Under the pieces are notes generated by a model that saw nothing but the letters and a program-made list of their open reading frames with translations, did not search any database and was not told the DNA's origin. Below, in pieces: positions 1 to 41,166 of a stretch of 41,166 nucleotides of DNA. The DNA comes from Synergistaceae bacterium (lineage in GTDB: Bacteria; Synergistota; Synergistia; Synergistales; 79-D21): the NCBI GenBank assembly GCA_012517195.1, contig JAAYVK010000039.1:64085-105250 (forward strand). The letters run 5' to 3'. Numbering within the stretch: the first letter of the stretch is position 1; each line of letters opens with the position of its first letter. Both the position numbers and the translations under genes were made by a program.

Positions 1-643
1 AAAGGGGGTATGCTTCCGACTGGGAAGCAACTCTTTCCCCGGCAAGCGGTGTGCCCGGTTCCGCGGTGAGCTGGTAAATGGAAAGGTGGTTCACATAACC
101 GCTCAAGATTCGCAGGTCATTATGCCACAGGCGCAGATCCTGCCCCGGGATCCCGAAAATCAAATCCCCGCTTGAGGAGAACCCGTTTTCAGCGCAGTGA
201 TTCAGGGCCTCGGCTGCCTGCTTTTCGTCATGCGGCCGCCCCAGCCAGCGCAGGATTTCCGTTGAAAAGCTCTGGATCCCAAGGCTGACCCGCTTGACCC
301 TCCAGCTTCTCCAGAGCCGCATGTGGTCCGCATTCAGGGAATCCGGGTTCGCTTCGACGCTGACTTCAACTCCCCTGGAGAAGGAAAGGCCGTTTTCAAG
401 GATTTCGATCAGGGACTCCCAATCGGCCGGGTTGAGAAAAGTCGGAGTTCCGCCGCCGATGTAAAGCGTATCCACCGGCGGGCGTCCCCCGAAAAATGCA
501 TTCCAGGCAGAGAGTTCCTTCTTCAGGGCTTTCAGGTAAAGCCTGACGGTATCCCGATCGGCCGGTTCACTATAAAAGGCGCAATACCGGCACTTTTTCC
601 TGCAAAACGGGATATGGATGTAGCAGGAAAGCCCGATTTCTAA
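1..643 (-). CDS. hemW: HemW/HemN-like radical SAM protein (partial, truncated at window edge; start unresolved)
   Basis: Minus-strand translation reads ...[28 protein letters not shown]..., with a CxxxCxxC radical SAM motif, then [26 protein letters not shown] and RVSLGIQSF. Directly downstream of lepA, a common lepA-hemW pairing. Frame stays open up to an ATG at 787 inside lepA. Confidence 0.88.
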
Positions 644-2451
644 TCCTCTTCCTCCTTGCCGATATTCAGATAGGCTAGAAACGCCTCCTGGGGAATCGAA
701 ACTCTTCCGATCTGTTTCATTTTCTTTTTGCCTTCCTTCTGTTTCTCCAGGAGTTTCCTCTTCCTCGTGATGTCCCCGCCGTAGCATTTTGCCAGCACGT
801 CCTTCCGCAAGGGCTTTACATTCTGCCGAACGATCACTTTTTTCCCAATGGCGGCCTGGATCGGGACCTCGAACAATTGGCGGGGGATCAACTCCTTTAA
901 TTTTCTGACGACCGCTTGTCCCATATGGTAGGCCGCGTCCTTGTGGCAAATGAAAGAGAACGCATCAACCGGTTCCTGGTTCACGAGGACATCCACCTTC
1001 ACCAGTTCGGAGGCTCGGAAGCCGACATGCTCGTAATCGAGGGAAGCATATCCACGGGTTGTGGATTTCAGCTTGTCATGGAAATCAACGATGAATTCCG
1101 CCAGGGGGAGGATGTAGGAAAGACGCAACCTCTCCGGGGTAATGTAGTCCATCGAGTGGAAGATGCCCCTTTTGTCCTGGCATAGCTGCATTACCTTCCC
1201 CACAAATTCAGAAGGGACAAAAACCGTCAATCGTATGTAGGGTTCCCGGATCTCCTCGATTTGCCCTGCATCGGGGAAATCCGACGGGCGGTTTGCCTCA
1301 AGAATTTCCCCATCCGTTCTGACGATCTGGTAGACGACGTTTGGAGCTGTTGCAACGAGTTCGACATTGAACTCCCTCATCAGCCTCTCCCTGGCGATAT
1401 CCATGTGAAGCAGGCCGAGAAAACCGCATCTGAAACCAAAGCCCAACGCGGAAGAAGTTTCGGGTTCGAACTGGATCGCAGAATCATTGAGCTGAAGTTT
1501 TTCCAAGGCGTCGCGGAGTTGGGGATAGTCTTCGTTCACGACCGGGTAAAAACCGCAAAAGACAACCGGTTTAATTTTCTTGTAACCTGGAAGTGCTTCG
1601 CCGGCGGGGCGCACTCCATCCGTGACGGTGTCGCCGACCTGGGCTTCATGGATCGTTTTGATGCTTGCGGCGAGATAACCGACTTCTCCGGCTTCAAGCT
1701 CGTTCACCGGGGTCATGCCGGGCTTGAAAACCCCAATCTCCTCGGCCTGGCACTCCCGGCCCGTGGCCATGAAGCGGATCGACTGACCCGCTTTCAGGCG
1801 CCCGTTGACGACACGGATGTAACAGATTACACCACGGTAGTTGTCATAGACGGAATCGAAAATCAACGCCTGAAGAGGGGCTTCCGGGTCTCCCTGGGGA
1901 ACCGGGATGTCGCGGACGATTCGCTCCAGGATTTCGTCGATACCCTTTCCTTCCTTTGCGCTGGCGAGAATCGCTTCATGAGCGTCTACACCGATGACTT
2001 CTTCCAGTTCCCGTTTCGCTTCCTCCGGCTGGGCCGAAGGGAGATCGATCTTATTGACCACCGGGATGAGTTCCAGCCCCTGCTCAGCAGCCATATAGGC
2101 ATTGGCGACCGTTTGCGCTTCGACTCCCTGGGCGGCATCAACGACCAGCAAGGCTCCTTCGCAGGCCGCAAGGGAACGGGAAACTTCGTAACTGAAGTCG
2201 ACATGTCCGGGGGTATCGATGAGGTTCAGGATGTACTCGGTCCCGTCGTATGCCCTGTAATTCATCCGGACTGGAACGGATTTGATGGTGATTCCCCGCT
2301 CCCTCTCCAGTTCCAGCGTATCCAGGTACTGGGCCCGCATGGTTCGCGGATCCACCGTTCCCGTAAATTCCAGGAGGCGGTCCGCCAGGGTCGATTTTCC
2401 GTGATCGACGTGGGCAATGATGCAGAAGTTCCGTATCCGTTCTCGCTTCAT
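640..2451 (-). CDS. lepA: Elongation factor 4 (LepA GTPase)
   Basis: ORF 640..2481; likely start is the internal ATG ([31 protein letters not shown]) behind a CGGAGGG RBS. Typical LepA motifs and C-terminus. Confidence 0.97.
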
Positions 2452-2508
2452 GAATTCCCTCCGAAATGGGTCCTTGTCCACCCTATTTCCCGAACCTTTT
2501 CTGATTTT

Positions 2509-3396
2509 TCATTCGATATTTTGAATCTGCTCCCGGATTTTTTCCAGGGTGGTCCGACCTTCTACGGCAATCCAGCGGACGTTCGCCGCCGAAACCTTGG
2601 AGTCGAGAGTGTTCAATTCTCGGTGAATCTCCTGCGCAAGAAAATCCAGTTTGCGTCCCACGGCCTCGGGGGACCGCAGCGATTCCCTGAATTTCTGCAG
2701 ATGGCTGTTCAAGCGGGTCACTTCTTCAGAAACATCCCACCGGTCCGACAACAAAACAATTTCCTGAGCCAGGCGCTGCTCCCGGACCGCTTCTTCAGAA
2801 AGAGACATCACTTCCAGGACTCGCTTCCTCAAGTTTTCCACCGCTTCTCCCTTCGCAGCTTCCGCAGCCGTCGCGATTTCAGCGGAATAGCCTTCAAGCT
2901 CAGCCAAAAGACCAAGGATCGAGCACTCCAAATGGCTTCCTTCCTGTGCCCGCATGCCGATCCAGTTTTCTGTTGCCTTTTCCATGACGGATTCGACCGT
3001 TTTCCCCACTTCATCTCTCCAGAATTCCTCGTCCTGGGCCGGAGCCTCGAAGACGCCCGGCAATGAGAGAAGGGCAGCGGGGTCGACCCTTTCGGCCCTT
3101 CCATGCTTCCGGTAGAAGTCGTCCAGCCGTTTCAGGTAGGATTCAAGGACTTCCTCCCGCAGCTCCTGCAAGCGAAATTCCGGGGCCCAGGAAACTTCGA
3201 AACGGACCTGGACTTTCCCCCGGCGGGCTCTTTCACGGATCTTCTGCTGGACAAGAGCTTCGTAACTCAAGAGCTCTTTTGGAAGCCGGACCGAAATCTC
3301 CAGAAAGCGGTGGTTGACGCTCGAGATTTCCGCTACAAAATTCCCCGCGGAACATTTTTCGGAGGCCCTTCCAAAACCTGTCATGCTGGTTACCAT
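2509..3396 (-). CDS. yicC: YicC/YloC family protein
   Basis: MVTSMTGFGRASEK N-terminus and C-terminal REQIQNIE, typical of the YicC family. Confidence 0.93.
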   Translation of the reverse strand: MVTSMTGFGRASEKCSAGNFVAEISSVNHRFLEISVRLPKELLSYEALVQQKIRERARRGKVQVRFEVSWAPEFRLQELREEVLESYLKRLDDFYRKHGRAERVDPAALLSLPGVFEAPAQDEEFWRDEVGKTVESVMEKATENWIGMRAQEGSHLECSILGLLAELEGYSAEIATAAEAAKGEAVENLRKRVLEVMSLSEEAVREQRLAQEIVLLSDRWDVSEEVTRLNSHLQKFRESLRSPEAVGRKLDFLAQEIHRELNTLDSKVSAANVRWIAVEGRTTLEKIREQIQNIE

Positions 3397-3510
3397 CTTA
3401 AAACTCCCCCATTCCTGCCGTTATGAAGGAATAGTTTACTCTACCCGTCTTTTCCGCGCCACTAGCCCTTTATATAAGGCGCACCCATGCCGTTATCTTT
3501 CTGTATAGGG

Positions 3511-3539
3511 TTGATTTATGGGTGTTTATGTTCGATAAT
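3511..3539 (+). promoter_or_regulatory. Putative sigma70-type promoter of the pur operon
   Basis: TTGATT (3511-3516), 17-nt spacer, GATAAT (3534-3539), about 31 nt upstream of the purC ATG; RBS GGGGAGG at 3557-3563. Confidence 0.7.
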
Positions 3540-3570
3540 GTCAGTACACTAGACACGGGGAGGCACGAAA

Positions 3571-4287
3571 ATGGAAACCGGTAAGCTGCTTTACGAGGGA
3601 AAGGCCAAAAAAATGTATGAAACCAGTGACCCGGATATTCTCCTCATCGAGTACAAGAACAGCCTGACTGCGTTCAACGCGCAAAAGAAGGCTGAAATGG
3701 AAGGCAAGGGAAGGTACAACACCCTGATCAGCGCCTGGCTTTTCAGCTACCTGGCCGAAAAGGGGATCCCGTCCCATTTTCTAAAAAGGCTTGATGATAC
3801 CCACCAGCTGGTGAAAAAGGTTCAGATCCTCCCAATCGAAGTGGTCGTCCGCAACATCACGACCGGGACCCTCTGCCGGAGGCTGGGGGTCACCGAGGGG
3901 ATGAAGCTTCCGCGCCCGCTCGTGGAATTCTACCTGAAGGATGACGCCCTGGGAGACCCGTTGATCACGGAAGACCACGCGCTTCTTTTCGGCTGGGCAA
4001 AACAGGATGAGATCGATTCGATCAAGCGGACCAGCCTGGCGGTCAATGAAATCCTTCAGGATCTTTTTCTCTCCAAGGGGATCGTCCTGGTGGACTTCAA
4101 GCTGGAATTCGGACGCGATTCGAGCGGTAACGTTCTCCTTGCGGATGAAATCTCCCCCGACACCTGCCGTTTCTGGGATTCGCAGACGGGCAAAAGCCTG
4201 GACAAGGACCGTTTCCGCAAGGATCTCGGCGATGTCCTCGGCGCCTACCGGGAGATCTGGAAGAGGCTGAGCGGGAAGGAGGAATAG
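3571..4287 (+). CDS. purC: Phosphoribosylaminoimidazole-succinocarboxamide synthase
   Basis: LLYEGKAKKMYET, VVVRNITTGTLCRRLG, LLADEISPDTCRFWD motifs; first gene of the pur operon. Confidence 0.97.
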   Translation: METGKLLYEGKAKKMYETSDPDILLIEYKNSLTAFNAQKKAEMEGKGRYNTLISAWLFSYLAEKGIPSHFLKRLDDTHQLVKKVQILPIEVVVRNITTGTLCRRLGVTEGMKLPRPLVEFYLKDDALGDPLITEDHALLFGWAKQDEIDSIKRTSLAVNEILQDLFLSKGIVLVDFKLEFGRDSSGNVLLADEISPDTCRFWDSQTGKSLDKDRFRKDLGDVLGAYREIWKRLSGKEE

Positions 4288-4290
4288 AGG

Positions 4291-4545
4291 ATGAAATTTC
4301 GAGCCCGCATCCTTGTTTCCTTGAAAGAAGGTGTCCTCGACACCCAGGGAAAAGCTGTCCTGGTAAGCCTGAAAAACCTCGGCTTTGATGTTGTTGAGGA
4401 AGTCCGGATCGGGAAATCGATTGAAATTGTGCTTTCCGCCGGTTCCGCAGAAGAAGCTGAAAAAAAGGTGGAATCAATGTGCGAGGCCCTTCTGGTGAAT
4501 CCGCTGATCGAAACCGGCAGGGTTTCCCTGGAGGCGATCGGATGA
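4291..4545 (+). CDS. purS: FGAM synthase subunit PurS
   Basis: 84-aa protein with KEGVLDTQGKAVLVSLKNLGF, between purC and purQ. Confidence 0.95.
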   Translation: MKFRARILVSLKEGVLDTQGKAVLVSLKNLGFDVVEEVRIGKSIEIVLSAGSAEEAEKKVESMCEALLVNPLIETGRVSLEAIG

Positions 4546-5246
4546 ACGCTTCCGTGGTTGTTTTTCCGGGAAGCAACTGCGACCGGGATGTCCTCTATGC
4601 CCTGGGAAAGATCGCAGGAATTCCGGCCGTCCCCGTTTGGCACAAGGATCCTGTCCTGCCGGAGGACACCGACCTGGTTGTTCTACCGGGAGGATTTTCC
4701 TATGGCGACTATCTTCGGTGCGGCGCGATGGCCGCACGTTCACCGATCATCCAGGCAGTCCGGGAACATGCCCGGCGCGGGGGGCTGGTCCTGGGGATCT
4801 GCAACGGCTTTCAGGTTTTGACGGAAGCCGGGCTTCTCCCGGGTGCCCTCCTGGCAAACAGCAACCTGGAGTTCATCTGCAGTCCTTGCCTGCTCAAGGT
4901 TGAGCGGAGCGACACCCCTTTCACGAATGCCTACCCTGAAGGGACCCTCGTGCAGTTTCCGATCGCCCATCATGAAGGACTCTATTTTCTGCCGGAGCGG
5001 GAGTTGCAAAAACTGGAAGACAACCGACAGGTCGTCTTCCGGTACGCCGCTGCCGACGGCTCGGCAGGAGCTCAGCACAGCCCCAACGGATCCCTGAACG
5101 GAATCGCCGGGATCGTCAACAGCAGCGGAAATGTTCTTGGCCTTATGCCCCATCCGGAAAGGGCCAGCGAAAAACTTCTCGGCGGGACGGACGGACTGGG
5201 TATGTGGTATTCCATCAAGTCCTGGCTTGAGGGAGGCGCAAGGTAG
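4542..5246 (+). CDS. purQ: FGAM synthase glutaminase subunit PurQ
   Basis: MNASVVVFPGSNCDRD, GGFSYGDYLRCGAMA, GICNGFQVLTEAGLLPG; ATG overlaps the purS stop (ATGA). Confidence 0.96.
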   Translation: MNASVVVFPGSNCDRDVLYALGKIAGIPAVPVWHKDPVLPEDTDLVVLPGGFSYGDYLRCGAMAARSPIIQAVREHARRGGLVLGICNGFQVLTEAGLLPGALLANSNLEFICSPCLLKVERSDTPFTNAYPEGTLVQFPIAHHEGLYFLPERELQKLEDNRQVVFRYAAADGSAGAQHSPNGSLNGIAGIVNSSGNVLGLMPHPERASEKLLGGTDGLGMWYSIKSWLEGGAR

Positions 5247-7400
5247 ATGGATTATCGAAAAGCCGGCCTGCGGCCGCACGAATACGAAACTATCCGCCGG
5301 GAACTTGGCCGAGACCCGAACGAAACCGAGCTGCGAATCTTCGGGGTCATGTGGTCAGAGCATTGCTCGTACAAGTCCTCCAGGCCCCTCCTGAAGCTGT
5401 TTCCGAAGGAAGGCCCCTCCGTTCTGAAGGGCGTTGGAGAAAATGCCGGTGTCGTCGATGCAGGCGGCGGGTGGGGACTGGCCTTCAAGGTTGAAAGCCA
5501 TAACCATCCTTCCGCTGTTGAACCCTATCAGGGGGCCGCTACCGGGGTGGGAGGGATCATCCGGGACATCCTCGCGATGGGGGCTCGGCCGATTGCTTCC
5601 CTGGACGGGCTGTTTTTTGGACGGCCTGATTCTCCAAAGACTCGTTTTCTTTCGAACGGGATCGTCAAGGGTGTTGGAGGTTACGGGAACTGCGTGGGAG
5701 TTCCGACGGTCGGCGGCAAGACCCTTTACGACGAGCGGTACGAAGACAATCCGCTCTTGAATGCCTTCTGCATTGGCCTTGTGGCTTCTGATTCGATTGT
5801 TAGCTCCCAGACGGCCGAACCGGGGAATCTGGTTGTGCTTCTCGGCTCGAAGACCGGCCGGGATGGAATCGGCGGGGCGGCGTTCGCCTCCGTGGAACTT
5901 GGCGAAGACACGAAAGCCAGCAGGCCCCAGGTCCAGATTGGGGATCCCTTCGTCGAAAAGCTTCTGATCGAGGCCTGCCTGGAGGCGCTGGAGAAAGGCC
6001 TTGTGACGAGCATGCAGGACATGGGAGCGGCGGGGATCACCTCCTCTGCCAGCGAAATCGCTGCCAAAAGCGGTGTCGGGATGATCCTCGACCTGGACCT
6101 TGTCCCGCTTCGGGAAGAAAATATGGCCGCCTGGGAGATCGCCCTTTCAGAATCGCAGGAACGGATGCTCCTGATCGTCCGGCCCGAAAACCTCGATGCC
6201 GTCCTGTCCCTGGGACAGAAGTGGGACCTTGACTGTGCCGTCATCGGTAAAACGGTGGAAGGCAACCGCTTTATCCTCCGGAAAGAAGGGGAAGTCTTTG
6301 CGGATTTGCCCGCTTCGCTGATCGGCGGAGGATGCCCCGAAATACACTGGCCCGCGGAACGTCCGAAAGATCTGGATCAGCGGCAGTCCTTCGAATTCGA
6401 GCCTTCGGGTTTTCCGGGGGACCTTTCTCAGCCATTGCTCAGGCTTCTGGCTTCGCCCTCCCTCAAGGAAAAGTCCTGGATTACGCGGCAATACGACAGC
6501 ATGGTCCAGGTGAATACGGTACAAGGCCCCGGTGCCCCCCTAAGCCTCATCAGAATCAAGGAAAACGGGAATCTGGTCGCGATGACGATGGAAGCTTTGC
6601 CCTGGGCCTGCAGCCTGGATCCCTACCGGGGGGGATACGAAACGATGGCCCGTTCCTTGCGACCCCTGTGGGTTGCGGGTGCCAGGCACCTCGGGATGAC
6701 GAACTGCCTGAACTTCCCCTCTCCGGAAAACCCGGAACAGTTCTGGGAATTCTCGGAGGCGGTCAGGGGACTCGCGGACTGCTGCAAAGACCTTTCGTGC
6801 CCGGTCGTATCGGGAAACGTAAGCCTCTACAACGAAAGCGCGGGCCGGGCCATTCTCCCGACTCCGCTTGTCTGCTCGGTCGGAATCCTCCCCGTTTCGG
6901 GTTTTCCGCTCCTTCCGGGAAAGTGGAAGGAAGGGGATTTTCTCTTTCTTGCCGGGATCGAAAACGCTTCGATCCCGGGGTCCCATTTCCAGGCTGTCCT
7001 TCAGGGACGGCTGGTGGGCCGCCCGCTGCCTCCGTCCCCGGAAATGGAGACCGGGTTCATGGAAAGGGCCCTTCAGACAGCCTCCCGGCAGATTGCCGAC
7101 AGCGCGGTCCCTCTGCTGGGAGGGGGATTGGGAATCGCGCTGGGTAAAGAGGCGATAGCTTCAGGAGTTGGCGCACAGATCGACCTGCAAATCCCGACTC
7201 ATCCCCTGGCTCTTTTCTTTGCCGAAGGAGGAGCCCGCGCCCTTTACGCAGTCCCGGAGGCCAGGGTGCCGGAATTCATCCGGACCTGGACAGGGTTTCC
7301 CTTCCGCATGATCGGCAGGGTGGGGGGCGATTGCCTCTGCCTGCCGCAGTCCGAACCCATCCCCCTGCAGATCCTTTCAAACGCCTGGAAAGGGGCCTAA
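5247..7400 (+). CDS. purL: FGAM synthase subunit PurL (small type)
   Basis: 717 aa; MWSEHCSYKSS, FKVESHNHPSAVEPYQGAATGVGGIIRDI; size matches the small PurL that works with PurS and PurQ. Confidence 0.97.
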   Translation: MDYRKAGLRPHEYETIRRELGRDPNETELRIFGVMWSEHCSYKSSRPLLKLFPKEGPSVLKGVGENAGVVDAGGGWGLAFKVESHNHPSAVEPYQGAATGVGGIIRDILAMGARPIASLDGLFFGRPDSPKTRFLSNGIVKGVGGYGNCVGVPTVGGKTLYDERYEDNPLLNAFCIGLVASDSIVSSQTAEPGNLVVLLGSKTGRDGIGGAAFASVELGEDTKASRPQVQIGDPFVEKLLIEACLEALEKGLVTSMQDMGAAGITSSASEIAAKSGVGMILDLDLVPLREENMAAWEIALSESQERMLLIVRPENLDAVLSLGQKWDLDCAVIGKTVEGNRFILRKEGEVFADLPASLIGGGCPEIHWPAERPKDLDQRQSFEFEPSGFPGDLSQPLLRLLASPSLKEKSWITRQYDSMVQVNTVQGPGAPLSLIRIKENGNLVAMTMEALPWACSLDPYRGGYETMARSLRPLWVAGARHLGMTNCLNFPSPENPEQFWEFSEAVRGLADCCKDLSCPVVSGNVSLYNESAGRAILPTPLVCSVGILPVSGFPLLPGKWKEGDFLFLAGIENASIPGSHFQAVLQGRLVGRPLPPSPEMETGFMERALQTASRQIADSAVPLLGGGLGIALGKEAIASGVGAQIDLQIPTHPLALFFAEGGARALYAVPEARVPEFIRTWTGFPFRMIGRVGGDCLCLPQSEPIPLQILSNAWKGA

Positions 7401-7403
7401 ACC

Positions 7404-8777
7404 ATGTGCGGCGTTTTCGGAGCATTTTCACCTTCCGGCAGTTCGGTTCTGGAGGACGTCTACCTGGGACTCTACGCACTGCAGCATCGCGGCCAGGAGT
7501 CCGCGGGCATTTCCTGGATCAACGGCGAGGAAAACATTCACAGCCTGAAAGGAATGGGACTGGTCCACATCGCCCTGGATCAGAAAAAGCTGGCCTCCAT
7601 CCACGCAGGCTGTGCAATCGGACATGTTCGCTACTCCACGACAGGCGAATCGCTGCTGGCGAATGCCCAGCCCCTGGCTGCGAAATACGCCCGCGGCCCC
7701 ATCGCGATCGCCCATAACGGAAACCTCACGAACTCGGACGGGATTCGCCGCTACCTTGAAAACCGCGGCGCGATCTTCCAATCCACGACCGACACGGAGG
7801 TCATCATCCACCTGATGGCGCACCAGTCTCACAAGCCGCCTCTTGATGCGCTCGTCGATTCACTCAGGCGCCTTAGGGGAGCCTACAGCCTTTCTGTCCT
7901 GCTGGGGAACCGTCTGATCGGAGCCAGGGATCCTTGGGGATTCCGCCCCCTGGTGCTGGGGAAAAGGGAGGATGTGACCTACATCGCATCTGAAACCTGC
8001 GCCCTGGACATCGTCGGGGCTGAGTTCATCCGGGATGTCGAACCTGGAGAGATCGTCGTGATCGACTCAACGGGGATCAAGTCTGTCCGCATCCCGGTCA
8101 GAACAACGCGGCACTTTGCCTGTTCCTTTGAATACGTCTATTTCGCCCGTCCGGACAGTGTCATTGACGGAAGATCTGTCTACAAGGTCAGAAAGGCTCT
8201 CGGCGAAAAACTGGCAGCCGGGGCGCCTGCTCCTTCCGCCGATTTTGTCACGGGAATGCCGGACAGCGGGACGCTCGCCGCCCTCGGCTATTCCGAGGCT
8301 TCCGGCAAGCCTTTTGAAATCGCGGTGGTGCGGAACCGATATGTCGGAAGAACCTTCATTCAGCCGACAGACCTTGTCCGTAACCTGGGGGTCAGGATCA
8401 AGCTGAACCCCATCCGCGAATTGCTGAAAGAACGTGAGGTTGTTGTCGTGGACGATTCGATCGTCCGGGGAACAACCGCCCGCCGGATCGTGAACATGAT
8501 GAGGGAAAACGGGGCCTCGGCGGTTCATTTGAGAATTGCCTCCCCTCCTGTCCGTTTCCCCTGCTATTATGGGATCGATACCCCTACGTGCGAGGAATTG
8601 GCCGCGGCACAGCTTGACCTGCCGAGCCTTGAAAAAATGGTCGGTGCAGATTCCCTGCGCTACATGTCTGCAGAAGACCTGGTTGCTGCGATCGGGAAAC
8701 CCCGGTGTGAACTCTGCACCGCCTGTTTTACCGGAGATTATCTCCAGGGAGGGGACGAAGATGGGACTGACCTATGA
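7404..8777 (+). CDS. purF: Amidophosphoribosyltransferase
   Basis: MCGVFGAF with N-terminal Cys nucleophile, ALQHRGQESAGI, VVVDDSIVRGTTARRIV; C-terminal CELCTACFTGDY resembles Fe-S-type PurF. Confidence 0.97.
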   Translation: MCGVFGAFSPSGSSVLEDVYLGLYALQHRGQESAGISWINGEENIHSLKGMGLVHIALDQKKLASIHAGCAIGHVRYSTTGESLLANAQPLAAKYARGPIAIAHNGNLTNSDGIRRYLENRGAIFQSTTDTEVIIHLMAHQSHKPPLDALVDSLRRLRGAYSLSVLLGNRLIGARDPWGFRPLVLGKREDVTYIASETCALDIVGAEFIRDVEPGEIVVIDSTGIKSVRIPVRTTRHFACSFEYVYFARPDSVIDGRSVYKVRKALGEKLAAGAPAPSADFVTGMPDSGTLAALGYSEASGKPFEIAVVRNRYVGRTFIQPTDLVRNLGVRIKLNPIRELLKEREVVVVDDSIVRGTTARRIVNMMRENGASAVHLRIASPPVRFPCYYGIDTPTCEELAAAQLDLPSLEKMVGADSLRYMSAEDLVAAIGKPRCELCTACFTGDYLQGGDEDGTDL

Positions 8778-9747
8778 CGCCTCGGGAGTCAGCATCGATC
8801 GTGGCAATCTCTTCGTTCAGAGGATCAAGGCCATCACCGGGCTGAACCCGAATCCGAACGTCGTCGGAGGAATCGGGTCTTTCAGCGGCTGCTACCGTCT
8901 CGAAGGAGAAACCCTGCTTGCAGCCTGCTGCGACGGTGTAGGGACGAAAATTGAGATCGCCAGGGCCTGCGGTCACCTGGAATTTTTGGGGCAGGACCTT
9001 GTGGCAATGAGCGTCAACGATCTTGTCACCTGCGGGGCTCGTCCTCTGTTTTTTCTCGATTACATCGCCTGCGGCAGGCTAGACGTAGAACGATTTGAAC
9101 CCCTTCTAAAATCGATCCAGTCGGCCTGTGTAGAGTCCGGGTGCGCGCTTCTCGGAGGAGAAACGGCGGAAATGCCGGGGGTCTATCCGCCAGACGGCTT
9201 TGACCTGGCCGGTTTTGCGGTCGGAGTCATCCATGAATCCGCCCTGATCGATGGGAAATCGATCCAGTCCGGCGACCTGATCGTCGGCCTGGCGAGTTCC
9301 GGTCTTCACAGCAACGGGTTTTCGCTTGTCCGGAAAGCCTTGCTGGAGGGGGAGGAGGCCCGCCTTTTTTCGACGCCGGAGGGTTGTGACGAACCCCTAT
9401 GGAAAATGCTCCTTGCCCCGACGCGCCTTTACGTCAAATCCGCTCTCCATGGAGCGGCGACAGGGGTTGTGAAGGGAATGGCACACATCACCGGAGGAGG
9501 ATTGGAAGAAAATATTTCGCGGGTCCTCCCCGAGGGCCGGAAGCTCCGGATCGATTACGGGTCCTGGTCGCCGGGAAAAATCTTTTCGCTCATCCAGGAA
9601 AAGGGAGTCCCGGAAGAAGAAATGAGACGGGTATTCAACCTCGGGATCGGTTACGTGTTTCTGGTTTCCGCTGAAGACCTAGAACACCTCGTGGCCTCCC
9701 TGGAAGAGATTGGAGAAGTCCCTCTGCTGATCGGTGAAATCGAATGA
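8761..9747 (+). CDS. purM: Phosphoribosylformylglycinamidine cyclo-ligase
   Basis: MGLTYDASGVSIDRGN start at 8761 overlapping the purF end; GVGTKIEIA, SSGLHSNGFSLVRK, HITGGGLEENISRVLP. Confidence 0.96.
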   Translation: MGLTYDASGVSIDRGNLFVQRIKAITGLNPNPNVVGGIGSFSGCYRLEGETLLAACCDGVGTKIEIARACGHLEFLGQDLVAMSVNDLVTCGARPLFFLDYIACGRLDVERFEPLLKSIQSACVESGCALLGGETAEMPGVYPPDGFDLAGFAVGVIHESALIDGKSIQSGDLIVGLASSGLHSNGFSLVRKALLEGEEARLFSTPEGCDEPLWKMLLAPTRLYVKSALHGAATGVVKGMAHITGGGLEENISRVLPEGRKLRIDYGSWSPGKIFSLIQEKGVPEEEMRRVFNLGIGYVFLVSAEDLEHLVASLEEIGEVPLLIGEIE

Positions 9748-10343
9748 AGCCGCGCGTTGCGATCCTGATTTCCGGGAAAGGGACAAACATGCTAGCCCTC
9801 CTCCGGTGTTTTGCGGAGGGGACTCTACCTGGGGAAGTCGCCCTGGTGGCGACTGACAATCCGGATGCACCGGGCCTGATGAAAGCGGCTGAATTCGGGG
9901 TCAAGACATTTGCTTTCCCCTACCGTTCCATGGGACGGGAAGCCTTCGAGGAAGCCCTCCGCGCCTGCCTGACCGCCCATGAGGTGGACTGGGTCCTTCT
10001 TGCGGGCTTCATGAAGATCCTTACCCCGGAATTTGTCTCTGCCTACTCCGGCAGAATCGTCAACATTCACCCTTCTCTGCTCCCTGCTTTTCCCGGGTTG
10101 GATGCAATCGGCCAGGCATGGAGGTACGGGGTCAAAATTACCGGGGTGACCGTTCATCTTGTCGACGATCAGGTTGATCATGGAAAAATCCTGGCTCAGA
10201 GGGCCCTCCGGATCCGGGAAGGAGAAACGCTGGAGTCGCTGGAAGCAAGAATCCATGAAGTCGAGCATCGTCTCTACTGGAGAACTCTTAGAGATCTATT
10301 CAAGAAAAAAATCAGCTCTTCCGAAAGGAGATCCGGAGCATGA
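9744..10343 (+). CDS. purN: Phosphoribosylglycinamide formyltransferase
   Basis: ILISGKGTNMLAL, VNIHPSLLPAFPGLDAIGQA; overlaps purM by ATGA. Confidence 0.96.
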   Translation: MKPRVAILISGKGTNMLALLRCFAEGTLPGEVALVATDNPDAPGLMKAAEFGVKTFAFPYRSMGREAFEEALRACLTAHEVDWVLLAGFMKILTPEFVSAYSGRIVNIHPSLLPAFPGLDAIGQAWRYGVKITGVTVHLVDDQVDHGKILAQRALRIREGETLESLEARIHEVEHRLYWRTLRDLFKKKISSSERRSGA

Positions 10344-11866
10344 GCGAAAAAAGAGTCCTGATTTCGGTCTGGAACAAGGAGGGCGTCGTAGAACTCGCGC
10401 AGGGGCTTTCCAGTGCAGGGTGGGAGATCGTATCGAGTTCAGGCACGGCCACGGTCCTCCGCCAGGCGGGGTTGAAAATCAAGGAAGTGGCGGATTTGAC
10501 GGGATATCCCCACATGCTCGGGGGTAGGGTCAAAACTCTCCATCCTTCGATTTTCGGGGGCATCCTGGCGAGGCGGCACTTCGAGGAAGACCTGAATGAC
10601 GTGGAACGGTTCGGGATTCCCCTGATTGATATGGTCGTCTGCAACCTTTACCCCTTCGAGGCCGTTTCGAAAAAGGGGGCAGACCTGGAAACCCTTCTGG
10701 AAAACATTGACATCGGGGGAGTCACGCTGATCCGCGCTGCCGCGAAGAACTACCACCAGGTCGTGCTGATCACGGACCCTTCCGACTACCCAAGGGTGCT
10801 GGAAGAACTGAAAAACGAAGGAAATGTCTCTCTCAAGACCCGGCAGGAACTTGCGCTAAAGGGCTTCGCGATGACAGCGTCCTACGACTCCGCGATCTAC
10901 CAGGGAATCTCAAGGGAAGTCGGCCGGACCCCCCGCCTGAACGAGACCTTCCCTCTTGCACTGAAGCCTGCCCTGCCCCTGCGGTATGGGGAAAATCCGC
11001 ACCAGGAGGCAGTGCTGGCTCTTCCCCCGCTTTCGGACCTTCCATGGAAACAGCTTGCGGGGAAAGAGATGTCCTACAACAACATCCTGGACCTGGATGC
11101 AGCTCTCCGCGGCTGCGCCCTTTTCCAGGCGGACCCCGCCGTCGTTATCATCAAGCATACGACGCCGTCGGGAGTTTCTATTCACTCCAATCTTGAACAG
11201 GCGTACCTGAATGCCGTTCAATGCGATCCGGTTTCCGCCTTCGGCGGCATTGTGGGCCTGACGCGGGAGCTCGACATGAAAACAGCGGAAAGGGTCGCGG
11301 CAAATTTCACGGAGGTCCTCGTTGCCCCTTCCTTCGCCCCAGGCGTTCTCGATTTTCTTTCCTCCCAGCGGCCGAATCTAAGGGTGATCCAGTGGAGCGG
11401 CGGCCGCGTGAGCTCATTCCAGTTTACCGGGACCTGGAGCGGCATGCTCGTTCAGGAAGACAGCCTGCCGCCGCTGCCGGATGAAAGGGATGGCCGGTGG
11501 GTCGGAACACCGCGCCATGATTTGTGGGCAGATCTCCTTTTCGCCTGGAAATGCTGTGCTCTTAGCAAGAGCAACGCCATCGTCGTGGCATCCCGCGGGA
11601 GCACTCTCGGAATCGGCCGCGGTTTCACGAGCCGCGTCGATGCCGTCCAGTGGGCTCTGGCCAAGGCCAAAGAGGCAGCGCGCGGTGCCGTTCTTGCGAG
11701 CGACGCGTTCTTCCCCTTCCCGGACAGCATCGAGCTCGCGGCTGCCGCGGGTATCTCCGCAATCATCCAGCCCGGCGGATCGATACGGGACTCCGAGGTC
11801 TTTGAAGCAGCAATTTCAAAAGGACTCTCCCTCTTCGTTTCGGGCCGGAGGACTTTTCGCCACTAA
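10340..11866 (+). CDS. purH: Bifunctional AICAR transformylase / IMP cyclohydrolase
   Basis: ALISVWNKEGVVELA-like N-terminus, LGGRVKTLHPSIFGGILARR, LRYGENPHQEA, DPVSAFGGIVG, C-terminal SGRRTFRH. Confidence 0.96.
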   Translation: MSEKRVLISVWNKEGVVELAQGLSSAGWEIVSSSGTATVLRQAGLKIKEVADLTGYPHMLGGRVKTLHPSIFGGILARRHFEEDLNDVERFGIPLIDMVVCNLYPFEAVSKKGADLETLLENIDIGGVTLIRAAAKNYHQVVLITDPSDYPRVLEELKNEGNVSLKTRQELALKGFAMTASYDSAIYQGISREVGRTPRLNETFPLALKPALPLRYGENPHQEAVLALPPLSDLPWKQLAGKEMSYNNILDLDAALRGCALFQADPAVVIIKHTTPSGVSIHSNLEQAYLNAVQCDPVSAFGGIVGLTRELDMKTAERVAANFTEVLVAPSFAPGVLDFLSSQRPNLRVIQWSGGRVSSFQFTGTWSGMLVQEDSLPPLPDERDGRWVGTPRHDLWADLLFAWKCCALSKSNAIVVASRGSTLGIGRGFTSRVDAVQWALAKAKEAARGAVLASDAFFPFPDSIELAAAAGISAIIQPGGSIRDSEVFEAAISKGLSLFVSGRRTFRH

Positions 11867-11886
11867 GGGGAAGGAGGAATACCAAG

Positions 11887-13179
11887 GTGAAGATTCTTCT
11901 CCTGGGAGGAGGCGCCCGAGAACATGCGATTGCCTGGGCGCTGAACCGATCGCCGAAAGTCGAGGCCCTTTTTGCTGCCCCCGGGAATCCGGGTATCGCC
12001 CGGTTCGGAAGGTGTTTTCCCATCGACCCCTGTGATTCAGCCGCTGTCCTTGACCTTGTGCGTGCAACCGGTGCTGACTCCGTGGTCGCAGGACCCGAGG
12101 CCCCGCTCGTTGCAGGCGTCGCTGACGTCCTGAGAGAAGCGAATGTCCCGGTGTTCGGCCCCGGTAAAGACGGTGCCATGCTGGAGGGTAGCAAGGCATT
12201 CGCAAAGCGTTTCATGGAACGGCATGGAATTCCCACGGCTCCCTTCGATATTGTTTTCGACATGGAACAGGCGGAAGCGGCCCTTCGAAAGCGCACGCCC
12301 CCCTACGTAGTAAAGGCCGATGGGCTCGCAGCGGGGAAAGGAGCCTTCCTTCCCGATACACTGGAGGAGGCTCTCGAAATCTGCCGCCGCCTGCTGATCG
12401 AAGGGGAACTGAAAGAGGCGGGCAAGACGCTGGTGGTCGAAGATTTCCTGCCCGGTACTGAAATCACGATCCTTGCCGTTACCGACGGAAAAACGGTTCG
12501 CCAGCTTCCTTCAAGCCAGGACCACAAGAGGATTTTTGACGGAGATCGTGGCCCCAACACGGGCGGCATGGGGGCGTATTGTCCCGTGCCGTGGGCAGAC
12601 GAAGATCTTCTCGACCGGATTCAAAAACAGATCCTCGAACCCACTGTACGAGGGCTCGAGTCAGAAGGGATTGACTTCTGCGGCGTCATCTATGCGGGCC
12701 TGATGATCGACAGCCGGCGAAATTGCAGGGTTCTCGAATATAACGTACGTCTGGGCGATCCGGAAGCCCAGGTAGTGCTGTCCGCTTTCCCCGGGGATTG
12801 GGCGGAGGTCGTCGAAGCCGCCTGCGAAAAGCGGCTCCATCGAATCAGCTGGAGCCGAACGGAGAAAACCGCGGTCGGGGTCGTTCTGGCTTCGGGCGGG
12901 TATCCCGGAGATTATCGAAAAGGCTACCGCATCCTCGGGATCGAGGAAGCGGAAAAGGAGGAAGGAGTCCTTGTCTTCCAGGCTGGAACAAGGCTGGATT
13001 CGAAAGGCGCCCTGGTGACTTCCGGCGGCCGGGTTCTCACCGTCGTTGGGATTGGGAACTCATTGGACGCGGCTCGGGAAAAGGCCTACGGCGCCGCTTC
13101 CAAAATCGGTTTTACGGATGTCTTCTTTCGCACCGACATTTCCGCAAAAGCGTGTTTACCCCCCTGGGGAACCTGTTAA
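11887..13179 (+). CDS. purD: Phosphoribosylamine-glycine ligase
   Basis: MKILLLGGGAREHAIAWAL, GPEAPLVAGVADVL, EYNVRLGDPEAQVVL. Confidence 0.97.
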   Translation: MKILLLGGGAREHAIAWALNRSPKVEALFAAPGNPGIARFGRCFPIDPCDSAAVLDLVRATGADSVVAGPEAPLVAGVADVLREANVPVFGPGKDGAMLEGSKAFAKRFMERHGIPTAPFDIVFDMEQAEAALRKRTPPYVVKADGLAAGKGAFLPDTLEEALEICRRLLIEGELKEAGKTLVVEDFLPGTEITILAVTDGKTVRQLPSSQDHKRIFDGDRGPNTGGMGAYCPVPWADEDLLDRIQKQILEPTVRGLESEGIDFCGVIYAGLMIDSRRNCRVLEYNVRLGDPEAQVVLSAFPGDWAEVVEAACEKRLHRISWSRTEKTAVGVVLASGGYPGDYRKGYRILGIEEAEKEEGVLVFQAGTRLDSKGALVTSGGRVLTVVGIGNSLDAAREKAYGAASKIGFTDVFFRTDISAKACLPPWGTC

Positions 13180-13196
13180 AAAAGGAGGCGGAGCGA

Positions 13197-13712
13197 ATGT
13201 CCGGACCCCTGGTCGGAATCGTACTCGGATCAAAGTCAGACCTTTTTGTTGGAAAGAAGGTGGCTGAAACCCTCAAGGAGCTCGGTGTTCCATTCGAAAT
13301 CACCGTTGCTTCCGCCCACCGGACTCCCGATGACGCCGCAAATTATGCCATGAAAGCGGCGTCCAGGGGGCTGAAGATTCTGATCGGGATCGCGGGCCTT
13401 TCCGCAGCGCTCCCGGGGGTTCTTGCGGCGCACACGACCCTGCCCGTTCTCGGGGTCCCCGTTTCTTCAGGAACCCTTGGCGGAGAAGACGCACTTCTCG
13501 CGGTAACCCAGATGCCTCCCGGCGTTCCTGTCGGGGCCGTGGGAATCGATGCCGGGAAAAACGCGGCGGTTCTTGCGGCTCGAATCCTTTCGCTTTCGGA
13601 CCATGGGCTCGCAGAACGGCTTTCCTCTATGTATCGGGCTGGCATGGCCCGGATCAGGGAAGACCGGAAAGAGATGGAAGGACTGCCGGTCGCTCCGCCG
13701 GAAGCTTTCTGA
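13197..13712 (+). CDS. purE: PurE-family N5-CAIR mutase / AIR carboxylase
   Basis: Start ATG 13197 behind AAAAAGGAGG; MSGPLVGIVLGSKSDL, VASAHRTPDD, ALPGVLAAHTTLPVLGVPV. Confidence 0.93.
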   Translation: MSGPLVGIVLGSKSDLFVGKKVAETLKELGVPFEITVASAHRTPDDAANYAMKAASRGLKILIGIAGLSAALPGVLAAHTTLPVLGVPVSSGTLGGEDALLAVTQMPPGVPVGAVGIDAGKNAAVLAARILSLSDHGLAERLSSMYRAGMARIREDRKEMEGLPVAPPEAF

Positions 13713-13764
13713 AAGCCGGCGAATTTTTCGCGGAAGGGGGCATCCGGCCCCCTTCCGCGTCGAG

Positions 13765-15024
13765 CTACCTTCTATGGAGAAGCCGTGCCGCGACGAAAGA
13801 AAGCCCTTTGCGGGTCAAGGCTTCCGCCGTTCGATTCAGGGCGGCGTGTTTATCGAGATAGTTCATCAGCAGAAGGTCCATTTCTCCCGATTCGCAAATT
13901 TCCTTTTTTGACCTGAAGTAGTCAAGGATATCGGAAGGATGGTCGCGGAGTTGCTCATCCGCCGGATCTCCTCCCTCGTGCTTAGCCGAGAGGTTGGGGA
14001 CCTTTTCGGCCACTTCGAGAAGATCGTCCCTGCGGCAATATGGCTGCCTGACGATGCTCCGGAAGGTTTCAGTTACGTGGTGCTCGATTCGTACATCGCC
14101 TTCAAACCCGAGCTTCCGCCGAACCTCAGCTGAAGCAAGAAGGGCTTCGGCATCGATCGAATTGCTCACATTGAACCCGACCAGGGGGGTCGAACCGTCG
14201 GGCCTGCTGAAAAGCCGGGCAGTCAGGAGAGTCCAGAGCACGGAGAAGGGATTGTCGTTACCCATGAAAACAGAGATCTTGAATTCCATGTCAATTCCAA
14301 GCCGGTGGGCGATGTACCCCAGCAGCACGGTCCCCGGGTTGATATTCAGGACCTGCCGGATGCCGTAGGTCGTATAGTAGTAAAGGTACTCGTCAAGCCA
14401 GAGAAGAGGATGATTGTTCGGTTGGCCGATGCCTCCGAAGTATCCGGTCAGGGTATCGGGACCCCCCAGGTGGACGTTTGAACCGTCTGTTCCCTTGGTG
14501 TCAAGGGTTTCGACATACGAGGCCCCGATGAGCTGCATAGCGGCCGCAACCGCGAGGATGTCGCCATGATCGTTCTCCTGCTCCTGCATTTTCCGGACCC
14601 GGATAAATCTACCAGGCATCAGTTCTTTCCTGTCGATGGCCCGTTTGGCTTCCTCAATCAGCCAGGGGAAATATTGAAGGGCGCTGATTTCCAGGGTGAC
14701 TGCCCGATCTTCAGCAAACTCAGGCCGAACGGGTTCGCCGGATAGCACTTTTTCCCGAAATTCCGAGATCCTGATGAAGGCTCCCTTTTCCCGTACCTCC
14801 AGGAGCCACTCCAGGTCCTGCAGGTAAGGTGATCCCATTTTCCTTAGCCGCTCCATGATGTTCGGCAGCTGCCGGGCTTCCGCCGCCCTTGCATTGATCT
14901 GTTCGGGAGTCCCGTATTTGCCGATAACTCTTAAAACGCCGTTCACCAGGGGGTTATCCGGGTCGAGAAGGTAACGGTTGAGTTCCTCGATGACTTCCGT
15001 CTCCAGTCTTAACCTTTCTCTCAT
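13765..15024 (-). CDS. Conserved-looking protein of unknown function, 419 aa
   Basis: Long ORF with clean spacing to its neighbours and motif-like blocks (KMQEQENDHGDILAVAAAMQL, GTDGSNVHLGGPDTLTGYFGGIGQPNNHP, LNINPGTVLLGYIAHRLGID, VFMGNDNPFSVLW, NLSAKHEGGD). I could not assign a family. Confidence 0.75.
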   Translation of the reverse strand: MRERLRLETEVIEELNRYLLDPDNPLVNGVLRVIGKYGTPEQINARAAEARQLPNIMERLRKMGSPYLQDLEWLLEVREKGAFIRISEFREKVLSGEPVRPEFAEDRAVTLEISALQYFPWLIEEAKRAIDRKELMPGRFIRVRKMQEQENDHGDILAVAAAMQLIGASYVETLDTKGTDGSNVHLGGPDTLTGYFGGIGQPNNHPLLWLDEYLYYYTTYGIRQVLNINPGTVLLGYIAHRLGIDMEFKISVFMGNDNPFSVLWTLLTARLFSRPDGSTPLVGFNVSNSIDAEALLASAEVRRKLGFEGDVRIEHHVTETFRSIVRQPYCRRDDLLEVAEKVPNLSAKHEGGDPADEQLRDHPSDILDYFRSKKEICESGEMDLLLMNYLDKHAALNRTAEALTRKGLSFVAARLLHRR

Positions 15025-15097
15025 TTTTTCCCCTCCTCATTCCGAAGATCAGGATATCCTGCAACCAAGATCTCCAATGGGAACGTTTCCAAGCAAA

Positions 15098-15634
15098 TCA
15101 ACGGAACTCAGAAATCTCGAGAAGCGATTTCCGCTTTTTCTCCCCGCTTTGCGCCCCGCTGCCGCAACCGACCGCCAAAAGAATATGTACCCGCTCCTCT
15201 CTTTTGAGGTTCAGTATTTTTTTAACCGCACGCTCATTGAACCACCCCAGCCAGCATGTGTCCAGCCCTTCCTCGGTTGCCTGCAGCACGAAATGCTCAC
15301 AGGCGATTCCGATATCGATCAGCGGGTAGGAAAATCTTCTCAGAAGACCGGCGAACGCTGCCGGAGAGCGTGTCGGGAGGGTTACGACCGCTACGAGGAC
15401 GGGGGCTTTTTTGGCAAAGGCATTCATCGAATGGACGCCGGAAAAGGCCCTTTCCGCAAGAATCTCTCTCAATGGAACTGATTCCACCACGATAAAGCGC
15501 CACGGCTGCCCGTTGCAGGCTGAAGGCGCCAGCCTTGCGGCTTCGAGGCACCGTTTTAGCTTTCCACGGTCTACCGGGGTGCTCGAGAAATTCCGGGTAC
15601 TCCTCCTTTTTTTCACCAGGTCCAGGAAGGACAC
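15098..15634 (-). CDS. Nitroreductase family protein
   Basis: FLDLVKKRRSTRNFSSTPVDRGKLKRCLEAARLAPSACNGQPWRFIVV. Confidence 0.92.
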   Translation of the reverse strand: MSFLDLVKKRRSTRNFSSTPVDRGKLKRCLEAARLAPSACNGQPWRFIVVESVPLREILAERAFSGVHSMNAFAKKAPVLVAVVTLPTRSPAAFAGLLRRFSYPLIDIGIACEHFVLQATEEGLDTCWLGWFNERAVKKILNLKREERVHILLAVGCGSGAQSGEKKRKSLLEISEFR

Positions 15635-15650
15635 AAGGCCGCCCCCTCTC

Positions 15651-17117
15651 TCACAGGAGACCTTCGATGGCTGAAAGGACGGTTTCGACCACCTTCACCC
15701 GCGCGAAATGCTTGTCGTTCCCTTCAACGAGAGTCCAGGGGGATCCGGGCGGGCTTGTTCTCCGGATCATCTCGTCCGCAGCCTTCTCGTATTCCGCCCA
15801 TTTTTGACGGTTTCGCCAGTCTTCCGGCGTCAGCTTCCATTTCTTTTCCTCATTCGCTTCTCTTTCCCGGAATCTTTTCAATTGTTCTTCCGGTGAGATC
15901 TGAATCCAGAATTTCACAAGACCGTACCCATTCTCTATCCATTCAGACTCCATGGCGTTGATCTCCGAATAGGCCCGGGACCACTCTTCTTCCGTGCAGT
16001 ATCCTTCGACTCTCTCCACGAGGACCCTCCCGTACCAGCTCCTGTCAAAAATCCCGATTTTCCCCCTCGAAGGAAGACGAATCCAGAACCTCCAGAGGTA
16101 GGGGTGGGCTTTTTCCCATTCGTTCGGGGCACTGATCGGATGAACAACATAACCGCGAGGATCCAGCCCCTGCGTCAGCCGTTTGATCGCTCCTCCTTTC
16201 CCCGCCGCATCCCAGCCTTCGAAGACGATGACAAGGGCTTTCCTCTTCCGGTATAGATCGTATTGCTTTTCCAGAAGCAGTCCCTGAAGGTGCCGGATTT
16301 TTCGTTCATACTCATCCTTTGGGAGATGACGGTTCAGATCGACTCGCTGGAGAATGCTTCCGTCGACGCTCGGGAAAAAAGGAATCCCTGCAATGACGGG
16401 CCTGGTCTTGCGGCATCCGTCGAGAAATGTTCGCAGGGTTTCAAGTGCCGCTTTCGCGGCAAACCGCAGATCGTTTGCCGGAATGCAGATCCACGGGGCA
16501 TGGGGCGTATCGGATTCACGAAGGATTTCTTCCCAGTTCTCCATGAACTTCCCGAAGTGGCGGTTTTCCTCCAGGTCCCGATCGGAAACACGCCACCGGG
16601 TCGAAGGGTCCTTCTGGAGGTTCTTGATTCTCTTCTTTTGCTCTTCGCGGCTAATATGCAGGAAAATCTTCAAAACCCGGACTCCCTCTGCAATCAAATT
16701 TTCCTCGAAATTCGAGGTTCTTCTGAAAAAACGTTCCTTTTCCTTTGCATCCAGGAGGCGGTTTTCTTTGAAAATCTCCCGATACCAGCTTCGGTTCAGG
16801 AAAACGATCTTGCCCTTTTCGGGCACCATTTTCCAGAACCTCCAGAAAAACGGATACAGAGAAGCGGCCGGATCCGGTTCGGCTTCATCCTTGACGACGA
16901 AGCCCCTGGGATCCAGCGGGCGGATCATTTCGTTGAGCACGTACCCCTTGCCCGAGGCTTCCCAGCCTTCCACGATCACCAGCACCGGGATCGATGCTTC
17001 CCACAGCTCTCTTTGAAGAAGGCCGAGCTCGCGCTGGAGGCTCCCGGCAGCGTTTTCATACTCTTTTTCCCCAAGGCGGACTTTCATATCCATCGTTTCA
17101 AGCATGGCCGCCCTCAA
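15651..17117 (-). CDS. Polyphosphate kinase 2 family protein with two tandem PPK2 domains (polyphosphate:AMP phosphotransferase-like)
   Basis: Two Walker A copies (VEGWEASGKG and FEGWDAAGKG), DPRGFVV/DPRGYVV, and NRSWY/DRSWYGRVLVERVEG. Confidence 0.92.
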   Translation of the reverse strand: MRAAMLETMDMKVRLGEKEYENAAGSLQRELGLLQRELWEASIPVLVIVEGWEASGKGYVLNEMIRPLDPRGFVVKDEAEPDPAASLYPFFWRFWKMVPEKGKIVFLNRSWYREIFKENRLLDAKEKERFFRRTSNFEENLIAEGVRVLKIFLHISREEQKKRIKNLQKDPSTRWRVSDRDLEENRHFGKFMENWEEILRESDTPHAPWICIPANDLRFAAKAALETLRTFLDGCRKTRPVIAGIPFFPSVDGSILQRVDLNRHLPKDEYERKIRHLQGLLLEKQYDLYRKRKALVIVFEGWDAAGKGGAIKRLTQGLDPRGYVVHPISAPNEWEKAHPYLWRFWIRLPSRGKIGIFDRSWYGRVLVERVEGYCTEEEWSRAYSEINAMESEWIENGYGLVKFWIQISPEEQLKRFREREANEEKKWKLTPEDWRNRQKWAEYEKAADEMIRRTSPPGSPWTLVEGNDKHFARVKVVETVLSAIEGLL

Positions 17118-18094
17118 TTCCGACTCAGTACCTCAGGATTGACAACGTGCGCGGGGATCCTGCCTTCAATGGCTGCCAGGAGGTTTTCAGCGGCCAGGAC
17201 CGCCATCCTGTCGCGGGTTCGGATCGTGGCACTGCCGAGGTGCGGACAAAGCACAACGTTGTCCAGTTGCATGAAAGGGTGTCCGCCGGGAAGCGGTTCC
17301 GATTCAAAAACATCCAGGGCCGCTCCAGCGATCCATTTTTCCTTGAGCGCCCGAACTAGAGCCTCTTCGGAAACGACAGCTCCACGGCTGGTGTTGATCA
17401 GGATGGAATCCGCTTTCATGGACCGGAGCTGCCTTTCGCCGATCAGGCCCATGGTTGCGGGAGTCAGAGGGCAATGGAGCGAAACAAAATCCGATACGAG
17501 CAAAAGCGCTTCGAGCTCCAGGAAACGTGCACCGAGTTCTTTTTCGGCAGTTTCGTCGCGCCGTCGGGAAGAATAGACGATCTCCATCCCGAAGGCCCTG
17601 GCACGCCTACCGACTGCATGGCCAATCCTCCCCATTCCCACGATCCCGAGGGTTGCACCGGAAACGTCTTTTCCCAGCATGAACCTTGGCCCCCATTGGT
17701 TCCAACCGCCGGATCGGACGAGCCTGTCACCTTCGGCAATCCGTCGGGCGGCCGCGAGAAGGAGACCAAACGCCAGGTCCGCCGTCGCCTCGGTAAGAAC
17801 ATCCGGTGTGTTGGTGACCAAGATCCCGAGCTCGGTCGCGGCCTTCACATCGATCGAATCATAGCCCACCGCATAACTGCTGATGACCTTCAGAGAATGC
17901 CCCGCGGCCAGGACCTCCCGGTCAACCGGATCACCGGGGATCACGATCATCCCGTCCGAGAGAGCCGCTTCCCTAAGCAGGTCCTCCTTTCCGGGCGGGC
18001 GGTCGCCTTCCCAGACCTTCAGGGACACTTTTTTCTCCAGGAGAGAAAGCCCGGCATCCGGGATGAATCGAGAAACAAAAACTCTCGGTTTCAT
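17114..18094 (-). CDS. D-2-hydroxyacid dehydrogenase (glyoxylate/hydroxypyruvate reductase-like)
   Basis: LGIVGMGRIGHAVGRRARAFGMEIVYSSRR NAD-binding motif, INTSRGAVVSEEAL, CPHLGSATIRTRDRM. Confidence 0.93.
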   Translation of the reverse strand: MKPRVFVSRFIPDAGLSLLEKKVSLKVWEGDRPPGKEDLLREAALSDGMIVIPGDPVDREVLAAGHSLKVISSYAVGYDSIDVKAATELGILVTNTPDVLTEATADLAFGLLLAAARRIAEGDRLVRSGGWNQWGPRFMLGKDVSGATLGIVGMGRIGHAVGRRARAFGMEIVYSSRRRDETAEKELGARFLELEALLLVSDFVSLHCPLTPATMGLIGERQLRSMKADSILINTSRGAVVSEEALVRALKEKWIAGAALDVFESEPLPGGHPFMQLDNVVLCPHLGSATIRTRDRMAVLAAENLLAAIEGRIPAHVVNPEVLSRN

Positions 18095-18109
18095 GATTTG
18101 TCCTCCCTT

Positions 18110-19474
18110 CTATTCTTTTCGGCCGCCCTGTGCTCCGACCAGGAGAATCCTGAGGTCGTTCAGGTTGTTCAGCGTTTCACCCGTGACAAGGGAATCAGAG
18201 GAACCCGCAAGGGCCGCGGAAGCATTGTGGCTTTCAAGCGCCTGGTTTGCGTCAAGGCCCGACCGTTTGATTCTTTCCGCGGTACCCCCATCCACGAGGC
18301 CTCCCGCATAATCCGAACAGCCGTCAATCCCGTCTGTATCCATCGACAGCAGAACCGTCGCGGGAGAACCGGCTGCCTCGATTGCGAAGGAAAGGGCGAC
18401 TTCCTGGTTGGGGCCCCCGGTTCCCGTGGATGGGAAGTCCAGAGTCACGACGGCCTCTCCTCCGCAAACCACGGCAGCAGGAGCGGATACCGGTGAATTC
18501 GACTCCCGGATTGTATTTGCAAGCGCGGCAAGGCTTCTTCCGATTTCCTTCGCTTCGCCGGTGCTGCTCGAACCTTGATCAAAAACGGAAAACCCTTTTG
18601 CCCGGAGTTTCCGGGCAACAGACAGGCAAAGAGTCCGGTTGCTCCCCACCAGAACCGTGCGGGAACGGGATGGGGCAGTTATTGAGCCCCAGTTGAGGGC
18701 CTCCTGATCGATCGTTTGTCGAACCGCTTCTGAAAGCGAGCCCCAGAGGCCGACCCTCTTCAGGATTTCCCGGGCCCTTTCCGCCGTATTCTCAGCGTTT
18801 GGCACCGTTGGGCCTGAACCGACCGTTTCGGGCCGGTCCCCGACAACATCGGAAAGGATCAAGGACAGGCATTCTCTTTCGCCTGCCTCCCTCAACAGCT
18901 TGCCCCCCTTAACCCGGGAAAGGGCGGTTCTGACGGTGTTGATCTCTTCAATCGAAATCCCCGAGCCAAGCAGGGACCGGTTGAGTTTGCGAAGGTCTTC
19001 CAGGCTGATTCCGCCAATCAGGGATTCAAAGAGGGAGGACGCCCCGCCGGAAATGAGGAAAAGAGCCGGCGTACGGGAAGGCAGCTTTTTCAGCCAGGTC
19101 AGGGCGCTTTCTCCTGCCAGCAGGGAGTTTGCGTCAGGCAAAGGATGTCCCGCCTCGAATACCTTCAGGCCGGATCCAGGAAAGAATCCGGGCTTTCCCG
19201 TTTTTGTGACGATAAGGCCCCGAAGGCGCTCCCAGCCGAAAATTTCCCCTGCTGCTCTGGCCATCGGCAGGGAAGCTTTTCCAACCGCAAGCAGAAAGAT
19301 CATCGATGCGCCGCCCCAGGCCCCCTGCAGGCTTTCCTCTCTAGCCATCGTTTCCAGGGAAGCCCGCGTCAGCCTCTCCGGGGAGCATTCTTCAAGGGCC
19401 TCCAGGGCCGTTTCCAGGGCGCATTTCCGAAGGAAAACCGTGTCAGGTTTCAAGGAAGATCCCTTTCCTTTCAT
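18110..19474 (-). CDS. Glycerate 2-kinase (DUF4147/MOFRL family)
   Basis: VGKASLPMARAAGEI, LISGGASSLFE, DVVGDRPETVGSGPTVPN, SMDTDGIDGCSDYAGGLVD, typical of MOFRL glycerate kinases. Confidence 0.92.
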   Translation of the reverse strand: MKGKGSSLKPDTVFLRKCALETALEALEECSPERLTRASLETMAREESLQGAWGGASMIFLLAVGKASLPMARAAGEIFGWERLRGLIVTKTGKPGFFPGSGLKVFEAGHPLPDANSLLAGESALTWLKKLPSRTPALFLISGGASSLFESLIGGISLEDLRKLNRSLLGSGISIEEINTVRTALSRVKGGKLLREAGERECLSLILSDVVGDRPETVGSGPTVPNAENTAERAREILKRVGLWGSLSEAVRQTIDQEALNWGSITAPSRSRTVLVGSNRTLCLSVARKLRAKGFSVFDQGSSSTGEAKEIGRSLAALANTIRESNSPVSAPAAVVCGGEAVVTLDFPSTGTGGPNQEVALSFAIEAAGSPATVLLSMDTDGIDGCSDYAGGLVDGGTAERIKRSGLDANQALESHNASAALAGSSDSLVTGETLNNLNDLRILLVGAQGGRKE

Positions 19475-19515
19475 TCCCTTCTTTTCGCCTTTTTATCCTA
19501 CCACTCGCGGAAACG

Positions 19516-19551
19516 GTTAGGGGGGACAGGGCTGGCCCTGTCCCCCCTAAC
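19516..19551. repeat. Perfect 17-bp inverted repeat with a 2-nt centre (terminator or REP-like palindrome)
   Basis: gttaggggggacagggc-tg-gccctgtcccccctaac, between argG and the glycerate kinase gene; no T-tract on either side. Confidence 0.8.
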
Positions 19552-19573
19552 CCGATTCATTTCTGGATCAGGC

Positions 19574-20800
19574 TTAATTGCCCTCCGCCGGGGCGGCTGT
19601 CTTCTCAACCGGGTGTGCCTGCCTCCAGGTTTTGATCGGCAAACCCCAGATCTTGATGAACCCTACCGCTGCCTTGTGATCAAAAGCATCCCCCTCAGAG
19701 TAAGTCGCGAGGTTGTGCTTGTAGAGGGAGCAATCGGACTTCATGCCAACGACGATGGCCTGTCCCTTGAAAAGTTTCACCCTGACAATTCCGGAAACGG
19801 ACTGCTGGGTGTGGTTGAAGAACACATCCAGCGCTTCCTTCAGAGGCGAGAACCAGTATCCCACATAGGTGAGTTCCGCGTATTTTGTCTCCAGATCTTT
19901 CTTCGTCGTCAGAAGATCCTTGCTTAGCGTAAGGGTTTCAAGGGCTTTATGCGCCTGCAGAAGGGTGATTGCCGCCGGGCATTCGTAAACCTCGCGGCTC
20001 TTGAATCCTACGAGCCGGTCCTCGATCATGTCCACGCGTCCCACCCCATGTGCACCGGCGATCTTGTTCAGGGCAAGGATAAGATCGACCCCGCCCATCG
20101 GTTTTCCATTCAAAGCAACGGGGATCCCTTTTTCGAAGGAGATCTCGATTGTTTCGGGCTCATCGGGAGCATTCCAGGGGTCTGCCGTGAGCTTGAAGGC
20201 ATCGGAAGGGGGCTCATTCCAGGGATCCTCAAGGGAGCCGCATTCAATCGACCGGCCCCACATGTTTTCATCGATGCTGTATGGGCTTTGCTTGGTCAGC
20301 GAGACTTCAATTCCGTTCGCGATTGCAAAGTCGATTTCCGCCTCACGGGTGAACTGCCAGTCCCGAACCGGAGCAATGCATTCCAGTTTCGGATTCAGGG
20401 CAGCCGTGCAGACCTCGATCCGGACCTGATCCTGGCCTTTTCCCGTGCAGCCGTGCGCGACGGCCACCGCACCCTCGATTTCAGCCACCTGGGCAAGATA
20501 CTTGGAAATCAACGGCCTTGAAAGCGCTGAATTCAGCGGGTAGGTGCCCTGGTACATTGCGTTGGCCTTCAGGCTGGGCCACACGAAATTCTCGACAAAT
20601 TCCTCCTTGAGATCCATCACGTACGCATTGCAGGCCCCGGTTTTTAGAGCCTTCTCCTTTGTCGCGGCCAGATCCACCGCCTGACCAACGTCTGCCGTCA
20701 TCGTAACGACATCGTACCCCTGCTCCTTAAGCCACAGAATTGCCACAGACGTGTCCAGTCCGCCGCTGTACGCCAAAACGACCTTTCCCTTGTACCCCAT
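19574..20800 (-). CDS. argG: Argininosuccinate synthase
   Basis: MGYKGKVVLAYSGGLDTSVAILWLKEQGYDVV start at 20800; AHGCTGKGQDQVRIE, SIDENMWGRSIECGSLEDPWNEPP. Confidence 0.97.
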   Translation of the reverse strand: MGYKGKVVLAYSGGLDTSVAILWLKEQGYDVVTMTADVGQAVDLAATKEKALKTGACNAYVMDLKEEFVENFVWPSLKANAMYQGTYPLNSALSRPLISKYLAQVAEIEGAVAVAHGCTGKGQDQVRIEVCTAALNPKLECIAPVRDWQFTREAEIDFAIANGIEVSLTKQSPYSIDENMWGRSIECGSLEDPWNEPPSDAFKLTADPWNAPDEPETIEISFEKGIPVALNGKPMGGVDLILALNKIAGAHGVGRVDMIEDRLVGFKSREVYECPAAITLLQAHKALETLTLSKDLLTTKKDLETKYAELTYVGYWFSPLKEALDVFFNHTQQSVSGIVRVKLFKGQAIVVGMKSDCSLYKHNLATYSEGDAFDHKAAVGFIKIWGLPIKTWRQAHPVEKTAAPAEGN

Positions 20801-20821
20801 TGCTCTTCCTCCTTTTTGGTA

Positions 20822-21174
20822 TAAAAAAAGCTCGTCCCTCTCTGGAGGGACGAGCGAAATGCCCGCGGTGCCACCCTTATTGCGGCCGTGCTGGACGGGC
20901 CGCCTCTTTTTGCCCTCTATCGGGGGCAAATCGCGCTCCTACTTGGCATTGCCTTTCTTCGGAGCGGGCTCGGGGGTTCTACTTGACTGCTCTCCATCGA
21001 GAAGCGCTTTCAGCCTCAGGCACTTCCTCTCTGTCGACGAGTTCGCAGCCAGCGCTTCCCTTCATCGCCCTACGGTACGGGTCTTCGATGAAGCAGGCCG
21101 GTCTTATGCGTCTGGCTCGTCTTTCCAGAATCCGAGGCATTCGGCGTTTCTCCTTCCTGAAGTCAATACTAGCA
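20822..21174 (-). promoter_or_regulatory. T-box leader upstream of argG (including terminator hairpin)
   Basis: Minus-strand RNA contains AGAGAGGAAGUGC-CUGAGGCUGAAA-GCGCUUC (distal stem I-like hairpin with GGCUG), CAAGUAGG, AAUAAGGGUGGCACCGCGGG (T-box core) and terminator GCUCGUCCCUC-CAGA-GAGGGACGAGCUUUUUUU. Confidence 0.9.
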
Positions 21175-21180
21175 GCGGAG

Positions 21181-21209
21181 ATTATACAAACCCCCATGGG
21201 CTTTGTCAA
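21181..21209 (-). promoter_or_regulatory. Consensus sigma70 promoter for the argG T-box transcript
   Basis: Minus strand TTGACA (21209-21204), 17-nt spacer, TATAAT (21186-21181). Confidence 0.88.
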
Positions 21210-21220
21210 CCTTTCCGGAC

Positions 21221-22012
21221 CTAGAGCCGGAGAGATTCGAGGCCATCCTGCCGAAGCCTCTCGATGGACGGGAAATGGGTCATATCAAGGTGAACCGGCG
21301 TTATCGAAACCTTTCCATGGGCGACGGCGTAGACGTCCGTTCCTTCCTTCATTTCATCTTCAGGCCTGCCGGCGATCCAGTAGGACAAGATTCCATGGGG
21401 ACTGCGGAACTGGGTCACTTTCCCCTCGTAGGTTCTCAAGCCCTTCCGGGTGATTTCGAAACCGCTGATTTTTTCCTTTTCCAGGTTCGGCACATTGATG
21501 TTGAGAAGGACCTCTTTTGAAAGCTCGTGACACCGGAGCCATTCAAGGATTCTTAGAACAACCCCCGCTGCGGTCGGGTAATGGTGAACCGTATCCGAGC
21601 GCTGACAGTTCAAGGAAACCGCGATAGCCCCTTTCCCCAGGATCAGGCCTTCCATCGCTGCTGAAACCGTGCCCGAGTAGGTCAGATCGTCTCCCAGGTT
21701 CGGCCCCCGGTTGATTCCTGAAATCACCAGGTTCGTTTCCTTTGCTGCGGTTTCGACCCCCAACACGACACAATCCGATGGGGTTCCGTCACAGCTGAAA
21801 AGATGGACTCCGGGTACATATCCGCCCCTGTCGGCTTCCCAAAGCCGAATCGGGCGATTCAATGTCAGCGCGTGCCCCACACTGCTCCTTTCTCGGTCGG
21901 GCGCCACGACGGTCACTTCATTGCCAGCCCCGTGGAGTGCATTCGCCAATTCGATGATGCCAGGGGCATAAATTCCGTCGTCGTTTGTCAACAGGATTTT
22001 GCAGGCGTTCAT
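21221..22012 (-). CDS. surE: 5'-nucleotidase SurE
   Basis: MNACKILLTNDDGIYAPGIIELANAL start; APDRERSSVGHALTLNRPIR, VISGINRGPNLGDDLTYSGTVSAAMEG. Confidence 0.96.
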   Translation of the reverse strand: MNACKILLTNDDGIYAPGIIELANALHGAGNEVTVVAPDRERSSVGHALTLNRPIRLWEADRGGYVPGVHLFSCDGTPSDCVVLGVETAAKETNLVISGINRGPNLGDDLTYSGTVSAAMEGLILGKGAIAVSLNCQRSDTVHHYPTAAGVVLRILEWLRCHELSKEVLLNINVPNLEKEKISGFEITRKGLRTYEGKVTQFRSPHGILSYWIAGRPEDEMKEGTDVYAVAHGKVSITPVHLDMTHFPSIERLRQDGLESLRL

Positions 22013-22641
22013 AAGGGGAACCACCCGGGCAATGCCAGAGAGGCGATGAAAAGCACGATCGGGCTCATCACCCTCTGGACGACGCCCAGAATAACGAGGA
22101 TCATCAAGATCAGCATCCCGTAGCGTTCCAGAAAGTAGAAGCCCTTCATCCAACGCAAGGGTAAAAACACGTACAGGATTTTTGATCCATCCAGAGGAGG
22201 GATTGGAAGGAGGTTGAACACCGCCAGCCCAAGGTTGATAAACACCATGAGCACCAGGAAATTCAACGCTGCAGGATTCATCAGGATCGGGGTGGGGAGC
22301 ACCCTCATCAGGAGCCCGACTCCGAAGGCGGTTGCCAGGTTCCCTGCCGCACCAGCCAGAGAAACAAGGACCATGTCCCTTGCGGGGTTCCTGAAGTACC
22401 GGGGATCAATCGGAACCGGCCTGGCCCACCCGAACCGGGCGACCAGAAGCATAAGGGCCCCGAGGGGGTCAAGATGCGCCAGCGGGTTCAGCGTCAGCCT
22501 TCCGCTTTGCATCGCCGTCGGGTCTCCCAGCCTGTATGCCGCATAGCCATGACAGAACTCGTGAAACGTGATTGCCCAGAGAACTGCGGGAATGCTAAGG
22601 AGCAGTTCAGCGAGCCTTGGCATTGTGAACATCGAGATCAC
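22009..22641 (-). CDS. Site-2 protease family membrane metalloprotease
   Basis: AITFHEFCHGYAAYRLGDPTA (HExxH), NLLPIPPLDGSKIL. Confidence 0.93.
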   Translation of the reverse strand: MISMFTMPRLAELLLSIPAVLWAITFHEFCHGYAAYRLGDPTAMQSGRLTLNPLAHLDPLGALMLLVARFGWARPVPIDPRYFRNPARDMVLVSLAGAAGNLATAFGVGLLMRVLPTPILMNPAALNFLVLMVFINLGLAVFNLLPIPPLDGSKILYVFLPLRWMKGFYFLERYGMLILMILVILGVVQRVMSPIVLFIASLALPGWFPL

Positions 22642-25261
22642 CGAACTTTCCAGGCGGGAAATGGTTTAGGGCCCACTCGACCTCTTCTTCCCGCGTTTCG
22701 ACTTCACCCTCGAGGCGGGCAAACTTAAGGCCCTCAAGAACATCGCCGATCAATGGCCCCTTGCGGTAACCGAGGTCAATCAGATCACGGCCCGTGAGCA
22801 TGGGCCGGACCCTGTGAAGGCGAAGCAGGTAGACCAAAAGCCGGCGCCTGACTCTCCAGCGGTTTGTGGATGCCGCCCAGAACAGGATAACCGTAAAGGA
22901 AACATTTTCAAGTGCCTTGACGATTTCGGAATTCTTCTTCTCCTGCCTTCCTCCCAGAAGCTGCTCGATAGCCCTCAGGCCGTCCAGTGCTTCCCTGACG
23001 ATTCGTCCCTCCTCCTGCCCGAGATGGAGCCTGGCAATAGCGGCTTCCGCGGCCTGGGGTTCCGACTCCAGCAGAAGAGCGCATAGGAAAGCCAGCCATT
23101 CTGTTTTTCCAAAATCGGGCAAGTCGCGTCCCATACGCTTCAGGAAAAAAGAAAGCCTGAGAAAAGCCTTGCGGCAATCCTGCCCGATTTTCAGGCCAAC
23201 CGCGAGATTTTGCCAAAAGCCCAGTTCGGACAGCCGCCTGACAATGGGGAAGGGTTCCTTCTCTGTCAGGATCAGCTCGAGTTCGCTCCTGAGGCGAACT
23301 CCCGACAGCCTTGCCAGAAGGCCTCCCCGTATGCAGCTTTCCAGCAGACGAAGGGTTGTCGGGCCGATCCGGAAATGAAGCCTCTGTTCCAGGCGGACCC
23401 CTCGCAGAACCCGCGTCGGGTCCTCCACAAAGCTCAGGTTGTGGAGCACGTTCAGGGTCCTCTTCTGGAGATCCCTGCGTCCACCGAAATAATCGTGAAG
23501 CTTTCCCCATTCCCCGGGGTTCACCGTGATCGCCATTGCGTTTACAGTGTAGTCACGCCTGAAAAGGTCATGTTTTAGGGAATCCGTCGTCACTTCGGGC
23601 TGAGCGACGGGAAACTCGTAAAACTCCCTTCTCGCTGTCGCCACATCAACCTTCCGGCCTCCCGGGAAAACGATCGTTCCAGTTTTAAACCGCTGGTGAA
23701 TCGCGATCCGACACCCGTCCCGCTCCCAGGAACGGGCGAACTCGACGGCATCCCCCTCGATCACCATGTCAAGATCGAGGTTGGGGCGGCCTAAAAGGAG
23801 GTCCCTGACAAATCCCCCCACTACGTGCGCTTTCATCCCCAGGGTCTCGGCCCGCTCACCCAGCCTGCGCAAGAGAATCTGGATCCAGGGTACCAGTTCC
23901 TGTGCCATAAGTTCCCCCACGTCTTCCGTCCAGGGCCGGGAGATTTCCCCCGTCTGCTCTTCGGGCGCAAGGGAATAGGGGAAAAGAGCCCGAAGCAGGT
24001 CGGTCCGGGTCACGATCCCTAGAAGTTTCCCCCTGGAGTCGACGACAGGAAGGCGCCCGATGTTGTAAAGGACCATCATCCGGTGCGCTTCCGACACAGA
24101 AGCCTCAGGGGAAACGGTGATCGCCCCCTCCGTCATGAAATCGGAAACCGGGACGTTCCCCAGCCCGTGAAGCTCCGCCTTGTCGAGATCCTTTCTCGTG
24201 ATGATGCCCGAAATTCCGTCTTGATTCACCACGGGCAGCGCGGCATGACCGTAACGAATCATCAGCCGGTAGGCGTCATCGATCGCAAGCCCCGGCTCAA
24301 CCGCCATGACAGGGCTGCTCATCACATCGCGGACCTGGACCAGGGGCCGAATGCTCTCCTCCAGCTTTCTTTCCAGCTGTTCCAGAATGCCTTTCTGAAG
24401 GCTGCCGGGAACCGTCACCGAGGCCGCCTGGGGATGGCCCCCGCCACCCCACGGTTCGAGGAACTTGGCCACGTCGATCAGTTCGGGCCTTCCCCTGGCT
24501 ACGATGTAAGTGCGATTCTCCATGTAAACGACCGCCAACGCGACATCGGCGTCGAAAAAATCCCTGAGCCGATGGACGAAGAGGGATATTCCCTCGACAT
24601 AAGCCTCGCTGGATGTTTCCGAGAGAACGACTTTCGCGCCGCCGAGAAACCGGGTGCGGGCATTTTCGATGAGGTTGTCAAGCAGCTTCCGTTCGCCCGC
24701 GTTCAGGTTCATTTCGATATGCAACGGAACGATCGTCAGGTCCGCTCCCATTTCCCTCAGTCTTGCCGCAGCGTGAAAATCCCTGCTTGTGGTCGAGCCG
24801 AAGGTGAGTGCGCCCGTATCTTCGTAGATTCCCATTGAAAAAAGCGTCGCCTCGAAGGGCTGGATCGGGATGTTCAGCGCAATCAGCTTTTCGACCAGCA
24901 GCGTTGTCGTCGAACCAACCGGTTCAATGAAGGCCTTTTGCGCAGGGATCTCGTCTATGACGGGAGGGTGATGATCATACACATGAATGAGGACCCCTTC
25001 TTTCCCGCAAAGGGAACCGAAAGGGCCGATCCTCGACCGAGACCGGGCATCCACTATCACAAGGTGGTCCACTTCGTCGAAGTTGACCCGCCTCGGTGTC
25101 AGGACTTTCCATCGGTTTCCAAATCTTTTTAGAAACTCTCTCAGATTCCGGCATGCCGCACCGGAAAAGCAGAGAACCGAATCGTCATAGAGCTTGGATG
25201 CGGCCACCATGCTAGAAAAGGAGTCGAAGTCGGCACCGATATGACTCGTGATGATCCTCAA
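22607..25261 (-). CDS. DHH-domain / CBS-domain / tRNA nucleotidyltransferase fusion protein
   Basis: N-terminal DHH block (SHIGADFDSFSSMVAA, VYDHHPPV), two CBS domains (VRDVMSSPVMAVEP..., VSDFMTEGAITVSP...), then a class II nucleotidyltransferase head (VVGGFVRDLLLGRPNLDLDMVIEGDA, RRDYTVNAMAI, EDPTRVLRGVRL). Likely TTG start at 25261 with RBS GAAGGAGG, overlapping the coaE stop. Confidence 0.92.
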   Translation of the reverse strand: MRIITSHIGADFDSFSSMVAASKLYDDSVLCFSGAACRNLREFLKRFGNRWKVLTPRRVNFDEVDHLVIVDARSRSRIGPFGSLCGKEGVLIHVYDHHPPVIDEIPAQKAFIEPVGSTTTLLVEKLIALNIPIQPFEATLFSMGIYEDTGALTFGSTTSRDFHAAARLREMGADLTIVPLHIEMNLNAGERKLLDNLIENARTRFLGGAKVVLSETSSEAYVEGISLFVHRLRDFFDADVALAVVYMENRTYIVARGRPELIDVAKFLEPWGGGGHPQAASVTVPGSLQKGILEQLERKLEESIRPLVQVRDVMSSPVMAVEPGLAIDDAYRLMIRYGHAALPVVNQDGISGIITRKDLDKAELHGLGNVPVSDFMTEGAITVSPEASVSEAHRMMVLYNIGRLPVVDSRGKLLGIVTRTDLLRALFPYSLAPEEQTGEISRPWTEDVGELMAQELVPWIQILLRRLGERAETLGMKAHVVGGFVRDLLLGRPNLDLDMVIEGDAVEFARSWERDGCRIAIHQRFKTGTIVFPGGRKVDVATARREFYEFPVAQPEVTTDSLKHDLFRRDYTVNAMAITVNPGEWGKLHDYFGGRRDLQKRTLNVLHNLSFVEDPTRVLRGVRLEQRLHFRIGPTTLRLLESCIRGGLLARLSGVRLRSELELILTEKEPFPIVRRLSELGFWQNLAVGLKIGQDCRKAFLRLSFFLKRMGRDLPDFGKTEWLAFLCALLLESEPQAAEAAIARLHLGQEEGRIVREALDGLRAIEQLLGGRQEKKNSEIVKALENVSFTVILFWAASTNRWRVRRRLLVYLLRLHRVRPMLTGRDLIDLGYRKGPLIGDVLEGLKFARLEGEVETREEEVEWALNHFPPGKFGDLDVHNAKAR

Positions 25262-25905
25262 GCGATCGCCTCCTTCAGCCGCCTTTTCCATTCGCAGGTC
25301 GAAAGGGGCATCCTTTCCTGCTCTGCGAGTTCTTTCAAGATCCAGCCCATCTTTTCGACCTTTTCGAGGAAACTTTCCAATGGCCCGTCATTTCTCAGCA
25401 CGATGTCGGACCTGGCTTCTTTGAGGGAGGAGGGCAAAAGCCATTTTTCCCTCCTCCTGATTTCGCCATTCGCCCAACCCCGGCGTTTCGTCCGTTCAAT
25501 CCGGTTTTCAGCCGCGGCGCTCACAAAAATCACAAGGTCGATCCAGGGGGGCCTGCCCGCTTCGAAAAGCAGGGGCAACTCCACGACGACCCACCCGGTT
25601 TTCCCCTTGAGCATCTCCGAAATTTTCTCCAGCACGAGCGGATGGATCAGGCTGCAAACCCACCGATAGTCCTCTTCGTTTGAAAAAACCGCCTCTGCGA
25701 TAACGGAGAGATCCAACGAACCTTCTGCAGTGTCAATCGCCTTTTCCCCGAAGCGCTTCAGGGCTTCGTCACGCAGATTATCCGTTGTCCACAGGGAGCG
25801 CACCACCTCATCGCTGTCGATCAAAAAAGCCCCCTGTTTTTTCCATAGGCGGGCCACGGTCGATTTACCAGCCCCAACGTCTCCCGTAAGACCCACGACC
25901 AGCAT
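25258..25905 (-). CDS. coaE: Dephospho-CoA kinase
   Basis: MLVVGLTGDVGAGKSTVARLWKKQGAFLIDSDEVVRSLW. Confidence 0.94.
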   Translation of the reverse strand: MLVVGLTGDVGAGKSTVARLWKKQGAFLIDSDEVVRSLWTTDNLRDEALKRFGEKAIDTAEGSLDLSVIAEAVFSNEEDYRWVCSLIHPLVLEKISEMLKGKTGWVVVELPLLFEAGRPPWIDLVIFVSAAAENRIERTKRRGWANGEIRRREKWLLPSSLKEARSDIVLRNDGPLESFLEKVEKMGWILKELAEQERMPLSTCEWKRRLKEAIA

Positions 25906-27850
25906 AGGGACTTCTCCTCTCCTCCTGACGGACACTTTCTACGATCCGGACCGTATCCTGGGGGATTTCCCAGAGGAACCTGGAAAACCCGTTCCTCTGA
26001 ACCGTTCCGAAAAGGACCCGGCTCTCAGCGGCAGTCAAATAAAGCCTCTCTTCAGCACGGGTCATGCCGACGTAGCAGAGCCGCCGTTCTTCCTCGATGC
26101 CTTCCCCCTCTTCAAAACAGCGGCAGTGGGGAAATACGCCCTCTTCCATCCCCACCATGAATACCACCGGGAATTCAAGTCCCTTCGCGGCATGAAGCGT
26201 TAGAAGGCTCACGGCATCCGCTGCATCATCCATTTTTTCGAGATCGGTAAACAGGGCGATTTCCGCGAGGGTTTCCGACAGGCTCCCTTCCTGTTTTGAA
26301 GCGATCGAAAGCAGTTCCATGACATTGTCGCGACGGTCTTCGAAACTCTGCGGATCCGTCTTTGCCAGATGATCGCCGTAGCCGGTCTCTTCCCAGACAA
26401 ACCGCAAAGCCGCTCCGAAGTTATCGGAACATTCCAGGATCCCGACCATCTGGGCCCCGAGAGAGGCGCAGGAAGCGGCGGTCTTCCCCCGGAAACCGGC
26501 ACGGCCTTCCGCGACGCTTTTCCATTTCTCCTTCGGCTCCAACAACAGATCCGACGCCAGGAACTGCGCCAATTCCTGGAGTCCCCTTTTTCCAAGTCCT
26601 CTTGGCGGAATGTTTCCGATTCTCTGAAGGGAAACCGTATCAGCCGGGTTAAGTGCCAGTCTCATGTAGGAAAGGACATCCTTGATCTCTTTCCTTTCGT
26701 AAAAAGCCGTCCCCCTGACAACCTTGTAGGGAATCCCCCGGGAGAGAAACGCCTGCTCATAGGTTCGGCTGAGGGCATTTACCCGGTACAAAAGCGCGAT
26801 TTGCCCGTACCGGTAGCCTTTTCGGCAAAGAGATTCAATTTCCGAGAGGAGGAAGCCCGCTTCCTGCTTTTCATCCCCGTGCAAATGAATCCTGACGGGT
26901 TCGCCCCGGTCACGCGCTGTCCACAGGTTTTTCGGCTTGCGTTTCAGGTTGTTCCGAATCAAGCCGTTCGAGGCCTGGAGAATCTGGGCCGTAGAACGGT
27001 AATTCTGGTCAAGGACAACGGTTTTCGCTCCTGGGAAATCTCTCTCAAAATTCAGGATCAATTCCATGTCGGCCCCGCGCCAGCCGTAAATGGACTGATC
27101 GGGGTCGCCCACCACCATGATCCTGCCGGAGTTGCCCACAAGCTTGCGGAGAAGATTGTACTGTGGACGGTTGACATCCTGGTATTCGTCGACAAGGACC
27201 CAATCCAGCGCCGCCCGTTCTTTCGCGAGGATTTCGGAATCTTTGAGCATTTCCAGGGGCAGTCTCAGCAGATCATCAAAATCGACGGCATTCTGTTCCT
27301 CCAGGACAGCTTCGTAGGCCTTTTCGATTTCGATGAGCCGATTCTCGAAACCCTCGGCACTTTCAAATTCCAAGGCCTTTCTTTTCGAAAGCTGGTCGAG
27401 AACCCAGGTGGCTTCAATTCGCTCCTGATCGAAATTCATTTTCTCAAGGATGTTTTTCAGAACAGAACGGCAATCGGAACGGTCGAACACAACAAAACCC
27501 TTCCGCCTCCGGACTCTTGGAAGGGCATCTTCATGCCTCTGAAGGAAACGAAGACCATAGGAATGAAAGGTGCACGCCTGGAGACCTTTCGAATCCAAAC
27601 CCAGCAGGGTTTTAACCCGGTCCCGCATCTCGTTGGCGGCCTTGTTCGTGAAGGTCACAGCCAGAACGCGGCTTGCCGGAATACCGAGCGCGGAAACAAG
27701 GTAGGCCGCCTTGCAGGCGAGAACCCGCGTTTTCCCGCTGCCCGCGCCTGCCAGCACTAGAAGAGGGCCGTCGCAGTATTCGACCGCCTCGCGCTGTTTG
27801 GGGTTCAACCCCTTCAAGCTCGCTGCGTTTCTCGTTTTTGTTTCAGCCAT
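25865..27850 (-). CDS. UvrD/PcrA/Rep-family superfamily 1 DNA helicase
   Basis: LNPKQREAVEYCDGPLLVLAGAGSGKTRVLACKAAYL, VTFTNKAANEM, VDEYQDVNRPQYNLLRKL, VGDPDQSIYGWRGAD, LLTLHAAKGLEFPVVFMVGMEEGVFPH. Confidence 0.95.
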   Translation of the reverse strand: MAETKTRNAASLKGLNPKQREAVEYCDGPLLVLAGAGSGKTRVLACKAAYLVSALGIPASRVLAVTFTNKAANEMRDRVKTLLGLDSKGLQACTFHSYGLRFLQRHEDALPRVRRRKGFVVFDRSDCRSVLKNILEKMNFDQERIEATWVLDQLSKRKALEFESAEGFENRLIEIEKAYEAVLEEQNAVDFDDLLRLPLEMLKDSEILAKERAALDWVLVDEYQDVNRPQYNLLRKLVGNSGRIMVVGDPDQSIYGWRGADMELILNFERDFPGAKTVVLDQNYRSTAQILQASNGLIRNNLKRKPKNLWTARDRGEPVRIHLHGDEKQEAGFLLSEIESLCRKGYRYGQIALLYRVNALSRTYEQAFLSRGIPYKVVRGTAFYERKEIKDVLSYMRLALNPADTVSLQRIGNIPPRGLGKRGLQELAQFLASDLLLEPKEKWKSVAEGRAGFRGKTAASCASLGAQMVGILECSDNFGAALRFVWEETGYGDHLAKTDPQSFEDRRDNVMELLSIASKQEGSLSETLAEIALFTDLEKMDDAADAVSLLTLHAAKGLEFPVVFMVGMEEGVFPHCRCFEEGEGIEEERRLCYVGMTRAEERLYLTAAESRVLFGTVQRNGFSRFLWEIPQDTVRIVESVRQEERRSPYAGRGSYGRRWGW

Positions 27851-28485
27851 GTTTCCACCGTGTTTAGCCAGGCGTCGATCCCGTCGCCGGATAGATTGTC
27901 GATCTCGAACTTGGCTGCCTTTGCGTTCAAAGATTCAACATCCTTCCAGAAAAGCTCCCTGTCGAACCGGATGTAGGGAAGGAGGTCCTTCTTTGTCAGG
28001 ACAACGGCACTGCAGGTGTGGAAAAGGTGCGGATACTTCAGGGGCTTGTCGGCCCCTTCGGCCGTGCTGCAGACCGCGATCTTCATGTCTTCCCCGAGGT
28101 CGAATTCTGCGGGACAGACAAGATTCCCGACATTCTCGATGAAAAGGACATCCAGTTTGTCAAATTGAAGGCTTTCAAATGCCCTCAAGACGAGGTTGGC
28201 TTCCAGGTGACAGCCTCCCTTCGTGTTAATCTGGATCACGGGGACACCGAACGCGGCAATTCTTTCTGCGTCTCTCGCGGTCGCGACATCCCCCTCGATG
28301 ACCGCGGCGCTAAAGCGGCACCTTTTGAGGGTTTCCTCCAGGAGGGTCGTCTTGCCTGCCCCCGGTGAACCAATGAGGTTTAAAAGAAGAATGCCCCTTT
28401 CTTTCATCACTGAACGGATCCTGGCTGCGTAACGCTCGTCCGCGGCCATCACAGACTGAATCAGGCTAACCCGCTTCGTTGCCAT
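27814..28485 (-). CDS. hypB: Hydrogenase nickel incorporation GTPase HypB
   Basis: Start ATG 28485; NLIGSPGAGKTTLLEETL, VIEGDVATARDAERI, FIENVGNLVCPAEFDLGEDMKI. Confidence 0.94.
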   Translation of the reverse strand: MATKRVSLIQSVMAADERYAARIRSVMKERGILLLNLIGSPGAGKTTLLEETLKRCRFSAAVIEGDVATARDAERIAAFGVPVIQINTKGGCHLEANLVLRAFESLQFDKLDVLFIENVGNLVCPAEFDLGEDMKIAVCSTAEGADKPLKYPHLFHTCSAVVLTKKDLLPYIRFDRELFWKDVESLNAKAAKFEIDNLSGDGIDAWLNTVETWLKQKRETQRA

Positions 28486-28828
28486 TCTCAAAAACCTCCA
28501 AGGAATCGATTTCCAATTCGAACCCAGCCGTTGTCGCCACTTCGATCGAACCACATCCTGGACAGCGACCCAGAGGGATTTCCCCTCCCCATTCTAAACC
28601 GCATTGATCACATTTTTGCCGGATGCCGATTTCAGTGATCTCGACCGCCGCTTCAGCAAGAGGAGTTCCGGAAGATGCCGTCTGAAAACAGAAGACCAGG
28701 GCCTCCGGAATAACCTGGCGGAGGCTTCCGATTCTCAAGTGAATCCGGTCTACTTTTTCCCACTTGTTTTCCGCACAAAGGGGAAGAAGGGAATCGAGGA
28801 GCGCTTCAACTAGAGACATTTCATGCAT
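28466..28828 (-). CDS. hypA: Hydrogenase nickel insertion protein HypA
   Basis: MHEMSLVEALLDSL N-terminus; zinc site CDQCG...CPGCGS; overlaps hypB. Confidence 0.93.
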   Translation of the reverse strand: MHEMSLVEALLDSLLPLCAENKWEKVDRIHLRIGSLRQVIPEALVFCFQTASSGTPLAEAAVEITEIGIRQKCDQCGLEWGGEIPLGRCPGCGSIEVATTAGFELEIDSLEVFENGNEAG

Positions 28829-28859
28829 GTGGGAATTCCTCCCGGTTTTCAGCTTCCAG

Positions 28860-28888
28860 AAAAAAAGGGGCCCGTTGGGCCCCCTTTT
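28860..28888 (-). terminator. Rho-independent terminator downstream of hpf
   Basis: Minus strand AAAAGG-GGGCCC-AAC-GGGCCCC-TTTTTTT (stem 28867-28873/28877-28883). Confidence 0.85.
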
Positions 28889-28897
28889 GCCTCGGTT

Positions 28898-29446
28898 TCA
28901 GCTTTCCGGTTCAAGGAGTCCGTAACCGCCTTCTTTCCTCCGGTAGACGACGTTCGTCTGCCCCGTTTCGGCGTTCCGGAAGACAAAAAAACTATGACCC
29001 AGCAGGTCCATCTGAAGGGTCGCCTCGGAAGGACTCATCGGTCGGAGAGGAAACTTCTTGGTTTTGACGATTTCCTCTTCCTTCATTGCAGGGACGGTCT
29101 CCTCTGCAGCCGTGTAAAGACTGGCCAGTTCGGGTGAAAGGTCATGGGTTTTCAGGAAAGCGCGGTCTTTCAGGAAGTTCTTGTGCTTCTTGACCTGCGT
29201 TTCGATGTTCCGGATCGCTCCATCGAATGCCTTCCTCTGATCCGGGGCGTACTCTTCGCCTCTCATAACGACGCCGTTGACATTCGAGGTGATCTCGACG
29301 ACAAACATCCCCCTGCTGTGGCTCAGGGTGACTTTTGAATCGAGGATCTTATCGAAGAATTTTTCAAGTTTCCCCAGCTTCTTTTCCATGTAATCCTTCA
29401 GGTCTTCCGTGAGCTCGACGTTGCGCGAAACAAACCGTACGCTCAT
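28898..29446 (-). CDS. hpf: Ribosome hibernation promoting factor (long form)
   Basis: MSVRFVSRNVELTEDLKDYMEKKLGKLEKFFDKI; C-terminal domain ...ATLQMDLLGHSFFVFRNAETGQTNVVYRRKEGGYGLLEP. Confidence 0.93.
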   Translation of the reverse strand: MSVRFVSRNVELTEDLKDYMEKKLGKLEKFFDKILDSKVTLSHSRGMFVVEITSNVNGVVMRGEEYAPDQRKAFDGAIRNIETQVKKHKNFLKDRAFLKTHDLSPELASLYTAAEETVPAMKEEEIVKTKKFPLRPMSPSEATLQMDLLGHSFFVFRNAETGQTNVVYRRKEGGYGLLEPES

Positions 29447-29489
29447 AGGCACCCCTCCATTCCAACGTCCGAACTGTTGCCTTGAGAGA

Positions 29490-29497
29490 ATTATAGC
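29490..29497 (-). promoter_or_regulatory. Putative extended -10 promoter of hpf
   Basis: Minus strand TGCTATAAT, about 45-50 nt upstream of the hpf start; no strong -35 seen. Confidence 0.5.
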
Positions 29498-29651
29498 ACC
29501 CATCAGGGCATTCTTCACGGCAGCTTCTGAATATGCACAGCGGCAGCTTATTAGAGATAAATGCAGTGATGTTTGTTCGGCAGCCTTTCGCCGAATCTGG
29601 TAGAATTTCGTTTCAAGGATTTCAAAACACTAAAGAAAGGGACGTGAGGCT

Positions 29652-30839
29652 ATGCGCTTGTCGGATCGAGCCCTGAAGCTTGCGCCCTCCGCAACACTCG
29701 AGGTCGTGGCAAAAGCGAAGCAGCTGAAGCGCGAAGGGAAGCCCGTCATCTCCTTCGGTGCCGGAGAACCGGACTTCACTTCCCCCCCGGCCGCTGTCCA
29801 GGCAGCCGTTGATGCAATAAAGCGGGGGGAAACCCATTATACTCCCACCTCCGGGATCCCTGAGCTGAAGGAGGCCATTCAAACCTATTACCTTCAGCGC
29901 TTCGGGCTGGATTACCGGCCAGATGAAATTCTTGTCGGGGCCGGTGCAAAGCCCCTTCTTTACGAAGCCTTTGCCTGTCTTCTGAATCCCGGGGACGAAG
30001 TCCTTCTCTTTGCTCCCGCGTGGGTCAGCTATGTCGAGCAGATCAGCCTTTGTGACGGCCGCCCGGTGGTCCTCGACACCTCTGCAAATGACTTTTTCCC
30101 CACCCGGGAACAAATCGCGGAAGCGATCACACCGCGCACAGTCGGGATTCTTGTCAATACCCCAAACAACCCAACTGGAGCCGTCTATCCCGGGTCCCTG
30201 CTTGAAGAAATCGCGGGGATCGCCCAGGAGAATGGGCTTTGGGTCATCTTTGACGAAATCTATGAACGCCTTGTTTATGGAGAAGCGGTTCACTCCAACA
30301 TTCTTTCAGTGGTTCCTTCCCTCAGAAGTTCGACCCTGCTCATCAACGGGGTCAGCAAGGCCTATGCGATGACAGGATGGCGCATCGGCTATGCCCTTGG
30401 CCCCAAGCAACTGATTGAAAAAATGGGAGGGGTGCAGGGGCACCTGACCTCCAACCCGACCTCGATTTCCCAGTGGGCTTCAGCAGCAGCCATCAAAAAC
30501 GCGGAAACCGATGTCGAATCCATGAGAAAGGCCTTTGAAGAGAGGAGAACGCTGATCCTCAAGGCGCTGAAGGAGATGCCCCTCATCCGTGTGACTGAAC
30601 CTCAGGGAGCCTTCTATGTTTTTGTTGACGCGAGAAACTGTATCGGGAAAAGCTACAGGGGGCAGATCCTTTCTGACGATGTCGCTTTCTGCAAGGCTCT
30701 GCTCGAGGGGGAGTTTGTGGCTGCCGTTCCCGGCAGCGCCTTCCTGGCACCCGGGTTCATCCGGGTTTCCTACTCGAACTCCGCGGAGGAAATCACGGAA
30801 GGCATGTCACGGCTCAACCGATTCCTTTCAGAACTGTAG
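29652..30839 (+). CDS. Pyridoxal-phosphate aspartate/aromatic aminotransferase-like protein
   Basis: ISFGAGEPDFTSPPAAVQAA, HYTPTSGIPELKEAI, NTPNNPTGAVY, GVSKAYAMTGWRIGYALGP. Confidence 0.94.
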   Translation: MRLSDRALKLAPSATLEVVAKAKQLKREGKPVISFGAGEPDFTSPPAAVQAAVDAIKRGETHYTPTSGIPELKEAIQTYYLQRFGLDYRPDEILVGAGAKPLLYEAFACLLNPGDEVLLFAPAWVSYVEQISLCDGRPVVLDTSANDFFPTREQIAEAITPRTVGILVNTPNNPTGAVYPGSLLEEIAGIAQENGLWVIFDEIYERLVYGEAVHSNILSVVPSLRSSTLLINGVSKAYAMTGWRIGYALGPKQLIEKMGGVQGHLTSNPTSISQWASAAAIKNAETDVESMRKAFEERRTLILKALKEMPLIRVTEPQGAFYVFVDARNCIGKSYRGQILSDDVAFCKALLEGEFVAAVPGSAFLAPGFIRVSYSNSAEEITEGMSRLNRFLSEL

Positions 30840-30849
30840 TCAGGAACAG

Positions 30850-30891
30850 ACAGAAAGGGGCGGCGGGAGGTCCACCGCCGCCCCTTTCTGT
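30850..30891. terminator. Strong hairpin between convergent genes (likely bidirectional terminator)
   Basis: Perfect 17-bp stem acagaaaggggcggcgg/ccgccgcccctttctgt with 8-nt loop gaggtcca. Confidence 0.75.
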
Positions 30892-30897
30892 TCGGGA

Positions 30898-31842
30898 TCA
30901 GGGAAGGACCTGCGTCCCCCGGCTTCCCTCCAGTGCTTCGAGGGCTTGATCCAGGCTTGCGATGACCGCCCTCTTCCCGCCGTTTCGGACAAACCTCAGA
31001 GTGGCTTCCACTTTCGGGCCCATGCTCCCCGATTTGAAATGCCCCTCAAGGTGATAGGCTTCCAGTTCGTCCGCGCGGATGGTGCCGACGGCCTTCTCCC
31101 CCGGCTGGCGGTAGTGAATCAGGACCTGCGGGACATCTGTCAGGATCAGCAGCAGGTCGGCGTTGACATCCCGAGCGAGGCGTTCTGCGGCCAGATCCTT
31201 GTCAATGACCGCTTCCACGCCTTCCAGCCCGCCGTCTTCGGCGGTAACAACGGGGATGCCGCCTCCGCCGGAGGCGACAACCACGAACCCCTGTTCCACA
31301 AGGGCCCGTACCGCTTCCTTTTCGATGATCTCTTTCGGGTCCGGAGAAGGGACAACCCTTCTCCATCCCCTTCCGGCATCTTCGATCCAGGTTTCATTCC
31401 TTTCTTTCATCCTTCTTCTTGCTTCTTCTTCGGAAAAGAAAGGCCCTACAGGTTTTGTAGGGTTTTGAAAGGCTGGATCGGTTCGATCCACCCGGACCTG
31501 GGTTACGATGCAGACCGGTTTGGGAATGGGGATTTTCTTCCGCTGAAAACAATTCGCCAGCGCCTGGCAGAAAAGATAACCGATGAATCCCTGGCTTTCT
31601 GCCCCGCAGACGTCCATCGGCATTGCAGGAACCTGTCTTGCGCCGAGTTCGTTCTGGATGAGGATGGTCCCGACCTGCGGACCATTCCCGTGGGTTAGGA
31701 TTACCTGGTAGCCCGCCTGGATCATTTTTGCGACTTCCCGCGCCGTCTTCTGGACGTTGCCCATCTGTTCTGCAGCCGTCCCGCGCTGGCCCCGCTGCAA
31801 GATGGCATTGCCTCCAAGTGCGACAACCACACGTTCTCTCAA
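30898..31842 (-). CDS. arcC: Carbamate kinase
   Basis: [84 protein letters not shown]. Confidence 0.95.
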
Positions 31843-31918
31843 GGGAACTCCTCCCGCTCGAAATAAACCGTAGCGCTTCTACAGTTCCATCATAGCGTTG
31901 CCCTTTCAGGTTGTCCAG

Positions 31919-31945
31919 AAAAAAAGGGCCTGCCGCCCGGCAGGC
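31919..31945 (-). terminator. Rho-independent terminator downstream of frr
   Basis: Minus strand GCCTGCC-GGGC-GGCAGGC-CCTTTTTTT. Confidence 0.85.
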
Positions 31946-31969
31946 AGCAGGCGTGTTCCTTCTCAAACC

Positions 31970-32527
31970 CTATTGTTCCATGATTTCCCGCTCTTTTTCA
32001 GCGAGGACGTTTTCCAATTTCTTGATGTATTCATCGGTCATGTCCTGAACTTCTTTCTGGAAACGCTTCAGGTCATCTTCAGTGATACGGCTTTCCTTTT
32101 CCATTTTCTTCAGGTTCTCGATGGCGTCCCTGCGCAAATTCCGAACAACGACCTTGGCGTCTTCGGCGTATTTCCGTACGACCTTCGTCAGTTCGATCCG
32201 CCTTTCCCGGTTAAGTTCGGGCAAGGTCAGGCGGATGCTTTCTCCGTCGTTGTTAGGATGAATCCCGAGAGAAGATGCCTGAATGGCCTTTTCGATAAGC
32301 TTGCCCGCACTTTTATCCCACGGGGTGATGACGATCTGCCGGGCTTCCGGGATGTTGACCGTGGCCATTTGTTTGATCGGAGTCGGAGTGCCGTAATAAT
32401 CGACCTTGATCTCCTCCACGAGTGCCGGGTGCGCCCGTCCGGTCCGGACACCGAGCAGCTCCGAACGGAAGAACTCCACCGCTTTCTCCATTTTTTGCCT
32501 GAGGGTTTTCATTTCGGTTTGCGGCAT
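31970..32527 (-). CDS. frr: Ribosome recycling factor
   Basis: RSELLGVRTGRAHPALVEEIKVDYYGTPTPIKQMATVNIPEARQIVITPWDK. Confidence 0.97.
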   Translation of the reverse strand: MPQTEMKTLRQKMEKAVEFFRSELLGVRTGRAHPALVEEIKVDYYGTPTPIKQMATVNIPEARQIVITPWDKSAGKLIEKAIQASSLGIHPNNDGESIRLTLPELNRERRIELTKVVRKYAEDAKVVVRNLRRDAIENLKKMEKESRITEDDLKRFQKEVQDMTDEYIKKLENVLAEKEREIMEQ

Positions 32528-33255
32528 CAGTCTCCACTCTCCTTCGCGGATACGATCGTGCCGATCTGGCTGTTTTCAAGCAGGAGTTTCTCAAGGTTAC
32601 CAGCTTCAAGGATATTGAAAACGATGATGGGAATCCTGTTTTCCATGCACAGGGAAAAAGCTGCCGCATCCATCACCTTGAGCTGCCGGTTCAGGGCTTC
32701 CAGGTAGGTGATGTGCGGGAGGAAGATTGCGGTTTCATCCTTTTTCGGATCCTTATCATATATACCATCGACTTTGGTGCCTTTCAACAGGCACTCCGCG
32801 TCGATCTCAGCTGCTCGAAGAGCTGCCGCGGTATCCGTTGAAAAATATGGCGATCCCGTCCCCGCGGCGAAGATGACGACTCTCCCCTTTTCCAGGTGCC
32901 TGATGGCTCTCCTGCGGATAAACGGCTCGGCCAGCTGGCGCATTTCAACCGCCGTCTGCACACGTGTGGGAACTCCCATTTTCTCCAGGGCATCCTGCAG
33001 CGCGAGGGCGTTGATGACAGTTGCAAGCATCCCCATCGCGTCCGCCTGCGCCCTGTCGTATCCCTGGGTTTCAGCCTCCACGCCCCTGAAAATGTTCCCT
33101 CCACCGACCACCATGGCCACTTCGATTCCGGCCTTGGTGACCGCTGCGACCTGTTCACAGATCGTTTTCACGGAAACGTAATCAATCCCGAAACCGGCGG
33201 ATCCGGCAAGAATCTCCCCGGACAGCTTGAGAAGCACACGACGAAACCGCGGCAA
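32527..33255 (-). CDS. pyrH: UMP kinase
   Basis: Likely TTG start at 33255 ([18 protein letters not shown]); [43 protein letters not shown]. Confidence 0.95.
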
Positions 33256-33273
33256 AAAAATCACCCCTTCGAC

Positions 33274-33305
33274 GAAAAAAAGGGGCGAGGAAAAATCCTC
33301 GCCCC
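33274..33305 (-). terminator. Intrinsic terminator/attenuator between tsf and pyrH
   Basis: Minus strand GGGGCGAGGA-TTTT-TCCTCGCCCC-TTTTTTT. Confidence 0.87.
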
Positions 33306-33316
33306 GGAAAGATCCC

Positions 33317-33910
33317 CTATTCCCCGATTGAAAACCTGGCGAAGCGGCGGACGACAATGTTTTCCCCCAGCTTCGCGATTGCTTCCATTACCAGGTCTTT
33401 CACCCGCTTTTCGGGGTCCCGGATGTAGGCCTGTTCGAGAAGGCAGGTTTCCTCGTAGAATTTCTTGACACGGCCTTCGGCAATTTTCTCGACGATGTGG
33501 GCAGGCTTTCCCTCTTCCAGGGCCTGGTGACGATAGATTTCCTTTTCCCTTTCAAGGGCCTCGGCATCGACGTCTTCAATCGAAACGTACTGGGGGATTG
33601 CTGCAGCAACCTGCATGGCCAATTCGTGGCCCAGCGTCTGGAATTCGTCGGTCCTGGCAACGAAGTCGGTTTCACAGTTCAGTTCGAGAAGGACACCGAT
33701 TTTCCCGTTCGTGTGAATATAGCTGAACACCATCCCCTGGGAGGCGGTGCGGCCAATCTTCTTGGCTGCCTTGGCAAGCCCCTTCTCACGCAGATAGTCG
33801 ACCGATTTCTCGATATCCCCGCCGCATTCGGCAAGAGCCTTCTTGCAATCGAGAACCCCTGCCCCCGTCCGGGCTCTAAGCTCCTTTACCGCATCCATAT
33901 CGACCGCCAT
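33317..33910 (-). CDS. tsf: Elongation factor Ts
   Basis: Start ATG 33910 ([51 protein letters not shown]); [15 protein letters not shown]. Confidence 0.97.
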
Positions 33911-33914
33911 CGAA

Positions 33915-34748
33915 CTAGGCCTCCTTCCAACCCTTCCGATCTTCGATCTCCGATTCCACGAGTTTCTCCTGCACTTCTGCATACGCTTCATGCAGCTTTT
34001 CGCGGACTTCGATCGTCTCTTCGCTTTCAACGCTTTCTTCCTCCTGCGGGAGGAGGCTGCCGTCTACACCCTGGCGGCCTTCGATGACCGCGTTGGCCAT
34101 CAGGGAGAACATCAGCTTGATGGCACGGATCGCGTCGTCATTTCCGGGGATCGGATAGTCGATAACCTCCGGATCGCAGTTCGTGTCAACAATCGATGCG
34201 ACCGGGATTCCAAGCTTCCTGGCTTCCTGGACGGCGATGGTTTCCCGGCGGGGATCGATGATGAAGAGTGCGTCCGGCAGGTCCTTCATATCCCGAATCC
34301 CGATAAGGTATTTTTCCAGTTTCTCCTTCTGTTTCCTGAGAACACTGACTTCCTTTTTCGGCATTTTCTCGAACGTTCCGTCTTCTTCCATCTTCTGGAG
34401 TTCGACCATCCGGTTGACGCGTTTCCGGATTGTGGGGAAGTTCGTCAAAAGGCCCCCCAGCCATCTCTGGTTGATGTAAAACTGCCCGCAGCGGAGCGCC
34501 TCTTCACGTACGATCTCCTGAGCCTGCCGTTTCGTCCCGACGAAAAGGACGCTGCCTCCCGATTTCGACACCTCGCGGATGAAATCGTAGGCCTTCTCCA
34601 GCCCTTTCACGGTTTTCTGCAGATCAATGATGTAAACCCCATTCCTCTCGGTGAAGATGTAGGGCTTCATCTTCGGGTTCCACCGACGCGTCTGGTGCCC
34701 GAAATGGACACCGCACTCCAGGAGCTGCTTGATACTTACGACTGACAC
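33915..34748 (-). CDS. rpsB: 30S ribosomal protein S2
   Basis: GTG start; [46 protein letters not shown]. Confidence 0.97.
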
Positions 34749-34859
34749 TGTTTTCCCCTCCCTGTCATGGTTTACCCTCCACGCCCTTCATCCGGCAGGA
34801 GACCCGCCATGGGCACCCTCCAGGCCGTCGGAACGTGTGCGATTTTCGGGCCAACGGGC

Positions 34860-34889
34860 AGTATATCACAAGTCATTCTTGACCATCAA
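34860..34889 (-). promoter_or_regulatory. Putative rpsB promoter
   Basis: Minus strand TTGATG (34889-34884), 18-nt spacer, TATACT (34865-34860) with extended TG. Confidence 0.6.
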
Positions 34890-34907
34890 GCGCATGGGGG
34901 ATAACAT
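34879..34907 (+). promoter_or_regulatory. Putative promoter of the CsoR/CstR-like gene
   Basis: TTGACC (34879-34884), 17-nt spacer, TAACAT (34902-34907); its -35 abuts the rpsB -35. Confidence 0.55.
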
Positions 34908-34956
34908 ATACCCGGTATTTTTCTTCAGAAGATATACCCAGACAGGAGGGGAAAAC

Positions 34957-35274
34957 ATGCCGAAGGAATCCTTGATCGAGCAACTGGAAAACCTGAGCCG
35001 CGATCAGAAAGCCATGCTAAACCGGCTGAAAAGGGTGGAAGGGCAACTCCGCGGGATTCAGAGGATGATCATTGAAAACAAGCCCTGCCACAACATCCTT
35101 ATTCAGCTTTCAGCGGCGCGGAAGGCCATGCATCAGGTTTGCATCGAAATCCTCAAGAATTACATTCAACGATGCCTTGCGACCAAGAACCTTGAGGACA
35201 CCGCGGAACTCGAAGCCCTGATCGGAGCGATGCTGGACCTCGCCCCTCTTTCTACGGAAAAGCAGGAACCCTAG
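34957..35274 (+). CDS. CsoR/FrmR/CstR (DUF156) family transcriptional regulator
   Basis: Start ATG 34957 behind CAGGAGGGG; MLNRLKRVEGQLRGIQRMIIENKPCHNILIQLSAARKAMHQVCIEILKNYIQRCL. Confidence 0.93.
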   Translation: MPKESLIEQLENLSRDQKAMLNRLKRVEGQLRGIQRMIIENKPCHNILIQLSAARKAMHQVCIEILKNYIQRCLATKNLEDTAELEALIGAMLDLAPLSTEKQEP

Positions 35275-35765
35275 GGTTCTGAAGAATCCGGCGGATTCCC
35301 CGCCTCACCAAGCAGGGCCGCCACGAGGGAACCAAGATTTTCCCGTCTGCCCGTCGCCGAATCCACCAGGCATTCGCCTTCTATCTTCCATACACGCCAG
35401 GTTGATCTCACGCGTTCCTGATCGACCATCACGGAGTTGTACCGGAGAGCTCCGGTCCACTTTCCCTTCCCCACAAGCCGGGCAGCTTCCTCTGCAAGAT
35501 CGACCGCTCTTTCGCGGGGCACCCTGGGCTCGAGCCTCTTCCCCCCCGGAAGCTCCGTTTCAAGGACGACCACCGATTTCTGTGGAAGGAGCGTCACCTG
35601 GCCGTTCACCGCATCCACGATCGCCGCATGAAAAGAATAGCTCGTCCGGGTCATCATCCCCCTGGAAAAAATCTCCACCGGCACAACAAAAACCGGAACG
35701 AGCAGGAAAGGACCTTCCTTCAGCTCGAAGATCGGCGCCAGCATTCCCCTGAAGTCGTTCTGCAT
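35271..35765 (-). CDS. Hypothetical protein, 164 aa
   Basis: Minus-strand ORF; likely start MQNDFRGMLAPIFELKEGPFLLVPVFVVPVEIF at 35765; no family recognised. Confidence 0.55.
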   Translation of the reverse strand: MQNDFRGMLAPIFELKEGPFLLVPVFVVPVEIFSRGMMTRTSYSFHAAIVDAVNGQVTLLPQKSVVVLETELPGGKRLEPRVPRERAVDLAEEAARLVGKGKWTGALRYNSVMVDQERVRSTWRVWKIEGECLVDSATGRRENLGSLVAALLGEAGNPPDSSEP

Positions 35766-35815
35766 TCGCTTGCCCCCTTTCCTGGACCTTTCGGCGGAAT
35801 CCGGGGAAAAACTAC

Positions 35816-35945
35816 GGAGGTCCCGGGCAGGAAACCCAACTTGCCGTGGCACCCGATGGGATCCGCTTACCGTTGCTTCCTTCCGGACCTGGCGGGGTTT
35901 GCGGGCCTTCGCCGCACGGGGCTGGGTTTCCTGCCTGGGACCTCC
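35816..35945 (-). ncRNA. ffs: Bacterial signal recognition particle RNA (4.5S type)
   Basis: Minus strand GGAGGTCCCAGGCAGGAAACCCA...CCAGGTCCGGAAGGAAGCAAC...TGGGTTTCCTGCCCGGGACCTCC: self-complementary ends and the conserved SRP domain IV motif GGTCCGGAAGGAAGCA. Confidence 0.93.
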
Positions 35946-35957
35946 GGCAGACAAAAA

Positions 35958-36051
35958 TGGCGGAGAGGGAGGGATTTGAACCCTCGGGGCGGGGTTTAGG
36001 CCGCCCACACGCTCTCCAGGCGTGCGCCTTCGACCACTCAGCCACCTCTCC
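35958..36051 (-). tRNA. tRNA-Ser (anticodon GGA)
   Basis: Minus strand GGAGAGGTGGCTGAGTGGTCGAAGGCGCACGCCTGGAGAGCGTG...GAGGGTTCAAATCCCTCCCTCTCCGCCA; loop CTGGAGA, encoded CCA, long variable arm. Confidence 0.95.
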
Positions 36052-36119
36052 GCATGTTCGCTACTTTTAGTTTGGCGGAGAGAGTGGGATTTGAACCCAC
36101 GAGGCGGCTTCAAGACCAC

Positions 36120-36638
<519 letters not shown>

Positions 36639-36756
36639 AAAGACGCCCTCCTCGGGACGTTTCAAGACCGTGATGCATTCTAGCAAAAGACTTCCCGTTT
36701 GCAAAGATAGGGTCTTCGGAAAATAATGAAGACACCCGGGCAGCGAACGGAGGGGG

Positions 36757-37605
36757 ATGACAATGAAAGAGAAAAGTGACAGGATTTTGTTCTTCCAGGT
36801 CAATGCTTTCACCGACCGGCACTTCTGCGGCAACCCTGCCGCGGTATGCCTCCTGCACGGCCCGCTTCCAGCAAGGCTTATGCAGCAGATCGCTGCGGAA
36901 ATGAAGCTTTCCGAAACCACCTTTCTCATTCCCCTCAACGGGGACTTCAGAAATGCCTCGGAATTCCGGATCCGGTGGTTCACGCCCGTGACCGAAGTTC
37001 CCCTCTGTGGACATGCCACGCTGGCAGCAGCTTCCGTCGTCTTTTCGGAGATCGGCAATTCGAGCGGAACTCTTTTTTTCGAATCAAGAAGCGGACGGCT
37101 GGCCGCATGTCGAGGACCGGAAGGCTGGACCCTGGATTTCCCTTCAAATCCGCCTCATCCCTGCGAGGCGCCCAGGGGGATCCTTGAAGGCCTCGGAATC
37201 AAAAATCCTATCCCGGCTTTTCTTTCCGAGGAAGCCGAGATGCTTCTGATCCCGATGGGATCCTACGAAGAAGTCCTTCGCATTTCTCCAGACTTTCCCT
37301 CCCTGCTTTCCGTAAATGACCGGATGGGAGCACAGGGGGTCATCATCACAGCCTTGGGGCCCGAGGGCTTTGATTTCTGCTCGCGGTATTTCGGTCCATG
37401 GGAGGGGATCAATGAAGATCCGGTGACAGGTTCCGCCCACACCGTGCTGGCCCCCTACTGGCACCAGATTCTCGGCAAGTCGGATTTTCTTGCGCTTCAG
37501 GCCTCAAGAAGGACCGGCGTCCTTGGGGTTCGGCTGGTTCCGGGAGGAAGGGTGCGCATCTCCGGGAAAACGCGCGTTTTTCTGAAGGGGATTCTTTGCC
37601 TATAA
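36757..37605 (+). CDS. PhzF-family isomerase/epimerase-like protein
   Basis: FFQVNAFTDRHFCGNPAAVCLL, KLSETTFLIP, RIRWFTPVTEVPLCGHATLAAA, NEDPVTGSAHTVLAPYW. Confidence 0.94.
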   Translation: MTMKEKSDRILFFQVNAFTDRHFCGNPAAVCLLHGPLPARLMQQIAAEMKLSETTFLIPLNGDFRNASEFRIRWFTPVTEVPLCGHATLAAASVVFSEIGNSSGTLFFESRSGRLAACRGPEGWTLDFPSNPPHPCEAPRGILEGLGIKNPIPAFLSEEAEMLLIPMGSYEEVLRISPDFPSLLSVNDRMGAQGVIITALGPEGFDFCSRYFGPWEGINEDPVTGSAHTVLAPYWHQILGKSDFLALQASRRTGVLGVRLVPGGRVRISGKTRVFLKGILCL

Positions 37606-37606
37606 A

Positions 37607-37636
37607 AAACGGGGGTTGCCGAAGCAACCCCCGTTT
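37607..37636. terminator. Hairpin terminator between convergent phzF-like and csp genes
   Basis: cgggggttgc-cgaa-gcaacccccg flanked by A-tract and TTT. Confidence 0.75.
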
Positions 37637-37654
37637 CTGACGGTCCTCTGTTGG

Positions 37655-37858
37655 TTAAGCCTTCTCGACGTTGGCGGCCTGAGGGCCCTTGGCTCCGTCG
37701 ACCACTTCGAGGGTTACGCGCTGGCCCTCATCCAGGGTCTTGAAGCCTTCCATCTTGATCGCGCTGAAGTGGACAAAAACATCCTTACCCTCATCAGTCG
37801 TGATGAACCCATAGCCCTTAGTGCCGTTGAACCACTTTACCGTACCGTTCGTTTTCAA
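37655..37858 (-). CDS. csp: Cold-shock protein (CspA family)
   Basis: [31 protein letters not shown]; likely TTG start at 37858 behind CAGGAGG (longer ORF begins at 37906). Confidence 0.95.
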
Positions 37859-37916
37859 GCTTGCTGCCTCCTGATAATCCATAATAGACTTCTCCGATGG
37901 CGCCATCGGCTATGAA

Positions 37917-37945
37917 AGAGTATCCGATGCCGCACGACTTGTCAA
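37917..37945 (-). promoter_or_regulatory. Putative csp promoter
   Basis: Minus strand TTGACA (37945-37940), 17-nt spacer, TACTCT (37922-37917). Confidence 0.6.
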
Positions 37946-37958
37946 GGGTTCGGTAAAC

Positions 37959-38804
37959 CTAGACTTTCGGAATGTTCCTGCCGGAGAATATTTCGGCCAT
38001 TTCCCGCTTCAGTTCCTGTTTGATCCGCTTCTTCTCCCCGGGAAGCAGGCTCTTTTTCCCCGTCCCGAACAGGTAGTTGTCCAGGTCGAACTCTTTCAGG
38101 ATCATCTTCGTCATGAAAAGGTTTTCCTGGTAGACGTTCACATCGATCATCTGGTACTTTTCCCGCATATCGTCGGCAATGAAATTCTGGATCGAGTTGA
38201 TTTTATGATCGATGAAGAATTTTTCCCCGTTGATGTCCCGCGTGAAGCCCCTGACACGATAATCCAGCACGGCAATGTCGGGGTTAAAGGAATGCAGGAG
38301 AAAATTCAGGGCCTTCAGGGGTGAAATCTTCCCGCAGGTCGAAACATCGATATCCGCCCTGAAGGTGCTGATCCCCTGGTCCGGGTGGCTTTCGGGATAA
38401 GTGTGCACGGTGATATGGCTCTTGTCGAGGTGCGCAACCACAGATTCGGGAAGAGGCCCCGGAGTTTCACCCGAGCAGAGGTCGCTCCCCTCAGGCGCCT
38501 GCCCGCACTCGACCTTTTCCTCCGAAATCAGCATCGTGACACTGGCACCCTGGGGATCATAATCCTGCTGGGCGATATTCAGAATGTTGGCGCCGATGAT
38601 GTTTGCGACTTCGCTCAAGATCGCCGTCAATCTCTCGGCGTTGTACTCCTCGTCGATATAGTCGATGTATTCCTTCCGGTGTTGCGGGAGTTTCGCGTAA
38701 CAGATATCGTACATGTTGAAGCTGAGGCTTTTCGTGAGGTTGTTGAACCCGTACAGCTTCAGTTTCTTGATCGGCTTGATCTTTTTCATCGCCGGTATCG
38801 ACAC
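37959..38804 (-). CDS. speD: S-adenosylmethionine decarboxylase, large (E. coli-type) proenzyme
   Basis: GTG start; [23 protein letters not shown]; pyruvoyl cleavage region [41 protein letters not shown]. Confidence 0.95.
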
Positions 38805-38824
38805 CCTTTCCTCAAGATGAAGGC

Positions 38825-38830
38825 ATTATA
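38825..38830 (-). promoter_or_regulatory. Putative -10 element for speD
   Basis: Minus strand TATAAT about 20 nt upstream of the speD start; -35 not clear. Confidence 0.4.
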
Positions 38831-38894
38831 GCGTCTTTTCCGTTTTTTGCGAATCGAGCCGATTTCCCGCCGGAAAGAAAGGAGGAGTTGGCCT

Positions 38895-39380
38895 TTGAAG
38901 AAAACCAACGCGGTTCGCCAGCTTGAGAAACTCGGGATCGTTTATCGGCTGGCGGAGTACGAAGTTGACCTTGACGATCTTGGGGCTGCCCGAGTTGCCT
39001 TGAAGATCGGAATGCCTCTCGACCGTGTTTTCAAAACACTGGTCCTCCGAGGAGACAAAACAGGCGTCTTCCTTTGTGTCATCCCGGGAGCCCTGGAATT
39101 GGACCTGAAAGCCGCTGCATCCCTCACCGGCAACAAACGGTGCGAACTGGTCCCCCTGAGAGAGGTGCTCCCTCTTACAGGTTACCAGCGGGGAGGCGTG
39201 TCCCCGCTGGCTTCCAAAAAAACTTATCCTGTACTGATGGATGAGTCCTCTCTCCGTTTTGACGAAATCTCCGTCAGTGCCGGCCTTCGGGGCCTCCAGG
39301 TGATCCTGCGGCCTTCGGACCTGATCAGAGCGACGCAGGCCGTTGTCGGCCGGCTTACGAAACCGGGGCCGATCCCTTAG
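38895..39380 (+). CDS. ybaK: YbaK/EbsC-family Cys-tRNA(Pro) deacylase
   Basis: TTG start at 38895 behind AAGGAGG; KKTNAVRQLEKLGIVYRLAEYE, VFKTLVLRGDKTGVFLCVIPGALELDLKAAA, GGVSPLASKKTYPVLMDESS. Confidence 0.93.
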   Translation: MKKTNAVRQLEKLGIVYRLAEYEVDLDDLGAARVALKIGMPLDRVFKTLVLRGDKTGVFLCVIPGALELDLKAAASLTGNKRCELVPLREVLPLTGYQRGGVSPLASKKTYPVLMDESSLRFDEISVSAGLRGLQVILRPSDLIRATQAVVGRLTKPGPIP

Positions 39381-40860
39381 CCTTTTCTTCTTCCCGTAGT
39401 TTCCTTCGAAGGATCTTCCCGGCCGGCGAGAGGGGGAAAGACTGGACGAATTCCACTTTTCTTGGCACCTTGTAGTGTGCGAGCCTTTCTTTGCAGAATT
39501 GGACCAATTCTTTCTGGGTCGCAGCCGCGTTTTCCCGCAGGATGACAAAGGCCTTCGGGATTTCGCCGCTAACGGGGTGCGGGACGCCGATCACGGCGGC
39601 CAGGTGGACAGCGGGGTGCTCCTGGAGAACCCTTTCGACTTCCTGTGGATAGACGTTAAAGCCTCCCACGATCAGGATGTCGGTATCGCGTTCCAGGATG
39701 GTCAGGTAACCTTCCTGATCCATCCTGACAATGTCCCCCGTGTTGAACCAGCCTTCCCTGAACCTCTCCGCCGTCTTTTCCGGGTTGCGGAAGTAGCCAG
39801 GTGTCACGGAGGGCCCCTTCACCCAGAGGACCCCTTCCTGCCCCTTTTCCGCTTCCTTCCCTTCCCGGTTCAGGATCCGGAATTCATAACCCGGAAGAAC
39901 AGGGCCGACCGTGCCGAGCTTTCTTTTCGCAAGGCTGGGGTTTACGGCCACCACCGGGGAGCATTCGGTCAGTCCATACCCTTCAAGGATGGAAAGATTC
40001 ATGGTTTCTCTCGCTCTTTGGTCAAATTGGGGATTCAAACGATCCCCTCCACAGATGATCAACCGAAGGGACGATCCAATCTCGGCGCCTTTTGCCGCGG
40101 TCGCCAGCGTCAGGGCAACCATCGTGGGAACCGCAACCATGACGGTGACGCCTGCCTCGCAGATCGCCTCCACGGTTTTCTGGGGCGGCATAAAACCCGG
40201 CACCAAGACCTGCGGAAGTCCTAGGGCAAGAGGCAGGATCCCCGAAACGCTGTAGCCGAGAGTGTGGAAATTGGGAAGGACATTCAGGAAGATGTCGTCT
40301 TTTCTCAGCTCCTCAACAAAATCGAAAACCTTGCTGGTGTTGTCGATCAGATTATCATGCGTGATCACGACGGCCTTCGGGGTTCCGGTTGTTCCCGAAG
40401 TCGAAAAGATCACGGCGGTTTCCGGGGAGTCCTTTTCCCCTTCCCTGCCGGAAACATTTGAAACGAAGGCGTCCAAAGCCGAAGGGACCGTCGGGTATCC
40501 GGCCCCCGAAAGGGCCTCCCGTAGCCCGTCCATCCCCTCCGGCAGAACGATCCCCCATGGATCCAGGACCTCCATGTTCTCAACCAGGGCGGTTGGACCC
40601 GTCTGCAAATTCAAGGGCGCAACCGCCCCTCTCAGCCTCCAGGCCGCCAGGGAAAGTGCCAGAACCAGGGGGCAGTTGGGAAGCAGGAGGACGAGTCTTT
40701 GTCCTTCGCCGAACCCTGCATTTGCGAGAACTTGTTCGCATGTATCGACCAGGTTCAGGAAACGGCCCGAATCCCACCATTGACCTTCCCACCAGAGGGT
40801 TTTCTCTCTGAGTTCCCCGTTGAGGCGTTCAAGGATCCGTTCTTCCAGTCTAGTTCCCAT
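39355..40860 (-). CDS. AMP-binding acyl-CoA synthetase/ligase
   Basis: FSTSGTTGTPKAVVITHDNL, EGYGLTECSPVVAVNP, GWFNTGDIVRMDQEGYLTILERDTDILIVGGFNVYPQEVE, PLSPAGKILRRKLR. Confidence 0.94.
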   Translation of the reverse strand: MGTRLEERILERLNGELREKTLWWEGQWWDSGRFLNLVDTCEQVLANAGFGEGQRLVLLLPNCPLVLALSLAAWRLRGAVAPLNLQTGPTALVENMEVLDPWGIVLPEGMDGLREALSGAGYPTVPSALDAFVSNVSGREGEKDSPETAVIFSTSGTTGTPKAVVITHDNLIDNTSKVFDFVEELRKDDIFLNVLPNFHTLGYSVSGILPLALGLPQVLVPGFMPPQKTVEAICEAGVTVMVAVPTMVALTLATAAKGAEIGSSLRLIICGGDRLNPQFDQRARETMNLSILEGYGLTECSPVVAVNPSLAKRKLGTVGPVLPGYEFRILNREGKEAEKGQEGVLWVKGPSVTPGYFRNPEKTAERFREGWFNTGDIVRMDQEGYLTILERDTDILIVGGFNVYPQEVERVLQEHPAVHLAAVIGVPHPVSGEIPKAFVILRENAAATQKELVQFCKERLAHYKVPRKVEFVQSFPLSPAGKILRRKLREEEKAKGSAPVS

Positions 40861-40875
40861 TTCCTCTCTTCCCTT

Positions 40876-41166
40876 CTAGAACCGACGGCTGATCGAAAGA
40901 CCGAAAAGGTGGGCTTCACCGTTGTCCTGGCGGCTTTTGTAGATAAAATCTCCAGGTCGGGCCTGGATGTCTCTCGGGGAGATGTCCAGGTATGTATACG
41001 AAAAGTCGTAGGTCCAGCTCCCCTTGCGGTAGCCCAGGCCGATGGAATAAAGCTTCCTGTCGTTGGTCGGGGCAATGTAATCCACCGTCTCGTCGGGGAT
41101 CGGGGAAGGGTCAATGACGTAACCCACCCTCAAGTCCAGGTTTTCGTTCATGGCATACTCGATTCC
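40876..41166 (-). CDS. OmpP1/FadL/TodX-family outer-membrane transporter (partial, C-terminal end)
   Basis: Minus-strand translation GIEYAMNENLDLRVGYVIDPSPIPDETVDYIAPTNDRKLYSIGLGYRKGSWTYDFSYTYLD...SRRF, a FadL-like C-terminal barrel region ending in Phe; truncated at window edge. Confidence 0.8.
   Translation of the reverse strand, partial: GIEYAMNENLDLRVGYVIDPSPIPDETVDYIAPTNDRKLYSIGLGYRKGSWTYDFSYTYLDISPRDIQARPGDFIYKSRQDNGEAHLFGLSISRRF

Follow-up and report, generated by a model that had tools for sequence, protein, structure and literature searches.

In the leader of argG, the argininosuccinate synthase gene of a Synergistaceae bacterium, a T-box appears to be combined with a leader-peptide attenuator, an arrangement that we did not find described in the literature searched. 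The parts of it that can be read from the sequence are the T-box, an arginine specifier with a matching tRNA, a conserved upstream open reading frame (uORF) with a run of Arg codons, and the complementarity of these codons to the 5′ strand of the T-box Stem I. Going by sequence and folding models, we suggest that the leader probably acts as a transcriptional Arg T-box, the Stem I of which is gated by translation of the overlapping Arg-rich leader peptide. A single leader would then sense one amino acid by T-box and by leader peptide alike, with the codons read by the ribosome doubling as RNA able to lock the T-box. If true, this would be a natural logic gate comparing charged with uncharged tRNA.

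An arginine T-box ahead of argG

The window, i.e. the whole stretch of 41,166 nucleotides that was analysed, belongs to a draft assembly (1.23 Mb, 94% complete); close relatives of the source genome are labelled as Synergistaceae or Synergistales metagenome-assembled genomes. The argG locus has the following features:

21209-21181, minus strand: sigma-70-type promoter TTGACA-N17-TATAAT (12/12 matches, spacer 17; 0.1 expected by shuffling)
20966-21070, minus strand: T-box Stem I (RF00230 alignment and fold of Stem I alone)
21066-21062, minus strand: GAUGA motif of Stem I (RF00230 alignment, Stem I fold)
21033-21027, minus strand: AG-bulge motif CAGAGAG of Stem I (RF00230 alignment, Stem I fold)
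20980-20978, minus strand: specifier AGA (Arg; RF00230 alignment)
20882-20965, minus strand: Stem II, IIA/B region, and Stem III (RF00230 alignment, sequence)
20845-20878, minus strand: T-box sequence and antiterminator (RF00230 alignment)
20878-20862, minus strand: T-box core AAGGGUGGCACCGCGGG (sequence)
20873-20870, minus strand: UGGC bulge, for a tRNA acceptor end with G73 (alignment, tRNA sequence)
20855-20823, minus strand: intrinsic terminator (stem 20855-20830, then T7)
19574-20800, minus strand: argG, argininosuccinate synthase (Pfam PF00764, PF20979)

The consensus promoter that had been predicted just past the stop codon of surE (21221; the identity of surE is upheld by Pfam) was found, beginning 11 nt after this stop on the minus strand, and transcription probably starts near 21174. 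The leader of ~370 nt between promoter and argG is also as predicted: it is closed by the intrinsic terminator, which is followed after a gap of 23 nt by argG, identified by Pfam.

In a search with the covariance model RF00230, which the original prediction had named as a check on its T-box ahead of argG, the model aligns over its full length (1-219) to 21074-20843 with a score of 69.4 bits and an E-value of 5e-15. The score lies under the gathering score of 93, which is why the T-box is absent from a gathering-threshold scan. The threshold is exceeded by orthologous argG leaders in which this uORF is present (112, 109.5, 109.3, and 108.7 bits), and the low score at this locus therefore reflects sequence divergence. 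Folded in isolation, Stem I is predicted to adopt the canonical form; its distal loop reads GGCUGAA. The aligned antiterminator (20878-20845) overlaps the terminator stem (20855-20830), making the two mutually exclusive as judged by sequence only. An argG T-box had been considered unusual in a FadL-bearing organism. T-boxes are present in 130 of 183 Synergistales genomes and are therefore ordinary in this order, which makes an argG T-box in a diderm less odd than had been thought.

The specifier had initially been left undecided between Arg, Glu, and Gly. The Arg reading stands, as AGA according to the covariance alignment, and the Glu and Gly readings were rejected on the basis of this alignment and of a synonymous AGA/CGC/CGU pattern. 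Across Synergistales, Arg codons account for 68 of the 71 specifiers of argG T-box leaders that were read automatically, by a pattern that two AGA leaders from the window's genus escaped; the three non-Arg specifiers look like parsing errors. AGA is the specifier in families f1, f2, f3, f4, f9, and f10 and in most of f5, and CGC or CGU is found mostly in f8. The step from AGA to CGC takes two base changes, the amino acid still being Arg. The genome encodes a tRNA-Arg(UCU) whose 3′ end, G73-CCA, matches the UGGC bulge; the other tRNA-Arg genes read in the genome also have G73, while most non-Arg tRNAs have A73. We regard the T-box as near certain, and likewise its specificity for arginine.

T-box specifiers usually end in C. 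The AGA specifier at 20978-20980 and in relatives departs from this rule, and the CGC of f8 relatives obeys it.

The arginine-rich upstream reading frame

What the original prediction overlooked is a uORF lying 5′ of and across Stem I: the 5′ arm of the extra hairpin it had described ahead of the AGAGAG motif is part of a conserved Arg-rich frame. The features of this frame are:

21150-21155, minus strand: Shine-Dalgarno (SD) sequence AAGGAG of the uORF, 9 nt ahead of its ATG
20979-21140, minus strand: uORF, 53 aa, MPRILERRARRIRPACFIEDPYRRAMKGSAGCELVDREEVPEAESASRWRAVK, identical in start, length, and stop across four species of the genus
21102-21122, minus strand: Arg run R7 R8 A9 R10 R11 I12 R13 (AGA CGA GCC AGA CGC AUA AGA), presumed stall site

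Situated ~180 nt ahead of argG, the uORF crosses Stem I, and its stop codon UAG overlaps the specifier AGA. Its Arg motif can be written as E-RRARRIR-P. For comparison, 110 argG leaders of Synergistales were taken, and an SD-preceded Arg-run frame was seen at nearly all argG T-box leaders of families f1, f2, f3, f4, f8, f9, and f10, which were covered by 25 genera, with AAGGAG or a similar site ahead of the start. The Arg runs of relatives include RRARRIRP, RRVRCERP, ERARRTRRI, and RIRRIRRI, and certain f8 genera retain just three to four Arg codons. The uORF starts 99-114 nt ahead of the AG-bulge motif and stops at -33 to +52 nt from it, in most cases 6-21 nt past it. Cultured carriers are Acetomicrobium hydrogeniformans ATCC BAA-1850 (L044) and Synergistota strain L-13 (L051).

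In family f5 the T-box, where present, directly follows the promoter, and no Arg-run frame was found in the leaders compared; G116, f7, was likewise without a uORF at its argG T-box. We counted these cases against gating, since there the T-box works, if at all, uORF-free. Many f5 leaders and the f6 leaders showed no T-box motif on the specifier/motif reading.

Codon-level patterns argue that the Arg leader peptide is likely translated. Over 27 genera, Arg codons number 4.56 per 8-codon window, where dinucleotide shuffles give 2.92 (p = 4e-8); no Arg excess over shuffles was seen in a control region (p = 0.94). Among 34 distinct aligned sequences, core codon 2 is AGA in 27 and CGA in 6, core codon 3 is CGN with the third base free, and core codon 5 is AGA in 21 and CGA in 13, and thus Arg in 34/34. 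CGA and AGA together make up 74% of Arg codons in the uORF arms, as against 18% in the genes of the window. In 22 genera, which were picked partly for an SD and a late stop, so that both of the following counts are somewhat biased, the uORF frame is open up to the AG motif in 21 (5 and 2 for the other two frames; 9.3 expected), and an SD of at least 4 nt precedes the start in 21, compared with 13 of 40 starts of other frames. The pN/pS of the uORF is only slightly lower in frame (0.80), a weak signal which we counted against gating and which is perhaps due to constraint on the RNA as well.

The frame was also looked for at other T-boxes. Among 30 T-box loci from Synergistales, every argG locus except L127 has an Arg-run frame; the one non-argG locus flagged, L131, carries it at a different place and was judged spurious. 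The thrC and lysW T-boxes of the window's genus have no Arg-rich frame. A sequence pattern of the element gave one match per genome, at argG, in 30 Synergistales genomes, apart from seven extra matches, all in genus g16, that look like chance coding matches; the pattern was absent from five genomes of other orders of the phylum.

Predicted pairing of the Arg codons with Stem I

The extra hairpin noted in the original prediction is correct in its letters and agrees with the predicted fold. It is not an addition ahead of Stem I, and represents an alternative to it. We refer to it as the anti-Stem I hairpin, the first helix of which has the following arms:

21116-21121, minus strand: 5′ arm GACGAG, lying in Arg codons 7-9 (fold predictions)
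21036-21041, minus strand: 3′ arm CUCGUC, which is also the upper Stem I 5′ strand (pairing probabilities)

A second pairing in the same hairpin joins CUUCAUCG with CGAUGAAG, and the 3′ arm of each pairing is a segment of the Stem I 5′ strand. Because the hairpin uses the GAUGAAG and CUCGUC segments of that strand, it competes with Stem I. It is present in the predicted minimum-energy fold (z = -3.2, with 0/100 shuffles as stable). In the window's leader, CUCGUC is predicted to pair with the uORF arm with a probability of 0.85-0.96; in the full leader the value is 0.96, versus 0.00 for pairing with the Stem I 3′ strand. Masking of the uORF arm, to mimic a halted ribosome, gives Stem I a predicted probability of 0.83-0.85.

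The same competition is predicted in relatives. Over 25 genera, which are not independent of each other and were folded with a model that ignores K-turns and S-turns, pairing of the Stem I 5′ strand with the uORF arm has a mean predicted probability of 0.68, falling to 0.16 with a shuffled arm (Wilcoxon p = 2e-7) and to 0.26 with an arm swapped in from another family (Wilcoxon p = 2e-6). As the swapped arms retain Arg runs, a lineage-specific fit is needed, which is to be expected if the pairing is maintained. Counted against gating were 5 of 41 leaders in which Stem I is predicted to win over pairing with the uORF.

The anti-Stem I core CGAGC/GCUCG is nearly invariant across leaders. Column covariation is modest, with 77.1% of cells paired versus 73.5% in shuffles (0/500) and few double changes, one variable position being occupied by CG, UG, UA, AU, and GU. 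More double changes are seen in a second helix, the register of which differs between f8 and the other families. RNAalifold over all families gave no consensus anti-Stem I, because register and length vary between families; like the modest covariation, this was counted against gating.

Two further tests concerned the strength of the pairing. Matched arms pair better than mismatched ones by duplex energy, with control segments likewise significant, and the test was set aside because it is confounded by base composition. The idea that codon choice is generally tuned to pairing strength was rejected, since synonymous recoding of the uORF arm did not make it pair less well than the native codons do, a result also counted against gating.

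A proposed gate and its alternatives

We propose the following sequence of events. During transcription the uORF arm would meet the Stem I 5′ strand while the 3′ strand of Stem I is still to be synthesised. If the uORF is empty of ribosomes, or its ribosome has gone by, the Arg-codon segment would capture the Stem I 5′ strand, tRNA could not bind, and the terminator would form. A ribosome running to the uORF stop would sit on Stem I and block it too. When charged tRNA-Arg is scarce, the ribosome would halt at the Arg codons and cover the 5′ arm, allowing Stem I to fold; judging from its presumed footprint, a halted ribosome would cover the leader to roughly -60 from the AG motif, and Stem I (from about -40) would stay free. 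Free Stem I could then bind uncharged tRNA-Arg(UCU), the antiterminator would form, and RNA polymerase would read argG. Expression would thus require two signals together, a shortage of charged tRNA-Arg, read by the ribosome, and the presence of uncharged tRNA-Arg, read by the T-box. We lean, by a modest degree, towards viewing this ribosome-gated T-box as the first case in which leader-peptide translation decides the folding of a tRNA-sensing aptamer, as an AND-type switch that would be order-wide and confined to argG.

The leader might instead be an ordinary Arg T-box, with uORF and hairpin being incidental or with an Arg-rich RNA structure left untranslated. This would be in keeping with the f5 argG T-boxes that lack a uORF and with the weak pN/pS signal, and the K-turns and S-turns of Stem I are poorly handled by structure predictors. 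However, such a reading would have to accommodate an SD-preceded Arg run whose start, in seven families, keeps a constant 99-114 nt from the AG motif downstream, a frame open in 21/22 genera, and synonymous AGA/CGA and CGN switching that structure alone leaves unexplained, and we consider it improbable. Another reading is a translated uORF that serves as a classical attenuator, or as a translation or Rho shield, parallel to the T-box and without control over Stem I folding. The modest column covariation of anti-Stem I agrees with this, as does the Salmonella orf34-speF leader, the Arg codons of which act via Rho, RNase G, and structure at the ribosome-binding site (RBS; PMC6386406). Yet the sole intrinsic terminator of the argG leader is that of the T-box, ~125 nt past the uORF stop, so a stalled ribosome would have no terminator of its own to influence, and in the predictions Stem I is no longer captured when arms are exchanged between families; we therefore regard a parallel device as unlikely.

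In an opposite logic, translation of the uORF would occupy the 5′ arm and be needed for Stem I folding, the Arg codons would serve to slow the ribosome, and the T-box alone would sense arginine. The dominance of the rare, slow codons CGA and AGA fits this, and masking of the 5′ arm is predicted to be sufficient to free Stem I. But the uORF runs into and stops in Stem I in nearly all genera, where a ribosome that did not stall would interfere with Stem I, and the run shares its amino acid with the T-box and the pathway, which leaves the opposite logic very unlikely in our judgement.

The ribosome-gated T-box shares features with several known systems. Firmicutes Arg T-boxes (RF00230) are alike in having a Stem I with GAUGA, AG bulge, GNUG loop, and specifier, in the core and the antiterminator/terminator, and in the codon and discriminator match to tRNA-Arg; the argG leader differs in that its 5′ end is overlapped by an Arg-codon frame able to pair with Stem I. 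With the trp and his leader-peptide attenuators it has in common a short SD-preceded frame and a codon run of the pathway's amino acid that forms one arm of (in argG, predicted) alternative helices, and this run is kept in evolution, as in attenuators. Unlike in trp and his, the alternative helix would control a tRNA-binding aptamer and not the terminator directly: no helix switch acting directly on the intrinsic terminator was found in the argG leader, the uORF helix involving Stem I, and for this reason we describe the leader as attenuator-like without filing it as a classical attenuator.

In Bacillus subtilis rtpA, the one tandem case known to us, a Trp leader peptide follows the T-box and controls rtpA translation. 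An arrangement of this type, with the peptide between T-box and gene, is not what the argG leader has, as its uORF precedes and crosses Stem I and is proposed to control the folding of the T-box itself. The rtpA/yczA (anti-TRAP) leader is described as sensing tRNA-Trp in tandem, at transcription and translation (PMC11255114, PMC4027176, citing Chen & Yanofsky 2003, 2004), and it resembles the argG leader in reading one tRNA through two devices, a T-box and a leader peptide whose codons specify the matching amino acid. The Salmonella orf34-speF leader frame has consecutive rare Arg codons, at which ribosome pausing selects the RNA fold; unlike the argG leader, it controls ornithine decarboxylase via Rho, RNase G, and RBS sequestering, and it has no T-box (PMC6386406). 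The Xanthomonas SAM-I riboswitch senses SAM as well as uncharged initiator tRNA and so likewise integrates two signals in one riboswitch leader, although it is a small-molecule riboswitch and has no leader peptide (PMC7270179).

From one lineage to another, T-box control is described as taking the place of leader-peptide control or the reverse (PMC2965389), and lineage-specific T-box insertions and appendages are listed in a review as open questions (PMC7583486), on which a ribosome-gated T-box would bear. A literature search, conducted mostly without subscription papers, retrieved neither a leader peptide controlling T-box folding nor an argG T-box of Synergistota, and priority is not proven by it.

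Other regulatory loci were seen in passing. The genome has a second T-box ahead of thrC, threonine synthase (L001, G000:C71:3417-3640; also L033, L034), with a Thr-like specifier ACC, a UGGA that matches U73 of tRNA-Thr, and no upstream reading frame. Three relatives (L036, L039, L040) have a weak T-box match (30-35 bits) ahead of a lysW-like gene, which adjoins lysX/argX-like ATP-grasp genes; its candidate specifier is AAG (Lys). High-scoring Synergistales T-boxes also lie ahead of a probable membrane-protein gene (MNKDVSVKVPFAVAFSVGSVLFSAHAGGGFATG; L121, L124, L144) and of an AMP-ligase-like gene (MPITDLLERNAREFC; L128, L129, L131, L147). In the rumen-type genus g16 (L055-L071) and in family f6, neither a T-box motif nor an Arg leader frame could be recognised at argG. 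Elsewhere in the window (35830-36166, minus strand), two tRNA-Ser genes (CGA, GGA) are situated directly ahead of a small SRP RNA gene.
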